In this document: in pieces, positions 1 to 64,000 of the stretch
How the letters are laid out: each line of letters opens with the position of its first letter
Position numbering within the stretch: the first letter of the stretch is position 1
Made by a program: the position numbers and the translations under genes
The notes under the pieces: model-generated
The model's database searches: none
The model's input: the letters and a program-made list of their open reading frames with translations, nothing else
Told to the model about the DNA's origin: nothing
IMG/VR virus record: IMGVR_UViG_3300043411_001170
Span: 62,001-126,000 of that record
Origin: a virus
DNA: 64,000 bases
Reading direction: 5' to 3' (one strand)

Positions 1-2
1 GG

Positions 3-1136
3 GGCGAATCGACACACGTGTCATCTCACTTCGTATTTAAAAAATATGAAGGATCTAGCGGTCTTAATGCAAGTTCCTTTAATGGTAATTTCTTTTGCGC
101 TGTAGACATTACGGAAATGGGTCTTGATCCGAGCCTTGCGTTTGGATTTACATTGGAGGCAAAAAGATTCTCTGATGCTGTGTCTCTTTTGAAAGATAAA
201 GACGCTGTAAACTTTTTGTTGGACGACTATATTTCGAGTTCTCCAAAAATTACGGTAAAAACAACTACAGGTAGAATTAAATTCCAGTCGATGAATTGGG
301 AAGATGCTCCAGACTGGAAGGCATTTACATTTAAGTCGTCTATCTCTCTTGATATTGAATTACTTAAAGATTCGTTTGGTTTTTGTTCTAACTTTTGTAA
401 AAATCTACCGCAGAATCCATCAATCAGTATTATTGAGTGTGTTGACGGTACGGTAAAATCAACAGATGGTGTTGTTATTGCCCAGGTTAAATGTGTTGAT
501 TTTGACGGGATTTCGTTAAAGACTCACATTAATAACTATCCTACATTAAAACATGCCTTGTCATTTGCCAAAACTAATTCAAAAGTACAAGTACAAGAGT
601 CGGAGAATGGATCTGTAACTTTTTATAGTTACACGAATGACGACGGCCCTCTACAGAATTTTTGTTTTGGTGAAACAAAAGTCCTTTATTCTATCCCAGA
701 AGAAAAAACAAAATGGGATGATGTGTGTGACGGTTATTTATCAGTTGCAAAGAACGATCTGTTAACGGCCTTAAATTTTATTAATTGCGGGTCGGTTGTA
801 ACAAACACAAGCCCTGTACAATTTGTTTCTGTGAGCACTAATGAGGGTAAGTTGGTATTAGAAATGGCATCTAATATTGATGACGAACCTTGTGTTGGTG
901 AAGTTAATCTAGAAACAGATCCAGTTCTTGAAAACGATGCCGTTCAAGTTATGAATCTTCAAAAGTGCTTATTTTCTTTTAAAGACCTACTCAACGTTAT
1001 TAAGAACATGAAAACTGATAATGTTGTAGCTATGGTGTATGCTAGTGACAAAAATGTTGTTCTGTGCTTTAGATCTTTTACGACGGGACTAAAATATCAA
1101 GTGACTTTAGGTGGATTTATTAAACCTGCCGAATAA
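3..1136 (+). CDS. DNA polymerase sliding clamp (beta-clamp-like), 5' partial
   Basis: The protein has at least 372 residues, close to the usual length of bacterial DnaN. It shows alternating beta strands and helices like a three-domain beta clamp. The C-terminal part has a helix followed by strand pairs (KDLLNVIKNMKTDNVV, then KNVVLCF), as in clamp domain III. The clamp would tether the replicative polymerase to DNA. This fits the DnaX-like clamp loader at 5.7 kb and the primase at 3.3 kb. A GTG at 18 could be a start, but the frame stays open to base 3 and no ribosome site is visible, so the gene probably begins before the window. The assignment rests on length, fold pattern and neighbours, because sequence identity to DnaN is low. 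Confidence 0.55.
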   Translation, partial: GESTHVSSHFVFKKYEGSSGLNASSFNGNFFCAVDITEMGLDPSLAFGFTLEAKRFSDAVSLLKDKDAVNFLLDDYISSSPKITVKTTTGRIKFQSMNWEDAPDWKAFTFKSSISLDIELLKDSFGFCSNFCKNLPQNPSISIIECVDGTVKSTDGVVIAQVKCVDFDGISLKTHINNYPTLKHALSFAKTNSKVQVQESENGSVTFYSYTNDDGPLQNFCFGETKVLYSIPEEKTKWDDVCDGYLSVAKNDLLTALNFINCGSVVTNTSPVQFVSVSTNEGKLVLEMASNIDDEPCVGEVNLETDPVLENDAVQVMNLQKCLFSFKDLLNVIKNMKTDNVVAMVYASDKNVVLCFRSFTTGLKYQVTLGGFIKPAE

Positions 1137-1154
1137 TTAAGTATCTTTAACCAG

Positions 1155-1190
1155 ACATAAAAGGACCGTAATCGGTCCTTTTATGTTTAT
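1155..1190 (+). terminator. Perfect 14-bp hairpin terminator after the clamp gene
   Basis: Arms 1155-1168 and 1173-1186 are exact reverse complements with a 4-base loop (TAAT). The right arm contains TTTT. The hairpin lies between the clamp stop at 1136 and the next start at 1202. Its A/T-flanked symmetry could let it work in both directions. Confidence 0.75.
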
Positions 1191-1201
1191 AGGAGTATAA
1201 A

Positions 1202-1828
1202 ATGTTGGAAATGTTTGACTCGTTAAAAAACGATATTTTAGTAATTGACTCAAAAGTAAAGAATCTGAATAAGACGGTTGTATCATTAGTAGATAGGATT
1301 AGTTTTCTAGAGAAAGAAGAAAAAATATTAACATTGGTATCTGCGTTATACCAGAAAATGATAGATAGTTGTTTGACAGAGAATAAAGATGTATTAAGAG
1401 ATCTGATGAAAGAAGCTATGAGAAGTGTATTTGTAGATCAAGATATAGATGTTGATGTTGAATTGGGGATGGATAGGAAAAAAGTTTCTATGGAATTAGT
1501 AACCATTACAAAAAATAAAGATGGTAGAGTAGTAAAGGGAAATGCAAATGAGTCGTTTGGTGGATCGCTAGCAACAATTCAGTCTCTAGTTCTCCGTATC
1601 TTAGTCACTCTAAAACGAGGATTACGCCCCGTCATTTTTATAGACGAGGGATTATCTGCGTTAGAAGATGATTACGCATCGAAAACAGGTTCTTTTTTGA
1701 AGATACTTTGTAACAGGTTAAATATTGATATTCTTATAATTACACATAGTACTGCTTTGTTCGATGAAGGTGATAAGAGATATATAGCAATCCCTACTAA
1801 AAAGAATGTTATATTCAAACCTGTTTAA
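1202..1828 (+). CDS. SMC/Rad50/RecF-like ABC ATPase, C-terminal lobe only
   Basis: The 208-residue protein begins with about 60 residues of coiled coil. The C-terminal half holds an ABC signature-like SFGGSLATI, then a Walker B in RPVIFIDEGLSALEDD and a switch histidine in ILIITHS. This order is the C-terminal half of SMC, Rad50, SbcC or RecN ATPases, which act on DNA ends or recombination intermediates. No Walker A (GxxGxGKS/T) is present, so it cannot bind ATP in the usual way alone. The partner lobe may be encoded before the window. The start follows the ribosome site TAGGAG. The ABC-type assignment is firm, but the precise role in repair or replication is inferred. Confidence 0.6.
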   Translation: MLEMFDSLKNDILVIDSKVKNLNKTVVSLVDRISFLEKEEKILTLVSALYQKMIDSCLTENKDVLRDLMKEAMRSVFVDQDIDVDVELGMDRKKVSMELVTITKNKDGRVVKGNANESFGGSLATIQSLVLRILVTLKRGLRPVIFIDEGLSALEDDYASKTGSFLKILCNRLNIDILIITHSTALFDEGDKRYIAIPTKKNVIFKPV

Positions 1829-1838
1829 AGGATATGAT

Positions 1839-2540
1839 ATGAAGTCGGAATCAGATGTAAGAAATAAATTAAAAGAAGTTAAATACAGATACTTAAAGAA
1901 AAATATAAAGCAAAAAAGAAAACATATCCCACAAAATTGTAGTTTTAATGCAGAATTAGTCTCGTCTAAGGACGAGGCTAGCGCTATTAGTATCTGTACA
2001 AGAGAATCTGACGATGAATGGGTCAAATTTTATGGAAAAAACGATAATAAAATATGTGATTTGAATTACGACGGTAAAGAAAGATGTGTTAAATGCCCAT
2101 TTTTCTCTTGGGATTCTGAAAAAGACGACATAAAACAAGATTTTGATAAAGAGTTATTAGACTTATCTGCTGCACAACTTGCTTTTAAATATCCAGAGAT
2201 AATGGCTTTATCATGGGTTCTTGATAATTCTCCTGATATAGATCCTCTTGTCATAAAAGAACCAGAGGTTTTTCCTGTTGTGGAAAAATTAGAAGATACT
2301 AAAGTTAAAGGGTATGTTAGTTATGATGATTTTTTAAAGAACGCACCAGAAGAGGAAAAATTAAAACATTTTATAGAATATATGGAATACTGTAAGACAC
2401 ATAATAAATTTTTATATTTATTTAATAAGACACAACTATTTTTATCAAATCATCATATAGCCATTTTTGTCGGGCTTTTGATATTGTTTGTTATTAATTT
2501 ATTATTATATGCTTTCGATATTTATATATTTAATGCTTGA
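1839..2540 (+). CDS. Hypothetical protein with C-terminal membrane anchor
   Basis: I do not recognise this 233-residue protein. The N-terminus is lysine-rich. A stretch around residues 60-95 holds four cysteines (ICT, ICDL, CVKC), which might bind zinc. The last 30 residues contain a strongly hydrophobic helix (IAIFVGLLILFVINLLLYAF), so most of the protein probably lies in the cytoplasm, anchored by its tail. An upstream ATG at 1806 exists, but AAAGG at 1827-1831 sits 8 bases before the ATG at 1839, so I prefer that start. It follows the ATPase gene with almost no gap and is probably co-transcribed with it. Confidence 0.6.
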   Translation: MKSESDVRNKLKEVKYRYLKKNIKQKRKHIPQNCSFNAELVSSKDEASAISICTRESDDEWVKFYGKNDNKICDLNYDGKERCVKCPFFSWDSEKDDIKQDFDKELLDLSAAQLAFKYPEIMALSWVLDNSPDIDPLVIKEPEVFPVVEKLEDTKVKGYVSYDDFLKNAPEEEKLKHFIEYMEYCKTHNKFLYLFNKTQLFLSNHHIAIFVGLLILFVINLLLYAFDIYIFNA

Positions 2541-2554
2541 TACAGAGAGGTTTT

Positions 2555-3322
2555 ATGATTTCTGCGGATGTTCAAAAAATTCTACAAATTTATGGAAGCA
2601 AAGTAAAAGACTACTTAAAGACTAAAACGTTGTCAGTAGAAGATAAAAAAGAGATAGGGAAAGAACTTTATAAGATATTATTTTTAAATAAAGACGAACC
2701 GAAACAAGAGGCTAAAACAAAGCCTAATTTGATACCGAAAGTAAAGCCGTCCCTGCTAGATTATAAGCTTAATCTAATAAACGAAGTATTTAAAAATATC
2801 CCCATTGGGATATCGGTATATGCAAACGAAGATTTATTACCTTATGTTATTTCGTCTTCTACACCTGCCAGGGGTGTACAATGGGTTCAGAGTCATGACA
2901 AGGGAATGATCTGTTTAGGTGTCTTAAATAGAGAAGAAGTAAAAGAGGAGGATATATTCAATAAAATACTGAATGAAGTTATTGTATCAGAGGAGACATG
3001 TCATAGAGGAAATATATTTTTATATGAAAAAGATATTAGAGATAGTATCGTTGCAGGAATAAATTGCTGTATAGGTTATCTTGAATCATTTGATTTAACG
3101 GCTATACAGATAATACATAATATAGATGACAGTCTTATCTGTAATGTTCCTCATAAGATAACAAGGGCGGAATGGATGACGGAAGGCATGATTGCGGTTA
3201 TTCCAGAAAACTTATCTTATTTAGGAGATATTTTCCTATTAGGAAGGAATCATTTTGCAGTAAGCGTCCATAATATAAATAGAGGCATCTCTATTTGTAT
3301 TCCAGGAAAGAAAGTAGAGTAA
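2555..3322 (+). CDS. Hypothetical protein in replication cluster
   Basis: I do not recognise this 255-residue soluble protein. The first 60 residues are helical and lysine/proline-rich. The remainder looks like an alpha/beta domain. The ATG at 2555 has AGAGAGG seven bases upstream and is preferred to the TTG at 2537. Its end overlaps the primase frame if that gene starts at 3295. The position between the ATPase and primase genes suggests a replication or recombination accessory role, but this is inference only. Confidence 0.55.
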   Translation: MISADVQKILQIYGSKVKDYLKTKTLSVEDKKEIGKELYKILFLNKDEPKQEAKTKPNLIPKVKPSLLDYKLNLINEVFKNIPIGISVYANEDLLPYVISSSTPARGVQWVQSHDKGMICLGVLNREEVKEEDIFNKILNEVIVSEETCHRGNIFLYEKDIRDSIVAGINCCIGYLESFDLTAIQIIHNIDDSLICNVPHKITRAEWMTEGMIAVIPENLSYLGDIFLLGRNHFAVSVHNINRGISICIPGKKVE

Positions 3323-4008
3323 AAAAAGTGGAAGACATAAAGAAGTGCCTTAAAAGAGTAACAGAAGAAGACACTCTTTTATATGATTACTGTCTTGGTC
3401 GGGGATTTAAAGAAGAATGGTTCAGTGAATACTCTTTATTAAAATGGGAAATTCCCAAGAAAATAATAGAGAATGGGGATTTCTGTAATATATTTTCTCC
3501 AAAAGGGGAATTATTAGAAGATTGTATAATATTTCCGTTCTTCAATCATCTAGGAGAATTTGTAGGTTTTGAGTCCCGTAATGTAAAAGTAAAAACTCAG
3601 CGGAAATTTAAATTCAAAGACGATGAATTAATCATATTTGGGATGAGTACCAGTGTGCTAGACAAAATATGGAATGGCTGCAATATATGGGTTGTAGAGG
3701 GTATTTTCGACTTGATTGCCTTACGTTGGATAACTGATGATATTGTGCTATCAACAGGTACGGCAAGTTTTAGCAAAAAATTTATAGATCTATTAAATAG
3801 ATATTTTAATAGAGACTACATAGTTAATATTCTATATGATAATGATAAAGCAGGTAGGGAAGGATCGGAAAGATCTGTTAAAAAACTAGACAAAATTGAT
3901 ATTATTTCAAGGAGATACTTCGTACATGACTTTAAAGATCCTGGAGATCTTTGGGATAGGTACGGAGAGTTTTTAATTGGTTCTATAGGTAAGAGCAAAA
4001 TAAGATGA
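3295..4008 (+). CDS. DnaG-type primase TOPRIM domain protein
   Basis: The protein carries a TOPRIM fold: the catalytic glutamate in IWVVEGIFDLIAL (about residue 135) and the metal-binding D-x-D in LYDNDKAGREG (about residues 182-184). The region before it (PKGELLEDCIIFPFFN, then GFESRN) matches the linker of DnaG-like primases. It would make RNA primers at the fork. At 237 residues it lacks the N-terminal zinc finger and the C-terminal helicase-binding domain of full DnaG. The start is uncertain: TTG at 3295 has AGAGG nine bases upstream, while GTG at 3328 would avoid overlap with the preceding gene. It overlaps the next gene by four bases (ATGA). Confidence 0.82.
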   Translation: MYSRKESRVKKVEDIKKCLKRVTEEDTLLYDYCLGRGFKEEWFSEYSLLKWEIPKKIIENGDFCNIFSPKGELLEDCIIFPFFNHLGEFVGFESRNVKVKTQRKFKFKDDELIIFGMSTSVLDKIWNGCNIWVVEGIFDLIALRWITDDIVLSTGTASFSKKFIDLLNRYFNRDYIVNILYDNDKAGREGSERSVKKLDKIDIISRRYFVHDFKDPGDLWDRYGEFLIGSIGKSKIR

Positions 4009-5027
4009 TAGAAAGCGTGCTTACACCTAGACTTATGTTGGAGTTGGAAGAAAAAGATTTTAATGCTTTAGTAGAAGCATATCATATAATATGTAGGCAC
4101 ACTGATAATTTTAATACTGTAGATAAAATGTTATCAGAATTATCTAATATGTATGAAGACCCAATACTGAACTTAATTTTCTCAACAAAGACGATTATAT
4201 TATTTGATAATTTTATATATAATATTGCAAAAATAAAAGGATGTAGTACGTATGAACTTATAAATGAAAAAGAATTATTTTCTAATGTTGTAGATAAGTA
4301 TGTTGTGTTTTTTAAACACCTATCTCATGAGATAGTGTCAGGTAATTATTTAATAAACAGTTATTCAGATATAACGGCATTCTTTATACAATCAGTCGTA
4401 AAGTCTGTAGAAATAAAATTTTTAGGTTTTATAAAAGATAGTAAAGAATTTTGCTTACCTAATGTGAGCGTACTAGACGTATTTAGTTTAGACTTTAATG
4501 TTCAAGATATATTGTATAAATTAGAGGCATATACACCTAATGCTACCATTCTTAATTTAAATCTACCTTATTCTAAAAGTTCTAATAGAAGAGACGAGAT
4601 TAGATTATTTTTCTTAGAAAAATATGTTGAAAGTATAAAGCAGATTCATATCCATGATTTATTCTTAACAGAGGCAGAGATTAAAGCATTGTTAGGAAGT
4701 AAGAGAATTAAAAATCTAGATATACTAGATTTATCTGACTGCTATTTATTTTATCGTGAAAGAGACATAGGATCTTTTTATCGCGCCTTTAATACAGAAT
4801 GTAATTTCACTGTTAAAAATTTCGTTCTATATGATCCCGTTGAGGGTAGTTCAAAAATCCTTAAAACCCTTTTAGGGCAATCATTTTTTAAAAATTGTAT
4901 AGAAAATCTAAGGTTCTATGAGCTATCTACTTCGGAATCAGACTTAAAAGAATTGCATTCATTACTTGCAAAAACAAGTATAAATAAAGTATATAATAAC
5001 GATGTAGTTGTCTACGAATGTCGATAG
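4005..5027 (+). CDS. Hypothetical protein with leucine-rich-repeat-like C-terminus
   Basis: This 340-residue protein starts inside the primase stop codon (ATGA overlap), which implies translational coupling. The first half is helical. From about residue 170 there are irregular L/I-rich units such as ILNLNLPYS and LDILDLSDCYLF, which resemble leucine-rich repeats. I do not recognise a family. The repeats suggest a protein-binding surface, and the coupling suggests a replication accessory, but neither is shown. Confidence 0.55.
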   Translation: MIESVLTPRLMLELEEKDFNALVEAYHIICRHTDNFNTVDKMLSELSNMYEDPILNLIFSTKTIILFDNFIYNIAKIKGCSTYELINEKELFSNVVDKYVVFFKHLSHEIVSGNYLINSYSDITAFFIQSVVKSVEIKFLGFIKDSKEFCLPNVSVLDVFSLDFNVQDILYKLEAYTPNATILNLNLPYSKSSNRRDEIRLFFLEKYVESIKQIHIHDLFLTEAEIKALLGSKRIKNLDILDLSDCYLFYRERDIGSFYRAFNTECNFTVKNFVLYDPVEGSSKILKTLLGQSFFKNCIENLRFYELSTSESDLKELHSLLAKTSINKVYNNDVVVYECR

Positions 5028-5069
5028 ACAACTAACCTATAAACGGAAAGAAAGGAAAAAGAGGAACGT

Positions 5070-5654
5070 ATGTCGAAGCAACTTCTCCCAGCCATGACTA
5101 GCGAATACAACATGCTCAATGAACTCATCGGTAAATATCACCCAGAGGTTGCCGATATTTATAAAAATATCGGAATTGTTTTCAAAGAAGGTATCGGTAA
5201 GAGCGGTGGAAAATATGTTTTCTCAAAAGTTGCTAAAGCACCGCCCATTGTAAATGTTATGTGCAATAAGGATAAGCCAGAGGGAGAGGAAGAAAAAGAA
5301 TACATCTATATTATCTATATTTATGAAGAAGCTTGGGGATTGATGAATACCGAGCAACGAAAAGCCCTCATGGACAGATGCTTGTGTTCAATTAAACAAA
5401 AATACGATGAAAAGTCAGATAAGATTAAGTATCTCCTTGTTAAGGAAGACATTGTTGCTTATAAAGCGGAATTGTCTAGGCATGGATATTGGTGGGGAGA
5501 TATTGAAACTCAACTAGAAGAATTACATAAGAAGCCAGAAGATGATGAAGAAGGTGAGGAAGATAATCAGAGAATGAAAAGTTCAGGTCCAGCAATAGAC
5601 GAAGGTAAAGTTGAAGACATTTTATCTGATCTTGCAAACGAAGACTCTGAATAA
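5070..5654 (+). CDS. Putative-metallopeptidase-family protein with decayed active site
   Basis: The 194-residue protein resembles a small phage metallopeptidase-like family. A strand (YIYIIYIYEEAWG) is followed by NTEQRKALMD, where the family normally has a zinc-binding HEL-x-H, then KEDIVAYKAELSRHGYWWGDI, matching the downstream helix and the R-x-G-x-W element. Here the HELCH position reads RCLCS (residues 103-107), so both histidines and the glutamate are missing and catalysis is unlikely. The tail is acidic. The ribosome site is AAAGAGGAACG. It lies directly before the clamp-loader terminator region, and its function may now be structural or regulatory. Confidence 0.6.
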   Translation: MSKQLLPAMTSEYNMLNELIGKYHPEVADIYKNIGIVFKEGIGKSGGKYVFSKVAKAPPIVNVMCNKDKPEGEEEKEYIYIIYIYEEAWGLMNTEQRKALMDRCLCSIKQKYDEKSDKIKYLLVKEDIVAYKAELSRHGYWWGDIETQLEELHKKPEDDEEGEEDNQRMKSSGPAIDEGKVEDILSDLANEDSE

Positions 5655-5679
5655 TAACAATTCAAATAGCCAATAAACA

Positions 5680-5707
5680 AAAATCCCCTCCTCATGAGGG
5701 GTTTTTT
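5680..5707 (+). terminator. Rho-independent terminator
   Basis: CCCCTC at 5685-5690 pairs with GAGGGG at 5696-5701 across a 5-base loop, flanked by an A-run before and TTTTTT after (5702-5707). It separates the metallopeptidase-like gene from the clamp-loader gene. Confidence 0.85.
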
Positions 5708-5726
5708 AGTATAAGGGAGAATTTCT

Positions 5727-7238
5727 ATGGCTTTCGACACTAAATACAGACCTTTAAATTTTAATGACGTTATTGGACAGGACAGTATAGTAAGTACATT
5801 AAAAGGTTTTGTATTATCTAACACAGGATTTAATCAGTCCTATATCATATCGGGACCATATGGTACAGGTAAAACGACATTAGCGCGTATTTTTGCTAGA
5901 GCCTTGTTATGTGAAAGTCCTATTAATGGTGATTGTTGTAATAATTGCAAAAGTTGCAAAAACTTATTGGCTCTTAAAGACGATAGTATTATAGAGATAG
6001 ATGCAGCCACTAATTCTGGAAAAGACGATGTAAAGAAAATAGTAGAAGATTCAATGTATGCCTCGTTTGGAGGAAGAAGGAAAATATTTATTCTTGATGA
6101 GGCTCATCAGTTATCAAAATTTGCGCTTGATGCCCTATTAAAACCATTGGAAGAAGATATACAAGGGACGGAAAATAAAAAGCTCATTTGTATTTTTTGT
6201 ACTACGGAAAGGCAAAAAATAAAGAAAACTATCATGTCTCGGTGTGCGTTGTTTTCTTTGAATCCTGTGTCATGTGACGACATAGCACAGAGGTTATCCT
6301 TTGTTTGTGGGAAAGAAAACATTAACTACGAATTATCTGCTTTAAAATATATAGCTACTAGGTCTGATAAGCATGTTAGAGATGCATTAAAAACATTAGA
6401 AATAATATCAAGCTCTGGTGAGATAACCACCGAACGAGTGAATTTTTATTATGGTGTAGACAAAATTAGCTTGATTGTAGATCTATTGCTACAGATTAAA
6501 ACATCTGTGGATCTAGCGATGCTGAGTAATTTATTAGTCTATTTCTCACCGTTTGATCTATGTGTTCTTTTGTCAAGTATCTCACATCATTCATATATTT
6601 ATTCAAAAACAAAAACAAATCTATCAAAAGAATGCACTGAGAATATTCTTGAAACTATTAACAAAGCCTTTTCGGATAGTGAACTAAAATTCATAATGGA
6701 CTTTTTTAGTCGTAAGAGTAAGACACTTGACGAGACAATATTTATATGTGACTTGTTGACTCTAAAAGACGTTTTCAATGGGACACACGATATTACACCT
6801 GTTTTTCATCAGGTCGTTCCAAGTAAAAGATCAGAATCGGCTATGGTCACACCTTCTATAGCACCTTCTAAAAACACTACCGTTACAATAGCTTTTGATG
6901 ATGCTGATAAATTTAAGGAGCTTGAAGAACAAAAAAAGAATGAGATGATCGGACGCTTGGGTAATATAAAACATAAGGACGAATCATCTGTAGGTCCGAA
7001 TGGTTTGACTAAGAACGGTGTTTATCTCGTACCCGCAGCAGTTAAAAGTAAATCAACCCCCAATAGTTCTAGTATTCCAGTAAAAAAACCGATTATAAAC
7101 GAATCGGTAGGTACAGCTGATAATATAGTCACTAATGATACTAAAAAAACTATACTGAGTCCAGAAGATGTTGTTTCATTAATTAATGATAGGTTTTCGA
7201 AAATATGTCAACAAAAAAAGCCACCGCAAAAAGAGTAA
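5727..7238 (+). CDS. dnaX: DNA polymerase III gamma/tau-like clamp loader ATPase
   Basis: Features of DnaX are plain: KYRPLNFNDVIGQD at the N-terminus, Walker A GPYGTGKTT (43-51), zinc-module cysteines at residues 62-77 (C...CC..C..C), Walker B DEAH (124-127), and the arginine-finger motif SRC (171-173). It would use ATP to load the sliding clamp encoded at the left edge. At 503 residues it carries a C-terminal tail after about residue 360 that is disordered and K/S/P-rich, like a short tau region but not recognisable. The ribosome site AAGGGAG precedes the ATG. Its 3' end overlaps the next gene by 34 bases. Confidence 0.92.
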   Translation: MAFDTKYRPLNFNDVIGQDSIVSTLKGFVLSNTGFNQSYIISGPYGTGKTTLARIFARALLCESPINGDCCNNCKSCKNLLALKDDSIIEIDAATNSGKDDVKKIVEDSMYASFGGRRKIFILDEAHQLSKFALDALLKPLEEDIQGTENKKLICIFCTTERQKIKKTIMSRCALFSLNPVSCDDIAQRLSFVCGKENINYELSALKYIATRSDKHVRDALKTLEIISSSGEITTERVNFYYGVDKISLIVDLLLQIKTSVDLAMLSNLLVYFSPFDLCVLLSSISHHSYIYSKTKTNLSKECTENILETINKAFSDSELKFIMDFFSRKSKTLDETIFICDLLTLKDVFNGTHDITPVFHQVVPSKRSESAMVTPSIAPSKNTTVTIAFDDADKFKELEEQKKNEMIGRLGNIKHKDESSVGPNGLTKNGVYLVPAAVKSKSTPNSSSIPVKKPIINESVGTADNIVTNDTKKTILSPEDVVSLINDRFSKICQQKKPPQKE

Positions 7239-8362
7239 AGTTATCAAAAGATAAGAAAGGTGAGTTGGAGGATTTTTTAGTCAAAGTCGTCTATAAACTA
7301 TCGTCAGGGAAGGATGTGAGATGTAAAGATGTAATGGATGGGATTAAGGATAACCTTAGAAACGATCCCGACCATTTATTCTTACATATTAAAGAACACG
7401 TTGTAAGAACGACCATATTATCCTCTTCTTACTTTGATGCAACGAGAAGAGGGTTTTGGGGTCTTTCAAATACGGGAAAAACTCTTGCAGAAAGTTTAAT
7501 CTATGAAGAAGAATGTGTAGATATTACAGATAGTATTAAAAATTACGGTGTTAGTTCGGATATGGATCTTATTGAAAACACTATATTAAAAAGTATATAC
7601 GTTTTATCCAAACAAATAGAAGGACAGAAAGTAAGAAGTTCCAAAGTCATAAAAGAGGTACAACGTTATAGAGAGGTACTAGACTTAACAAATAAAGATT
7701 TCTGCTTAAATGATGCTTTTATAAAATATGTGGGGATAACGTCAAAGAAGGTGTGGAAACCTTCTTTTGGCTTTTGGGGCTTATCAGAAAGTACCTATAA
7801 AACAGCAGAAAAGAATTTTCCAGATGTTATAAAAGAAAAATATTGGGTTACAGTAGAATTATCTTCTCTTGGGGAGCAAAAATTAGAGGAAGGTGATTTA
7901 GAGAGAATTCTAAGAATTCAATTAAACTCACCAAAAGCAAACTTTTTTATACCATCTGCTAAGTATATGAAAAAGGATGCGTTGAAGTCCGAAATATTTC
8001 ACCTTATTCAAGGTTATATATTTGTATCGTCAGGATTGCCTTTAAGATCCTATTTAGATTTGGAAGATAGTCCTTATGTCAATAGTGTTTTTTACGAAAC
8101 GACTATGGACGGACAAATACACTTAAAGTTACTTCCTAATTCTAAAATAGAGGATATGAAAACTGACCTGGATAAAATGGTACAAGGAAGTATAAAAGAT
8201 GGAGAAACTGTACATATAAATGCAGGATTATATCAACATATAGAAGGAAAAGTACTTTCTATTTTTGAATCCGATGCTTATGTAGAAATAGTATTCAAAT
8301 CGATGATAATTGTAGTTAAGTTACCAAAAATATTTTTAGATCCTATTATGCCTGTTTATTAA
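7205..8362 (+). CDS. NusG-like protein with two N-terminal winged-helix repeats
   Basis: The C-terminal half resembles NusG/RfaH. An NGN-like region (about 213-325) has FFIPSAKY and the hallmark HLIQGYIFV, followed by a KOW-like segment GETVHINAGLYQHIEGKV (333-350). Such proteins bind RNA polymerase and alter elongation or termination. The N-terminal half contains two similar units, residues about 17-97 and 123-203, each ending in a G-F-W-G-L-S motif (83-88 and 189-194). These resemble the winged-helix domains at the N-terminus of Mrr-type or HARE-HTH proteins. The combination is unusual. The gene overlaps dnaX by 34 bases and precedes a sigma-like gene, suggesting a phage-encoded transcription switch. 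Confidence 0.68.
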   Translation: MSTKKATAKRVKLSKDKKGELEDFLVKVVYKLSSGKDVRCKDVMDGIKDNLRNDPDHLFLHIKEHVVRTTILSSSYFDATRRGFWGLSNTGKTLAESLIYEEECVDITDSIKNYGVSSDMDLIENTILKSIYVLSKQIEGQKVRSSKVIKEVQRYREVLDLTNKDFCLNDAFIKYVGITSKKVWKPSFGFWGLSESTYKTAEKNFPDVIKEKYWVTVELSSLGEQKLEEGDLERILRIQLNSPKANFFIPSAKYMKKDALKSEIFHLIQGYIFVSSGLPLRSYLDLEDSPYVNSVFYETTMDGQIHLKLLPNSKIEDMKTDLDKMVQGSIKDGETVHINAGLYQHIEGKVLSIFESDAYVEIVFKSMIIVVKLPKIFLDPIMPVY

Positions 8363-8374
8363 ATTTGAGGTTAT

Positions 8375-9037
8375 ATGACAAATATATCTAAATTACCATT
8401 AGCACAAATAAGTTCTTTAGAAGAGGTTCAGAATAAGTTTGATTCTGAACCTGGATTACCTGGAATGGCATTTGAAGATTTTGACTTGGAAAAAGAATTT
8501 AGTCTATTGGAACTTGAAATAGAAGGGGAGGAAAGAGAATATCTATTAGATAAAGAAAAAAAATTGGAGAAGTTAAAAGAAATTGTAAATAGACTCCCAA
8601 ATATAGAACACGATTTCATCGACCTTTACTACTTTAAAAGAGTACGACAAGTTAATATTGCAGAAATATTTAAAGTGTCTCAGCCTATGGTGTGTTACAG
8701 ATTAAAGAAAGCTATAGATAGAATAAAATTTCTTCTATCCATGCCTGAACTATCGGAATCTCAAGTAAGAAAAGATTTGCGCGATCATTTCAAGTCTGAA
8801 AAGGATTTAGATATTATAATTCTAATGTATAAGACAACATGTGAATCAAGAACAGCACAAATACTAGGGACCAGCCAGAGTTTTGTACGTCATAGATTTA
8901 TTAGAGCTATTCAGGTATTAGAAGAAGTTAATTCTTATTATCATAATCTCATGAGTAAGATTATGGATAATCTAAATATATTAAAGGATCAAGACGAAGA
9001 AATTATATATATGGTAGATAATAATCAATATTCATAA
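8375..9037 (+). CDS. Sigma-factor-like protein with two region-4-type HTH units
   Basis: The 220-residue protein has an acidic N-terminal third. Then come two helix-turn-helix segments: about residues 70-115 (DLYYFKRVRQVNIAEIFKVS, QPMVCYRLKKAIDRI) and about 140-180 (CESRTAQILGTSQSFVRHRF). Both look like sigma-70 region 4. No region 2 (-10 recognition, core binding) is visible, so it may be a partial sigma or a region-4-like regulator of middle or late promoters. The ribosome site is TTGAGGTTAT. Its neighbour is the NusG-like gene, with a 12-base gap, consistent with joint expression. Confidence 0.65.
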   Translation: MTNISKLPLAQISSLEEVQNKFDSEPGLPGMAFEDFDLEKEFSLLELEIEGEEREYLLDKEKKLEKLKEIVNRLPNIEHDFIDLYYFKRVRQVNIAEIFKVSQPMVCYRLKKAIDRIKFLLSMPELSESQVRKDLRDHFKSEKDLDIIILMYKTTCESRTAQILGTSQSFVRHRFIRAIQVLEEVNSYYHNLMSKIMDNLNILKDQDEEIIYMVDNNQYS

Positions 9038-9053
9038 ATTATGAGTAACTATA

Positions 9054-10508
9054 ATGCTTGATGATATATTAACTTTAGAAGACTTAAAAAATCCACAGGT
9101 GCTACGTTTACTTTTTATGGAAGAGGGAAGGGATTTAGTAGATATCTTTAAGTTATCTTCTTATTTAGAAAACAACATACTAAAGAAAGAAGATAAAAAA
9201 GAACATGGTATTTATTTTACACCGAAGGTTTTAGTAGATCTCATGTTAACGACCATTGATCTTCCTTTAATGGAAGAAGTCTTTAGGGTCATTGACACAT
9301 CCTGTGGAATAGGAAATATCCTTATACCTTTTGCAAGACTCTATGCCAATCATAAGATGATCTATAGTAAGAAGAAAAAGAGAAAAGAGGATTTTCGATT
9401 TTTCTTGAGAAAGGTATATAGTGAATGTATCTTCGGGATTGACTTGAACAATGACTTTATTGACATTATGAAAACAGTAATGTCGGTAGACTGTGGGATT
9501 TCTACAGATAACCTAAATAATTTCATTGTAAACGACTTCTTTAAAGAGAAGAACCCTTTTGGCGGAATTAAATTTAACGTGTTACTAGCAAATCCGCCTT
9601 ATGTAACAGGAATTAAATCTACGGTTGATAGTGAATTAAAAGGCGTTTCCAATTTATCTTTTAACTATCTAATTAAATCAATAGACTTGTTAAAGTCTAA
9701 TTATCAGACAGCATTAGTAATGCCGTCTATATTTCTTAATTCGTTGTCTTTCCTAGAAAAAAGAAAATACTGGATAAAAAATAGAAACTTAAATAAATTA
9801 TGGCTATGCAGTCCAGAATCAAGATTTTTCGGTACGGCTTCTATTAATGTTTGTGTTATCTCACTTAACAGTAGAGTTAATTTAATACCTCAATTTATGA
9901 CTTTTCCTGATAATGGGACATTGGGAGTATTAGAGGGAGATTGTTCAGACTGGTCTACTGCATATTTTAAGAAAATAGATGTTATTAATAAATTGAAAAA
10001 TGAGTATCAAGTAACGGCAGGGATGGTTGTTTCAGAAGCATATCAATGTTTGCCCTATATCACCGATAGTGAGAGTGGTGAGGGGAAGAAAGTTATAACA
10101 TCAGGAATGGTGAAACCTTTTTATTGCTCTTGGGGACAGAAACAAAAGAATATCTTGAAGAAGTCATTTAAGTATCCAAGACTGGAAACAAACATATTAT
10201 TTTCAAAGAGTCTGAATGAAAAAATATTAAGTAAAAGACCTAAACTTGTTATTCCAGGATTAATAATGAAAATTAAAACATTTTTAGACCCTAATGGAGA
10301 ATATTTGCCTGCTGCGGGTACATATGTGATTTATCATAAAACAGATGACATTGATATTTTGAAAAAATTATGTGAATATTTAAATAATGATAAGCGAGTA
10401 CATGATTACTTGATTTCTATACTAGAGACAAAAAGAATAGGACAAGGAGGATACCCTATTACTAAATCCTTTCTGGAAGGAATACCTTTAGAGGGTTATG
10501 ATGACTGA
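9054..10508 (+). CDS. N6-adenine DNA methyltransferase (Class I, NPPY)
   Basis: The 484-residue protein has the SAM-binding motif VIDTSCGIGN (79-88), the acidic end of strand 2 in IFGIDLNN (127-133), and the catalytic NPPY (180-183). The GIYFTP element near residue 52 is typical of the M/Type I-IIG gamma-like N6 methylases. Residues 330-480 would be the target-recognition domain. No endonuclease motif or restriction partner is present, so this is an orphan methylase that could protect phage DNA from host restriction or mark it. The last bases overlap the following gene (ATGACTGA). Confidence 0.85.
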   Translation: MLDDILTLEDLKNPQVLRLLFMEEGRDLVDIFKLSSYLENNILKKEDKKEHGIYFTPKVLVDLMLTTIDLPLMEEVFRVIDTSCGIGNILIPFARLYANHKMIYSKKKKRKEDFRFFLRKVYSECIFGIDLNNDFIDIMKTVMSVDCGISTDNLNNFIVNDFFKEKNPFGGIKFNVLLANPPYVTGIKSTVDSELKGVSNLSFNYLIKSIDLLKSNYQTALVMPSIFLNSLSFLEKRKYWIKNRNLNKLWLCSPESRFFGTASINVCVISLNSRVNLIPQFMTFPDNGTLGVLEGDCSDWSTAYFKKIDVINKLKNEYQVTAGMVVSEAYQCLPYITDSESGEGKKVITSGMVKPFYCSWGQKQKNILKKSFKYPRLETNILFSKSLNEKILSKRPKLVIPGLIMKIKTFLDPNGEYLPAAGTYVIYHKTDDIDILKKLCEYLNNDKRVHDYLISILETKRIGQGGYPITKSFLEGIPLEGYDD

Positions 10509-10800
10509 AAACAAACCCTTAAAAGATTTAAGTACTATAAAAGAAATTGCGAAGAAGTGGATAGAGGACAATTCTGTCAATATTTATATTATTAAAATAT
10601 ATAATGATACTAGTAAAAGATCTGTAAACTTGTATACTTATTTATGGAAATTACAGATACAATTTAATAAGAAATATGGCCCCATAAATAGTTTTAGTTA
10701 CGAGTTAGAATTTGATTATGCTTTTATAAAAAGCACCAGTAGGGAAACCATATCTCATCTGAGTAACCTAATGAGTAAGAAAGGGTTTGAAATATCTTAA
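10501..10800 (+). CDS. Small hypothetical protein
   Basis: This 99-residue soluble protein starts inside the end of the methylase gene, with GAGGG five bases upstream of the ATG at 10501. The ATG at 10498 is too close to that site. The content is a mixed alpha/beta fold with many lysines. I recognise no family. Overlap with the methylase suggests coupled expression. Confidence 0.5.
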   Translation: MTENKPLKDLSTIKEIAKKWIEDNSVNIYIIKIYNDTSKRSVNLYTYLWKLQIQFNKKYGPINSFSYELEFDYAFIKSTSRETISHLSNLMSKKGFEIS

Positions 10801-10827
10801 TACTTTTAACTATGAGACTATTTTGAA

Positions 10828-11259
10828 ATGGCTCTGACAAGAACACAATCTGACTACTATTTTACATCGGGAGGAGGAACACAGGTTTACTCCTTTGTGG
10901 TGTCTGTATCTACAACAGGTAGTGTTTTTGTTCGTGACATCCGAACACCTGTTGGTTACTTAGTTAACAGTATGTCTTCTTTACCTTCTTCTGTAGTAGA
11001 TGATATCAATACTGCTATAAACCAAGTGGGGAATTTAATTGTGAATACAAGTGCCATAAATGGAACTGCTAGTTTTGTTAATCAGACACAGGTTATTGTA
11101 TCTTTTCCAACCCCTGTAGCCAACGCAAATTATCGTGTGTTATTTTCCGTTGGTGATTTTGTGTTAGTTCGTTTTGTTCCCCCACTCACTGTAAATGGAT
11201 TTACTATAGAAACTAGCACTGCATTTACTGGAAGTGTTGGTTATGACGTATTATTTTAA
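10828..11259 (+). CDS. Small beta-rich tail/fibre-associated protein
   Basis: This 143-residue, nearly all-beta protein is rich in V, T, S and N. Its last 70 residues (SFVNQTQVIVSFPTPV ... VNGFTIETSTAFTGSVGY) match in pattern the end of the next gene product, which reads VSFEVPTSNTDYMVLT ... VNGFTVEFSSNQTGTVDY. This type of C-terminal domain is common on phage tail fibres and structural proteins. The protein may therefore be a stand-alone copy of the fibre's head domain. The two genes are 19 bases apart. Confidence 0.6.
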   Translation: MALTRTQSDYYFTSGGGTQVYSFVVSVSTTGSVFVRDIRTPVGYLVNSMSSLPSSVVDDINTAINQVGNLIVNTSAINGTASFVNQTQVIVSFPTPVANANYRVLFSVGDFVLVRFVPPLTVNGFTIETSTAFTGSVGYDVLF

Positions 11260-11278
11260 TAATTAAAGAGATTTTAAA

Positions 11279-12454
11279 ATGCCACCACCTCTAAAGGTAG
11301 ATCAAATATCTATAAGTCCTGCTGTTGGTGAAACTTTACTAATAGGGAAAGCCACGGGGGGTAATCTATTATTCTCAGATCAATCTATTCTTTCAGGGAT
11401 TACTTTAAAATCTTTGTCTGGATTAAATTTAACTAATCTAATTACAGTAGGTGTGGGTTCAGGATCTAATTATACAACAATCCAAGCAGCTATAAATGCT
11501 GCACCTACAACGTCTACGGCCACAAATCCAACTCTTATCTGTATTTATTCTGGAACATACAACGAAATTTTAACCGTAGATAAAAATGGACTTGTTTTTG
11601 TCGGGATTGGGAGAGTAGTTATTAACGCTCCTTCTGATTCAGATACTATTTTGATTGAAGAGGGAGTATCTACGGTTCCTTTATTCTGTCATTTTGAAAA
11701 TATTATTTTTGCAAATTCATATGATGCAAGATCTTGTTTTAAGATTTTAGGGGTAGATGGTACAACATTAGGACAAGATATAATTACACTGTCTAATTGT
11801 TATTTTTTGGCAACAGGATTAGGAACTTATTGTCTTAATGCTTCTATCTTAAATTCTTTGAGACTTTTAAATTGTGACTGTTCTGGTAGTATTGTATCTA
11901 CCTCCATATTTATAAGTCAATGTGCTATGTTGGAGGTAATTGGATTATTAAGTGGAACTGATATAGCTCTTAGCTATAATAATACCTCTGATATTCCATC
12001 AATAATTACGTCAACGTATTCTCTATTGGATAGTAGATTCAATAATTTAACTTGTGTTCTTATAGGAGAAGGATTACTATATATGGAAAAACTAGTTACT
12101 AATAATGTGATCTTTGATGGAAATAGAGCATATACACTAATTGACTGTTATGGTGTATTATTACAGCCTAATGGGACAGTGACTGTAAACAGTAAAGGGA
12201 GTTCCTATACACTTAATAATGGAACACCTACAGCTACAGTTGATATTGATAATATTCAAGGATCGGTTTCATTTACCGCAGAGACAACAAAAATTGTAAG
12301 TTTTGAAGTTCCTACATCGAATACTGATTATATGGTTTTAACTTCACATCCTTTTGTCGGAGAAAAAGAAGGTGTCGTTAAAACAGTAAATGGTTTTACG
12401 GTTGAATTTTCTTCAAATCAAACTGGAACTGTTGACTATTTAGTTCGTAGATAA
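11279..12454 (+). CDS. Pectate-lyase-like beta-helix tail fibre/spike protein
   Basis: The 391-residue protein has a short N-terminal head, then GSNYTTIQAAINAAP near residue 62 followed by ICIYSGTYNEILTV. This is the standard opening of a right-handed beta-helix in phage tailspikes and pectate-lyase-like proteins. Repeating N/T/S-rich rungs follow to about residue 310, and a C-terminal beta domain is shared with the preceding small protein. It probably binds or degrades a host-surface polysaccharide. The gene is isolated from the main fibre cluster at 32-40 kb and ends before a terminator. Confidence 0.75.
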   Translation: MPPPLKVDQISISPAVGETLLIGKATGGNLLFSDQSILSGITLKSLSGLNLTNLITVGVGSGSNYTTIQAAINAAPTTSTATNPTLICIYSGTYNEILTVDKNGLVFVGIGRVVINAPSDSDTILIEEGVSTVPLFCHFENIIFANSYDARSCFKILGVDGTTLGQDIITLSNCYFLATGLGTYCLNASILNSLRLLNCDCSGSIVSTSIFISQCAMLEVIGLLSGTDIALSYNNTSDIPSIITSTYSLLDSRFNNLTCVLIGEGLLYMEKLVTNNVIFDGNRAYTLIDCYGVLLQPNGTVTVNSKGSSYTLNNGTPTATVDIDNIQGSVSFTAETTKIVSFEVPTSNTDYMVLTSHPFVGEKEGVVKTVNGFTVEFSSNQTGTVDYLVRR

Positions 12455-12477
12455 ATATAAAAATAATTAAATATATG

Positions 12478-12505
12478 ATCCCCTGATATTATCAGGGGAT
12501 TTTTT
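12478..12505 (+). terminator. Rho-independent terminator after the early/fibre block
   Basis: ATCCCCTGA at 12478-12486 pairs with TCAGGGGAT at 12492-12500, followed by TTTTT (12501-12505). It closes the leftmost transcription block. The next gene's ribosome site GAGGTGAT lies directly after it. Confidence 0.88.
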
Positions 12506-12521
12506 CTATGAGGTGATAAAA

Positions 12522-13178
12522 ATGGCTTTTGATATGAGTAAAATGAGTTTAGATGACGGTGCGATGGATGTATATTTTGATCCCAAAAATTATAAAGTAA
12601 ATGAGAACACAGCAGTATCGGATTTTTTCTATTCAGATCAATTTAAAAATGGCGATAAAGTAAGATATCTAGGAGGCATGGAAGGGAAGATATTATTAGG
12701 TCGTGATGAGCCTCAAGAAGGAGAAGTAGGGGTTATAATGAAAGTAAGAACTTCCTTGGGAAATGTTACACATTTCGCTGGTAAATTATTCGTATTTTGG
12801 GATTCGATGGATAAAATTGTACCTGTTCCACATGAGTTATTGGAAAATGCAGGTGAAGATATTGACGATGCCGATATGCAGTATGATGGCCCAATCTCTA
12901 TTGGACCTATATCGAAACAAGCGTTTTACTATTCTTCATCTGTAGAAGATCTGAGGAAACATTTTGTTGTTAAAGGCCCAACATCAAATCCTGATGAAGC
13001 TGAACTCATACATAAGTCGTCTCAAGAATTGTGGAGCCTAGAAAAATCTGGTTCTGGTTTTAAAATCCAAAGATTATTTAATCCGAATGGTGCCCCTATC
13101 AAAGAATATCAAACAAAAAAGACGGATAAGAAGCAGGCTCCTGGTAAGTCTGCAATCCGCAGAACTAAAAAGAAGTAA
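12522..13178 (+). CDS. Hypothetical, probably virion-associated protein with basic tail
   Basis: The 218-residue protein starts at the ATG at 12522, eight bases after GAGGTGAT. The middle has NGDKVRYLGGMEGKILLG followed by GEVGVIMKV, an SH3/KOW-like barrel pattern. The last 25 residues are strongly basic (KKTDKKQAPGKSAIRRTKKK). The neighbouring gene product is very acidic, so the two could interact electrostatically. No named family is recognised. Confidence 0.55.
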   Translation: MAFDMSKMSLDDGAMDVYFDPKNYKVNENTAVSDFFYSDQFKNGDKVRYLGGMEGKILLGRDEPQEGEVGVIMKVRTSLGNVTHFAGKLFVFWDSMDKIVPVPHELLENAGEDIDDADMQYDGPISIGPISKQAFYYSSSVEDLRKHFVVKGPTSNPDEAELIHKSSQELWSLEKSGSGFKIQRLFNPNGAPIKEYQTKKTDKKQAPGKSAIRRTKKK

Positions 13179-13255
13179 ATTATTAAATAATTTTTAACAA
13201 GTAGGTAAATCATTTTTTATGTATTTTCTTTTTAAGCGGGTTAGAGGATCTAAAA

Positions 13256-14749
13256 ATGTCTATAAAGTCAGATCCATTTTTAAATGATCTTATTCTTGCA
13301 TTTGCAAGAAGTGGGATGGCTGATCAAGATACACCTATTCAGAAGACGGCAGGTGAAGTTAGGTTTATTAAGGAAAATGCGAATGAGATGGGGTTATGGG
13401 CATATGGTAACTCTGCCCCGGCCAACCGTGAATTAACTCCTAAATTCGATTTTCAAGCTAAAAATCTAAAGCCCCTTGTCGAATGTCTTAAGTACTCTAC
13501 AGCAGCATTAAGTTATGCTATGGTTGCTTACGATATTTTTACTAAAATCCCAAGTTCATCTGTATCCCCCGATGGCCGCTTAGGTGGTAAGGGATATATT
13601 ATGAAAATACAGGATATTAGAAAAAACTTCATGAATATTGTAGAAGCATTGTCTTCTATGAGTGACACTATCTATGATGAGCTTCAAGCTCCCCATTGGG
13701 CAGCACAAACAAGAGAAATGGAGCCTGAATTAAAAGAAGAATTAAATGATGCTCTTGAGGAAACAGAGAAGATTCGGACAGATCCTGAAAATTGGGCATT
13801 GTCTCAGTTTGATTCTCTCGACGCTTCTCCTGCTATCTCTAAATCTGTAGATGGGTCGGATGACAAAATTGACAAGGCTCCATTAGTTATGGATGTACCT
13901 AAACCAGAAATTGTAGATCCAAGAGTAAAGAAAAGACCAGTATCCTCGTTAGATTCCGATACAGAAAATGATTTGAATGAATTGGACGCCCTAACCTCTC
14001 CCAGCCAGAAGAGTACGAATACTGAAGAATCTGAGTGGGTTGGTGATATGGCGGAAGACATAACCGCACCTATTAAGAGAAATGATGAAATTAAAGCGAT
14101 TAAAAAACAAACTCCTAAATTACCTCCTAAGCCAGTAACTCCTCCAGAGACTAAGAAAGAGCCAGAGAAGAAAGAGGTAGTGAAGCCAGAACCTGTAAAG
14201 AAAGAACCTATAAAAAAAGACGTTCCAAAACCTAAACCTGAGAAAAAAGAAGATAAATTAATTGCAAAGAAGCCCCCAGAACTACCAGAAGAACCTAAAG
14301 CTCAAGACACAGTAGAAGACGATGACTGGTTAGAAGACGCTAAAAAACCAGTAAAACCTCCTGTCAAAAAGGGTCCACCAAAGCCATCTGCAAGTACCTT
14401 TGATGATTTTCTTGAATTAGACACGCCAAAGAAAAAGACGGCTCCTGTTGTACAAGATAATTCAGAAGATGACGACTGGTTGGATGATACAACGGATATT
14501 AATCCGAAAAAGAACGTGACTATGGATAACCAAGATGAGCAGGATATATTTTCAGAAGAACCAGAGGAACAGCTAAATGAAGATGACTGGATTAATTCTG
14601 TTCCAGAAGAAGATAAGGAAGTGGAAGATGAAGAAACTGATTGGTTAACTTCTGTCGTTCCAGAACCTCCAAAACCTTCTCCCTCACCAACACAAAAGAC
14701 TGCTGGGAGAAATGATGATTGGAAAAAATACACAACATTAAAATTATAA
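13256..14749 (+). CDS. Large disordered acidic protein with repeated D-D-W motifs
   Basis: Residues 1-190 of this 497-residue protein are folded and helical. The rest is low-complexity and rich in P, K, E and D. A short acidic-Trp motif recurs: ESEWVGDM, DDDWLEDA, DDDWLDDT, EDDWINSV, ETDWLTSV and NDDWKKYT. Between them lie PKP/KKE repeats. K-T-A sequences occur at both ends (IQKTAG near residue 30, TQKTAG near the end). The repeated W motifs look like short linear binding motifs for a partner, possibly in head assembly. The family is not recognised. Ribosome site: TTAGAGGATC. Confidence 0.6.
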   Translation: MSIKSDPFLNDLILAFARSGMADQDTPIQKTAGEVRFIKENANEMGLWAYGNSAPANRELTPKFDFQAKNLKPLVECLKYSTAALSYAMVAYDIFTKIPSSSVSPDGRLGGKGYIMKIQDIRKNFMNIVEALSSMSDTIYDELQAPHWAAQTREMEPELKEELNDALEETEKIRTDPENWALSQFDSLDASPAISKSVDGSDDKIDKAPLVMDVPKPEIVDPRVKKRPVSSLDSDTENDLNELDALTSPSQKSTNTEESEWVGDMAEDITAPIKRNDEIKAIKKQTPKLPPKPVTPPETKKEPEKKEVVKPEPVKKEPIKKDVPKPKPEKKEDKLIAKKPPELPEEPKAQDTVEDDDWLEDAKKPVKPPVKKGPPKPSASTFDDFLELDTPKKKTAPVVQDNSEDDDWLDDTTDINPKKNVTMDNQDEQDIFSEEPEEQLNEDDWINSVPEEDKEVEDEETDWLTSVVPEPPKPSPSPTQKTAGRNDDWKKYTTLKL

Positions 14750-14764
14750 TTATAGAGGAACGAC

Positions 14765-17368
14765 ATGGCTAAAACACCAAAAAACCCATATTCATTTGAT
14801 GGTTTCGATATAGAATCTCTTGAATCTCCTACTCAAGAGAAAGTAGGAAATTTCACATTTAATAGTCCACAACAAACGGATTACCCGCAATTATATGAGC
14901 TAATAGATGACACCGGGGAAAGTCCAAAATTTAACATTGACGAAGCATTTGATGACGGAATAAACCTTAATGCTTTTTTGGAAGAACCAAAAGAAACGGT
15001 TAATGATTTAAGATGGCTTACTCATCCAGACGTAAAAGAGATACCCACAGAAACTGCCCATATACGAGATGAACTACATCGACAATGGGTAGATAAAAAA
15101 CCTTATAAACGTTTAGATTATTCGGAGCACCATAAAGAATCTCCAAAACCTGAGTTGCCTAAGCTTTCTTTAAGAACGGTATTACAAAAAGCCGTTAGAA
15201 TGGCATCTGATGGGATTCCTCATAGTGTTATTTATGAATACTTAAATCCTATTTCTTCGATGGATGCCGTTCAAAAAACTATATCTATCATAAATCGAGA
15301 AAAGGATGTGTTAGGAAGATTGTTCATCAGAGCTAGTGTTTACCCTGGATGCCATAAAGGTGAATGGAAAGATAAAGTAAGGTCGTGCAATAATTCGGCA
15401 CGCTATATTATTTCTGCAAAGAAATGCAGGGGTTGCTATCAAAATAGAGGTGGAAGGTGCGACATATTTAAAAAAGAAATTGTTGATCTCTTGCCTTGGT
15501 CAAAAGCTCTTGCATGGTATCAACCTATATTTGAAGAACATGGAATTAATGCTGTAGGTAATACAGTAGAGGAAAAAGTTATTTCCATGTTTAGGGCGGT
15601 TCCATCCACGCCAAAAACACCTGAAAATTATTTCCCTGTAGATTACCTTCCTACAGTCCCATTAGAGCAAGCTGTAGATGAAATTGTTTCTTATAAAGAT
15701 AAAAGAAAAGTTATAGACATTTCATATAGAAACGAAATGAAGGAATATGAAAATGCAGTAAGTTATTTAGATAACTTAAAAAGATGTATGCTTATTACTC
15801 CAAAAGACTACGAAAACATTTTGCGTTCAACTGATAGTCCTATTACTATTATGTTGAAAGCCAGAGACGTTTTATTAAAGACCAAGGAAGTCGGTCTATA
15901 TAGTGGACCTGGAATGGATGTCTTACTAAATCAATTTGGAGACGTAAGTGAAGAAGAAATGTTAGCGTACCTTGCTAACATTGATAATAAGCAAATTATA
16001 TTAGACAATAGCCATAAAATCATACAAGAGAATAAAAGAAGGGCTGTAGATCAAATTAATAAATGGGTTCAGAATAGAATGCTCACCCCAGAGCAAGGAA
16101 AGTCAATACTTGCATTAGATTTATCACCTACGGATATCATCTTACTAGGAAAAAATACAATACTAAGTAAGGGAGATACTCCTACTTATTATGGTTATGG
16201 GACGGACAAAGTTATAAATCCCGATAAAGTCGTGTCTTTGGATGACGCTTGGAGGGATATTGCTAATTTCAAGAATACACAGCAAGTAATTGATCTATCG
16301 TATAGAAATAAAGTAAGAGAAGAGTCTGAGATAAAAGAAAATCTACAAAGATGGATGCAGACAGGATTACTTAGTAAATTGGCGTTTGATTTCCTTTCTG
16401 ACAATATTGGGAAAAGGCCAAAACATGAGATCCTATCTAAAGCTGCTAAAATTATCCAAGGTAATGTGGTTAAAGTAAGAGATTACCAAGGTCCAGGTGT
16501 TGATCACGAAGTAAAGAAGGTTGCTTCTTCTAAAGAAATTGCTCAAGAATTGAAAAATATGGAAATTCAGAGCAAAAAGGAAGAACAGAGGTTTTCTAAA
16601 CTTATACAAGATAGAAAAAGATCTGGTCTGTTAAAATATATCGGGGATATGAAAAATAAAGGCATTTTGAAAGAGGCTTCTGCGGAAAAACTGTCTCAGT
16701 TATGTACGGTCACAAATGATTTAAAGAAAGCTTTTGATTTATCCATGTCTTTAATACGAATGGAAATGAATGGTCCTCATAGACCAGAAATGAAAGAGAT
16801 AACAAAAGAAGCTTACGATGGAGAGGGAATAGGTGCAGTTCCTCAATTAGATATGACGTTAGAAGATGCTGTGAATGAAGTTGAATATGCCGAAGAACTT
16901 CCAGGATTTAGTTTGCCAGAAATAGCTAAGGCGGGAGATAAGATCACCGATTTGATGAATAAAGGCTTATCAGGTAAAGCTCTTGCAGATGCGATAGGAC
17001 AAGCAGGTTTAGACCAAATTGTCGATTATGTCCCAATTTTATCTGCAAATTTACAAATGAATGATGGCGTCATAGGTGTTTTATTTTTAGATCCTGAAAT
17101 ATATTTTACTCAGAATCTAGATGGGTGTAAAGCAGCAGCTAAGAAATTAAAAAAATCACCTGTACAAAATATCTTGGAAAAGCCAAAATGCGTTAAGTGT
17201 ACTCAGAACAGGGGCGATTTTTGTAACGTTTACGGAAGAAAATTGGTTAAACCCGATTTTGAAGAAATTCTGAGATCCCGTAGTAAAAAATCCCCAGAGA
17301 AGCTAGTACCTTATGTGGCTGAATTAGATCCCTCTTTAGTTGATGACTGGAACACTGACTTAGATTAA
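14765..17368 (+). CDS. Large protein with two copies of a CxxCxQNRGxxC zinc-like motif
   Basis: The 867-residue, mostly helical protein has a Cys cluster near residues 220-240 (KKCRGCYQNRGGRCDIF) and a second near residues 808-830 (PKCVKCTQNRGDFCNVYGR). Each is preceded by an extra upstream Cys (PGCHKG, DGCKAA), giving plausible four-Cys zinc sites. The middle has a further duplication: IDISYRNEMKE near residue 318 and IDLSYRNKVRE near residue 512. The C-terminus, VDDWNTDLD, echoes the D-D-W motif of the preceding protein. No family is recognised. The gene lies in a run of likely virion or assembly genes. Confidence 0.58.
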   Translation: MAKTPKNPYSFDGFDIESLESPTQEKVGNFTFNSPQQTDYPQLYELIDDTGESPKFNIDEAFDDGINLNAFLEEPKETVNDLRWLTHPDVKEIPTETAHIRDELHRQWVDKKPYKRLDYSEHHKESPKPELPKLSLRTVLQKAVRMASDGIPHSVIYEYLNPISSMDAVQKTISIINREKDVLGRLFIRASVYPGCHKGEWKDKVRSCNNSARYIISAKKCRGCYQNRGGRCDIFKKEIVDLLPWSKALAWYQPIFEEHGINAVGNTVEEKVISMFRAVPSTPKTPENYFPVDYLPTVPLEQAVDEIVSYKDKRKVIDISYRNEMKEYENAVSYLDNLKRCMLITPKDYENILRSTDSPITIMLKARDVLLKTKEVGLYSGPGMDVLLNQFGDVSEEEMLAYLANIDNKQIILDNSHKIIQENKRRAVDQINKWVQNRMLTPEQGKSILALDLSPTDIILLGKNTILSKGDTPTYYGYGTDKVINPDKVVSLDDAWRDIANFKNTQQVIDLSYRNKVREESEIKENLQRWMQTGLLSKLAFDFLSDNIGKRPKHEILSKAAKIIQGNVVKVRDYQGPGVDHEVKKVASSKEIAQELKNMEIQSKKEEQRFSKLIQDRKRSGLLKYIGDMKNKGILKEASAEKLSQLCTVTNDLKKAFDLSMSLIRMEMNGPHRPEMKEITKEAYDGEGIGAVPQLDMTLEDAVNEVEYAEELPGFSLPEIAKAGDKITDLMNKGLSGKALADAIGQAGLDQIVDYVPILSANLQMNDGVIGVLFLDPEIYFTQNLDGCKAAAKKLKKSPVQNILEKPKCVKCTQNRGDFCNVYGRKLVKPDFEEILRSRSKKSPEKLVPYVAELDPSLVDDWNTDLD

Positions 17369-17413
17369 ATTTTACACCTAAATACACCTAAATAATTGAG
17401 GCTAGTTTTTGAT

Positions 17414-19615
17414 ATGTCTAATCTTAAAGCAAAATATAGAAAGTTGATTCAACGTTTAGCTAAGGACGATGCCCCTAGTATAGATGAATTGACTAATCTA
17501 GCGAATAGTAAAAAGAAAAATACTCCTAAACCTCCTCCTGTTCCAGCACCAAAAGCTAAAACAGAGACTAAACCAGAGGCTAAAAAGCCACCTCCTATTC
17601 CAGAAGCAGCTAAGAAAAAACCTAAAAATCTTGACGACGTAAAAAGTATTAGTCTTTTTGAGGGATTACATCAAGAAAACGTACTTTTACGTTCTATTCA
17701 GGCAGACAATAAGTTTCCATTAGTTCCTGCTGAATATATTATATGGAGAATGATTCCGACAGAGAAATTTTTTGGTGGTTTAGCTGTTGCTCCCCATAAT
17801 AAAGAGGGAAAATCTTGGAGGGATTTACATACCCCAACGGGAATATATGTTCCTGAAGTAAAAAATATCAGAATGAAGAAATTTAAAAAGGCATGGGATA
17901 AATTACCTGACAGTGTCCAGTATCAATCCGTAAAAAAGATTATCATTAATAATGCGAAAACTTTTCAAAAATCTAAAGATATCCTAAAGAACTATATTAA
18001 TTCAAATTTAGGTGATGCTTTAAATGTGGAAAGTGCCTTTGTCGTTATGGATAAAAATCCTACAAAGTACGGTAAATTATCAGCAGCTTTGAAGCTGATG
18101 AATACTCCTGAGTTCATTGCTAATAAGTTGCTACCTGGAATCTCTAAAAAGAAAGATATTCCTACGAGTATTAATGAACTGATCTCTGCTAATTCTGACG
18201 TAGCTGAACAGTATGAATTATTAAAGAAGGCGAACCCGGTCTATGCCGAAGCTGTTATAAATAATCTTGTTAATGAAACAACGAAACAATTACAGAATAA
18301 AGAAAATGTAGATGCTCCCGAAGAACTTCCTCCAGTTGCTCCAAGTAAATCAGAGACTGATAGAGCTTTAGAGGAATCAAAACCTCCTGCACCTAAGTCT
18401 AAACCAGAGTTACCCCTAGCTGCACGGCCATTTTCTGACTTTGAAGCTGAATTTTCGGCCATTGTAACTAGAAAGAAAGCCAAATTAAAAGATGTAGATA
18501 CCATTGTAAATAACATCTTGAATGTCAAGGATGAGTATAGACAGTTAAATCCCAGAACAGCAGAGATGCTTAGACGTAAGCTAACAGATCACTTAAAGAA
18601 AGTATATATTACTAAGCATGCTTGGAATGTGATGTCTTCCAATAATCCGAATATGAAAGTAGATGTGGATGAAAGAATAAACTTGTCCAACACCCAAGGA
18701 CAACAACAAGCCTTGAGTATGGTTACTGGACCTATGACTCCAAATCAACAGGCTATCACAGGTGAATCGGTTATTAAAGTTCTTGGAAATTCGGCAGCAA
18801 TTAAAAACGCAATTAAAGATGCCATAAATCAACAAGATCAGAATAATCAAGATGCAGTTGCAGATGCTTTGAATCCTAGTACCTCTTTCTGCTCTGCATT
18901 CCAAAATGTAATGACAGATCCTCACCCTGATTTATCTAGAGTGGCTGTAAATGTTGATCCTAGTATACTATATAATTTGGCGTCGATCCCACAACCCACA
19001 ACAGTTAATTCCAATACTCTATTGCTTCCTAAAAATGAGCCTCCAGATCCAGGAGCTATTGCTATTCCTGCAAACCAACTACCTCAAATGGTTGGAAATC
19101 CAATGGCCTTGTTATCGATGCCTCCTCAAGGAATGCAAGGAATGATGCAGATGATGGCTTTAAATCAAGCTATGGGATCTGTTAATAGACAACAGGCATA
19201 TCAAAATAATTTAGCTAGTATGACACAACAAATTGAAGCCTTTAAAACAATGATGGAAACTTTAAAGGCAACTGTTGCCCCAATTTGGGGAGATGAGATA
19301 ACCAGAAGATTTGAACATGAAGCATATAATACATTCCTAAATAAATTTATGGAAATGTTTATGATGCAGGCTATTTCAAATCAATTTGGAATCCCAATGG
19401 AAAATATGAGCATCTTTACTCAACAACAAATGGCACAAATGTCAAATCCACAAGAGGGGGCAGCATTTGTAGAAAATCCACAAGGTGTGAGTAAGGTTGC
19501 TAAAAATCTAAATCCTATGCAGAAATTCGCTGTTTCTCTGGTCAAAGAATTGACCATGCCTACTAAAGCATCCATTGTCGGTCTAGCCCAAATTGTTGTA
19601 ACAACTGCTAAATAA
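17414..19615 (+). CDS. Large Pro/Gln/Met-rich hypothetical virion protein
   Basis: The 733-residue protein starts at the ATG at 17414, with TTGAGG about 11 bases upstream. The N-terminus, MSNLKAKYRKLIQRLAKDD, is a short amphipathic helix also seen in variant form on two other proteins here. Residues 30-75 are a P/K/A linker. A folded region follows, then a second proline-rich linker near 310-335. The last 190 residues are rich in Q, M and N (for example QGMMQMMALNQAMG). VSKVAKNLNP near the end carries a K-x-A peptide. No family is recognised; a structural or internal head protein is plausible. Confidence 0.55.
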   Translation: MSNLKAKYRKLIQRLAKDDAPSIDELTNLANSKKKNTPKPPPVPAPKAKTETKPEAKKPPPIPEAAKKKPKNLDDVKSISLFEGLHQENVLLRSIQADNKFPLVPAEYIIWRMIPTEKFFGGLAVAPHNKEGKSWRDLHTPTGIYVPEVKNIRMKKFKKAWDKLPDSVQYQSVKKIIINNAKTFQKSKDILKNYINSNLGDALNVESAFVVMDKNPTKYGKLSAALKLMNTPEFIANKLLPGISKKKDIPTSINELISANSDVAEQYELLKKANPVYAEAVINNLVNETTKQLQNKENVDAPEELPPVAPSKSETDRALEESKPPAPKSKPELPLAARPFSDFEAEFSAIVTRKKAKLKDVDTIVNNILNVKDEYRQLNPRTAEMLRRKLTDHLKKVYITKHAWNVMSSNNPNMKVDVDERINLSNTQGQQQALSMVTGPMTPNQQAITGESVIKVLGNSAAIKNAIKDAINQQDQNNQDAVADALNPSTSFCSAFQNVMTDPHPDLSRVAVNVDPSILYNLASIPQPTTVNSNTLLLPKNEPPDPGAIAIPANQLPQMVGNPMALLSMPPQGMQGMMQMMALNQAMGSVNRQQAYQNNLASMTQQIEAFKTMMETLKATVAPIWGDEITRRFEHEAYNTFLNKFMEMFMMQAISNQFGIPMENMSIFTQQQMAQMSNPQEGAAFVENPQGVSKVAKNLNPMQKFAVSLVKELTMPTKASIVGLAQIVVTTAK

Positions 19616-19630
19616 ATTAGAGGTAAATAA

Positions 19631-20035
19631 ATGTCGAATTTAAAATTGGCTCATGCAATAATTAAATTAGCTCAGAAGATATTAGATAATAAACCCCCTA
19701 CAGAATTGGAATTACAGGTAGCCAAGGAAATAAAGAATCTTACTCGTAGCATGTTCTATAAAGATAACATGGTGCAGACTGACGTTGATTTTAATGAAAA
19801 TATGTATTATGTCAGATTTACCCTGCGAGAACTGTGGAATGGAGATATATTTGCTTTCTACGAATTTTCAGATCCAGACTATCCTAGAGAATGGACCCTA
19901 AAATTCGATACAAAGCCATACAAAGGAAATCCTAAAAAGATAGCTGAATCTTTGATCTCCGAAGTAAAGAAAAAATCTAAGAATATTTTAAGTAATGTTA
20001 CAGAAGATAACGGATTTTCTCAGAAACATGTTTAA
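19631..20035 (+). CDS. Small hypothetical protein with amphipathic N-terminal helix
   Basis: The first 25 residues of this 134-residue protein (MSNLKLAHAIIKLAQKIL) form an amphipathic helix similar to the start of the preceding protein. A compact alpha/beta domain follows, with YYVRFTLRELWNGDIFAFYEF and WTLKFDTKPYKG. It has a good ribosome site, TTAGAGGTAAATAA. No family is recognised. The shared N-terminal peptide suggests that both proteins are sent to the same place. Confidence 0.5.
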   Translation: MSNLKLAHAIIKLAQKILDNKPPTELELQVAKEIKNLTRSMFYKDNMVQTDVDFNENMYYVRFTLRELWNGDIFAFYEFSDPDYPREWTLKFDTKPYKGNPKKIAESLISEVKKKSKNILSNVTEDNGFSQKHV

Positions 20036-20052
20036 TAATTTGAGGTAATCAT

Positions 20053-20793
20053 ATGACAGCAACATCCAAAGAGTTTTCAGATATAGCAACCTTAATTAAA
20101 TCTACGGATAGACCTCTAGGATTAGATGTATCGACACATCAGCCTAAAATAGATTGGAAAGCTGTCTATGATTTTGGAATAAAATGGGTCTATATAAAAT
20201 CTACAGAAGGCTCTTATCATAAGGACGAACAGTTTTTAAATCATTGGAAGGGTGCTAAAGACGCTGGGTTACTTACTAGCGCGTATCATTACGCTATATT
20301 ATTTTGGAAGGGAAAGGCATCTACACCTGAAAAAGAAGCTAAAAATCTGCTCTCTACGGTGCCTACTGATTATGATTTGCCTTTGGCATTAGACTTGGAA
20401 CCGAAAGAAGTAAAGCCGATAGTAGATGCTTTAGGAAAGAAAGCAGGTGCTGATTGGATAAAAAGATTTATTAAAGTCATAGAAGATGAGACAGGAAAAT
20501 CTCCATGTCTATATACCCATCATAGAATTATGGGAAGTGAAATGTTAGGAGATGAAGCTTTACAATTTAAAGCCTACTATACGTGGTGGGCATATTACGT
20601 TAGCTCTATGGAGTCTATTATTAAAGGAAACCATAAATTACCCCCAGGTTGGGGATGGAATATGTGGCAATGTACGTCTAATGGATCTATCCCAGGAATT
20701 TCCAGTAGAGTAGATATAAATATATTCAATGGATCACTATTAGAATTTGAAATGTGGTCTAAAACATGGGGTATTGCGACGAGCGTTCCCTAA
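20053..20793 (+). CDS. GH25 muramidase (lysozyme)
   Basis: The 246-residue protein is a glycoside hydrolase family 25 domain. GLDVSTHQPKIDW (23-35) carries the first catalytic-site Asp. WVYIKSTEGSYH follows, then LALDLEP with D114 and E116, and WQCTSNGSIPGISSRVDINIF near the C-terminus. GH25 enzymes cut the MurNAc-GlcNAc bond in peptidoglycan. There is no signal peptide and no separate wall-binding domain. It is far from the membrane genes at 40 kb and sits among virion-type genes, so it may act at entry rather than only in lysis. Confidence 0.9.
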   Translation: MTATSKEFSDIATLIKSTDRPLGLDVSTHQPKIDWKAVYDFGIKWVYIKSTEGSYHKDEQFLNHWKGAKDAGLLTSAYHYAILFWKGKASTPEKEAKNLLSTVPTDYDLPLALDLEPKEVKPIVDALGKKAGADWIKRFIKVIEDETGKSPCLYTHHRIMGSEMLGDEALQFKAYYTWWAYYVSSMESIIKGNHKLPPGWGWNMWQCTSNGSIPGISSRVDINIFNGSLLEFEMWSKTWGIATSVP

Positions 20794-20808
20794 TTTAAGA
20801 GATTAAAG

Positions 20809-21315
20809 ATGCCAATACCATTAAAATTTTCTAATGTTTTTGATTCATTTAAAGATCTAGTAGTTCATCCAGACCCTGTTACTGGTAATCTCGTACCAAA
20901 ATTAGTAAATCAATCTTTATTAGTTTTACCTGATGAGTCGGGAGTAAACTGTTCAATAGGTTGGGACACTGATAGCACTTTAGTAAATTCTATGCTTGAT
21001 ATTACAGTTGCTAATAATGATTTTACAGCTAGAGCAGTATTATATTTACATACCTATAAGCTAATTAGTGGCTTAGATTGGGTAGTAGGTGGAGGTGTTA
21101 ATGCCAGTGCTACTAATTTAGCTGCTGCAATAAATAATCTAGATGGATTTTCTGCAACAGCGGCGGGAGCCGTCATAACTGTATTAGGTCCAAAAGGTGC
21201 AGCAGGATTTGGGATTCCATTCAAGTCGTCATATGACGGGGCTATTGTTAATTTCACTTTCTCTACCGAAAACTACCTGACGCATGCTACTATTACGAAG
21301 CCCTATATAGAATAA
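20809..21315 (+). CDS. Small beta-rich structural protein
   Basis: The second half of this 168-residue protein (ASATNLAAAINNLDGFSATA, then AVITVLGPKGAAGFG) has the L-x-x-A-I-N ... V-x-V-x-A-x-x-x-G pattern of the beta modules found in the paralogue at 46.65 kb and the sheath-like protein at the right edge. It may be a stand-alone version of that module with its own N-terminal domain, attached to the virion. No named family. Confidence 0.5.
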   Translation: MPIPLKFSNVFDSFKDLVVHPDPVTGNLVPKLVNQSLLVLPDESGVNCSIGWDTDSTLVNSMLDITVANNDFTARAVLYLHTYKLISGLDWVVGGGVNASATNLAAAINNLDGFSATAAGAVITVLGPKGAAGFGIPFKSSYDGAIVNFTFSTENYLTHATITKPYIE

Positions 21316-21332
21316 TTGATAGAAAGGTAAAT

Positions 21333-22094
21333 ATGCCAACTATAAAGACAACAACGAAGAATTTTAATGAATTACTTAAAGAAATACCAGATACGGCTAA
21401 AAGAATAAAAGTTATAGATGTATTTGGAAATGAGGTATGGAAGAAGCCCGTTGATTTAATGCCTACAGATAAGATAAATCTAGACGGTCAAGTAGTATTT
21501 ACAGAATTTGATAGGGCAGAAGAAGCGAAGAAAAAAGCTGCTGAAGCTAAAAAAGTCAAGGATGAGCCTAAGCCTGTAGAACCTTCTAAATCTTCATCTA
21601 AAACAGATGAAGAAAGTGAAGAGGTAAAGAAAATAAAAGATAAGATCAGTAGAAAAAAGAAATATATTCAGGAAGATAAACTTTATCAGATCATAAAGAA
21701 AAATCCAGATTCATTAGAAACTCTTCAGAATATTATGTTAGCATTTTCTGAAGAACAGTCATCCATAGACTTTGAGAAGAATTATTTAGAGGAGCAAGGG
21801 ATCTCTGCATCAAAATTAGCGATGCAGAGAGTACGTATTTTACAGGCATTAGGTGAAACTTGGTTAAGCCATAAAGAGCTACTACTTCAAGAAAAGACTG
21901 GAATAGTAGACTTAAATAGTGACTCTTTTGGTAGATTATTTAAATTTATTGGTGAGACTTTTACAGATGTCATGTTGGAATGTGGTGTAGATCCACAAAC
22001 TATTAAGATGATCACTGTAAAGACATCTAAACAAATCGATGAAACTTGGAAATCAAAAGCACTTCGTAAAATGCTTGGTGAAGATAATAATTAA
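21333..22094 (+). CDS. Hypothetical protein upstream of terminase (small-subunit candidate)
   Basis: Residues 1-60 of this 253-residue protein look beta-rich (IKVIDVFGNEVWKKPV). A long charged K/E linker follows (about 65-115). A helical C-terminal half from about residue 115 contains SISASKLAMQRVRILQALGE-type helices and FTDVMLECGVDPQ. It sits 35 bases before the large terminase gene, where small terminase subunits are usually encoded. There is no clear DNA-binding HTH, so the small-subunit role is inferred from position only. Confidence 0.45.
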   Translation: MPTIKTTTKNFNELLKEIPDTAKRIKVIDVFGNEVWKKPVDLMPTDKINLDGQVVFTEFDRAEEAKKKAAEAKKVKDEPKPVEPSKSSSKTDEESEEVKKIKDKISRKKKYIQEDKLYQIIKKNPDSLETLQNIMLAFSEEQSSIDFEKNYLEEQGISASKLAMQRVRILQALGETWLSHKELLLQEKTGIVDLNSDSFGRLFKFIGETFTDVMLECGVDPQTIKMITVKTSKQIDETWKSKALRKMLGEDNN

Positions 22095-22129
22095 CATATG
22101 TATTTATAAAGTGCTAAAAAGGTTAAAAT

Positions 22130-23938
22130 ATGGCTGTAGATTTATCGAATATAATGCTCAACATTGGTAGAGCAAGTAAATTTCAAACACAACGATATAC
22201 TATAATTGACTATATAGAGTCTGCTTGGGGTTTAGGCCGTACATTATTCCCTGTACAAAAAGCGATATTAAAAGCTTTTTATGGTCTTCCCTTGGAAAAA
22301 GTACAAAAGAATATACAAATCAGAACGTGGAGAGGGGAAGTAATAAGAAATGTAACTGAGATTGATTATTTTAAAATGCTCTATGACGAGAGAAGATGTA
22401 ATATAGAACATTTTGAGGAAGGAAAAGAAAGAAATCGTTTGATTCTGTCCATTGGTAGACGTTCAGGTAAGTCTACAATGGCATCTTGCATCATGTCTTA
22501 TTCAGTGGACTATTTGTTGGGATTAGAAAATCCACAAAAATATTATGGATTGACAGATTCAAACGTTATTAAAGTTACAGCTGTTGCTACAGATAAAGAT
22601 CAAGCTGCCATTCTATTTAAAGAAGCATCAGCCCACTTTGAATCCTGTCAGAGTTTTAGACCTTTTATAGCAAATGCTACTCAGAGCTTTGTTAACTTCC
22701 AAAGTCCAGAAGATATTAGGAAGTATGGATCTTATCAAGAAAATGGCGTAGGAAAGTCAACAATAGAAATCACTTTTAAATCCGCTGTTGCAAAGGGTTT
22801 ACGTGGATCTGGTAACTTCGTTGTTGTATTAGATGAGATCGCACACTTTTCTGATAATTCAGGAACAGCATCTGGTCAAGCGGTTTATGAAGCCGTCAGC
22901 TTTTCTCAAGCTGCTTTCACACCAAAAGTAGGTATAGAAGCAACTGGAGAACCTGAATATAAGATGGTTATGATTTCTTCTCCGTTAGGAAGAACGGGAT
23001 TTTTCTTTGAACAATTTACATCAGGTTTCTCTGACGAATTTAAAAATGATACTTTATGTATTCAAGCACCTACTTGGGAAGTAAACCCTTCTGTTCCTAC
23101 AACCTTCTTGGTTCAGAAATATAAAGAAGATCCCGTAGTCTTTATGACAGAATGCGGTGCTATATTTACAGATAAGACCCGTGGATTTATCTCAGACGAT
23201 AAAGATCTCCATTTATGTATTGATGCAGCATTAAGACCTACATTTATGGGAAATGCAAGAAGAACTTATTTTTGTGGTATTGACTTAGCATTACAGAAAG
23301 ACCCTTCAGCTATTTGTATCGGGCATCTTGAAGACGATCTTATTGTTGTTGACTTAGTAGAGAGTATCAAAGCAGGTGAAGGGGAATACGTAGATTTAGA
23401 TAGATTGGAAGTAGATATAGTTGCTGATTGGGTTAAAGGAATATTAAAAAAATTCAGATTAAAGAAAGGTGTATTTGACTCTCACATGGGGCCTCCGTTT
23501 GAAAAGGCTTTACATGATAGAGGACTGAGAGATTTGGAATGTAAACACTCTACACAAGCTTGGAACTCAGAAGTTTATAAGACATTTAAGCAGATGCTAT
23601 TAGCTCGTAAGATTAAATTTTATAATTATCCCTTAAATGGACCACAAGAATTTTGTGACTATTTAACAGAAATAAAAGAACTACAAGAGACAAGAGTTTC
23701 TGAAAACGTAATTAAAGTAAGAGCACCTGAAATGCGTGGGAAACATGATGACCGTGCAGACGCTGTTGCTCGTATGGTATGGGTAGCATCCGAATTTTAT
23801 AAAGATGGAAATTTTACTTCAGGATTAACATCAGGAAACGACGCAAGAGTAGATAGAGGACTAGCCAATTACAGAAGGGGGGTAACTGGATTTGGAAGCT
23901 CTCCACTAAGACAAGTAAAGAAACCTTCCAGAAGGTAA
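22130..23938 (+). CDS. terL: Terminase large subunit
   Basis: The 602-residue protein is the packaging motor ATPase-nuclease. Walker A is GRRSGKST (109-116) and Walker B with catalytic Glu is VVVLDEIAHF (231-240). A coupling motif lies in MISSPLGRTG (281-290). The RNase-H-like nuclease begins at FCGIDLALQKDPSA (first Asp at 385), continues in GVFDSHMGPPF, and ends with GKHDDRADAVA. It packages DNA through the portal encoded 0.8 kb downstream. Length and motif order are normal for the family. Confidence 0.95.
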   Translation: MAVDLSNIMLNIGRASKFQTQRYTIIDYIESAWGLGRTLFPVQKAILKAFYGLPLEKVQKNIQIRTWRGEVIRNVTEIDYFKMLYDERRCNIEHFEEGKERNRLILSIGRRSGKSTMASCIMSYSVDYLLGLENPQKYYGLTDSNVIKVTAVATDKDQAAILFKEASAHFESCQSFRPFIANATQSFVNFQSPEDIRKYGSYQENGVGKSTIEITFKSAVAKGLRGSGNFVVVLDEIAHFSDNSGTASGQAVYEAVSFSQAAFTPKVGIEATGEPEYKMVMISSPLGRTGFFFEQFTSGFSDEFKNDTLCIQAPTWEVNPSVPTTFLVQKYKEDPVVFMTECGAIFTDKTRGFISDDKDLHLCIDAALRPTFMGNARRTYFCGIDLALQKDPSAICIGHLEDDLIVVDLVESIKAGEGEYVDLDRLEVDIVADWVKGILKKFRLKKGVFDSHMGPPFEKALHDRGLRDLECKHSTQAWNSEVYKTFKQMLLARKIKFYNYPLNGPQEFCDYLTEIKELQETRVSENVIKVRAPEMRGKHDDRADAVARMVWVASEFYKDGNFTSGLTSGNDARVDRGLANYRRGVTGFGSSPLRQVKKPSRR

Positions 23939-23941
23939 AAA

Positions 23942-24196
23942 ATGTTAGATAATATTCGATCAGACTATATTATAATGTTAAAAATGATACGCTCCTCTTG
24001 CCCTAAACTTAAAGCAACTGACAAAGAACTCAATGGTCTTAGTGAGTTGTTCATGAGATTAGGAGGTTCTTGGGTACGTGTTTTTAATGGATCTAACGAA
24101 GATTTATACTATTTGCGAAAATTAATCAAAAACTATAGTAAAGTAAAGGGAGCTTTTATTAAAGGCATTCGCAAAAAAAGAAGATCCAGGATTTAA
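23942..24196 (+). CDS. Small basic hypothetical protein
   Basis: This 84-residue, helical and strongly basic protein (ending KGIRKKRRSRI) starts three bases after the terminase stop, with AGAAGG inside the terminase end as ribosome site. It lies between terminase and portal genes and could be a packaging accessory. No family is recognised. Confidence 0.5.
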   Translation: MLDNIRSDYIIMLKMIRSSCPKLKATDKELNGLSELFMRLGGSWVRVFNGSNEDLYYLRKLIKNYSKVKGAFIKGIRKKRRSRI

Positions 24197-24218
24197 TGAT
24201 ATTTTATAAGGTTTATAT

Positions 24219-24686
24219 ATGGCCATAGGAAAAATAGAAAAAGTAGCTAAAACATTAGGTATTCGTGGTTTTATAAGACCTAAAAATATTAAAGTTTTGG
24301 ACGAGACTCAGTTATCCTTTTTTGATTCTTGTGTAAGACAATTAAAAGAATTAAATGCTCAGGTACTTATTAAAATAAGATCGTTAGACAACTATACAAG
24401 AGATAAAAAGTACGAAGTATTAAGAAAAATAAATAAATTTGAAAATATTTTCCGTGGTGTCCGTAGTTATGTAGAGCATTATAATAATGTAGAAAGTTCG
24501 CTAGAAGTTGTAAAGTCTATTAGTGCAAATTTTACAGAAATCTATAATTTATTAGAACAGTCTAAAAAGAAATTACTAGATATCCAGAAAACAGATATTA
24601 TACTTTATAAGAAAATTGAAAAAGACATAGAAATTTTAAATAAAATAATTAAAGATACTAAAAAAATTGATGGTGAGGAGCGTTAA
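24219..24686 (+). CDS. Coiled-coil hypothetical protein
   Basis: This 155-residue protein is almost entirely helical, with heptad-like leucine/isoleucine spacing from about residue 45 to the end (LEVVKSISANFTEIYNLLEQ). The portal gene starts two bases after its stop, so the two are probably translationally coupled. It may assist portal or packaging assembly. No family is recognised. Confidence 0.5.
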   Translation: MAIGKIEKVAKTLGIRGFIRPKNIKVLDETQLSFFDSCVRQLKELNAQVLIKIRSLDNYTRDKKYEVLRKINKFENIFRGVRSYVEHYNNVESSLEVVKSISANFTEIYNLLEQSKKKLLDIQKTDIILYKKIEKDIEILNKIIKDTKKIDGEER

Positions 24687-24688
24687 TT

Positions 24689-26494
24689 ATGACAGTTTTA
24701 CCTACAGGAACAGCGGGAGAAAGCAAGGTAGTTGCAACTATTAACGGTATAAGTAAAACTGCCAATACTAATGGTGTAGCTGGATCTGTTAGGGTAGGGA
24801 AGCCTGATAAAATATTAGAATCGAAGATGCATTCTAAATTTGCAACCATAGGAGCAGGTGGAGGAGGAAGTGGTTATGGTGGTATGTATGGTGCTGGATT
24901 CGGAAATTTATCAGGATCAGTGTCTTGGGGTAATGCAATTAATCCATATAGCCCAGAACTATCTACTGACTTTTTAGAATTACCAAACTCTCAGCAAGAA
25001 TTAAGAAATACTTGTAGATTTTTCTACGATAATGATGCCATTGTCGGACAAGCCATTGACTCCTTAACTGATATACCTCTCTTAAAGGTAAGAGTAGGGA
25101 TGCCAGAGGCTTTAAATGTAGAATTAGCGCGCAAAGCTATGAGATTTTGCGAGCGGTGGGTAAGATCCCAAAATTTATTAGAAAAATTAATTTGGATATT
25201 ACACGAAATTAACTTATTCGGTGAAGCTTTTATTTGGGTAGAAGATTCAGATAAAGAACTACCTCAAGATTTACTTTACGAAGAGATTGAAGAAATTCGT
25301 GAAAACGGTGAAAAAGTAACAATTAGGAATTTAAAGAATAACGCCAACGAGCTTCACGTTTCTTGGTTAAGAAAAAATTATAAGGGATGGACTAATCTTA
25401 CTGTATTACCTCCTCACCAAGTAAGAATGGAATCTTTTCCTTTTACGAGAAGAAGTCAGTTTGAATTTATTCCTGACTCAAAAGCAAGAAATGTAGTGTC
25501 ATTAGCTGAAAGCGGAGATACTTATGCCTCCAGAGTAGTTAATGATATGCCGAGAGAAATAGTAGAGTCCATAAGAAGTGGTAGGAACATACCTCTCAAT
25601 ACAGACCCTGATGCTGGGTCTTTCTGCTTTTATATGGCAAGAAAAAGAAGTGCCTATGCAGAAAGAGGAAAGTCAATAATCCAAAGAATTATTCGTCCTC
25701 TTACACATAGAGACAAATTAAGACAGGCTCAAGCATCTATTGCTTCAAGACATATGACTCCTATGCGTGTTATTCAAGCAGAAGGAGCAAGTGATGCTGA
25801 CTTAGATGTATTGAGAGAACACGTAGATCATGCTTTGTCTGATCCCGATTTTACAATTATTGTAAACTATGTAATAAATTGGGAGGAAATGAATTCAAAT
25901 GGAAGACTCCTAGATTTGGATTCTGAATATACGATGGCAGAAAGGCAGATGTACATTGGTCTGGGTGTTACTGAGTCTTTATTAAATGGAGAATCTTCTT
26001 ATCAAGAAAATAGTCTGTCCACACAATTATTATCTGCTAAATTTATGCATGTTCGGATGATGCTACAACACTTTGTAGAGCAGTATATCTTTCGTCCTAT
26101 GTGTGCTCGTATGGGATTTATTGAAGAAGATGAGGATGGACAAGAACATATTATCACACCAACACTTATGTTTAATCGTATGACTTGGAGAGATTCTCCT
26201 GATACAGCACAACAATTAATCACGTTATTTGAACGTGGTGCAGTAGATATTGACACCATACATGAATATTTCAATCTCGATACTCAAACAACGGTAGAGA
26301 GAATGAATAATAATATGTATACAATAAAAGATCCGTTCTTAGCTGAAGCATTGAGATCAATGGCATCTTCTATTGGATCTGTCATGGCCGAAAAGACAAA
26401 TGCTTTGGATAAATACTCTAAAGCAGCCCTATTGTCTATTCTTGCTGATAGCGTAGATCCACGATTTGCCCCACCACCGGGCGGCGGTCTATAA
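24689..26494 (+). CDS. Portal protein
   Basis: The 601-residue protein is placed directly after terL. The N-terminal 85 residues are flexible and glycine-rich (GAGGGGSGYGGMYGAGFG) and carry ISKTAN. The core matches phage portals: FFYDNDAIVGQAIDSLTD, then FGEAFIWVEDSD, a long helix region RPLTHRDKLRQAQASIASRH, and LDSEYTMAERQMYIGLGVTE. Portals form the dodecameric ring through which DNA enters the head. Size, order and core pattern all agree. Confidence 0.85.
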   Translation: MTVLPTGTAGESKVVATINGISKTANTNGVAGSVRVGKPDKILESKMHSKFATIGAGGGGSGYGGMYGAGFGNLSGSVSWGNAINPYSPELSTDFLELPNSQQELRNTCRFFYDNDAIVGQAIDSLTDIPLLKVRVGMPEALNVELARKAMRFCERWVRSQNLLEKLIWILHEINLFGEAFIWVEDSDKELPQDLLYEEIEEIRENGEKVTIRNLKNNANELHVSWLRKNYKGWTNLTVLPPHQVRMESFPFTRRSQFEFIPDSKARNVVSLAESGDTYASRVVNDMPREIVESIRSGRNIPLNTDPDAGSFCFYMARKRSAYAERGKSIIQRIIRPLTHRDKLRQAQASIASRHMTPMRVIQAEGASDADLDVLREHVDHALSDPDFTIIVNYVINWEEMNSNGRLLDLDSEYTMAERQMYIGLGVTESLLNGESSYQENSLSTQLLSAKFMHVRMMLQHFVEQYIFRPMCARMGFIEEDEDGQEHIITPTLMFNRMTWRDSPDTAQQLITLFERGAVDIDTIHEYFNLDTQTTVERMNNNMYTIKDPFLAEALRSMASSIGSVMAEKTNALDKYSKAALLSILADSVDPRFAPPPGGGL

Positions 26495-26584
26495 AAATAA
26501 TGCGCTATTAGCTCTATAATACTTTAATATAGATACTATCTATTGTGAGATACCTTTATATTCAGCATCTAATGGTACTAAACT

Positions 26585-28012
26585 ATGATTATTAAAAGAG
26601 CTAGAGCGAAGGGGTTTTCGCCCGACGTACAAATAAAAAAATGGTCAGGAATCCCAAATGTAAAAACAGCTTCTGTTTCTACGAAGGATATTACTAGACA
26701 AGCCTCTGAGATTTTAAATGATTACTGTGATCCAGAGAATTATTTATTCTCGCACGTCACTGTAGTCTGTTCTGTAGATACTAATCCTATGGATGTTCAG
26801 ATTGGCCCCAATGTCGTAAATGAAGGGCTAGTTATAAATCGTAAGTATAAAGAATACGATATCCAAGCTAACTGTCAGAAATTTATAAATAATAATAAAG
26901 ATGCATGGGAACGAGATCTCCTATTACAATGCTATAAAACATTCGTTGGTGCCCATAATTTCTGCGAGCACCTGCAAATTGAAGAACAAAGCAAGGGTAA
27001 AATCGTAGATGCAGTAGCCAGAGATATCGGTGAAAGTGTTTATGTAGATATTTTAATTGCTACAGCGAAAAAACATACAGAACTTATTAAAGCTATCAAA
27101 GAAAGAAGAATTAATGCTGTCTCTATGGGATGCTCTGTATTAGAGACACAGTGTACAAAGTGTGGAAATACATCTCCTGATGAAGCCCATATGTGCCGAC
27201 ACATCACAATGATGAAAGGCCAGAAGTTTGAGGGTCCAGATGGAAAGGAGAGAATGATAGCTGAACTGTGTGGAAATAAGGCTATGGAGCCACATGGGGG
27301 AGTTAGATTTATAGAAGCATCTTGGGTAAAGGTTCCTGCATTTAAGGGTGCAGTTCTTCGTAATATTATAGATCTGTCAGAAATTAATGGAGACAGATTA
27401 AAGAAAGTAGCATCTGATTTAAAAATGTTGAAAAATCCGACATGGAATCCCGCAGATACTTCTAGAATTGTTAACTCATTAGTTTTGAATGGTATGATGA
27501 AATTAGCAGCAGCAGAGGATGAAGGTTTTTCACCTGCACAAACAGAAATTTCGGATGGTGAAGAAAATCCATTGGAATCATTAGAAAGAGAAATGATGAA
27601 GGTCGTTATTAAGAATGTAAAGTCAAAATTAATGGATGTTTTAAGTCCTCCAAAAGATACAAATTATTCTACTCTCGTCACTCCAATGGGGAGTAATAAT
27701 AATATCGTAAGAGTAGGATCTGAGATAGATGAATTAGAGTCATTGTATAATTCTGGATTATCAGCCATCACAAATTTATGCAAAACAAATAAATCTAGAA
27801 TCAGATACTCTAAAATCTACAATGACTATTTCGGAATACATATTCCAAAATGGATTTATGTTGCTTGTAATAAGCTGGGACCGTTAGTTCGTTATACAAG
27901 TCCTATGTCATATATCTCAGTATGCGAAAAAGTATTAAATAGGAGACTATCAATAGATGAAATTGATGCCCTGTTAAAAATATCGTCTATTCTTCGGGAA
28001 GACATCTATTAA
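26585..28012 (+). CDS. Probable prohead protease-like protein with Cys-rich zinc segment
   Basis: The 475-residue protein lies between portal and scaffold genes, where capsid maturation proteases are encoded. KTFVGAHNFCEHLQ near residue 120 could hold the catalytic histidine. RINAVSMGCSVLETQCTKCGN (about 177-197), with CRHI after it, matches a segment I know from prohead-protease-type proteins of large phages. The four Cys and a His there suggest a zinc site. The C-terminal 150 residues are helical. K-T-A-S (near residue 29) and K-K-V-A-S peptides could be self-cleavage sites. The protease identity is probable, not certain. Confidence 0.55.
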   Translation: MIIKRARAKGFSPDVQIKKWSGIPNVKTASVSTKDITRQASEILNDYCDPENYLFSHVTVVCSVDTNPMDVQIGPNVVNEGLVINRKYKEYDIQANCQKFINNNKDAWERDLLLQCYKTFVGAHNFCEHLQIEEQSKGKIVDAVARDIGESVYVDILIATAKKHTELIKAIKERRINAVSMGCSVLETQCTKCGNTSPDEAHMCRHITMMKGQKFEGPDGKERMIAELCGNKAMEPHGGVRFIEASWVKVPAFKGAVLRNIIDLSEINGDRLKKVASDLKMLKNPTWNPADTSRIVNSLVLNGMMKLAAAEDEGFSPAQTEISDGEENPLESLEREMMKVVIKNVKSKLMDVLSPPKDTNYSTLVTPMGSNNNIVRVGSEIDELESLYNSGLSAITNLCKTNKSRIRYSKIYNDYFGIHIPKWIYVACNKLGPLVRYTSPMSYISVCEKVLNRRLSIDEIDALLKISSILREDIY

Positions 28013-28093
28013 TTTAATTAAGAGTTTAATATTTTGAGATTACTGAGGTCTACTTTTTAGTTTTATTACAAATTTCAGTTAGAGGTATACAAA

Positions 28094-29335
28094 ATGTCGA
28101 ATCCTAAGTTAGTCGCAATTCTAAAAAGAGCAGCTTTTTTGCACAAGGCTGCCAAGAGCATTTTAGGTGGTGATTCCGCAGAGAGAGATGAAGTTAAGGA
28201 TCTTGCTTATCGTCTATGGGAAGTTCCTAATGTTAAAATTGCATCTCTTGTAAAGAAAGCTTCTGAAATTAACGCAGAGGATTATGAAGATGAGGACGAA
28301 GATGAAGAAGCCTGTGGCTTGATGGCATCGGATGACGAGGATGAGGATTTCTTTGCCTCTGATGATGAAGATGATGACATGTTTGCAGGTGATGACAGTG
28401 AAGAGGATTGTGAAGATGATGAAGAAGACTGTGAGGACGATGAAGATACGGAAGCACTTGATGTTTATTCTATGCTAGACGAATTGGAAAATATGGATGA
28501 AGACGAACTATGTGCTTTATTGGAAGAAGAATTAGAGGCAGGTGATGACCGTTGTGCATCTGATGATGAAGATGAAGAGGATGATGAGGAAGAAGATAGT
28601 GAAGACGAAGAAGAGGAAGAAGACGAGGATGATAGTGAAGAAGATGAAGAGGAAGTAGATGAAGAGGAAGTAGATGAGGAAGAGGTTGACGAAGAAGATG
28701 AAGAAGATGAAAGCTCTAAAGAAGCATCTGAAGAAGAGATTTTCTCAAGAATTAGCTCTGATGACAGAGATATTTTATCTTTTATGGACCATGAAGATGT
28801 AGATGCTTTTGCAGAAGGTGAGCCTGATGAAGAGTTAGAACAGGCGTTAGCTTCTGGTTGTGGATCTAGAAATAAGAAAGCTTCCCAAGAAGATGATTTA
28901 TTTTTCGATGAAGAACAATTAGAAAAGGATATTACGTCATCCATTTCTAAGAAAGCTTCTCAAGAGACAGCAGAAAATCAATTCCACTTTGATAGTTCTT
29001 ATGAAGGTCAAGATTTCTATGGTGCTGAAAGTAACTCCATGATTGATGACTTTTTAAATGGGGATTTAGAAACAAAGATGGAAGTTCGTTCTGCAATTAA
29101 TAAATCAGCAAGTCAAAAAGATTATGTTGCCGAGTCTCCTATTACAATGGACGGTGTAGATGATCCTATGGCACCTATTGCTGTCACTGAAAGACCTCGT
29201 GTTAAGAAAGCTAGTGCAGGTGCAAAAAGTTTAGGAACTGTATTCTCTGGTTCGTCCGAACAAGAAGAAATTAAAATGTTAGAGAAACTATGGACCAAAA
29301 AACCTGATATTACCAAGCTAATCAATGGTGATTAA
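28094..29335 (+). CDS. Extremely acidic probable scaffolding/prohead-core protein
   Basis: Residues 55-215 of this 413-residue protein are almost only D and E with a few S and C, encoded by GAT/GAA/GAG/GAC runs. The N-terminus is a K/A-rich helix (MSNPKLVAILKRAAFLHKAA). The C-terminal half carries a recurring K-x-A-S: NKKASQ, SKKASQ, NKSASQ and VKKASA. Position just before the capsid genes, acidity and lack of a fold suggest a scaffold that fills the prohead and is later cleaved and expelled. No homology to a named scaffold is claimed. Confidence 0.6.
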   Translation: MSNPKLVAILKRAAFLHKAAKSILGGDSAERDEVKDLAYRLWEVPNVKIASLVKKASEINAEDYEDEDEDEEACGLMASDDEDEDFFASDDEDDDMFAGDDSEEDCEDDEEDCEDDEDTEALDVYSMLDELENMDEDELCALLEEELEAGDDRCASDDEDEEDDEEEDSEDEEEEEDEDDSEEDEEEVDEEEVDEEEVDEEDEEDESSKEASEEEIFSRISSDDRDILSFMDHEDVDAFAEGEPDEELEQALASGCGSRNKKASQEDDLFFDEEQLEKDITSSISKKASQETAENQFHFDSSYEGQDFYGAESNSMIDDFLNGDLETKMEVRSAINKSASQKDYVAESPITMDGVDDPMAPIAVTERPRVKKASAGAKSLGTVFSGSSEQEEIKMLEKLWTKKPDITKLINGD

Positions 29336-29385
29336 TCGATATTAGGTGTAAAAATTAGGTTCTTAGGACATTATTAATAATTGAG

Positions 29386-29420
29386 AAAGGGAAGGCTAAA
29401 AACCTTCCCTTTTTTATTTT
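29386..29420 (+). terminator. Rho-independent terminator before the capsid genes
   Basis: AAAGGGAAGG (29386-29395) pairs with CCTTCCCTTT (29403-29412) across a 7-base loop and is followed by a T-rich run. It separates the scaffold gene from the capsid transcription unit. Confidence 0.85.
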
Positions 29421-29671
29421 TTACACTTGGAAGCAAATATTTTTTGCAAAAACCCGAAAAAAGGCCATTTTTTCGTTTTATATTTTTTATAAAACATAAA
29501 CAATAGAAGATTCAGTTTTGTATTTTATAATATAAAACCAAAACAAGGATCAGGTCAATACTTTTTGAATAATAATATTAATTTGGTTCTACTGATTTTC
29601 TGCATAAACAATGGGCACGGGTTGCCTGGACAGTGTAGAAATGAAAGTTTTATCATATTAGAGGTTAAAAA
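29421..29671 (+). other. AT-rich intergenic leader before the head-protein genes
   Basis: The 251-base stretch contains a second small hairpin, CGAAAAAA (29455-29462) with TTTTTTCG (29468-29475), and a TATAAT at 29526-29531 with no good -35 partner. A short frame from 29565 overlaps the next gene in another frame and is not convincing. It ends with AGAGG before the ATG at 29672. A capsid promoter is likely here, but I cannot place it. Confidence 0.45.
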
Positions 29672-30358
29672 ATGCCAGCACCAGGAAATGCAAGTGGTAA
29701 CTTCACCGAAGGCTCATCTGCCCTTCGCGTTCTCTATAAGGGAACAATCAATACTGCAAGTGCAACTTTAAGCACAGATGGTTTTACACAAACAAATCCT
29801 CCAGTCGTAACAACTACTTCCACCATCTCCCAAGCTGCGATGATGAATCGTAATCGTCTTGGTGTATTGGGTGGTTCGGTTTGCTTTGCTCGTCCTGATG
29901 CAGGAAACGGCTTAGTAGGCGGTCCAAAAGAAGGTGCATCTCCTGTGTATCTTCGTTCGGGTATCGTCCCCCTTGGTCTTTTCGTGAATGATGCAGTAGG
30001 CGTTCCCTACGAAAACCGTCCTGCGGTTGCATCAGGTCAAGCACCCTATACCTCTTCGATGGGTACATACGGTTCTCGTTTATACGAGACTCAAGTACTC
30101 GATGCAACAAACGTAGCTGGTCACTCAACTGGTGACGCTATTGTTTATGTTGCTGGTGTAGGCTTGATTGCTTCTCGTAACGGTTATTTGATGCCTCGTT
30201 TGATTCCAAACGGTGCCAACATGACCTCTCTCGACCAAGTTGAAACTGCTGCACAGTCTGCAAATCTTGCTGCTGCAAACAGTTCAACTGTGATCGGTAT
30301 CCTCAAACTTGTTGCTGACTCTGCATTTGCAGAAATCCTCTTGGACCAACGTATCTAA
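29672..30358 (+). CDS. Probable head decoration or minor capsid protein
   Basis: The 228-residue protein directly precedes the major capsid gene and shares its unusual codon use (many CGT, CTT and ATC codons), suggesting high expression. The sequence is small-residue-rich: SSALRVLYKGTIN, then GLVGGPKEGASPVYLRSG. The last 30 residues are helical (SSTVIGILKLVADSAFAEIL). Genes in this position often encode head decoration proteins. No named family is recognised. The start has AGAGG nine bases upstream. Confidence 0.6.
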   Translation: MPAPGNASGNFTEGSSALRVLYKGTINTASATLSTDGFTQTNPPVVTTTSTISQAAMMNRNRLGVLGGSVCFARPDAGNGLVGGPKEGASPVYLRSGIVPLGLFVNDAVGVPYENRPAVASGQAPYTSSMGTYGSRLYETQVLDATNVAGHSTGDAIVYVAGVGLIASRNGYLMPRLIPNGANMTSLDQVETAAQSANLAAANSSTVIGILKLVADSAFAEILLDQRI

Positions 30359-30435
30359 TTAATTGTGATTAGAACATTTAACCAAGTAAACTAGTTATAA
30401 AGCAACTTAAAGAGATATAAGAGGTAAATATAGTC

Positions 30436-31317
30436 ATGGCACCAAATAATATCAGTACAGCATCAAAAGATCGTCTCCTCGGAGAATATCTTTACACTTC
30501 TCAGGGTCGTCAAAAAGTCGCTCAAAGCATGGGCACTTCTTTGCGTACCCAACGCGATTACACCTCCGTTGCACGTCGTGCCTTCTTAGTTGAGCAATTG
30601 CCTTCTGGTGCATTGCCCATCTACGACAAAGATCCCGATGTCACTGCCTATGTGGTTGGTGAAGAAGGCGATTCTATCGAAGCACGTGCCAAGAGCCGTC
30701 GTGTTCACTTCCCCATCTTTGAGATCGCAAGCGTTCCCGAAGTTTCGCTCTCTCAAGTACAAGAAAGACGTTATGACATCATCGAAAGATGCCAAACTCT
30801 TGCTGTAAGTGAGATCCAAGGAGCCGAAGACATTCGCGCTTTCGCAATCATGGACGCCATCGCCCTTCTTGGCTATGACTCCATTCCTGGTGGTGAAAAC
30901 CCCGACATCCCCGTCGTTGCACCTATTAACGTATCGGTTCTTGCTGATGCGTTCGGTCAAATTGGCCGCTTTGAATTGAACGTCACCAATATCTTTATCA
31001 ATCCTCGCGATTTTACAGATATTCGTAAGTTCGGTGAAGATTTCTTCTCTGACGAAATTCAGAGAGACATCGTTCGCTCTGGTCAAATCGGTAGCATCTG
31101 GGGTGCCAAGGTTATCCAATCCCGTAAGGTTCCTGAAGGTACTTGCTATCTTACTTGCGAACCTGAGTTCTTTGGTCGTATCCCCGTCCGTACTGAATTG
31201 ACAGTTATGGCCGCTGATACTCCTAAGTCCCGTATGGTTGGCTTCTCTTGCTTTGAAATGTTGGGAATCGGTGCTTACAACCCCCGTGGTTTAACCCGTA
31301 TCACCATCAGCCGCTAA
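30436..31317 (+). CDS. Major capsid protein (HK97-like fold)
   Basis: The 293-residue protein has the layout of small HK97-fold capsid proteins. The N-terminal arm includes GRQKVAQSMG (about 24-33). The E-loop/spine region is rich in charged residues (EARAKSRRVHFPIFE). The A-domain segment NVTNIFINPRDFTDIRKFG (about 182-200) is followed by SGQIGSIWGAKVIQSRKVPEG, a common ending in this family. Codon use is distinctly richer in G+C than in its neighbours (CGT, CGC, CCC, ATC, TTC), as expected for the most abundant virion protein. Two hairpins follow the stop. Confidence 0.82.
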   Translation: MAPNNISTASKDRLLGEYLYTSQGRQKVAQSMGTSLRTQRDYTSVARRAFLVEQLPSGALPIYDKDPDVTAYVVGEEGDSIEARAKSRRVHFPIFEIASVPEVSLSQVQERRYDIIERCQTLAVSEIQGAEDIRAFAIMDAIALLGYDSIPGGENPDIPVVAPINVSVLADAFGQIGRFELNVTNIFINPRDFTDIRKFGEDFFSDEIQRDIVRSGQIGSIWGAKVIQSRKVPEGTCYLTCEPEFFGRIPVRTELTVMAADTPKSRMVGFSCFEMLGIGAYNPRGLTRITISR

Positions 31318-31327
31318 TTCGTTGTAG

Positions 31328-31349
31328 CCTAGAATCTCAAGATTCTAGG
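31328..31349 (+). repeat. Perfect 10-bp inverted repeat after the capsid gene
   Basis: CCTAGAATCT (31328-31337) and AGATTCTAGG (31340-31349) are exact reverse complements with a 2-base spacer. The repeat starts ten bases after the capsid stop and lacks a T-run. It could protect the 3' end of the capsid mRNA. Confidence 0.6.
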
Positions 31350-31393
31350 ATACTAAATCTAGCAGATAGATAGTCAAATACGAAGAGTTTAAA

Positions 31394-31436
31394 AAATACC
31401 GAAGATTCCGAAAGGATCTTCGGTATTTTATTTTTG
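31394..31436 (+). terminator. Strong terminator downstream of the major capsid gene
   Basis: AAATACCGAAGAT (31394-31406) pairs with ATCTTCGGTATTT (31416-31428). The apex TCCGAAAGG can fold further with a GAAA loop. TTTTATTTTT follows. Confidence 0.88.
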
Positions 31437-31481
31437 GCGTCCTGAAAAGGATATAAACCAAAAATAAAAGGGAACCATATT

Positions 31482-32078
31482 ATGACTACTGTAGAATTTC
31501 AGAAATTTGCACTGCGATTAGGAAAAACTGTAAACGAGTATCTTGATCAATTTCCTCTTAGAAGTTGGTTCTCGAAAAGAGAATTAACGAGAAAAGACTA
31601 CTTGGAAATAACCTATACTGAAAAAGTTCCATTATCAAGACTTATTGATAATAAATTGGAAAATGGGGGGACCGTTAATATGGATTTGTTTTATCAACAA
31701 ATCACAGAAGAAGTTTGCAATCAGATCGTGACTGATGAGTTACATTATTTAAAGTCTAAATTTGAACAAATTGCATCGAAAACAACACGAAAGAAACTCG
31801 CAGAGATATCTGATTTTTCTAAATACTATATTTTAGCAGGGAACGACGAAAGTATCCATAAATTCGGAGTATTAGATCAGAAATTCCATATTTATTATGG
31901 ATTACCTACAGAATCTATTTATTTGATCCCAACTGAGAATACAGGAGTATTGGAAATTCAGTCATTGTGTTCTACTTATAGTCCAGAACCTGCTAAGAGG
32001 ACTATGTGCTTTACATCTTACGAATTTGTTAATCTTATCTTAGAAAATCCAGAAGAAATAATCTGTCTATCTATTTAG
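31482..32078 (+). CDS. Hypothetical protein after the capsid operon
   Basis: This 198-residue mixed alpha/beta protein is enclosed by terminators on both sides (31.4 and 32.15 kb), so it may be a separate transcription unit. The N-terminal half is helical, and the C-terminal half is a beta-rich domain with KFHIYYGLPTESIYLIPT. Ribosome site: AAAGGGAACC. No family is recognised. Confidence 0.5.
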   Translation: MTTVEFQKFALRLGKTVNEYLDQFPLRSWFSKRELTRKDYLEITYTEKVPLSRLIDNKLENGGTVNMDLFYQQITEEVCNQIVTDELHYLKSKFEQIASKTTRKKLAEISDFSKYYILAGNDESIHKFGVLDQKFHIYYGLPTESIYLIPTENTGVLEIQSLCSTYSPEPAKRTMCFTSYEFVNLILENPEEIICLSI

Positions 32079-32133
32079 TTTTTTGATAGGGTAATTTTTC
32101 CCCTATCTGGGTTTACAATATTTGTTCTGTGAT

Positions 32134-32171
32134 AAGACGTTGGATTTTAAAATCCAACGTCTTTTATTTTT
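32134..32171 (+). terminator. Perfect 15-bp hairpin terminator
   Basis: AAGACGTTGGATTTT (32134-32148) and AAAATCCAACGTCTT (32149-32163) are exact complements, folding with a 4-base apical loop. TTATTTTTG follows. A weaker hairpin (GATAGGG 32085-32091 with CCCTATC 32101-32107) lies just upstream. Confidence 0.9.
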
Positions 32172-32198
32172 GTATAAAAGAATTTTCGGCTGTATAGT
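32170..32198 (+). promoter_or_regulatory. Candidate sigma-70-like promoter
   Basis: TTGTAT (32170-32175) and TATAGT (32193-32198) are separated by exactly 17 bases, directly after a terminator and 73 bases before the next start at 32271. The region is AT-rich, so chance matches are possible. Confidence 0.4.
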
Positions 32199-32270
32199 TT
32201 ATTTAACATAATAATTTTAGAATACATTTTTTAGTGTAGTTATCTGTAATTTTTTAGAGGTGAGATCTGT

Positions 32271-33044
32271 ATGCCGAACGAAGGAAATTTTACAGCCTAT
32301 GTCTGTGTGAAAGCTGTTTATGTCGGATTAAACGGTTCAAAATTGTCGAGAAAATTAAATATAGGAATGAAAGCTTTATTTGACGGGTCAACCGTTAAAT
32401 TTCTTGATTCAGGTGGGGGTATGGCCCCCAATCAAAGTTGGGGTTACAATGCCGAATTCTTTTATCCTCAATTCCAATTAGCTATTGATAATGGATTTTT
32501 CGTTGAGGATACTAATTATAAATATGAATTAGAAGTCTCTAAAAACAGTGTCATTACAGGTAAAAGATTAAAAAGACTAAACTTTACAGGCACTGGAGTC
32601 TTTACTTCATTAGATCCTAATGACAATGAAATCGTAAATATTTCAATACCTGGAGGTGGAGGGGGTGGAGGTTCTGGAGATCAGATCGTAAGTCCAAGCG
32701 GATATTTTAATTGTACTATAGATGTATTAGTCGGTGATTTAGTATATATCGACGGACCAGATTCAGTAGAAGTCTCAGATAGAACAATTATTAATACTAC
32801 GCCGTGTGTAGGTATTGTAATAGATAAACCAGCAGCCACATCAGCAACTGTTCTATTTTCTGGTAGATGTGATATATTTGCTGGATTAAGTCCAGGATCT
32901 CAATACTATTTGGGACCATTTGGGGCATTAGCATCTTCTCCTCCTATAGAAAACGGTGAAGTTTTTCAGAAGATTGGGGTAGCTGTTAATACTACTACTC
33001 TATGGGTAATTATAGATCCACCAATAATAACAGAAAGCGTTTAA
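32271..33044 (+). CDS. Structural protein with poly-glycine hinge
   Basis: Residues 1-120 of this 257-residue protein form a domain with GYNAEFFYPQFQLAIDNGFF. A hinge of consecutive glycines (PGGGGGGGSGD, near residue 130) follows, and then a beta domain ending AGLSPGSQYYLGPFGAL and IGVAVNTTTLWVII. This last pattern is typical of small domains on phage fibre and decoration proteins; a related segment ends the product of the gene at 33,563. It is probably a fibre or adaptor protein. Confidence 0.55.
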   Translation: MPNEGNFTAYVCVKAVYVGLNGSKLSRKLNIGMKALFDGSTVKFLDSGGGMAPNQSWGYNAEFFYPQFQLAIDNGFFVEDTNYKYELEVSKNSVITGKRLKRLNFTGTGVFTSLDPNDNEIVNISIPGGGGGGGSGDQIVSPSGYFNCTIDVLVGDLVYIDGPDSVEVSDRTIINTTPCVGIVIDKPAATSATVLFSGRCDIFAGLSPGSQYYLGPFGALASSPPIENGEVFQKIGVAVNTTTLWVIIDPPIITESV

Positions 33045-33056
33045 GGGTTATTATAT

Positions 33057-33533
33057 ATGAAATCTGTTTTTAAAATAAAAAAATCAAATAAATCTTTGAA
33101 AGATAAAGATAATAAAAATCGCCGTCTATTAAATAAAGAAGATAAAGAAAATAAAAATGACGAGGAGTCAGATGATAAAGATAGTAGTTCTGACATCCTA
33201 GTAAAAAGATATAAATTAACAAAAGAAGCAATTAATTTTGCTAGAGGTCCAATATTTAGATTTAGGATTGCTTTTTCCGTACTTTTAGATACAGGAGAAA
33301 CAACCATAAGACCTCAGAAAAAATGCCCTGTTATTGAAGCTGACGAAAATTGTATCTTGGAAACAAGTAATACAATGGCTCAAATAAGTATTGAAAATTT
33401 TATTCTTCCATCTAGAACTACGAGAAATGGAGATGGTATTCAGGGTGGAAATGAACATGCTTTTGTTGAATTATTAATTGATGAGCCTACTATGAGAGTA
33501 ATGAATTTAGACGATTTATATTTTAATACTTAA
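33057..33533 (+). CDS. Hypothetical protein with charged N-terminus
   Basis: The first 60 residues of this 158-residue protein are K/D/E/N-rich and probably disordered. The rest is a small beta-rich domain (PIFRFRIAFSVLLDTGETT). Ribosome site: TTTAAGGG. It lies 12 bases after the preceding fibre-like gene and is presumably virion-associated. No family is recognised. Confidence 0.45.
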   Translation: MKSVFKIKKSNKSLKDKDNKNRRLLNKEDKENKNDEESDDKDSSSDILVKRYKLTKEAINFARGPIFRFRIAFSVLLDTGETTIRPQKKCPVIEADENCILETSNTMAQISIENFILPSRTTRNGDGIQGGNEHAFVELLIDEPTMRVMNLDDLYFNT

Positions 33534-33562
33534 AAAATATATAAATAATGAGGTGTTATTAA

Positions 33563-35383
33563 ATGGCTATTCCATTAAAATTAGACTCAACTACTTTAAA
33601 GCAAAGACAATTCACCACTACAGATGATTTACAGATTGATGATATAATCAGGCGTGCAGGCTCTGGTAATATGACTATCGGTGGCAACTTAGGTGCCGCC
33701 GAAGAACTTCAATTAGGTTCTGCAACATCTGATGTTCGTATTTTAGGAGATCTTATTGTAGATGGTTCTTCAACAATATCAGTTGACGAAACTGTAGTTG
33801 GTACATTTACTGTAGAAGGCGATGTTAATCTAGGTGACGGTACAGGAGATACCATTAATTTAGGCGGTGGAACTTCTGATATTGTAAATTTGGAAGCAGA
33901 CTTAGTTTTAGGAGCAGGTATTGTTGGAATTGGTTCTTCTGTTACCGATTATCTATCAGATTTATGGCTAATAGCTGTAAATAATAATGGACCTAATAAT
34001 GATGCCTATAATTTAAGAGCTTCTGGAGCAAACGCTGGTGCTTATTCTATTGGTGTTGATCCTACAGGGTTGACTTATATCACAGCTACGGATTTGCAAA
34101 CGGCTCTTGAGGAATTAGATGCAGGAATTTCTGCATCGTCTAGCACTTTGCAACAAGCCTATGTTGCTGGAAATACAATCTCTGTAACAACAGCCGAAGG
34201 TGCAATTCAATTTAGTAATACTACTGATGCCACAAACGTTTTAGAACTTAGTAAGTCTGGAGCATTTGGAGGTAACGTTCTTAACGTTTCAAATGCAGCG
34301 GCTTCTACAGGTGTCCTAGCATTTTTTAACAATGTAGGAACTGGAAGCGCCTTGCAAATTCAAGATGCAGGAGCAGACGTTCTTGTTATCAGTGCTGCTG
34401 GTGCAATTACAGCAACTCCTACATCTGGACAGAATTTGGTCGGAACCGTAGCAGGTGCTGGGGTTATTGATCTAAATACAGGTGCTGGTGGAGTTACGGT
34501 TGATGCCACTGGTGGCGGAATTTCATTGGATGCAGGAGCAGCATCAAATTTCACAACTTCTGCTGGTGCTCTAGTTTTAGAGTCTACAGCCGCTGATGTA
34601 GACATTAACGCTGGAACAGCCGTTACTATTGATGCTGCTGGTACAATTTCGTTAGATGCAGGTGCTTCTTCAAATTTCACAACGACTGTTGGAAACATTG
34701 TGCTTAATGCTGCTGCCATTATGGATATCGATGGTGGATCAGCAGTTAACATTGATGCTGTTACAGGCATGTCTCTTGATGCAGGAGCAGCATCTAATTT
34801 CAGCACATCAGCAGGAAATCTTACTTTTGATGCTGCTGCCGCAGAGTTAGTTTTTGACGATCAAGGTAATTCTGGAACGACTTTATCTCAAAATCTTGAT
34901 CGTGTATTTGACGAAACTGGTGCAGGGGAAGTATTAAACGGAGCAACATCTCTTTTAGGTGCTATCAATAGATTGGCAAGAAGAGTTAGTGTTGCTAATC
35001 TATTAGAAGTAGAGCTACCTATTGAAAATACTATCACCATTGCAGCAGGAAATTGTGTAGCTGCTTCTACTGTTACAGGAAGAGTTACAAACGCAACTTC
35101 TGCTGTTGGTGGGAATTTTAGATTTATCGGGATTTGTACGATTGGCGGAACAGGTAACGTTGGTGGAACTAATCTCGCTAGATTTGCTGTGTCTGGATAT
35201 ATCACAGATTCAGGTGCTGCGTTTACGGCAGGTGCAGCCCTTTATGTACCAGAAACAGCAGGTCGTCCAGTTGTGCAAGCAACTTTGACTCTTGACGAAG
35301 GAGATATGGCAAAACAAATTGCATATGCCATATCTGGTACTACTTATGTATTGGGTCACGGTCTGCCTGAAACAATTATCTAA
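33563..35383 (+). CDS. Repeat-rich tail fibre-like protein
   Basis: The 606-residue protein has an N-terminal part with ILGDLIVDGSSTISVD and GDGTGDTINLGGGTSDIVNL. A run of beta repeats follows, with three near-copies of a unit of about 42 residues beginning SLDAGAASNFTTSAG, as in trimeric fibre shafts. The C-terminal domain (GRVTNATSAVGGNFRFIG ... AAFTAGAALYVPE) resembles a fibre cap domain. It probably forms an elongated adhesin. An ATG at 33,563 follows AATGAGGTG. Confidence 0.7.
   Translation: MAIPLKLDSTTLKQRQFTTTDDLQIDDIIRRAGSGNMTIGGNLGAAEELQLGSATSDVRILGDLIVDGSSTISVDETVVGTFTVEGDVNLGDGTGDTINLGGGTSDIVNLEADLVLGAGIVGIGSSVTDYLSDLWLIAVNNNGPNNDAYNLRASGANAGAYSIGVDPTGLTYITATDLQTALEELDAGISASSSTLQQAYVAGNTISVTTAEGAIQFSNTTDATNVLELSKSGAFGGNVLNVSNAAASTGVLAFFNNVGTGSALQIQDAGADVLVISAAGAITATPTSGQNLVGTVAGAGVIDLNTGAGGVTVDATGGGISLDAGAASNFTTSAGALVLESTAADVDINAGTAVTIDAAGTISLDAGASSNFTTTVGNIVLNAAAIMDIDGGSAVNIDAVTGMSLDAGAASNFSTSAGNLTFDAAAAELVFDDQGNSGTTLSQNLDRVFDETGAGEVLNGATSLLGAINRLARRVSVANLLEVELPIENTITIAAGNCVAASTVTGRVTNATSAVGGNFRFIGICTIGGTGNVGGTNLARFAVSGYITDSGAAFTAGAALYVPETAGRPVVQATLTLDEGDMAKQIAYAISGTTYVLGHGLPETII
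34520..34892 (+). repeat. Three tandem 123-126-bp coding repeats
   Basis: Repeat units begin at 34520, 34646 and 34769 and encode variants of SLDAGAASNFTTSAG. Codon differences between the copies show that they are not recent exact duplications. They lie inside the fibre gene. Confidence 0.7.
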
Positions 35384-35395
35384 TAATCTGAAAAT

Positions 35396-35444
35396 AATAG
35401 GTAGTATTATTCATTTTTCCACGTTTTACTACCTATTGTTTTTT
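35396..35444 (+). terminator. Probable terminator with long loop
   Basis: AATAGGTAGTA (35396-35406) pairs with TACTACCTATT (35427-35437) across a 20-base loop and is followed by GTTTTTT. The long loop makes it weaker than the other terminators here. Confidence 0.55.
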
Positions 35445-35454
35445 AGGATGAGTT

Positions 35455-36009
35455 ATGAAAAAACCTGTAAAATATAAATTTGGTTCTAAACTGAAGACAC
35501 CTGTAAAATCTAGTGTTGTTTTAAAGTCTGTTAATTTATCCAAAGAAACAAAACCTGATAAAACCACAAAATATATTGATGAACCTATAGAAATAGTAGA
35601 TTTAGAAATAGACAAAGAAACACATGAAAGCAGTAATAGTATAATTGACTATGACCCATCTATTAATTGGGACGAACCATTTAAATTAGAAATTGATGAT
35701 CTGGATAAATATAAAATATTAGCCCTAGCATCAAAAGAACAGAAAGAAAGGGATTTAATATCCGTTCCCATCATTAATAAATATAAAGAATTACTAAAAA
35801 TAGAGTTGGATAAGGCATTATCGAATTGTCCATCTTTTATAAAAGCCAGGGAACAAAAAGATCAAGCTATAAAAGACTTTTTAATAAAGAGCTATAAAGA
35901 TCTACCTAAAACCGTATTTGTATCCCGTTTATTTTTGGAAGAAGGATATGCAGAATGTGTCAATAATGAAGAAGAATCTGAAAAAGTTAGATTATTAATT
36001 GGGGTATAA
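35455..36009 (+). CDS. Hypothetical protein between fibre genes
   Basis: The first 75 residues of this 184-residue protein are basic and probably disordered (KYKFGSKLKTPVKSS). An acidic and then helical domain follows (NKYKELLKIELDKALSNCPS). Its position between two large fibre genes suggests a fibre chaperone or adaptor, which is inference. Ribosome site: TTAGGATGAG. Confidence 0.45.
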   Translation: MKKPVKYKFGSKLKTPVKSSVVLKSVNLSKETKPDKTTKYIDEPIEIVDLEIDKETHESSNSIIDYDPSINWDEPFKLEIDDLDKYKILALASKEQKERDLISVPIINKYKELLKIELDKALSNCPSFIKAREQKDQAIKDFLIKSYKDLPKTVFVSRLFLEEGYAECVNNEEESEKVRLLIGV

Positions 36010-36012
36010 ATA

Positions 36013-38439
36013 ATGGCTATTACATTACCTGGATTAGCATCTTATCACCTAGTAGGAGATAAACTAGTACCAAGAGTTTCTTGTGAAGCACCTCTTACAG
36101 GTGAAATCCCTTATTATGACGGTGTTACGGGTAAATGGGTAAATTTAAGTACAAATACCACAGACTTTGTATTAACAACGCAAGGTGTGGGAAACGCCCC
36201 CCAATATAAAGACGTAAAATCCCTATATACAAATGTTTTTGGAAAAACAATTACAGTGGATGTAGGACATCAACGAGCAACAAATACAAGAGGATCTCTT
36301 TCTAAATATGATGCTAATTCTCCGTGGGCGGGGATAGCTGAAGCGATGGTGGCTGCTGCATCGGGAGATGCTATTCTTGTATACCCAGGAAATTATACCT
36401 TATCTGGGACACTTACTGTAAAAGACGGTATCTCTTTAATTGGTTTTGGTGAAATTTCTAGAATTACAGGAAGAATTGAATTTACAGCAGGTGCTACTGG
36501 AATCTACTTATATAATTTAAGTGTACAGAATACAAATGACCTATGCTTATTTGGTAACGTCGTTAATAGTATTAGAATAGAAAAATGTGATTTTCTATCG
36601 TCTTATACAACACAAGTTACAAAGTATACTGTGGAGTTTGCACAAGGCACTATTACGCTTTTAGGTTGTTTTGTTCGATTCAGTTCGACAGATACTGGAG
36701 TGACAATAAACAATGCAGGTCTTATCAGATTTTCAGGAACAGCAGCACTTACCGCTAATATTGAATTTTGTGATTTGATTTATACTTCCGCAGACGATGA
36801 TGATGAAACACGCCTTATATACGATACAAACACGTCAACATCTTCAACAGTAAGAGTAGTTAACTGTCGATCTGATTTCTCAAACACTTCGACAACGCCT
36901 ATATCCTTGCACCACTTTTATTATGCAGCAACCCACACGACAAGAAGATATGTAACACAAAATTTTTGTAGCTTTTCGTGGACAAATGCAGGAACAAACA
37001 ATTTTTTAGTGTATGCTGCTACTGTAGGTGGCTCTGCTGGTGGAAGTATTCATGTTTATGACAATACTGTAATATGGACTTCTACGATCCCAGATACATC
37101 TGTATTTTTAGGAAGATCATCAGGCTCCAATGACTCTTTTTATGGTATCGATAATAATTTAAAATACTTTAATGATTTCTTTATTGCTCAACGTTATTAT
37201 TTATCAGGTGATTTAGGATTATTTAATATCTTAAGTATAGCAAATTCAGATAGAGTTAGCATTGGTCGTCCTGATTCTAGGAAAGAATTCTCTAGTGGAG
37301 AAGGATATTTTTCAATAGACGGGATGGTTGTTCTAACAACAAATAATACAGCAAGTGGTGTGAGTGATGGTGGTGGTTTCGTAAATCAAACAGCACAAGC
37401 AATCTCCCCCACAGGTACATTTTCTTTTCAAGGAACGACTGCCAACCATACCATACTTTTCGGATCTGAATTACAAACGAGTGCTGGATATATTAAATAT
37501 TGGGGATATCTAATAGATCAGGTAACAGCAGCAGTTGAGGTTACAAAAAGAAGTTTTGCTTTCGAGATTTGGAACGGTGCTGCTTGGGTTGCTGTAGGCT
37601 CAATGGCTGTTCAAAAAGAAAATACCTATCGTTACGCAAATGAAGTTTTTATTCGTGCAAATAATATTGAGATGATAAGTTTAGGTATTGGGCCAGATAC
37701 AACGTGGGTAACAAAAACGATAAATGGTTTTACTGGTTTTTGGACAAGAGTACGTATAACAAATAACTTAACTACCGCACCGACTTTTAATTCCATTAGA
37801 CTGTCTAGATCTTCTTGCCATATTGATCAATACGGTATCCATTATTTTACAGGTATTTCAAGATATTTTGATTACCAACCCCATCACGGAGGGGCTTTTG
37901 GTATTTCTGGTACTGTAGATGGAAGTTTTACAGCAGGTACAGGAGCAGGAGCACAGACTTGGAGTCACCAAGTTCGTCAAGGGCGACATAATGGTGATGG
38001 TGATTTTTCAAATATGGCTCTAAGAATCCCAGCAGGTGTAGATACTTCACTGCCTGTGGAAGTCGTCGCTTTGTTTGAAACTTCAACAGCATCTGCGGCA
38101 ACAGTAACCTTAACAATGTCATTATTGCCTGTAGAGGCAGTAGGTGTGTTGGAAGCCGACCCAACAGGAGGTATTGTGCCTGTGGCAAGAACAGAAGCAA
38201 ATACTGAATTGGCTAATTCGAAAGCATCACCGAATACTGCGGTTACGTTAGACAATACACCTGCGGGGTATATTAGGCAGGCACGTTTTACAGGGTTTTC
38301 AATTGCAAATTATTATGAAGGAGATGCCATACTATTAAAATTTAATTTAACTACAAGAAATGGCGGCGTCATTGAATTATTAGCACTGACTGTCAGATTC
38401 GGTAAACTGATGTTGGGTGAAAACACACTACAAGTATAA
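36013..38439 (+). CDS. Large beta-helix tail fibre/spike protein
   Basis: The 808-residue protein has a short N-terminal attachment part (GEIPYYDGVTGKWVNL). From about residue 75 it shows a tailspike-type opening: WAGIAEAMVAAASGDAILVY followed by PGNYTLSGTLTVKDGISLIG. A right-handed beta-helix runs to about residue 400 (IRIEKCDFLSS, VRVVNCRSDFS). Jelly-roll-like C-terminal domains follow, with TFSFQGTTANHTILFGSE. It probably binds a host-surface glycan. I see no clear catalytic residues. Confidence 0.72.
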   Translation: MAITLPGLASYHLVGDKLVPRVSCEAPLTGEIPYYDGVTGKWVNLSTNTTDFVLTTQGVGNAPQYKDVKSLYTNVFGKTITVDVGHQRATNTRGSLSKYDANSPWAGIAEAMVAAASGDAILVYPGNYTLSGTLTVKDGISLIGFGEISRITGRIEFTAGATGIYLYNLSVQNTNDLCLFGNVVNSIRIEKCDFLSSYTTQVTKYTVEFAQGTITLLGCFVRFSSTDTGVTINNAGLIRFSGTAALTANIEFCDLIYTSADDDDETRLIYDTNTSTSSTVRVVNCRSDFSNTSTTPISLHHFYYAATHTTRRYVTQNFCSFSWTNAGTNNFLVYAATVGGSAGGSIHVYDNTVIWTSTIPDTSVFLGRSSGSNDSFYGIDNNLKYFNDFFIAQRYYLSGDLGLFNILSIANSDRVSIGRPDSRKEFSSGEGYFSIDGMVVLTTNNTASGVSDGGGFVNQTAQAISPTGTFSFQGTTANHTILFGSELQTSAGYIKYWGYLIDQVTAAVEVTKRSFAFEIWNGAAWVAVGSMAVQKENTYRYANEVFIRANNIEMISLGIGPDTTWVTKTINGFTGFWTRVRITNNLTTAPTFNSIRLSRSSCHIDQYGIHYFTGISRYFDYQPHHGGAFGISGTVDGSFTAGTGAGAQTWSHQVRQGRHNGDGDFSNMALRIPAGVDTSLPVEVVALFETSTASAATVTLTMSLLPVEAVGVLEADPTGGIVPVARTEANTELANSKASPNTAVTLDNTPAGYIRQARFTGFSIANYYEGDAILLKFNLTTRNGGVIELLALTVRFGKLMLGENTLQV

Positions 38440-38456
38440 ATTATTGGAAATAGCTT

Positions 38457-39320
38457 ATGGCAACATCATTATCCGCGACAATTAGTGGTTTAACGACATA
38501 TACTTTTACACATAGTCTAAATCGCCTAGATCTAAGTGTTAGACTTATTGGTACTGACGGGGAAATAGTTAATAACTTTCTATCTCAAGTTATACCTGAC
38601 CCAGCAAATCCGAAAAATATATTAATTATTAATTTCACTTCCGCTTTTACGGGTCGTGTTCAAATTGTTACCTTGGATTTAGTACAGATTGCGGAACTTG
38701 TTAGAAATGCACCTACTGTTATCGGGATAAATAATTTATCAGCATCTACAAGTCCATCTACGTCAAATAATTTATTGCAGGGTTATACCATAGGCTCGCA
38801 ATGGTATAACACAGTTACGCAAGATTTGTTTATATGTACATTGTCCAATATTGCCACGGCTCAATGGACATGGCAATATAATAATATTAAGTATATAACC
38901 CTAGAAAAAACAGCAGCAAACCAGACTTTTACAACAACTCTCGCGGATGTGACTTGGCAAACCACATCTCAAAATGTTACTGATTACTACACTTTTGGAT
39001 CAAATAGAATTACCCTAAATCAAGCGGGAGAATATAGAATTAATTTTGGATTCACATCCCTAACAAGTCAAAGCCAAGCAGTAGTGCATCGTGTTGTTAT
39101 TACTAGAACGAGATCCGCAGTAGATAATGTGATTAATCGTAGCGAATCTTATCTATATTTCGAGCAGAGTAATATCCGAGCATCCACGAACAAATTGTTC
39201 GTGGATGCCTATTTAGCAAGTGATCAAATAAGAATGCAGGTACAGGTTTTTTCTGGCGGTGCAACAACACATACAATACAGACGCAAGGAACATTTCTAC
39301 AAATAGAAAGGGTAGGTTAA
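38457..39320 (+). CDS. Fibre protein with C1q/TNF-like C-terminal domain
   Basis: An N-terminal beta domain of this 287-residue protein ends FTSAFTGRVQIV. A linker segment SASTSPSTSNNLLQGYTIG, then SQWYNTVTQDLFICT, is frequent in phage fibres. The C-terminal 140 residues (ADVTWQTTS, ITLNQAGEYRINFGFTSL, HTIQTQGTFLQIERVG) read as a C1q-like jelly roll, used by phages for receptor binding and trimerisation. A perfect palindrome lies in this gene at 39180-39208. The ribosome site is weak (GGAAATAG). Confidence 0.65.
   Translation: MATSLSATISGLTTYTFTHSLNRLDLSVRLIGTDGEIVNNFLSQVIPDPANPKNILIINFTSAFTGRVQIVTLDLVQIAELVRNAPTVIGINNLSASTSPSTSNNLLQGYTIGSQWYNTVTQDLFICTLSNIATAQWTWQYNNIKYITLEKTAANQTFTTTLADVTWQTTSQNVTDYYTFGSNRITLNQAGEYRINFGFTSLTSQSQAVVHRVVITRTRSAVDNVINRSESYLYFEQSNIRASTNKLFVDAYLASDQIRMQVQVFSGGATTHTIQTQGTFLQIERVG
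39180..39208 (+). repeat. Perfect 14-bp inverted repeat inside a coding region
   Basis: Arms 39180-39193 and 39195-39208 are exact complements around a single central A. In frame they encode RASTNKLFVDAY. There is no T-run. Such a long perfect palindrome is not explained by the coding sequence. Confidence 0.7.
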
Positions 39321-39321
39321 T

Positions 39322-40446
39322 ATGGATTATACATACGATATATCTCAGACGTTGCACGGTGTTGTTTCGCCTCAGGAAATGAAAAATACCATTGAACTAA
39401 GTGCTATTACAGTTGCTTTAGATAATCCCTTTCCAATTTCTGTTGGAGAAACAACTTTCACGATTACTTTCAAAGATGAACTAACTGTAGAAGAAGTCGC
39501 AATATTGGTATCGATAGTATCTCAACATACAGGTATCTATAATCCTGTAAAAGAGCCAAGAGAAGTAACATTTGCATCTACTATTGCACAAACATCAGAT
39601 GGAAGAATTAGAACCGTTGGTGAAAAGTCAGTTACTTCTAAGATAAATATCCATAGCCATGATTGGACTGATAAAACAACATGGTATGGTGATTCTGTTC
39701 GTGTTGTGGATGAAGTCGCTACAAGCGTCGATTATATTACTTATTCATTAACACATCAAAGTATCATAGACATTTATCATGGAAAACTCGTTAATGAGGA
39801 TGTGCTAGAAGATTCTGCAAATAATTCCTATCGGGTTGTTGTAAAAGTTAATGACGTTACTAAAATAGAAAAAGATCCACATTATGATATAATACCAAAT
39901 CTTGAATATGTCTGGCATTATCAAGTTAACTATGATGACGGAAAAATAATTTTTCAAAATGCTCTTACAGAAACAGACGTAGTTGAGGTGACGTACCATT
40001 ACGCTACTACCTCGACATTTTATGTCCGTCCTGCTCCTACGAAAACATTAGAGATAGATTATGTAGAGGGACAATTTTCGGACGATATAGAAATATATGA
40101 TACGATCACTTTTGAACCTTGGGGATATGCAGGAGTTTTTGCCCCTCAACTTGGATATCCTTTTTCGACTATGATCCCATTAGGCTCAAATTTCGTGTAT
40201 AAGGGAATCAGAGATTATGTAAGTGATTCAACACATGCTTATCCGAATTATGGAAATCTATCTTCATCTACAGGGTGGAGAGGACTTACCAATACTGTTA
40301 CCGTATTCTCATGGAATTATGTAAGAGCAACTCAGTTAATTTCAGAGTATGGTATGGAAATTAGAATAAAATTACAACATGAAGAACCTTTTGGAGGTTC
40401 ATTCTGCACAGTTTCATTTTACTGTGGGGTAGTAGACCCCCCTTGA
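39322..40446 (+). CDS. Beta-rich tail or neck structural protein
   Basis: Residues 190-235 of this 374-residue protein (HYQVNYDDGKIIFQNALT, then DVVEVTYHYA) form a strand-turn pattern also seen in the product at 56.2 kb (NYTTGEITFIQPL ... VTVSYRYSG) and in the sheath-like protein. This type of segment occurs in tail proteins of large phages. The last third carries aromatic residues (WGYAGVFAPQLGYPF). The exact virion location is unknown. Confidence 0.5.
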   Translation: MDYTYDISQTLHGVVSPQEMKNTIELSAITVALDNPFPISVGETTFTITFKDELTVEEVAILVSIVSQHTGIYNPVKEPREVTFASTIAQTSDGRIRTVGEKSVTSKINIHSHDWTDKTTWYGDSVRVVDEVATSVDYITYSLTHQSIIDIYHGKLVNEDVLEDSANNSYRVVVKVNDVTKIEKDPHYDIIPNLEYVWHYQVNYDDGKIIFQNALTETDVVEVTYHYATTSTFYVRPAPTKTLEIDYVEGQFSDDIEIYDTITFEPWGYAGVFAPQLGYPFSTMIPLGSNFVYKGIRDYVSDSTHAYPNYGNLSSSTGWRGLTNTVTVFSWNYVRATQLISEYGMEIRIKLQHEEPFGGSFCTVSFYCGVVDPP

Positions 40447-40467
40447 TTTTAAAAGAGCGTTTATTAT

Positions 40468-40767
40468 ATGTCTTGGCTATATCCAATTGAAACAGGTAAA
40501 ACTTTATTTGATTTATGGTCTGTTGTTCATTTTGCAGGATGGATGGCTCTAGGTGCAAACTGTGTAGCTGGACATTTACCAAATTGGGCCGTGTGGAGTG
40601 TTCTAGTAGCCAGTACGATCCTTTGGGAAACGGTAGAAAGAACTTTACTAAAGCACATGATTCAGCATCCTGAAAGTATGATAAATAGTTTTATTGGAGA
40701 TCCAATCTCTAATAGTCTTGGTTTTTGTTTCGGTGTGTGGTTGGCTCATTATATATCAAAAACATAA
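40468..40767 (+). CDS. Small VanZ/DUF2585-like membrane protein
   Basis: The 99-residue protein has about three hydrophobic helices: DLWSVVHFAGWMALGANCVA, WAVWSVLVASTILWETVER and ISNSLGFCFGVWLAHYI. The W-E-x-x-E in the second helix and the D-x-x-x-N-x-x-G motif (GDPISNSLGF) resemble VanZ/DUF2585-type membrane proteins. Small membrane proteins next to wall-acting enzymes can act as holins, but the motifs argue for something more specific. It stands at the head of the group with the hydrolase and membrane protease genes. Confidence 0.6.
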   Translation: MSWLYPIETGKTLFDLWSVVHFAGWMALGANCVAGHLPNWAVWSVLVASTILWETVERTLLKHMIQHPESMINSFIGDPISNSLGFCFGVWLAHYISKT

Positions 40768-40791
40768 ATTCTCTGCTTGGAATCAGAGAAT
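40768..40791 (+). other. Intergenic hairpin without T-run
   Basis: ATTCTCTG (40768-40775) pairs with CAGAGAAT (40784-40791) directly after the membrane-protein stop. A smaller hairpin, CGCTT/AAGCG, follows. These could affect expression of the next gene. Confidence 0.5.
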
Positions 40792-40824
40792 AAATTTCGC
40801 TTAACAAGCGGGATATTTAGTGTT

Positions 40825-41343
40825 ATGAATATTTATTTTGGTTTTTCTACTAGCACTTTACCACTTTCTTACGTTGCCAGATGGTTGATGAGATCAAAGG
40901 CAAGCCACACTTTCCTTCTCATCGAACTCGGATTTATCAAAATTGTAATAGAAGCTACATTTGGAGGTGTTAAATTAACACCTTATGAAAAATGGAAGAA
41001 GCACAGTAAGCTAACACACCTATTTGCATTAGGAACTAAAAGACCAGAAGCAATGGTGAATGCTGCGTTATCTGAAGCATTTAGTACTATCGGAACTAAA
41101 TACGATTATGCAGGATATTTCGGATTTCTTCCATTATATATTTTGAGATGGTTTGGAAAGAAAATACGAAATCCTTTTGGATCTGCCAGAGCTATGGCAT
41201 GTTCCGAATTTGTTGTCCAGGTAAGAGAAGAACTACAAATTCGATCATGGATGCATTTCGATCCAGAATCTACATCACCTCAAGATATTATAGACGTTTG
41301 CGAAAAATCTGACGAATTTGTAAGTGTTCCTTTTCCAAAATAA
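40825..41343 (+). CDS. NlpC/P60-superfamily (YiiX-like) cysteine hydrolase
   Basis: The 172-residue protein has the circularly permuted papain-like layout of YiiX/YebB-type proteins. A histidine lies in ASHTFLLIE (H28), then VIEATFGGV, then GTKYDYAGYFGF. The catalytic cysteine is in AMACSEFV (C126). Such enzymes cut amide or ester bonds in cell-wall peptides or lipids. A frame from TTG 40777 is longer, but hairpins occupy that region and no ribosome site is seen, so I choose the ATG at 40825. It neighbours two membrane proteins. Confidence 0.68.
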   Translation: MNIYFGFSTSTLPLSYVARWLMRSKASHTFLLIELGFIKIVIEATFGGVKLTPYEKWKKHSKLTHLFALGTKRPEAMVNAALSEAFSTIGTKYDYAGYFGFLPLYILRWFGKKIRNPFGSARAMACSEFVVQVREELQIRSWMHFDPESTSPQDIIDVCEKSDEFVSVPFPK

Positions 41344-41355
41344 AAGAGAATTAAT

Positions 41356-42006
41356 ATGGATAAAAATACAAAAACAATAGAAATGATAAAGAAGGATATC
41401 CCTGATTTTGAAGTAGACTATAAAGACAGCAATAGTTTACAAAAATTTATAGGAATTCTATTGTTTTTTAACAAAAAATATATGAAGTCGTTCACAACTA
41501 CTTTATATCCAAAAGTGTATTTTCCTAATAAGGAATGGGAGAGTAGAGAATCGTTTTATAAAACATTATGCCATGAGTATGTTCATTTAAAAGATAGAAA
41601 AGATAACGGGGTGTGGTTTAGTATTTCCTACTTATTTCCACAGATACTAGCTTTACTATCTTTATTATCTATTCTTTCTTTTATCAGTCTACATTTTCTA
41701 TGGTGCCTTTTATTCTTAATATTCCTATGTCCCTTTCCATCGACGTTTAGAACTAAATGGGAATTAAGAGGGTACGCTTCAAATATTTTTATTGCCTATT
41801 TAGTTAATAAAAAATTCGATGATGAACAGATAAAATTTATTAAAGAAAATTTCTTGAACATGAGCTATTATAAAATGTCATGGTCGAAAGAAAAAATAGA
41901 TGAATCTATTGATTTAATAAAAAAGCAAATATTAGATGGTAGTATAACAGCAGGTAAAGAAGGTCATGTCTATAAGAACATAGAAGATCTTCATAAAACT
42001 TTCTAA
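41356..42006 (+). CDS. Membrane-embedded zinc metalloprotease (HExxH)
   Basis: The 216-residue protein has CHEYVHLKD (H73, E74, H77), the HExxH zinc motif. Two hydrophobic helices follow (about 88-128: ISYLFPQILALLSLLSILSF and LHFLWCLLFLIFLCPF). WELRGY at 135-140 probably gives a third zinc ligand (E136). The topology, with catalytic motif beside membrane helices, is unusual for a phage. It could act on membrane or periplasmic proteins during entry or lysis. The stop overlaps a possible start of the next gene. Confidence 0.68.
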   Translation: MDKNTKTIEMIKKDIPDFEVDYKDSNSLQKFIGILLFFNKKYMKSFTTTLYPKVYFPNKEWESRESFYKTLCHEYVHLKDRKDNGVWFSISYLFPQILALLSLLSILSFISLHFLWCLLFLIFLCPFPSTFRTKWELRGYASNIFIAYLVNKKFDDEQIKFIKENFLNMSYYKMSWSKEKIDESIDLIKKQILDGSITAGKEGHVYKNIEDLHKTF

Positions 42007-42029
42007 TGAGTTATGAAAAGGATAGTAAT

Positions 42030-42650
42030 ATGACTGGTTTTCAGCAAAGATTTAATAAAAATGCTCCTCAATCTGGACATTCTGGACAGGGAGATCCTTC
42101 CGTTAGACGTATGAGGGCAACGGTAACTTTCCATTTAGGGGCAGCTAACACAAAAATTAACAAGGATCAGATTGTTGGGTGGGACGGATATAGCTTGTAT
42201 ATGGGAAGTAGGGTTGTAGAAATGCAGGGTATTGACGGAGCCATTTTAAAGAAATGGCTAGTAGATCTTGATGACGATTATGAGTATTCTCCAGCCCCAG
42301 CAAAGATGTCTAAAGATAACCCAATCAAATTTGCAACTGAAGATAATATCGAAGCAGAAATGAAGATTGAGAAAAATGGATCTTTGACACCAAAGAAACT
42401 TCCTAACGGGATGACAATTCAACCCTCTCAACAAAGAACCTCTCAAATGTCTAAGGTTGCTTCTCAGCAACAACGTGTCGGAGGTTTTAGTATTGAACAG
42501 GAACATACCGTTCCTGTTATGCAGATTTCTAAAGACTCTAAGGGTGTGTCCTCTGCTACACCTTTACAAGCTCAAAAATCATCGGCACCTACATCGAAAG
42601 CTAAAAAGGGATTTCGTTTAGGTTCTGTCGGTATTGAGGATGAAGGTTAA
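42030..42650 (+). CDS. Hypothetical protein, probably virion-associated
   Basis: An N-terminal region of this 206-residue protein is basic (SVRRMRATVTFHLGAANTK). A small beta domain follows (GWDGYSLYMGSRVVEM), and then a Q/S/K-rich disordered C-terminal half containing MSKVASQQQ. I choose the ATG at 42030, which has AAAAGG upstream, over the one at 42006 that overlaps the protease stop. No family is recognised. Confidence 0.5.
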   Translation: MTGFQQRFNKNAPQSGHSGQGDPSVRRMRATVTFHLGAANTKINKDQIVGWDGYSLYMGSRVVEMQGIDGAILKKWLVDLDDDYEYSPAPAKMSKDNPIKFATEDNIEAEMKIEKNGSLTPKKLPNGMTIQPSQQRTSQMSKVASQQQRVGGFSIEQEHTVPVMQISKDSKGVSSATPLQAQKSSAPTSKAKKGFRLGSVGIEDEG

Positions 42651-42701
42651 TACTCAGATATGAGTATCTAAGAGTTCTGTTAATTTATAAATAAATTCCC
42701 T

Positions 42702-42735
42702 ATAAGCCCGCTATTTTGAGCGGGCTTATTTTTTG
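42702..42735 (+). terminator. Rho-independent terminator
   Basis: ATAAGCCCGCT (42702-42712) pairs with AGCGGGCTTAT (42719-42729) across a 6-base loop and is followed by TTTTT. The next ribosome site GAGGGA follows immediately. Confidence 0.92.
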
Positions 42736-42746
42736 AGGGATTGTCT

Positions 42747-43133
42747 ATGAAAAGTCAGTTAGAAATATTTAAGATTATATTAACAAAAGACGTAACACAG
42801 ATAATTACAGAGTTGTATAAATTACAATTATATGTAAAACGAATTTTACAACTCATAGAAAATTTAGACGAGAAAGAAAAAGAAAAAATATATCAAGTCG
42901 CAGGTGATCTTGTAGATGCCGTACCAAATTCCTTAAGGAAGATGGATATCTTACTTTCTAAGATACTATACGCCTTAAATATAATTTGGAGGAAAGAATT
43001 AAAAGTGTCTCTTCCGTTTGATGAAAGGTCAGAAGTTGAAAATTTAATCACTCCGTCCAAGGAAGTAGACATAGGAAAGATTAAGAAGACAGCGAAAAAA
43101 ATTGCGAACCTGTTAATTAATCGTGGCAAATAA
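42747..43133 (+). CDS. Small helical hypothetical protein
   Basis: This 128-residue protein is mostly alpha-helical and rich in K, E, I and L. The ATG at 42747 is seven bases after GAGGGA; a TTG at 42741 is too near. No motif or family is recognised. It begins the transcription unit after a terminator and lies 12 bases before the SWIM-protein gene. Confidence 0.5.
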   Translation: MKSQLEIFKIILTKDVTQIITELYKLQLYVKRILQLIENLDEKEKEKIYQVAGDLVDAVPNSLRKMDILLSKILYALNIIWRKELKVSLPFDERSEVENLITPSKEVDIGKIKKTAKKIANLLINRGK

Positions 43134-43145
43134 GAGGATCGAGAG

Positions 43146-44435
43146 ATGAGAAATCCATTTGAATCCTTCTTATTAAGTATGTTGGTTGATCCTCGTATCA
43201 ATGACGGTACACTCGTACAGAACTACGATTTTAGTCATAATGAATTAAGAAACGAATTATTAATGACCAATGATTTATTTCCTTATGAATCGGAAACACC
43301 TCCAAATACTTATCAAAAGTCATACGGAAATTTAGCTTATAATTTTCCTATAGCTGGTGACGGTTTTCCAAATAAAAAAGAATATACAAATGATGAATAT
43401 CCTTCCAGAAGTTTTGCTGTTCCAGGTGACTTATATGGCCATCCTGTAAATTACAGTGCCGAATATAGCTCTGCCTCTTTATCTCCATTTCTTAGTGATC
43501 GATATGTTCCGTCTTTTACAAAAAAAGCTGCTATTAATTTAATTTCAAAATTAGCGATGAGAAACAGTGAGAATTTATTCTTTGAGAGAGTTGAATCTGG
43601 ATCTAGAAATGACTGGTGGACTGAGAGGTACTTTGGTAAAGGAAGTGATGGTCCTTTTATTAATGTAGACTACAATGATTATTATAATAAAAATGTTCCT
43701 GGTGGATCTGATTTAAGTTTACCTGATTTAATTATAGATTCATCACAAACAAGCAAAGTGATCCCAGATCATTACGATTATTTTATTAACAAACAAGCTG
43801 CTCAGGTTTTATACAGATCTCTTAATTTTATCCAAAACCCAAAAAGAAAATATTTAACAATGATGGATGTACTTAATTTTACCCAACAGAAGGTAAGATT
43901 AAGGGCAGTAGGTTATAGACCTCTATTTAGAAGATTTGATCCTATTTGGATGACACATCACTATACCGTTGGTGATTACGAAGTAATTCTTCAAGTAAAC
44001 TATAAAAATAGAGAAATTGAAAATCTTAATCCAGAACGCGATCCTTTTCGGGTATCATGTTCTTGTCCGTTCTGGAGATGGCAAGGACCAGAACATTGGG
44101 CTAGACGATTTCTTTATTTATATTCTGATCCAGTTGGTACGGCTTCCGTTCCTGTTATAAGAGATCCTATGAGAAGACATGGAATGTGTAAACATGTCTA
44201 TGCACTATTTAAAACAATAGTAAGTACATATAGAGCATCTAAAGGTTATAGAGAAAATAGAGGAAAAGGAAAGCCGATTGTCGATCTTGTTACTTCTCTT
44301 AATACTAGAAAAGTACCTACTATTACTAAAAAACCAACTGTAAAGAAAATTCCAAAATCAGATGTTAATAACGATAATAAAGAATTGGATAAGCCCTTTA
44401 ATAATTTAACTATTCCAGAAAAGAAAAAGAGATAA
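43146..44435 (+). CDS. SWIM-type zinc finger protein in the virion gene region
   Basis: The C-terminal third of this 429-residue protein contains VSCSCPFWRWQ (about residues 302-312) and, about 30 residues later, HGMCKHVYALF. This is the C-x-C-x(n)-C-x-H pattern of SWIM zinc fingers, which bind DNA or proteins. The N-terminal half is N/Y/P-rich and includes FTKKAAINLISKLAMRN near residue 125. A lysine-rich tail ends the protein. SWIM fingers are rare in phage virion modules. The role is unknown; binding of packaged DNA or of the head-tail interface is possible. Confidence 0.62.
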   Translation: MRNPFESFLLSMLVDPRINDGTLVQNYDFSHNELRNELLMTNDLFPYESETPPNTYQKSYGNLAYNFPIAGDGFPNKKEYTNDEYPSRSFAVPGDLYGHPVNYSAEYSSASLSPFLSDRYVPSFTKKAAINLISKLAMRNSENLFFERVESGSRNDWWTERYFGKGSDGPFINVDYNDYYNKNVPGGSDLSLPDLIIDSSQTSKVIPDHYDYFINKQAAQVLYRSLNFIQNPKRKYLTMMDVLNFTQQKVRLRAVGYRPLFRRFDPIWMTHHYTVGDYEVILQVNYKNREIENLNPERDPFRVSCSCPFWRWQGPEHWARRFLYLYSDPVGTASVPVIRDPMRRHGMCKHVYALFKTIVSTYRASKGYRENRGKGKPIVDLVTSLNTRKVPTITKKPTVKKIPKSDVNNDNKELDKPFNNLTIPEKKKR

Positions 44436-44440
44436 TTAGT

Positions 44441-44833
44441 ATGCCTACATATTCTTATAATTGTGATGTGTGTGAAATTGATTTTGATGCTGTCAATCGG
44501 ATTACGGAGTCAGATAAAAAAGAAAAATGTCCTAAATGTGGAAAGTTAGAATGTCCAAGAATTTTCACACCTAATGGAAATTTTATCTTAAAAGGTTCTG
44601 GATGGCCAAGTAAGGCTATGTCTATAAATAAGCAAATGACGACTGCAAATAATGAAAATAAATATAAACAACAGCAATATAAATCTATGGTTCCTACTTT
44701 AGTTCCAAATGTAGAGGGTGAAAGAGTAGAATCTTGGTCTGATGCTCAAAAATTAGCAAAAGAAAAGGGCCATGATACCTCTTCTTATGAGCCTGCCGTT
44801 CAAAAAGAACAATCTAAAAAAATCGTAACTTAA
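44441..44833 (+). CDS. FmdB-type zinc ribbon protein
   Basis: The 130-residue protein begins MPTYSYNCDVCEIDFDA, with KEKCPKCGKLECPR following. This is the FmdB zinc ribbon: two C-x-x-C pairs in the first 45 residues. The remainder is flexible and Q/K/N-rich. It lies five bases after the SWIM gene. FmdB-like proteins are often called regulatory, but their role is unclear. A second copy is found at 57.4 kb. Confidence 0.78.
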   Translation: MPTYSYNCDVCEIDFDAVNRITESDKKEKCPKCGKLECPRIFTPNGNFILKGSGWPSKAMSINKQMTTANNENKYKQQQYKSMVPTLVPNVEGERVESWSDAQKLAKEKGHDTSSYEPAVQKEQSKKIVT

Positions 44834-44859
44834 TATTTATTGGTATAGACGAGGTTTTT

Positions 44860-45552
44860 ATGCATTTACGAGAGAGAAAAAAGAATTATATTTACATTTT
44901 AGTCCCTGCAATGGAAAACGTTATAGGATGGAGAATATTAGCTCACCGAACTCTAACGTTATGCCATACTACTCCTGTTAATATTGGTGAATATCGGATA
45001 GATCAGGGATTTATTTCTAGCTCTATGCGTAAATATAGTCGGGGTTTTGAAGGTACAAACCTGACAAAAGGTTATTCAAGAATTCTTATTAATATAGAAG
45101 ATCCAGAAATTTCTCAAGGTAGAGCAGAAATTCCTCTCGATGACAAATACTTATTTTTAAAGTTACAACCATTAATGTCTACAACAGGAACATACGCTAC
45201 TTATTTTACAAATATCTTAATTATCCCTACGGTAGAAACTTTTAGTAGAGAATTACCTTATATTATGGTTGGTGGCTCGGCTCCAGGAATTACGGCAGTA
45301 GCAGATGTACCTCCTTCTGAAAGCTTTATGAAGGTGTCATTACCTAGACAATCTATTTTCTTTTCTGTGTCCAATTCATCAACAACAGAACCTCTTTTAG
45401 TTTCTTTTGATAAAGGTGCTCCAGCAGTATCTCTCCCTCCAGGGTATGAGTCCAGTACAACAGACGCTGGTGTATCTGATTTTTATGTTGCATCTACAAC
45501 AGGTAATACAGTTCCTTTCATTGTAAACGCTTCAATGAGAGGAGTTCGATAA
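44860..45552 (+). CDS. Beta-rich hypothetical structural protein
   Basis: The N-terminal half of this 230-residue protein has ENVIGWRILAHRTLTLCHTT. The second half is beta-rich, with MKVSLPRQSIFFSVSNSS and SLPPGYESSTTDAG. The composition is that of a virion surface protein. The ATG at 44860 follows GACGAGG. No named family. Confidence 0.45.
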   Translation: MHLRERKKNYIYILVPAMENVIGWRILAHRTLTLCHTTPVNIGEYRIDQGFISSSMRKYSRGFEGTNLTKGYSRILINIEDPEISQGRAEIPLDDKYLFLKLQPLMSTTGTYATYFTNILIIPTVETFSRELPYIMVGGSAPGITAVADVPPSESFMKVSLPRQSIFFSVSNSSTTEPLLVSFDKGAPAVSLPPGYESSTTDAGVSDFYVASTTGNTVPFIVNASMRGVR

Positions 45553-45674
45553 ATAAACAATTAATAATTAACTATATTGTTGGGATTGTCCCCATAATTC
45601 TTTTATAAAAATTAAAAAAGAGCGAATACTTTTTTGAGGCTATTTGCTTCTCTAAACGATATCACCTTAAAAAC

Positions 45675-45704
45675 TTGATAGATTGTCTTTATAGAGGCTA
45701 TAAA
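45675..45704 (+). promoter_or_regulatory. Candidate promoter before the first structural paralogue
   Basis: TTGATA (45675-45680) and TATAAA (45699-45704) are 18 bases apart, 28 bases before the ATG at 45732. The 179-base gap (45553-45731) contains no gene. Confidence 0.4.
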
Positions 45705-45731
45705 ATAGCAGTCTACCAATGGAGCCATTAA

Positions 45732-46406
45732 ATGCCTACTTTAACACAGACCGCACACGTTCACATGAAAAGAACCGATATCCCAAATAAGGTTCTTCAA
45801 TTAACTGACTTGTTTCCTCACACCTCTCTAAGCAACACTGTAAACCTTCCTCCTGGCCAAACTCGTTATCTCAAGAGAGCATCGACAGTTTGGAGTACCG
45901 TAGCCACAAGTGGTGCCAATCCTATCGTTACTGTAAATGCTTATCAAGGATTGGCTGCCTATCTTCTTGATAATATCGAAGCTGGTGGTGGCACTTTGGC
46001 ATTTACGGCTGCTCAAGCAAATGCAGCAGCAACAGCATTGTTAGCGATTGCTGATGCAGGAACTGCTCTTACCCTTACAACAATCAATGCTGCTTTGGCA
46101 GTTGTAGTTGCAGCAACCACACTAACAACAAACGGATCTACAGGTACAGTTTTGGAAGTCCTACAGATTATTGGTGGACGTATCTACACTGTTCCTGCCG
46201 CTGCTGTTATTGAAGCTGCTGGTGCAAAGTCTACCAGAAAAGGATCTTTTGACGACACCTATTTCAAGCCTCTCGTTCGTGGTGGCGTTTTTGAAGATTC
46301 TTTGTTATCTGGACAAGTATCTAAATTGAAGTTAGCTACTTTTAGATACAAGAATACAAATGGTGCTGCTATCGTTGTTTATGACGACGAAGGTAATGTC
46401 ATTTAA
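45732..46406 (+). CDS. Virion structural protein, short paralogue
   Basis: The 224-residue protein begins MPTLTQTAHVHMKRTDIP. The segment VNLPPGQTRYLKRA and the ending KLATFRYKNTNGAA are nearly the same in the gene at 46,653, so the two are paralogues in tandem. The middle is A/T-rich (AANAAATALLAIADAG) and helical. Codon use is mildly enriched for CGT and GCT. High expression and a virion location are likely, possibly tail tube or decoration, but I cannot decide which. Confidence 0.6.
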   Translation: MPTLTQTAHVHMKRTDIPNKVLQLTDLFPHTSLSNTVNLPPGQTRYLKRASTVWSTVATSGANPIVTVNAYQGLAAYLLDNIEAGGGTLAFTAAQANAAATALLAIADAGTALTLTTINAALAVVVAATTLTTNGSTGTVLEVLQIIGGRIYTVPAAAVIEAAGAKSTRKGSFDDTYFKPLVRGGVFEDSLLSGQVSKLKLATFRYKNTNGAAIVVYDDEGNVI

Positions 46407-46652
46407 TGTCGAAATAACCTGCGTTGTTGGCCCGTGATTGGCCTAATTTAATAGGTTCTTTAAAAATTAAACAGTGATGTTCTCTCTCACATTGCCGTTT
46501 AATAATTACTAAAAATAATAAGAAAAGCCCCCTGATCGGGGCTTTTCTTATTTAAGGTCATTAATTTTTTAATATTATTTGAATTTTAGTTATAGTCTTT
46601 TGTCTATTTGTGTCTTGTCTTTTAACATCTAACTTGAAGATATAGAGAAAAT
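46407..46652 (+). other. Gene-free gap with a terminator between the paralogues
   Basis: This 246-base gap has a possible stem made from ATTAAAC and GTTTAAT near 46470-46500, and the terminator at 46517-46556. Downstream is AT-rich sequence with no convincing promoter. Confidence 0.4.
46517..46556 (+). terminator. Perfect 15-bp hairpin terminator
   Basis: AATAAGAAAAGCCCC (46517-46531) pairs with GGGGCTTTTCTTATT (46538-46552) across a 6-base loop. The long A/T part of the stem makes it a potentially bidirectional terminator. Confidence 0.88.
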
Positions 46653-47678
46653 ATGCCTACTTTAACACAGACAGCCCACCTTCACGTCAAAAGAACAGAT
46701 ATTCCTGCTAAAGTTCTTCAATTAAATGATCTTTTCCCACACACTTCATTAAGTAACACTGTAAATCTCCCTCCCGGTCAAACACGTTACCTTAAAAGAG
46801 CGTCATCGGTTTGGAATACTGTAGCTACTACAGGTACAAACCCTATTATTACAGCCGCAGAGTATCAAGGTCTTGCAGCGTACCTAATTGATAATTTAGT
46901 TTCTGGTGGCGGTACTTCTCCAGTACAAGCAACAGCTACAATTACTGTTACTGCTGTCCCTGTTGTTGGAACAATCACCATTGGAGGTGTTGTTTTAACA
47001 GCAGCCGCAGGAGCCAGAACTCCTGGAAATGATGACTTTGATGGTACTTTAGGAACTACAGATCTAGTGGCTGCTGAAATTGTAGCAGCTATTAATGATG
47101 TTGCAAACGGATTTGACGCTATTGTTACTGCCGCCGCAGTCGGAAGCATCGTTACTATTACAGCCGTTCCTATCGGTGTTCTCGGTAATGCTATTACTTT
47201 AACTGAAACTTCTGGTCAAATCACAATTTCTGGTGCTTTATTGACAGGTGGCGTTAGCACAGGTACTGGAGCATTGACAGCAGCAAATGCAAATGCAGCA
47301 TCAGCAGCATTATTAGCGATTGCTGATGCAGGAACTGCCCTTACTTTATCTGCTGTAAATGCTGCTATTGCAGGTGTTGTAGCAGGTACTTCTTTAACAG
47401 GTGGCGGATCTACTGGATCTCTACTAACCCTTCTTCAAGTCATTGGCGGTAGAATCTATACTGTTCCTTCACAGTCTATTATTGAGGCTGCCAGCGCAAA
47501 ATCAACTGCTAAAGGAAGTTTGGATACTAGTTATTATAAACACACTGTTCGTGGCGGTGTTTTTGAAGCATCTTTACTTTACGGACAAGTATCCAAGTTA
47601 AAGTTATCTACTTTTAGATATAAGAATACAAATGGTGCAGCCCTTGTAGTATATGATGATGATGGCAATGTTATCTAA
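46653..47678 (+). CDS. Virion structural protein, long paralogue with inserted module
   Basis: The 341-residue protein is exactly 117 residues longer than its neighbour at 45,732. Alignment by eye places the extra sequence at about residues 89-206: ATATITVTAVPVVGTITIGG, then ITAVPIGVLGNAITLT and GALLTGG. The same module type lies in the sheath-like protein at the right edge (ATATITVTAPVLAG, LTAVPVGELGNVLTLT). The flanks (ALLAIADAGTALTL, KLSTFRYKNTNGAA) match the short paralogue. It is a duplicated virion protein that gained an extra, probably Ig-like or beta-sandwich domain. Confidence 0.65.
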   Translation: MPTLTQTAHLHVKRTDIPAKVLQLNDLFPHTSLSNTVNLPPGQTRYLKRASSVWNTVATTGTNPIITAAEYQGLAAYLIDNLVSGGGTSPVQATATITVTAVPVVGTITIGGVVLTAAAGARTPGNDDFDGTLGTTDLVAAEIVAAINDVANGFDAIVTAAAVGSIVTITAVPIGVLGNAITLTETSGQITISGALLTGGVSTGTGALTAANANAASAALLAIADAGTALTLSAVNAAIAGVVAGTSLTGGGSTGSLLTLLQVIGGRIYTVPSQSIIEAASAKSTAKGSLDTSYYKHTVRGGVFEASLLYGQVSKLKLSTFRYKNTNGAALVVYDDDGNVI

Positions 47679-47737
47679 TAGAAATAAAAGTATATTCTAT
47701 TAATAGAACACATTAATAGGGTACATTTAAATAGGAT

Positions 47738-47769
47738 AAAACCTCTAAGATAGACCTTAGAGGTTTTTT
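47738..47769 (+). terminator. Rho-independent terminator
   Basis: AAAACCTCTAAG (47738-47749) pairs with CTTAGAGGTTTT (47756-47767) across a 6-base loop and is followed by TTA. It separates the long paralogue from the next gene. Confidence 0.88.
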
Positions 47770-47783
47770 ATTATGGTGTTAAC

Positions 47784-48683
47784 ATGCCAATAAAATTCTT
47801 TCCCGGTAAAGTTGTTCAAGAAGGAGACTTAACCGTATCCTTTATGGACTCAGAGGGAAACTCTACAAATGTGTACAGTATAGTATACAATTTATATTAT
47901 GCCGATCCAGGTCCACCTATAACTTATGTCCAAATAGATCCTGTTGATAGGACACCTGCGAATCCATTTTTAGGTGATTATTACGCCTCTTTTATGATTC
48001 CTCCAGGAGCAACACTTGGAAATTATCAGATAAGATGGACATTTCAACAGAACTCATCAGACCCACCAGCAGAAATAATACAAGAATTTGAAGTAGTATC
48101 TTCAGACACTCAGTTAGTAACTTATACTACTTGTGAAGCCGATTTAATAAGACAACTAAGAATATTTCTACGAGATAATAACCCAGATAGAAATTATCAT
48201 TTTAGACCTCCCGAACACGAAGGTAGAATAGGTAACTATAATAGGGTATTTGGATATGTATGGGAAGATGAAGAATTGAAACAATACTTATTATGGGGAC
48301 TATATTGGTGGAATAGCCAGCCACCAAATACATCAGGTATTTGTTCGTTGGAAGCGATCTGTAATACACACCCCTATTGGATTACAAATATTTTATGGGC
48401 AGCATCAGTACATGCTCTATATGCTTTATCAATTAATTGGATGCACGATGAATTTGATTATTCTATTGGAGGTGTTTCTCTAAGTTTAGAAAAATCATCA
48501 AAATATCAGAGTGCAAGACAAGAAGCCGAGGCTATGTTAGATAAAGCTACTCAAGCTAAAAAAGATACTGTAAGATTTATTAGAGGACTTAAACAGCATA
48601 GATATTCTCAGGGCGTTAGAAGTTCTTTTGGACCTGCTCTTGGTAAGGGAATATTGAGTCCTAGAAGTTTTATCGGATATTAA
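47784..48683 (+). CDS. Possible neck/connector or tail structural protein
   Basis: The first 115 residues of this 299-residue protein form a beta sandwich (VSFMDSEGNSTNVYSIVYN, GNYQIRWTFQQ). The second part is helical and tryptophan-rich (QYLLWGLYWWNSQPP, ITNILWAASVHALYALS). YSIGGVSLSLEKSSKYQSAR near residue 237 recalls head-tail adaptor proteins of large phages. The connector role is inferred from this pattern and the neighbourhood. Confidence 0.45.
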   Translation: MPIKFFPGKVVQEGDLTVSFMDSEGNSTNVYSIVYNLYYADPGPPITYVQIDPVDRTPANPFLGDYYASFMIPPGATLGNYQIRWTFQQNSSDPPAEIIQEFEVVSSDTQLVTYTTCEADLIRQLRIFLRDNNPDRNYHFRPPEHEGRIGNYNRVFGYVWEDEELKQYLLWGLYWWNSQPPNTSGICSLEAICNTHPYWITNILWAASVHALYALSINWMHDEFDYSIGGVSLSLEKSSKYQSARQEAEAMLDKATQAKKDTVRFIRGLKQHRYSQGVRSSFGPALGKGILSPRSFIGY

Positions 48684-48745
48684 ATTTAATAAAAAACAAT
48701 TATAGCCAATAACTATTTCTAAACTATAACATATAGGACTTATAT

Positions 48746-50224
48746 ATGACAGACAAATTCGCAAAAAGAAAAGAAACAGTGGACAGTGCTAGATATGAAA
48801 AAGATATCAGTGCAAGAGACTCTTACAGTAAAGAACAACTAGCTCTTTTTAGAGAACTTTATCCTATATTTAAAATTTCTAGTAAAAGCGTAGTAAATAT
48901 TAAAAATGATAAAGAAAAAGTTAAAATATTAAAAGAAGTATTAGTCACAGAATCTGAGGTCACAGATTTTCTTGAATCTTATCCAGAAACTAATAGAGAT
49001 AGCTTGCTGAAACTAGGTGTAGCTGTAGCATTGGGGAAAAATATAGCTAAAGTTGAGTCTCTTGCTATATCTGTTTTCAACGATATCTACGTAACAAAAG
49101 AAATCTCTTCTGATACTCAGCAGCTAAAAAATAAACTTCCTGAACAAGTATTGGAGTTTTTACCAGATAAAATAACAATAAAAACAGATCCAGATGGCGT
49201 CATTAACGAGATAACAAATAGATTTCAAGAACAGTATGAAACTATTGGAAAGAAAATAGATCTTCAGAAGAAGATCTTATCTAAATACAACGACATCTCA
49301 GCTAAAATTAAAAAAGACCTCAATAGTGAAGATGAACAGACGAAATTAGCTGCTCTCATAATGGCTATTATTATGGAGACTGGAATTAGACCAGGAAAAC
49401 CAGGAACGTCTTCAAAAAAGAAGAGTAAAGATGGTACGTCCATTGATACTTTTGGTGCTACCACTTTAACACCTGATCACATTTCTTTTTTGAAAGATAG
49501 TGAAGTGGAGTTAACATTTCCAGGTAAAAGTGGAACGATTAATGTAGCATCTATTCAAAATAAAGATTTGATTACTATCTTAAAAAGATATGTGGAACAT
49601 ACACAAAGTTTAATTACAGGAGAAGAAGGATCTGCCCCGAGATCTGTGTTTACAACAAGTGATGGAAAAACTCTTTCTCAAGATTTCTTAAGACGTTATG
49701 TAAAAAAACTCGGTGTACAGGGACTACGTCCTACAGATTTTAGAAAATTGAGATCTACACAGGCTGTTCTTAATAGTCTAAATTCTCAACTAGAGGGTTT
49801 ATATAATAGAATCTCTCAAGCAATTAGTAATCAGACTGAAAATCTCAAAGAAAGAATCGTGGAAGAAGTAATGTCTACTGTAAAACAGGCATATAAACAT
49901 GCCGAAAAAACATTATCACATGATAATGTGAGAACAACTATCGACCATTATGTCAATCCAAGCTTATTGTTAAATTTCCTCAGTACAGGAAAAGTAGCAG
50001 ACAATCTTAAATCTGCCATCGTAGACAGTAAAACTGTTCTCAGCTTTGATCCAGAAGTATTTGTACAACAGGCTATGGCTAGAAAATCTGCTCAACCAGA
50101 TCTTGTAAAAACATCTTCGGACGGAAATAAGCGGATGATTTCTATTCTTTATAAACTTGCAAAATTAGCAAGTTCTACGAAGAAATTAATTAATTCTTCA
50201 GATCATTATTCCTTCAGGTTTTAA
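48746..50224 (+). CDS. Topoisomerase IB / tyrosine-recombinase-like protein
   Basis: The second half of this 492-residue protein matches type IB topoisomerases in order. TGIRPG carries the first Arg (R215). DTFGATTLTPDHI with VELTFPGKSG holds the hairpin Lys (K261). RPTDFRKLRSTQAV holds the second Arg (R333). TTIDHYVNPSLL holds the nucleophile Tyr (Y402). The TFGxTTL...GKSG portion is specific to TopIB rather than Xer/Int recombinases. The enzyme would relax supercoils or rejoin DNA. The N-terminal 200 residues are helical and unfamiliar. The C-terminus (ISILYKLAKLASSTKKL) carries a K-x-A helix, suggesting packaging in the head. No attachment site is seen. Confidence 0.65.
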   Translation: MTDKFAKRKETVDSARYEKDISARDSYSKEQLALFRELYPIFKISSKSVVNIKNDKEKVKILKEVLVTESEVTDFLESYPETNRDSLLKLGVAVALGKNIAKVESLAISVFNDIYVTKEISSDTQQLKNKLPEQVLEFLPDKITIKTDPDGVINEITNRFQEQYETIGKKIDLQKKILSKYNDISAKIKKDLNSEDEQTKLAALIMAIIMETGIRPGKPGTSSKKKSKDGTSIDTFGATTLTPDHISFLKDSEVELTFPGKSGTINVASIQNKDLITILKRYVEHTQSLITGEEGSAPRSVFTTSDGKTLSQDFLRRYVKKLGVQGLRPTDFRKLRSTQAVLNSLNSQLEGLYNRISQAISNQTENLKERIVEEVMSTVKQAYKHAEKTLSHDNVRTTIDHYVNPSLLLNFLSTGKVADNLKSAIVDSKTVLSFDPEVFVQQAMARKSAQPDLVKTSSDGNKRMISILYKLAKLASSTKKLINSSDHYSFRF

Positions 50225-50243
50225 AAACAATGGGTTAATATAA

Positions 50244-50957
50244 ATGTTACCAGAAAAATATATTCCAATAACTGATATCAAAAACTGGATATTTAATATT
50301 AACCCGGCATATTACTACATGCCATTTTTCACTGGGTTCTTAATTATAAAACCAAATAAAGGAAGTGAGCTATGTGAATTATTATTTTATCCGAAAAGAG
50401 GATTATTATTAAGTTTTGGAAGATACATAACAGCAAACCATTGTGCAAGAATGGCTGCTAAATGGTGTTTACAGACGGATCAAAATAGATTTTTACCGTC
50501 ATCCACTGATGAAACAGAAGATGCGAAGAAAAAGCGTAGAGAAAAAAGAAAAAGAAAGAAAATAGACTTGACTGAGAGTATAGAACCTAGAGATGAATAC
50601 TCTGTATTAGGTCCAGAGACACCAGCAGAAAATTCGGCCCCCATACCTAAAATGGCATCTTCTGGTGCTCAAAGCGGTACTTTAGCCATATTTGAGGAAA
50701 TGAGGCATGGTGTAGAAAAGAAAATGATTTTTCATGAGTCAAAGACGAGTTATATTCTCATATATAGAAAAATACGAGACGAAATTCAAGTAGTTATTTC
50801 TAAATTAGAGGGAGAGGGAAATCCTAAATTGGCTACAGGAACATACACAGGTAGTCCTGTATTTGTTGTTTCTATTTTAAAGGATATGCCGAAAGTACTG
50901 GAGACTATTTCATATAGTTATTTTAGACTTCCTGTAAAAACGATTTGGAACAGCTAG
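50244..50957 (+). CDS. Hypothetical protein
   Basis: The N-terminal 80 residues of this 237-residue protein form an alpha/beta domain (YKPNKGSELCELLFY-like). A strongly basic stretch follows near 95-110 (KKKRREKRKRKKID), and then a linker with IPKMASSGAQ. The C-terminal domain has MIFHESKTSYILIYRKIRDE and PVFVVSILKDMPKV. The basic block could bind DNA. The gene ends in TAG. No family is recognised. Confidence 0.45.
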   Translation: MLPEKYIPITDIKNWIFNINPAYYYMPFFTGFLIIKPNKGSELCELLFYPKRGLLLSFGRYITANHCARMAAKWCLQTDQNRFLPSSTDETEDAKKKRREKRKRKKIDLTESIEPRDEYSVLGPETPAENSAPIPKMASSGAQSGTLAIFEEMRHGVEKKMIFHESKTSYILIYRKIRDEIQVVISKLEGEGNPKLATGTYTGSPVFVVSILKDMPKVLETISYSYFRLPVKTIWNS

Positions 50958-51034
50958 AATAACTGATTTATAATTTCTGTGGGTAGAACATCTATTTTAC
51001 TTGTTTCATATTTATACAAGAAAGAGAGATTTAC

Positions 51035-51451
51035 ATGTCTACCGAACAAAAAAGGTCTTTAACTCCAGATAGTTTGAAAGTAAAAATAGAAAGAGAAAAG
51101 TCAAAGAATGATATAATGCTGTCAGCGGCATCTTTGGCTACTGCCTTAGATGAATTAAGGACAGAAAGCAATTTTAAGAAATTTCTTGATTCATCGATGA
51201 TTATTGGAATGGCAGTCTGTGATATTAATTTGAGATATGTACACACAACAAAATTATGGGAACATTTTTTTATGGGAGGTGTAAAACCTCCTTATGTTCC
51301 ATTAGTAACGGGGCGTTCGTCTAGAGATTTGCAAGGTACTAAAGGTATTGAGCCAGTTGTTTCAACTGATACAGGTAAATTATTTTGTTATTGGGAAAGA
51401 TGGAAGGATGGACTAGAAGAAGGATACACATTTTATATTGTCCACTCTTAA
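51035..51451 (+). CDS. Small hypothetical protein
   Basis: Residues 1-50 of this 138-residue protein are charged and helical. The remainder is a compact domain with VCDINLRYVHTTKLWEHF and GKLFCYWERWKDGLEEG. A good ribosome site (AAGAAAGAGAG) precedes the ATG. No family is recognised. Confidence 0.45.
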   Translation: MSTEQKRSLTPDSLKVKIEREKSKNDIMLSAASLATALDELRTESNFKKFLDSSMIIGMAVCDINLRYVHTTKLWEHFFMGGVKPPYVPLVTGRSSRDLQGTKGIEPVVSTDTGKLFCYWERWKDGLEEGYTFYIVHS

Positions 51452-51511
51452 TTAATAAAAGTCTAAATAAAAAATCTAAATCTATCAATAAATGTATTAG
51501 TGAGGTTAAAA

Positions 51512-52030
51512 ATGGCTCAACAAAATGAAAAGTACAACGAGATGTTAAACAGCTTTCTAAAACACGTTTTAGAGGGGATAGAGAGAGTAAATAACCAATT
51601 TGATAAGATTACTGAACAATTTCAAAACTATAGAACCTATGTTCAGAATACATTTCAAGAAATAAGTCACAGTTTAGCAGATCTAAGAAGTAAGGCAAAT
51701 GACATAGATAAATATAAGAGAGATTTGGAATCTTTAGATAAAGACGTAAGTGATATCACCAAAGATTTGGTAAATATCGATTTAACTATTAAAGATCTAA
51801 CTAGAAGACTTACTTTAGTAGAAAATCAAAACACTGAAGATAAAAAAGCAGATGATACCATAAATAAAGATTACGTAACGTTGGTAGCACAAGTCAGTAT
51901 CTTAAAGGATAAGATTAAGGAATTAGAAGAACATATTAAGACTTTAAATGCTAAAGGTGGAATCGGAGGAAGTATTGGAGGTAGTGTCGGTGGTATTATA
52001 ACAGGTATCATTGTTAAGTTTCTCGGATAA
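51512..52030 (+). CDS. Coiled-coil protein with glycine-rich C-terminal membrane segment
   Basis: Residues 1-150 of this 172-residue protein are a nearly continuous coiled coil. The last 22 (GGIGGSIGGSVGGIITGIIV) form a small glycine-zipper-like hydrophobic helix. The layout recalls XhlA-type coiled-coil membrane-anchored proteins, which are normally shorter. Glycine zippers can insert in membranes, so a role in DNA injection or lysis is possible. The ATG at 51512 follows GTGAGG. Confidence 0.5.
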   Translation: MAQQNEKYNEMLNSFLKHVLEGIERVNNQFDKITEQFQNYRTYVQNTFQEISHSLADLRSKANDIDKYKRDLESLDKDVSDITKDLVNIDLTIKDLTRRLTLVENQNTEDKKADDTINKDYVTLVAQVSILKDKIKELEEHIKTLNAKGGIGGSIGGSVGGIITGIIVKFLG

Positions 52031-52055
52031 TTCTTTTACGTGAGGAAGTAAATAA

Positions 52056-52310
52056 ATGGCTCAACAAGAGTTAGTAGGGACATTATCACAAGAAGATTTT
52101 AGCTTTCTTAGGGATTCTCATGAAACACTTGAGAATCTCCTTAAGGAGCTAGCACGATTAGACAGAGAAAAATTTAAAACCAATACTTATTTAAATAGTC
52201 TAGAAAAAGTAATAGAGGATCGTCTGGTTTCTATCAGAGAAGCTTTTAAGATACCAGATGATGTGAAATGCGAAATTATCGGAAATAAAATTTATACTAT
52301 AACTTTCTAA
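52056..52310 (+). CDS. Small helical protein
   Basis: This 84-residue protein starts MAQQ like the preceding one and is mostly helical (FSFLRDSHETLENLLKELAR). Ribosome site: TGAGGAAG. It is probably co-expressed with the coiled-coil protein and may be a binding partner; no family is recognised. Confidence 0.45.
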   Translation: MAQQELVGTLSQEDFSFLRDSHETLENLLKELARLDREKFKTNTYLNSLEKVIEDRLVSIREAFKIPDDVKCEIIGNKIYTITF

Positions 52311-52323
52311 ATCTAGGTTAAAT

Positions 52324-53748
52324 ATGGCTCTTACTGGATGGAATATAGATCCCACATCATTTCCTGCTGCACCTTTTAATGGTCAAGTATTGTCTCCGTT
52401 TAAGCAGGGAATGTTAGATATCCGTTGGGATAATCCAGCCATTTTAGCAAAAAATGCGATGTGGTCTGTTGTAGGTGTAAATGTTTATCGTTCAGATGTA
52501 GGAGAATACGGACCTTATTTCAGAATAAATAATGTTCCTATTAGTGGAACTTTTTACAGAGACTCGACAGATATTATTTCTGTGACAGAGGCAATGGATT
52601 GGAATGAATCTTGGAAATTTAAAGGAGACGAGCCGAGGACACGTAGATGGGTGTTGACTACCATGAAACCCATCTACAAACAAGATTCAGAGAAAGTTGT
52701 TTATGCCAATAGTCCTGAAGATGTCTTTATTACAATAAATGACCAGCAAGTAAGGGCTATTGAGGTAGATGGTGCTCTTTGTGAAATAGTCATAGACACC
52801 AATGAATATTTTGACATTGTATTAAATACGAAAATACCTCCTATCATCCCTGATGCCTCTTCTACTGTATTAGTTACATACCACACTTTAAGAAATGAAG
52901 TTAAATCCAGATTGGACGAAAAGGTATTCTATAGATTAACTACTGTTGCTCTATCTTCTTGGTCCCCCTCAGGTTATGTTGAGACACCCTTGGATTTTGC
53001 ACAACCTATTACATCCATAGCTATAGAATCTTTAGACTATATATGGAGAGAGGCTGTAAGAAGAAATAATTGGATACTAGAACAGGGTGGTGAAAGAGTA
53101 AAAATATTTATAAGAAAAACAGCAGGTATACCATGTACTTGCGGTTATCAACAGAGAGTTTTAGAATATAATAAGAAACCAAAAGTAAACTGTATTTATT
53201 GTTATGGCACTGGATTCATAGGTGGATATGAAGGTCCGTGGGAACAAGTTATAGTACCCGATGATGCTGAGAGAAGAATTTCTCAGAGATTAGGTGGACG
53301 AGATATTGAACATACTTATGAAGTATGGACAGGTCCGTCTCCTTTATTGACTCAAAGAGACTATATAGTAAAACAGACAAACGAAAGATATTCTATAGGG
53401 GCAATAAGAAAGCCTACTAATAGAGGAAATGTTTTACAACAGCATTTTAATATAAAGTATATATCGGAGAATGATATTCGTTATAAAGTCCCCATTGACG
53501 GAACAACGAATATGCCGTGGCCACAGTCTAGAATTACTATTGATAGTAGAGAAAGAATGCTTGTTTATCCGTTAGCCTCTTACGGACCTATGACACCTAT
53601 TAACGGCCCTTGTGAACATGGTCCTCAAGTATACCCTGTAGATTTAAGTAATTATATTACAACACCTTTGGAAACGGATAAGAAAAATATACCCGATACA
53701 AGAGAACATAGAGGAAGAACTCAAGTGTGGGAAAATCAGAATTATTAA
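52324..53748 (+). CDS. Virion structural protein with Cys-rich insert
   Basis: The N-terminal half of this 474-residue protein is beta-rich with fibronectin-like strands (MWSVVGVNVYRSDVGEYGPY). Near residues 270-300 are IPCTCGYQQ and VNCIYCYGTGFIGGYEGPW, a four-Cys zinc knuckle with a DnaJ-like C-x-x-C-x-G-x-G. The C-terminal part has DYIVKQTNERYSIGAIRKP. Proteins with this pattern occur in virions of large phages, but I cannot place it precisely. Confidence 0.55.
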   Translation: MALTGWNIDPTSFPAAPFNGQVLSPFKQGMLDIRWDNPAILAKNAMWSVVGVNVYRSDVGEYGPYFRINNVPISGTFYRDSTDIISVTEAMDWNESWKFKGDEPRTRRWVLTTMKPIYKQDSEKVVYANSPEDVFITINDQQVRAIEVDGALCEIVIDTNEYFDIVLNTKIPPIIPDASSTVLVTYHTLRNEVKSRLDEKVFYRLTTVALSSWSPSGYVETPLDFAQPITSIAIESLDYIWREAVRRNNWILEQGGERVKIFIRKTAGIPCTCGYQQRVLEYNKKPKVNCIYCYGTGFIGGYEGPWEQVIVPDDAERRISQRLGGRDIEHTYEVWTGPSPLLTQRDYIVKQTNERYSIGAIRKPTNRGNVLQQHFNIKYISENDIRYKVPIDGTTNMPWPQSRITIDSRERMLVYPLASYGPMTPINGPCEHGPQVYPVDLSNYITTPLETDKKNIPDTREHRGRTQVWENQNY

Positions 53749-53763
53749 TTATGTAGGTGTTAG

Positions 53764-54117
53764 ATGCCATCAATAGAAGCTATAGTAATGACTTCTTTAA
53801 AGAAGAGAATACAGAAGTCTCCTCTATTATCTAGAGACAAACCCTTCTTAGATTCTATCAAAATCAAAAATATTGGCGGTAAATTAGTTATAGAGTACGA
53901 AGATGAGGATGGTATAATAAAGGAGAGTACTTCTGAGGATTCATCAGAAGTCTCAGATGACAGTGATTCTGAATCATCTGAATCATCACAGGAAACATCA
54001 GTAAAAATAACTGTTGATCCTAAATTGAAATTATTTAAGAGCTTAAAAAAACAAGTGATAGAGGATGGTCTGAAAGACTCTATCCCGAAAATACTTGAAA
54101 AATTAATATTTAAATGA
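53764..54117 (+). CDS. Small acidic/serine-rich hypothetical protein
   Basis: The middle of this 117-residue protein has a serine/acidic tract (TSEDSSEVSDDSDSESSESS), flanked by short basic helices. It overlaps the next open frame by four bases (ATGA). No family is recognised. Confidence 0.4.
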   Translation: MPSIEAIVMTSLKKRIQKSPLLSRDKPFLDSIKIKNIGGKLVIEYEDEDGIIKESTSEDSSEVSDDSDSESSESSQETSVKITVDPKLKLFKSLKKQVIEDGLKDSIPKILEKLIFK

Positions 54118-54134
54118 GATTTAGGAACAAAAAA

Positions 54135-55049
54135 ATGGAAGAGGTTACATTTATATGTCAAACCCTTTCTTTAAAGTTAACCGATTTCGGTCTTACTTTA
54201 GAAAGAGGATCAGTTGCTACAATTCCTAAAAATTTAGCGCAAAATTCAAAACAGTTTATGGATTCTTTAAAACAAGGACTCATAAAAGTTCTTTCTAATA
54301 GTAATTCAGCTAACGCTACAGTACCTCCTGTTGTAAAGCCACTTCCTCCTGTAGTAATTAGTCAAAATAAGAACAAAGATTACAAATTAAGACATAAACA
54401 GTCTAATAGAGAACCTGCTCCTACTAAATCATCTGTTACTATCGTTAATGAATCTAGTATCTCTGATAAACATATAACGGACTTGAAATATTGTATCTCT
54501 CAAGAGAATGAATCTGTAAAAGAACGATTAAATATGGTTGAAAACCTATTTTCTAATTTAACCCAGAAAATAGATAAATCATTAGCAGAGATACAATTTA
54601 TTAAAGAGTCTCTAAAGACAGATCTGAATGTAGAGATAAAAGATGTTATCAATGAGGTTATATTTCCTATCCAAAAAACTTTAAAGCAATTAAGCTCTGT
54701 TTTTGATATGGACGCTGTTGATGTTATAGATAAGAAAAAAGTATTTGAAACAGTTCAAGTAGTTGTTTCTGAATGTTTAAGAAGTATGAGTTCCATTGAC
54801 TATATCAAAATAGAAGATATTATAGATAAAACTATACAAAAGAATATGGAAAATTCTAATGTAAAGAAAACATTTTCTATTCCAGAAGAGATGAAATCTA
54901 CGGTGGCTCCTCTATCTGAACTTAAATTAGAGACTTTTATACCTGGAAATTTTAAAACCAGTGAGATGGTTTCTACAGGACTGGATTCAAATAGCGGAAA
55001 TGGAATCTCTAAGACAGTGAAAAAGAAACCGGGTAGACCCCAACAGTAA
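54135..55049 (+). CDS. Coiled-coil protein with AT-hook-like C-terminus
   Basis: The 304-residue protein begins with a folded segment and a flexible P/V/K part. Residues about 110-230 are helical coiled coil (LNMVENLFSNLTQKIDKSL). The C-terminus reads KKKPGRPQQ, which contains the G-R-P core of an AT-hook and may touch AT-rich DNA. The ATG at 54135 has AGGA eight bases upstream; an ATG at 54114 overlaps the preceding stop. No family is recognised. Confidence 0.42.
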   Translation: MEEVTFICQTLSLKLTDFGLTLERGSVATIPKNLAQNSKQFMDSLKQGLIKVLSNSNSANATVPPVVKPLPPVVISQNKNKDYKLRHKQSNREPAPTKSSVTIVNESSISDKHITDLKYCISQENESVKERLNMVENLFSNLTQKIDKSLAEIQFIKESLKTDLNVEIKDVINEVIFPIQKTLKQLSSVFDMDAVDVIDKKKVFETVQVVVSECLRSMSSIDYIKIEDIIDKTIQKNMENSNVKKTFSIPEEMKSTVAPLSELKLETFIPGNFKTSEMVSTGLDSNSGNGISKTVKKKPGRPQQ

Positions 55050-55065
55050 GTAAAAAAGGATTACA

Positions 55066-56085
55066 ATGTTAGAAGTAAAACATGGTGTTGGTATTGATAT
55101 CGGAACAATGAATATTGTGGCCTCTAGACAAAGAGGTGAAGACGTAGAAAACTCTCGTATTAGAGATGCTTTTATTATTCTTCCTTTATCATCTAAGAGA
55201 AGTCTAAAGATGATGAAGAATATTCCTTTTATAACCCGTTATGATGGAACGGAAGATAAACCTGTAGAAAAGGATATTATCGTAGTTGGTGATAAAGCAC
55301 TGGAACTTGCCTCTACATTTGATTACCCAATTCGTAGACCTTTGGCTGAAGGATTACTATCTTCAAAAGAGTTAGACTCTGTGGAGATCTTGCAAAAACT
55401 GATTTCCAGTGTTTTAGGAAAACCTGCTGTTCCTAATGAAGCATGTTATTTCTCTGTTCCATCCGAACCTGTAGATACGAATAGAGATGTCGTATACCAT
55501 ACAGAAATCCTAAGGAAAATTGTCGCAAATCTTGGATATAAACCATATCCTGCCAATGAAGCTATGGCAATTATCTATTCAGAAGCAGAGCAAGAAAACT
55601 ACAGTGCCATTGCGATTTCTTTCGGGTCAGGAATGACTAACGTAGCTCTTTCTTTTAATGCTATGTCAGGTCTTGAATTCTCTATTTCAAGAGGTGGTGA
55701 CTGGATTGATAATAGCTCTGCTTCTGCTTTAGGCCGACATGTTGCCTATATGTGTTCCCTAAAAGAAAAAGGTGTAGACCTTCTATCTCCCAAAAATCAA
55801 GAAGAAGAAGCTGTTGCATTCTATTATTCTGCTCTTATTCGATATGTTATTGAACATTTTAAGAGACAGTTTGTCAATAAATGCAAACTATCTATTTCAA
55901 GACCCATCCCTATTATTATCAGTGGTGGGACTTCAAAGGCAGGAAATTTCGTAAATCTTTTTAGGTCTACCTTTGAACAGTTGAAGTCTGATTTTCCCAT
56001 CCAGATTTCAGAAATTAAACATGCAAAAGATCCATTAAATGCTGTAGCTGATGGCATGTTGGTACAAGCCCTACAAGAAGAATAA
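55066..56085 (+). CDS. Actin/MreB/Hsp70-superfamily ATPase
   Basis: The 339-residue protein shows the ATP-binding motifs of the actin fold: phosphate-1 GVGIDIGTMNIVAS (7-20), phosphate-2 AISFGSGMTNVALS (about 183-196), and the adenosine motif IIISGGTSKAGN (about 282-293). The length equals MreB or ParM rather than DnaK, so it is not a full Hsp70. Such proteins form filaments that move DNA or virions, or act as chaperones. Here the gene lies within the virion genes, before a terminator. Filament formation is not established. Confidence 0.72.
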   Translation: MLEVKHGVGIDIGTMNIVASRQRGEDVENSRIRDAFIILPLSSKRSLKMMKNIPFITRYDGTEDKPVEKDIIVVGDKALELASTFDYPIRRPLAEGLLSSKELDSVEILQKLISSVLGKPAVPNEACYFSVPSEPVDTNRDVVYHTEILRKIVANLGYKPYPANEAMAIIYSEAEQENYSAIAISFGSGMTNVALSFNAMSGLEFSISRGGDWIDNSSASALGRHVAYMCSLKEKGVDLLSPKNQEEEAVAFYYSALIRYVIEHFKRQFVNKCKLSISRPIPIIISGGTSKAGNFVNLFRSTFEQLKSDFPIQISEIKHAKDPLNAVADGMLVQALQEE

Positions 56086-56108
56086 GCATAAAATTAGATT
56101 GTTATTTA

Positions 56109-56140
56109 ATAAAGGCTCCTTTCGAGGGGCTTTTATTTTT
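56109..56140 (+). terminator. Probable terminator with wobble pairs
   Basis: AAAGGCTCC (56111-56119) pairs with GGGGCTTTT (56126-56134), with two G-T pairs, around TTTCGA. It is followed by ATTTTT and ends the ATPase unit. Confidence 0.75.
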
Positions 56141-56155
56141 TATAGGTAACTAAAA

Positions 56156-57358
56156 ATGTTCCAATATCTAACAGAACCACTTACACAGTTCTTTATTAGA
56201 GAACTTAGAGAATTCTGGTCAACACACCCAAAGTACCCAGGACTTGTTGAGAATATACAAGGTAAATACTCATGGGAAACAGAACCCAATGAAGGAATTA
56301 TAGTAAAAAGTTCAGGGTCTTCTCATGTTCGTTACTCAGCAGATAACTATAAAGGTATTAGATATAGTTACGCTACATTGTTTAAACCAAAAGGTACAAG
56401 AGGTGTGTCTATAGAATGGCTGAAAGAAGATGCCTTAGCTATAAAAAATAATAATGGTTACTTTCCTTCTCCTCCAGGTTTTTATTTTGTAAAAATCCTT
56501 AGCGTTGATAATTTAAATGGAATACTAACATTTAATGTCACAAGATATTATGACATTACAGATGAGATATTGGCTCTTGATAGTTTATCCAATGGTACTC
56601 TATTACATGTTCCTCTACAGAATACAGTTTCTATTAGAGTAATGCCTAGTGACTATCAATTATTTGAAAATATAAATTACATCGTGAACTATACAACTGG
56701 AGAAATAACTTTTATACAACCTCTACCTCCTACACCTTCTTATGTCACAGTATCATATAGATATAGCGGTGGAGTCTCAGATCCCTATAAAGTACAGGAA
56801 GAGTCTTACCATAAAAATGCTATCCCTGGTGTTTTAATGGCTTTTGGAAGGAGATCATTTGTCAATGATATCATGGTAATAGCTGTAACCAAATTAAGAG
56901 AGCCTGCTTATAAAGTGTATGGTGGTAGGTGGAGTGGAACGATAGATCTAGACTGTTTTTCTAAAGACGAATACGGTCAGAGAGAGATAACGACCTGGAC
57001 CATGAATTTTGTTGAGGCAATGTTGCGACCTGCTGCAACTGCATTTGGTATAGAAATTACAGAAGTAAGTGGTGGTGATGCCACTGAAGAACCTTATGAT
57101 GATAATGCAGATGACTATAAATATAGTGCAACCGTATCTGTAACTGTCGATACAGAATGGGAGATGCATAATCCTATAGTCGGTAGAGTCTCTAGTATCG
57201 AGCCATTGACATTATTTGAACAGCAGCAATATGCAGGATTAACGGACGAACAAATAGCCCTTGTATCTAATAATATTAGATATACACAGTCTATAGGTCT
57301 TGTAAGTATCCAAGATCCATTTTTTAATGGACGTAGAACTTTTGAATCCATAAAATAA
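56156..57358 (+). CDS. Tail or baseplate structural protein
   Basis: The 400-residue protein has ITFIQPLPPTPSYVTVSYRY near residue 195, a strand-turn pattern also in the genes at 39.3 and 60.7 kb. It is otherwise beta-rich with conserved-looking aromatic residues (YSYATLFKPKGTRGVSIEWL). The C-terminal part includes VSVTVDTEWEMHNPIVGRVS. A virion role is likely. The exact place is unknown. Confidence 0.52.
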   Translation: MFQYLTEPLTQFFIRELREFWSTHPKYPGLVENIQGKYSWETEPNEGIIVKSSGSSHVRYSADNYKGIRYSYATLFKPKGTRGVSIEWLKEDALAIKNNNGYFPSPPGFYFVKILSVDNLNGILTFNVTRYYDITDEILALDSLSNGTLLHVPLQNTVSIRVMPSDYQLFENINYIVNYTTGEITFIQPLPPTPSYVTVSYRYSGGVSDPYKVQEESYHKNAIPGVLMAFGRRSFVNDIMVIAVTKLREPAYKVYGGRWSGTIDLDCFSKDEYGQREITTWTMNFVEAMLRPAATAFGIEITEVSGGDATEEPYDDNADDYKYSATVSVTVDTEWEMHNPIVGRVSSIEPLTLFEQQQYAGLTDEQIALVSNNIRYTQSIGLVSIQDPFFNGRRTFESIK

Positions 57359-57368
57359 AGGTTTAGAC

Positions 57369-57806
57369 ATGCCTAGTTATAATTATCTTTGTGATAGCTG
57401 TGGATTATTTTTTGATAAAGCGTTTAAATTAGGGAAAAATCCAGATAAATGTACATGTAGTTGTGGTTCTATAGCAGAAATCCAGCTATCGGAAGATATT
57501 GCATATGAGTTTGATATTAAAACGGAAGGTTTAAATATTCAAAATTCTGGTGTTGTTTCATTAGATTATGATTATGACACGATTATTGGAAATGATGCAA
57601 AGCAACGATGGAAAACAATAGAAGAAAGAGACTCCTATAAACGTTCCCTGATAAAAGATACTAATGGTGCTAGGGAAAGAGATTTAATGGTCATTTATAA
57701 TGACAAAGAGGATTCTGATTATAAACTTTGGAATATACAACAAAAAAGACGTGCAGGTAAATTACGATTACAAGTTGAAAAGTTAACTAAAATAAAATTA
57801 ACATAA
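57369..57806 (+). CDS. Second FmdB-like zinc ribbon protein
   Basis: The 145-residue protein starts MPSYNYLCDSCGLFFD, like the FmdB-type protein at 44.4 kb. The second metal half is KCTCSCG, with C-x-C-x-C rather than C-x-x-C. The rest is charged and helical with no further motif. It may be a diverged partner. Ribosome site: AAAGGTTTAG. Confidence 0.68.
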   Translation: MPSYNYLCDSCGLFFDKAFKLGKNPDKCTCSCGSIAEIQLSEDIAYEFDIKTEGLNIQNSGVVSLDYDYDTIIGNDAKQRWKTIEERDSYKRSLIKDTNGARERDLMVIYNDKEDSDYKLWNIQQKRRAGKLRLQVEKLTKIKLT

Positions 57807-57815
57807 GGTATTAAA

Positions 57816-58673
57816 ATGTTTTATCGAACTCCCTATATAAAAAGGAAAGGTTTAAAAGGAAGAGGTACTTCTGTATATCTTCCTTTTGCTGCGGATATGG
57901 TATGGAAGCATACAAAAAACTATAAGGGAGGGATGAATATTGCTCGACGTAACAGTGATGGAAAAGAATTTCTTATAAAGGATCTAAAGAAAAATGGTCG
58001 ATATTTGCCGTTAGCTAATAATTATAGAAAACAATTTAAATTAAAATGGGATAAATTAACGGCTTTACAGAAATCTTCGGAAATAAGTAGAATTGTTCCT
58101 AGAGTGACTAATAGAAAGATGAAAGTGCTAGTGATGAGATATGCTAGAAATCTTCTACAGAAAAATCTGAAGTCTCCATATAGGAAAATGGAAAATAAAT
58201 ACAAGACTTTTAAGGTAAACCCCTATTCCTATAAATCTTCTTTTTCTCGTAATCCTTTTAAAAAGTGGTCATCTGCTATCAAAAAAGAAGCAATAGACTT
58301 GATGAGTAAGATTGCAGTTACTTTAGAGGATAGATTAAAAACACGTCGAAGATTAAATAAAGAATCTTTTTCTATGGTCAATGCAGAAGAAATAGCATGG
58401 GAAAATACAGATGATGAGGGTGGCGGATTAAATGATCTTTTGAATCCTTACACGAAAGAAAAAGTAGAATATCGTTACTATGTTTCGGATAAAGGAAAAT
58501 TTAATAATAAAGTCTTATCAGAGAGGAAAAAGTTCTATAATCATATTTCTGATTTAGACAATACTGCTAAGATAAAATTTTTTACAAAAATATTAAGTGA
58601 TATTTCTGATTCTAAAGAAAAAAAGATAGTTAAGGATTATATTAATACGCTAAAGACTTCAGATGAGGGCTGA
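57816..58673 (+). CDS. Basic hypothetical protein
   Basis: The N-terminal 150 residues of this 285-residue protein are very basic (YIKRKGLKGRG, YRKMENKYKTFKV). The helix EAIDLMSKIAVTLEDRL near residue 165 carries the recurring K-x-A peptide. The C-terminal part is a helical domain. The positive charge suggests DNA or membrane contact in the virion. No family is recognised. Confidence 0.48.
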   Translation: MFYRTPYIKRKGLKGRGTSVYLPFAADMVWKHTKNYKGGMNIARRNSDGKEFLIKDLKKNGRYLPLANNYRKQFKLKWDKLTALQKSSEISRIVPRVTNRKMKVLVMRYARNLLQKNLKSPYRKMENKYKTFKVNPYSYKSSFSRNPFKKWSSAIKKEAIDLMSKIAVTLEDRLKTRRRLNKESFSMVNAEEIAWENTDDEGGGLNDLLNPYTKEKVEYRYYVSDKGKFNNKVLSERKKFYNHISDLDNTAKIKFFTKILSDISDSKEKKIVKDYINTLKTSDEG

Positions 58674-58674
58674 T

Positions 58675-60564
58675 ATGCAATTAAAAAGAGTTTTGGAAAT
58701 AATTAAGATGGCTAGTAGTGATCCTTTTTCGAGTGCCCCTGCATTAAAGAAATTTTTATCCATCTTTTTACGAAAATGGAATAAGAAATTCACTCAAATA
58801 CCATTTGATGTTGGTGAAGAAGTACTATGGAGATATTACGATAAAAAATGGGGGGGACAAACAACTGTAAAAACAAATGACGGGAAAGAAGTTCCCCTAG
58901 CTAACATATTGGCTGATTTCGATGCTTTTACTTCCCCTAATTACCCATTAAAAGACAAACTACGAGAAGCAGTAACTGCAAAAAAACAATTTCATACCTT
59001 ATTGGCCGCAACCCCATTAGACGGAAAAATCAAACTGGCCGAGTACACCATAAGCAAGACAAAAAGTCCTGTTATAGATAGTTTATTGAAGGAAGCTATT
59101 GAATCTTGGAAATCTGGTATGGCATATATAGATGAAGAACCTCAAGAACAGGAAGGAGGTTTGGAAATACCTCAACCAGATGAGTCTATTCCACCAGGAG
59201 AAGAAAATTTATCGGGTGATGATGTTTTGAGAGAAATAGAGAATAAAGGAAAAGACCAGCTAGATACTGTTCAAAAAGCACAAGAAAAAGATAAAACAAC
59301 GCGGCCAGAAGCTACTCAAGATGCAACAACACCACCCACAGAAGAAGCTTTAACTCCAGAACAAGAAAATTTACAGAAGAAATTTCCTGGAGAAGAGACA
59401 GCTAAGACCAATAAGTCTTTTAGAGAAAAATTGTCGGGTGTATTTAAAGGTATCAAATCAATACCTGCAAAAATAAAGAAAGAAGTATTAAATGCACCTA
59501 AAACAATGGTTCAATTTCTAACTGATCCTAAATTTAGGCAAGCACAATATAGTAAAGCCGCTGCTGCTATTAAGACTATGCCTGAACGTGCTTTTAAAGG
59601 AATTGCAAAAGGCATGGATTCATTGGTTACTAATATTGTAGCAAGTGCTAAAAATGAATTTGTTAATATGGGGAAACTTTATAAATTCCCTTCAAAGATG
59701 GCAAATAAATGGAGAACTAAAAGAGATCAAATTAGGGAACAGGAAGGGAGAGAACCGTCAGCATGGGAATTAGTCAAAGAAACAATCCCTAAATTAAGAA
59801 AAACCGATCCAGAAACAGGGAAAAAGGTATGGGATGATGACGGTATCGACGATTGGATGCTCTTATTGGGAACAGGCGGATATGTAGCAACTGCTGCTCT
59901 GACATTTGGTGCTAATGCTGTAGGTGGTCCAATAGGACAAGCGTTACTTGCAACTGGAACTGCTGTTGGAAAAAGCTTGGCAACCCACATTGCACTAAAC
60001 GCTGTCGGTGATTTTGCTGGTGATATGATTAAGCAGACTATGGGTGCTAGTGCTGATTTGCTTAAATGGTTAGCATCAGGAGGAAAGAAATTAAAAGAGT
60101 ACTTTGTTAAAAAATCTCCTGATACTGCATTTATGGGAACAGAGTGGGTTGAATGGTGGGGAAGTGTTGGTGCAGCAGCAGCTAAGGGAGATGCTGGTGC
60201 TGCTGCTTCAGAAAATGCAATATTTGAAACGTTTAGAACAAGCGACTTCTTTGATAAGACATCAGCTTATTTATCTGAAGTATTTGCAACAACTGGAAAC
60301 TTTGTTGAGATGGTCGGTTCTAAAATAATTACTTCATCGGTTGATGACTATCAACTTTCTGGCACTGCCAATAATATAATTAAAGGTGTCCAAAAGAGTT
60401 TGGTAGCTAAACTGGAGAAAGGTGTCACAACAGAAGAATTAAAATTTTCCCTCACATTTGACTCTGATAAGTACGGACCTTCTCCAGAACCCGTGCCAAG
60501 TCAGAAAACAGCAAAATATTTGGTAGATCGTCGGTCTATTGATATGACGAAATTTAGGTTTTAA
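58675..60564 (+). CDS. Large protein with hydrophobic glycine/alanine segment (internal or tape-measure-like)
   Basis: The 629-residue protein starts at ATG 58675, with GAGGG five bases upstream, overlapping the previous stop. It opens with LKRVLEIIKMASSDPF, a K-x-A helix. Residues 160-240 are disordered and P/E/Q-rich. A hydrophobic, small-residue-rich part (about 400-470, GTGGYVATAALTFGANAVGG) looks like membrane-spanning helices. The C-terminus has SQKTAKYLVDRR. The arrangement fits an ejected internal protein or an atypical tape measure; neither is proven. Confidence 0.5.
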   Translation: MQLKRVLEIIKMASSDPFSSAPALKKFLSIFLRKWNKKFTQIPFDVGEEVLWRYYDKKWGGQTTVKTNDGKEVPLANILADFDAFTSPNYPLKDKLREAVTAKKQFHTLLAATPLDGKIKLAEYTISKTKSPVIDSLLKEAIESWKSGMAYIDEEPQEQEGGLEIPQPDESIPPGEENLSGDDVLREIENKGKDQLDTVQKAQEKDKTTRPEATQDATTPPTEEALTPEQENLQKKFPGEETAKTNKSFREKLSGVFKGIKSIPAKIKKEVLNAPKTMVQFLTDPKFRQAQYSKAAAAIKTMPERAFKGIAKGMDSLVTNIVASAKNEFVNMGKLYKFPSKMANKWRTKRDQIREQEGREPSAWELVKETIPKLRKTDPETGKKVWDDDGIDDWMLLLGTGGYVATAALTFGANAVGGPIGQALLATGTAVGKSLATHIALNAVGDFAGDMIKQTMGASADLLKWLASGGKKLKEYFVKKSPDTAFMGTEWVEWWGSVGAAAAKGDAGAAASENAIFETFRTSDFFDKTSAYLSEVFATTGNFVEMVGSKIITSSVDDYQLSGTANNIIKGVQKSLVAKLEKGVTTEELKFSLTFDSDKYGPSPEPVPSQKTAKYLVDRRSIDMTKFRF

Positions 60565-60580
60565 TTTAATAAAGAATAAT

Positions 60581-60624
60581 AATGATAGGTGTGATTAATT
60601 TCAAATTATGCCTATCATTTTATA
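60581..60624 (+). terminator. Probable terminator with long loop
   Basis: AATGATAGG (60581-60589) pairs with CCTATCATT (60611-60619) and is followed by TTAT. The loop is 21 bases and can itself pair in part. It lies in the 137-base gap before the sheath-like gene. Confidence 0.6.
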
Positions 60625-60701
60625 AAATCAATTTAATTGTATAATAAAAAATAAAATAGAGATTGTACTGATTCTTAATTATCTTTTTTGTAGGTGTTAC
60701 A

Positions 60702-63700
60702 ATGGCTGATAACCTTAATAACTTTCCTGGGAAAATTTATGCTCCTCCTGGACCATATACTCAGACATTTAGTCAACCAGCAACAGCCACAACTCCTGAT
60801 TTAAACCGAGTTCCCACATATATCGGAACAGGTAATGAAATTCTTTCAATCGAATCTCAAGAATTGGTTAGAGGTTCTTCTGCAAGAGTAGATCAAGAGA
60901 TTGTAGACGAAGATGTTTCTGGACGATTGGTTGTAGAAATAACCATCGGTGGTGAAATAATTCTTGGACCTTATGACGGTGTCGGGTCTAGAGTTCAAGT
61001 AAGACATTATCCTATCGTTAATGGCAACGGAACGGGAACCGTTAGCAACGATAGAAGCCGTGTAGCAGCTACTGTAAATGGTGAGCCTGTCGTTGTTCTA
61101 GCTGTGGAAGGATTGAGAGGTCTTGTAACTCTTGGAAATTCAATAGGCATTGATGATGAAGTAAGAATAACTTATTTCTTCAAAAGAAAAGATACACAAT
61201 TGACAGACGATGTCTCTGAACAAGTTACTTCAACTCCTGCAATTATTGAGGGGGAAATCGGACTAGCTTCTGGAGATACCTTTGAAATCATTGAGAATTT
61301 CAATGATACTCTTCTATTCTCTGTAGATAACATTGTAGAGACATCTATAGTTATTGCAGAGGGTGATTACACACCTTCACAAATTGCTGCTCTTATCACA
61401 GGTGCAGATTTAGGAACATTATCTTCAGCAGCGTTCACCAATAATGAAGGAAAAATTGCTGTTCGTTTGCAGTCTGACCACTCCTTACAAATAGGTAATG
61501 GATCGGCTAACGGCGTGTTTGGTTTTGTTTCTGGTGACAGAACTACAAGAGCCAACACCTTTTACACCTTTAATGGTCCTATCGTAGATGGAACCAATGG
61601 TGGTGTTACGACAACAGATCCTTCTAAAGTTACTGTAAAAGTAAATAATATCCCTGTAGTTGTTACAGCCGTTGACGGTACGAATAGAGCCGTGTCTATT
61701 GCTCTACCTCCTGCTGTTGGAGATACTGTAGAAATTACCTATTACATTAATACTTGGCAAGATACTTATGATTATTTGCCAGTTCCTAATGTTGTAGAAA
61801 TAACACGTTGCGGTTTAACACCTGGAAGAAAAGACTACGTCCAAGGTGTAGATTTCATTTTAAAAGATGATTTAATCATCTGGGGATCTGCTACCGTTGT
61901 ATCAACAGGTATAACAACGGAAAACTTTGCTGCTTTCGGTGCATCACAAGTAAGTTCAACACTTGTAGATCAAAGAGATTATTTATCTATTTGTGAACCA
62001 GTTGTTAATACTTCTACAAATCCTCCTACACAATCCAGAAAAGATTTCCAATTACAGTTTGTACCAACAACAGGTAATGGAAGAAACACTCCCCTTTCTG
62101 CAAACTTGTTTAATACTATTTCTAATAACAGACAAGACCTTGCTACTGCAAGACCTGATTTAATTTCTGCTTATTGGGGATACTCTTTACAAGATGCATT
62201 AGATCGTGGTCCTGTTCCAATCACTGTTGTAAATCCAAACACTAGAACAATTACCTTAAAAGATCCTGTTCCAACAAATGCCTTAGTATGGGCAACTCTA
62301 TACTATAATAATTTGTTAGACGGAACCTACACTCTATCGACTGTAATTCCTGGTGCTACTGGTGTAGGCGTATATACGGTTACAGACTCTCAAAATAATT
62401 CACTTTATAATGTGAATTTAGGAACAAAGTCTCCTGCTTTAACAGGGGTGACTCTTGTGTTCCCAAGAGGATCTGAATTTTATCCAGATGCTAGAATTGA
62501 ATCCAATAATTCTGCCGTTCTTGCTGGTCCTGTAGATGAGGTTGTAACAGTTACATTTGCAGAAACTGGTGATTCTCCTGCAAAGTATTCTGTAGATGGT
62601 CCTGGCTCTTACTACTTTGTAGACGCTGCATCTGATCGTCTTCGTTTAACGATTGATGGAGTATCCTTAGCTTCTGGTGCAGCAGGTCTTGATTTATCTA
62701 ATCCTACTGGAGTGGCTTCTGGATTCTTTGCTTCTCTGTTAGGATCTGAAGTAGTCTATGATGCTTCTACAGGTGGAGCAACATATACTATTGCCACAGA
62801 AGATAAAGATTTATCTGTAAATGTGGACGGAATTGTAATTAATTCTTCTGCAACTGTAGGTGCTGGTGCAACTGCCCAGGCTTATGTAGATGCATTAAAT
62901 ACAGCCGCTGTAGCTGGTGGAACAGTTGCACCTAAATATAAAGGTGCAACTCGATTTACCTCTGCATTTATAGTAGCAGCATCAGAATATGACAGACTGA
63001 ATTTCCACTTTACAGGAGATGTTGTTGGACTTTCTGGATTGCAAACACTTGTGTTAACTCCAGGAACTTACAACTCTGTAAACGCATTAATTACAGAAAT
63101 TAATACTCAGATTGGGTTATTAACTCCTCCGTCTAATGCAACAGGTAGCTATACTCTAGCCGTTCCCATTGTTGGAAATACAGTAACTATTGGAGGTACT
63201 GTATTTACGGGTGTAGCTTCCGTTAGAACTATCGGTGGTAATAACTTTGATGTGCGTCCTGCTGCACAAGCTACTGCAACTATTACAGTAACTGCACCCG
63301 TTTTAGCAGGTGAGATTATCTCGATCAATGGAATCGATCTTACTGCTGTTTCTGGTGCTCCCGGTGTTGATGAATTTGATATCTCTTCGGGTGTTTCAAA
63401 TACTATTGCTTCAAATATCAATACTGCTGTAAATGCTGGTGGAAACTCTTTTACAGGAACTGCAACTGGTGGTGTTCTTGGTAATGTTGTAACCTTAACA
63501 GCAGTTCCTGTAGGTGAACTCGGAAACGTACTTACCCTAACTACTACCGATGCGGTAGGATTGACTATTTCAGGTCCATTATTTACGGGCGGTATTGATG
63601 CAACAAATGATGCAGAATCATTAACTGCTGCAATCAATGATGCCTTAAACTGGACGGGTGATGCACCTGTTACTGCTTTACAAGCTGGTGCAGTGGTTAA

Positions 63701-64000
63701 CCTAACTGCTGTAGTTCCTGGGATCACTGGAAATACAATTACCATTACTTCAAACAGTGGTAATATCGTTCCCTCTGGTGCTACCTTAACAGGTGCTGTG
63801 GCAGGATTCTCTGGTGATTTAACAGTATCTGCTGATTCTTCTGGCAGATTAACCTTTGCATTAGAGAAGGGTACGTTTAATAATTCTGGTTTCTTAGAAT
63901 TTATCACAGATACTACAGCAACAAGAGATTTTGCAACATTAGCAGGTATTGATACTGCTGCTTCTGTAGGATCAACACAAACCAAATTATATGACGGTCC
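60702..64000 (+). CDS. Very long tail-sheath-like protein, 3' partial
   Basis: An ATG at 60702, with TAGGTG upstream, opens a frame with no stop to the window end, giving at least 1,099 residues. The N-terminus (NNFPGKIYAPPGPYTQTFS, then VPTYIGTG) resembles contractile tail sheath proteins, and ITYFFKRKDTQLTDDVSEQV fits sheath proteins of large phages. Known sheaths are often 400-700 residues, so this one is enlarged. The extra length from about residue 810 contains tandem beta modules (ATATITVTAPVLAG, LTAVPVGELGNVLTLT) related to the insert in the gene at 46,653. If correct, the phage is a myovirus. The core and C-terminal sheath domains must lie beyond the window. Confidence 0.62.
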   Translation, partial: MADNLNNFPGKIYAPPGPYTQTFSQPATATTPDLNRVPTYIGTGNEILSIESQELVRGSSARVDQEIVDEDVSGRLVVEITIGGEIILGPYDGVGSRVQVRHYPIVNGNGTGTVSNDRSRVAATVNGEPVVVLAVEGLRGLVTLGNSIGIDDEVRITYFFKRKDTQLTDDVSEQVTSTPAIIEGEIGLASGDTFEIIENFNDTLLFSVDNIVETSIVIAEGDYTPSQIAALITGADLGTLSSAAFTNNEGKIAVRLQSDHSLQIGNGSANGVFGFVSGDRTTRANTFYTFNGPIVDGTNGGVTTTDPSKVTVKVNNIPVVVTAVDGTNRAVSIALPPAVGDTVEITYYINTWQDTYDYLPVPNVVEITRCGLTPGRKDYVQGVDFILKDDLIIWGSATVVSTGITTENFAAFGASQVSSTLVDQRDYLSICEPVVNTSTNPPTQSRKDFQLQFVPTTGNGRNTPLSANLFNTISNNRQDLATARPDLISAYWGYSLQDALDRGPVPITVVNPNTRTITLKDPVPTNALVWATLYYNNLLDGTYTLSTVIPGATGVGVYTVTDSQNNSLYNVNLGTKSPALTGVTLVFPRGSEFYPDARIESNNSAVLAGPVDEVVTVTFAETGDSPAKYSVDGPGSYYFVDAASDRLRLTIDGVSLASGAAGLDLSNPTGVASGFFASLLGSEVVYDASTGGATYTIATEDKDLSVNVDGIVINSSATVGAGATAQAYVDALNTAAVAGGTVAPKYKGATRFTSAFIVAASEYDRLNFHFTGDVVGLSGLQTLVLTPGTYNSVNALITEINTQIGLLTPPSNATGSYTLAVPIVGNTVTIGGTVFTGVASVRTIGGNNFDVRPAAQATATITVTAPVLAGEIISINGIDLTAVSGAPGVDEFDISSGVSNTIASNINTAVNAGGNSFTGTATGGVLGNVVTLTAVPVGELGNVLTLTTTDAVGLTISGPLFTGGIDATNDAESLTAAINDALNWTGDAPVTALQAGAVVNLTAVVPGITGNTITITSNSGNIVPSGATLTGAVAGFSGDLTVSADSSGRLTFALEKGTFNNSGFLEFITDTTATRDFATLAGIDTAASVGSTQTKLYDG

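What the first reader, a model, noticed from the sequence alone, without database searches (positions are those of the whole stretch)
7205..8362. NusG-like elongation factor fused to two winged-helix repeats
Two homologous units of about 80 residues, each ending in a G-F-W-G-L-S motif, precede an NGN/KOW-like half. NusG proteins act on RNA polymerase, and the G-F-W-G-L ending recalls the winged helix of Mrr_N/HARE proteins. I do not know of this fusion as a described phage factor. It sits beside a sigma-like gene and overlaps dnaX, suggesting a phage transcription switch that is tied to DNA recognition or to replication.
Basis: partly seen in the sequence, partly recalled or inferred. Interest (0 to 1): 0.75.

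Follow-up and report, generated by a model that had tools for sequence, protein, structure and literature searches.

The report
Phage NusG fused to winged helices
A large, uncultured bacterial virus carries its own copy of the universal transcription-elongation factor NusG joined to two likely DNA-binding domains, and its relatives put the same domain on sigma-like transcription factors, which suggests that these viruses steer the host RNA polymerase with a shared DNA-address tag.

Summary
The ORF at 7205-8362 is real. Its C-terminal half is an NGN-KOW NusG protein: AF2 pLDDT mostly 90 or more, Foldseek top hits NusG/RfaH, and 16 of 25 relatives match Pfam NusG. It is a core gene of a clade of large phages: every informative locus has dnaX, then NusG, then a sigma-region-4-like gene. 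None of 24 records tested encodes RNAP beta.

The N-terminal half is a repeat of about 85 residues. No database search finds it directly and AF2 could not fold it. Profile comparison ties both units to a winged-helix family in related phages (95%, E 2e-8), and that family to Pfam Mrr_N (97%), not HARE-HTH. The family sits on the N-terminus of most sampled sigma-like factors of the clade. It is fused to NusG in two further phages, once at the N-terminus and once at the C-terminus. Another sub-clade fuses NusG to a 5'-3' exonuclease. I found no paper describing any of these.

Best reading: an RNAP-bound elongation factor with a double-stranded-DNA-reading tag, probably antiterminating on phage DNA. 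DNA binding, its target and RNAP binding are inferred. A new variant of a known kind.

The parts
7205..8362 (+). 385-aa ORF: two winged-helix-like units followed by NGN-KOW (NusG)
7247..7492 (+). Unit 1 (residues 15-96): Mrr_N-type winged helix, ends RRGFWGLSNTG
   Evidence: hhalign to Mrr_N score 24.6, above all 135 control segments (max 17.2); to the phage WH family 82%
7547..7816 (+). Unit 2 (residues 115-204): more diverged copy, ends FGFWGLSES
   Evidence: alone 30% to the WH family; mean pairwise score 7 SD above shuffles; repeat of unit 1
7838..8182 (+). NGN domain (about residues 212-326), with conserved W-x-x-x-E-L, F-x-P and G-Y-x-F
   Evidence: AF2 pLDDT 92-97 over most of it; alignment of 25 relatives; Foldseek to NusG/RfaH
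8183..8350 (+). KOW domain (about residues 327-382)
5727..7238 (+). dnaX-like clamp-loader gene; its 3' end overlaps the start of the NusG gene by 34 bases
   Evidence: neighbour in all informative relatives
8375..9037 (+). Sigma region-4-like protein, conserved immediate neighbour
   Evidence: Pfam PF04545 E 7e-8; present in all relatives
9054..10508 (+). N6-adenine DNA methyltransferase-like gene, present at this place only in the window phage
   Evidence: PF02384 E 1.2e-10; absent from the other 48 loci; PF02384 in 2 of 30 records
3..1133 (+). Sliding-clamp-like (dnaN-like) reading frame, first gene of the conserved replication block; named from a relative's likely clamp gene (L004), not checked against Pfam
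3295..4008 (+). TOPRIM primase-like gene of the same block

Best explanation
This is a phage-encoded NusG/Spt5-family elongation factor with a tandem Mrr_N-type winged-helix module added at its N-terminus. The NGN domain is expected to sit on the beta-prime clamp helices of the host RNA polymerase (the relatives tested encode no RNAP of their own), displacing host NusG and suppressing pausing and termination on phage operons. The winged helices are expected to bind double-stranded DNA, by sequence or by a phage-specific modification, and so concentrate or retain the factor on phage templates. In related phages the same winged helix sits on the sigma-like factor, whose region 2 would use the same clamp-helix site during initiation. 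So the likeliest scheme is a shared DNA-address tag carried first by the sigma-like factor and, in three phages found here, also by the elongation factor. Shown: domain identity of the C-terminal half, sequence kinship of the N-terminal units to the winged-helix family, recurrence of the fusion, conserved operon. Inferred: DNA binding, target, RNAP binding, antitermination.
For: NGN-KOW. Winged helix: unit pair against 19 phage winged helices 95.4%, E 1.9e-8 over 78 columns; the family against Mrr_N 97.7%, E 2.3e-12; one family member hits Pfam Mrr_N at 2.8e-7, above cut-off. Recurrent fusion to NusG: L178 at the N-terminus, L226 at the C-terminus, at separate places in the NusG tree. Same domain on sigma-like factors: clear in five proteins used to build the family and in 7 of 10 further ones sampled. 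The winged helix on L226's NusG is most similar to one on the sigma-like protein of the same phage. No RNAP beta subunit in 24 records. Conserved dnaX-NusG-sigma4 block. T4 work: sigma region 2 contacts the beta-prime clamp helices, and NusG could bind there after sigma-like gp55 leaves (PMC7892883).
Against: No structure model supports the winged-helix fold: AF2 on the unit pair gave pLDDT 57 and Foldseek found nothing. Unit 2 alone is weak. The window protein itself has no Pfam NusG hit and is recognised only through relatives. At least 66 of 77 distinct relatives do without the winged helices, so they are not needed for the core function. The sigma-like identification is itself weak. The window phage's own sigma-like protein shows no detectable winged helix.
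Confidence: 0.6

Rival explanations
1. The N-terminal pair is a winged-helix module that binds protein (RNA polymerase, the clamp loader or another phage factor) rather than DNA, as many winged helices do; the fusion stabilises a phage transcription-replication complex.
For: The gene always follows dnaX, the sigma-region-4-like partner follows it, and a sub-clade fuses the same NusG to a replication-type 5'-3' exonuclease, all pointing to contacts with replication proteins.
Against: The nearest curated family, Mrr_N, comes from restriction proteins where a DNA-recognition role is assumed; the same module on sigma-like factors fits DNA contact equally well.
Confidence: 0.2
2. The winged helices read adenine methylation laid down by the phage's own N6-methyltransferase next door, so that NusG acts only on marked phage DNA.
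For: An N6-methyltransferase-like gene lies two genes downstream and only in the window phage among 49 loci; other prokaryotic winged helices sense N6-methyladenine (PMC11037411).
Against: Neither of the other two phages with a winged-helix NusG has a PF02384 methylase in its record (the records are fragments, and other methylase families were not searched). PMC11037411 concerns DpnI-like winged helices; kinship with these units was not tested.
Confidence: 0.1
3. The N-terminal half is a lineage-specific, helical extension without winged-helix fold; the GFWGLS motif is a chance or convergent match.
For: No direct database hit, low AF2 confidence, and the direct repeat signal drops when the motif is masked.
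Against: hhalign and pairwise scores well above shuffles and 135 control segments, rising as more winged-helix relatives are added (36, 39, 46); two relatives carry clear members of the family on the same protein.
Confidence: 0.1

Closest known systems
Bacterial NusG and its paralogues (RfaH, LoaP, ActX)
   Same: NGN-KOW domain order and fold; 128-column colinear profile match to E. coli NusG
   Different: N-terminal tandem winged helices; phage-encoded in a replication operon; very diverged sequence. RfaH is recruited through the ops element; here a double-stranded-DNA tag is proposed instead
PHROG 6386 'transcription antiterminator' (phage NusG-like proteins)
   Same: All 5 members scanned hit it, best E 4e-7
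   Different: That family is NGN-KOW sized only (179 positions); the full window protein hits it only at E 0.1
Mrr_N (PF14338), N-terminal winged helix of Mrr-type restriction proteins
   Same: Profile match of the phage winged-helix family (97%); shared [R/G]-G-x-W-x-L-T-x-x-G ending
   Different: No nuclease here; the partner is NusG or a sigma-like factor
T4 late-transcription system (gp55, gp33, sliding clamp gp45 and its loader)
   Same: A phage that uses host RNAP keeps sigma-fragment-like factors; here they lie beside clamp and clamp-loader genes
   Different: T4 relies on host NusG in this scheme (PMC7892883); coupling to the clamp is only suggested by gene order here
RNAP delta subunit / HARE-HTH (PF05066)
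   Same: Also a winged-helix-related domain; delta is an RNAP subunit; ends in W-G-L
   Different: Profile match is poor (1-20%) against 94-98% for Mrr_N

Membership tests
NusG/Spt5 (NGN-KOW) | NGN fold followed by a KOW beta-barrel | tested here: met
   AF2 C-terminal half mostly pLDDT 90 or more; Foldseek best hits NusG and RfaH, E 1e-8 to 1e-7
NusG/Spt5 (NGN-KOW) | Sequence match to Pfam NusG (PF02357) and KOW | tested here: met
   16 of 25 family members match each at E<=0.1, best 4e-5 and 5e-6; the window protein itself does not but matches the family at 100%, E 5e-46. L226 passes the Pfam cut-off
NusG/Spt5 (NGN-KOW) | Binding to the RNAP beta-prime clamp helices | not testable with these tools
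   The strand with the invariant G-Y-x-F is kept; binding needs an experiment
Mrr_N winged helix (PF14338) | Profile similarity over the whole domain | tested here: met
   Unit 1 alone 39%, family that includes it 93.5%, family without it 97.7%; no direct Pfam hit for the window units
Mrr_N winged helix (PF14338) | Three helices plus a two-stranded wing | tested here: inconclusive
   AF2 of the unit pair gives H-H-H-E-E-H, but pLDDT 57 and no Foldseek match
HARE-HTH (PF05066) | Profile similarity over the domain | tested here: not met
   Probability 1-20% in all comparisons, a control segment scores as high
Sigma-70 factor (neighbour 8375-9037) | Region 4 helix-turn-helix | tested here: met
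   PF04545 E 7e-8
Sigma-70 factor (neighbour 8375-9037) | Region 2 (core-binding, -10 recognition) | tested here: not met
   No Pfam region-2 hit at E<=1, so it is sigma4-like, not a full sigma factor

The most novel reading that the evidence does not exclude
A clade of large phages uses one winged-helix family as a common DNA-address domain, placed on both its sigma-like initiation factor and its NusG-like elongation factor, so that host RNA polymerase is marked as phage-dedicated from promoter to terminator, possibly by reading a phage-specific DNA mark and coupled to the replication clamp.
Probability: 0.3. Interest if true: 0.82.

Novelty: new variant of a known kind. Interest (0 to 1): 0.64.

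Why it matters
NusG/Spt5 is the only RNAP-associated transcription factor conserved in all domains of life (PMC3382729, abstract), and its known specialisations work through accessory contacts. It would also give a concrete handle on how large phages without their own RNA polymerase control host polymerase, and on the old question of how transcription is tied to replication outside T4.

Tried and rejected
Direct searches with the N-terminal half found nothing usable: Pfam, PHROGs, PDB, phage records, IMG/VR and GTDB genomes.

My own first guess, HARE-HTH of the RNAP delta subunit, looked good by eye (delta sequence recalled and then confirmed identical to 6zfb_D) but lost clearly to Mrr_N in profile comparison.

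AF2 of the full protein and of the unit pair did not resolve the N-terminal fold; both AF2 jobs are used. Foldseek with the unit model gave only noise.

Fic_N and MxiM Pfam hits (E 0.04-0.2) were dismissed as below threshold. L038 (E 0.02) was a chance hit: the matched frame lies antisense to longer frames.

A linked N6-methylase as general partner of the winged-helix NusG: not supported by co-occurrence, though the records are fragments.

A tree of the short winged-helix domains was too poorly supported to decide the origin of the window units.

Full report
What is in the window. The reading frame 7205-8362 codes for 385 residues, starts inside the 3' end of dnaX (34-base overlap) and is followed after 12 bases by a sigma-region-4-like gene. 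The window lies at 62001-126000 of a 137,687-base virus record. No tRNA genes were found in the window.

C-terminal half. One phage record, LR745208.1 (485 kb), matched residues 197-375 at 34% identity. Iterated scans then gave dozens of IMG/VR contigs of up to 618 kb and one 3-kb contig in an Actinomycetota MAG. The 25-member alignment keeps W-x-x-x-E-L, F-x-P, G-Y-x-F and G-x-Y-x-x-x-x-G, the NGN and KOW landmarks. Sixteen of 25 members match Pfam NusG and sixteen KOW at E<=0.1; the PDB profile search returns Spt5 and NusG; a larger family profile aligns with E. coli NusG over 128 columns at 94% (the E. coli sequence was checked against 2jvv). AF2 folds residues 212-380 mostly with pLDDT 90 or more, and Foldseek returns NusG and RfaH first.

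Operon. In all 48 loci besides the window that were checked, the NusG frame precedes the sigma4-like gene, and in all but the short L097 it follows dnaX, usually within a block clamp - primase - metallopeptidase - dnaX - NusG - sigma4. All 80 loci found with the sigma4-like protein also contain the NusG frame. None of 24 records tested encodes an RNAP beta subunit; several records are fragments, so absence is not proof, but the large ones (372-618 kb) also lack it.

N-terminal half. Most relatives lack it. The two units of the window align with each other. No database finds them directly. Scanning with the sigma4-like neighbour instead of NusG turned up two relatives with an extra domain on NusG: L178 (361 aa, domain at the N-terminus) and L226 (320 aa, domain at the C-terminus). 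Their extra domains are homologous to each other and end in R-G-[L/M]-W-G-L-T-E-[D/E]-G-V. A sigma-like protein in a third phage carries the same domain.

A profile of these three domains matches Mrr_N at 95% and the window unit pair at 86%. With 11 domains the values are 97.7% and 91.5%; with 19 domains the window pair reaches 95.4%, E 1.9e-8. No window sequence was in any of these profiles. Controls: 135 segments of other window proteins score at most 16.5 against the 11-domain family, while unit 1 scores 28.9, unit 2 24.0 and the pair 38.9. These E-values are for single comparisons chosen after inspection, so they overstate the certainty somewhat; the controls and the shuffles are the better guide. 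HARE-HTH is not supported.

Where else the domain occurs. In the phage records it sits at the N-terminus of sigma-like proteins, in one or two copies: five proteins used for the family, and seven of ten further sigma-like proteins by HMM at E<=0.001, one more weakly; LR745208.1 and the window phage's own sigma-like protein show none. It also occurs on three cysteine-rich proteins. The sigma assignment rests on weak hits: region 4 in up to 6 of 15 members, region 2 in one, SigA in the PDB at E 0.001 for one profile and 0.03 for the larger one. It should be read as sigma-like.

Evolution. In a tree of 77 distinct NusG domains the window, L178 and L226 lie apart. Node supports are low, but the opposite attachment in L226 points to at least two separate events. 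The winged helix on L226's NusG scores highest with one on the sigma-like protein of the same phage, which fits domain copying within a genome. Separately, eight distinct NusG proteins are fused to a complete 5'-3' exonuclease (PF02739 E down to 3e-34) and fall together in the tree.

Mechanism. Sigma region 2 contacts the beta-prime clamp helices, and NusG could bind the same helices after the sigma-like gp55 leaves (PMC7892883). If the phage sigma-like factor and NusG each bring the same DNA-binding tag to that site, first in initiation and then in elongation, host polymerase could be kept on phage templates and protected from termination. This is inference; no binding was or could be tested here.

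Literature. Reviews of NusG and of jumbo phages held here do not mention a phage NusG of this kind, and searches for the fusion found nothing. Most subscription papers and preprints are not in this library.

Verdict. Function remains to be shown.

Noticed in passing
L090 4004-5848, L091, L094, L095, L096, L225, L227, L228, L232: The same phage NusG is fused at its C-terminus, through about 150 residues, to a complete 5'-3' exonuclease (PF02739 + PF01367); these fall together in the NusG tree. An elongation factor joined to a replication-type nuclease is striking in itself.
   Followed up: partly
L243, L244, L240, L241, L151, L257-L261, L263, L264: Sigma-like proteins of these phages carry one or two N-terminal Mrr_N-type winged helices.
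   Followed up: partly
L246 1411-2364, L245 1297-2364, L242 976-1851: The same winged helix precedes a cysteine-rich (probably metal-binding) C-terminal part in three phage proteins of unknown function.
   Followed up: no
L002 4212-6098; L005 3079-6056; L026 2996-6011: The dnaX gene seems to be interrupted by an intein-like insert in some relatives: an extra stretch within the L002 frame, split dnaX frames in L005 and L026.
   Followed up: no
window 9054-10508: N6-adenine methyltransferase-like gene inserted behind the sigma4-like gene, at this position only in the window phage.
   Followed up: partly
window 8375-9037: The sigma4-like neighbour seems to hold a second, conserved helix-turn-helix-like half (T-T-C-x-S ... 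Q-x-x-V-R-H-R-F) besides region 4.
   Followed up: no
G000 46355-47284 (-), L256: The window phage's own sigma-like protein, outside the window, is highly diverged and lacks a detectable winged helix.
   Followed up: partly
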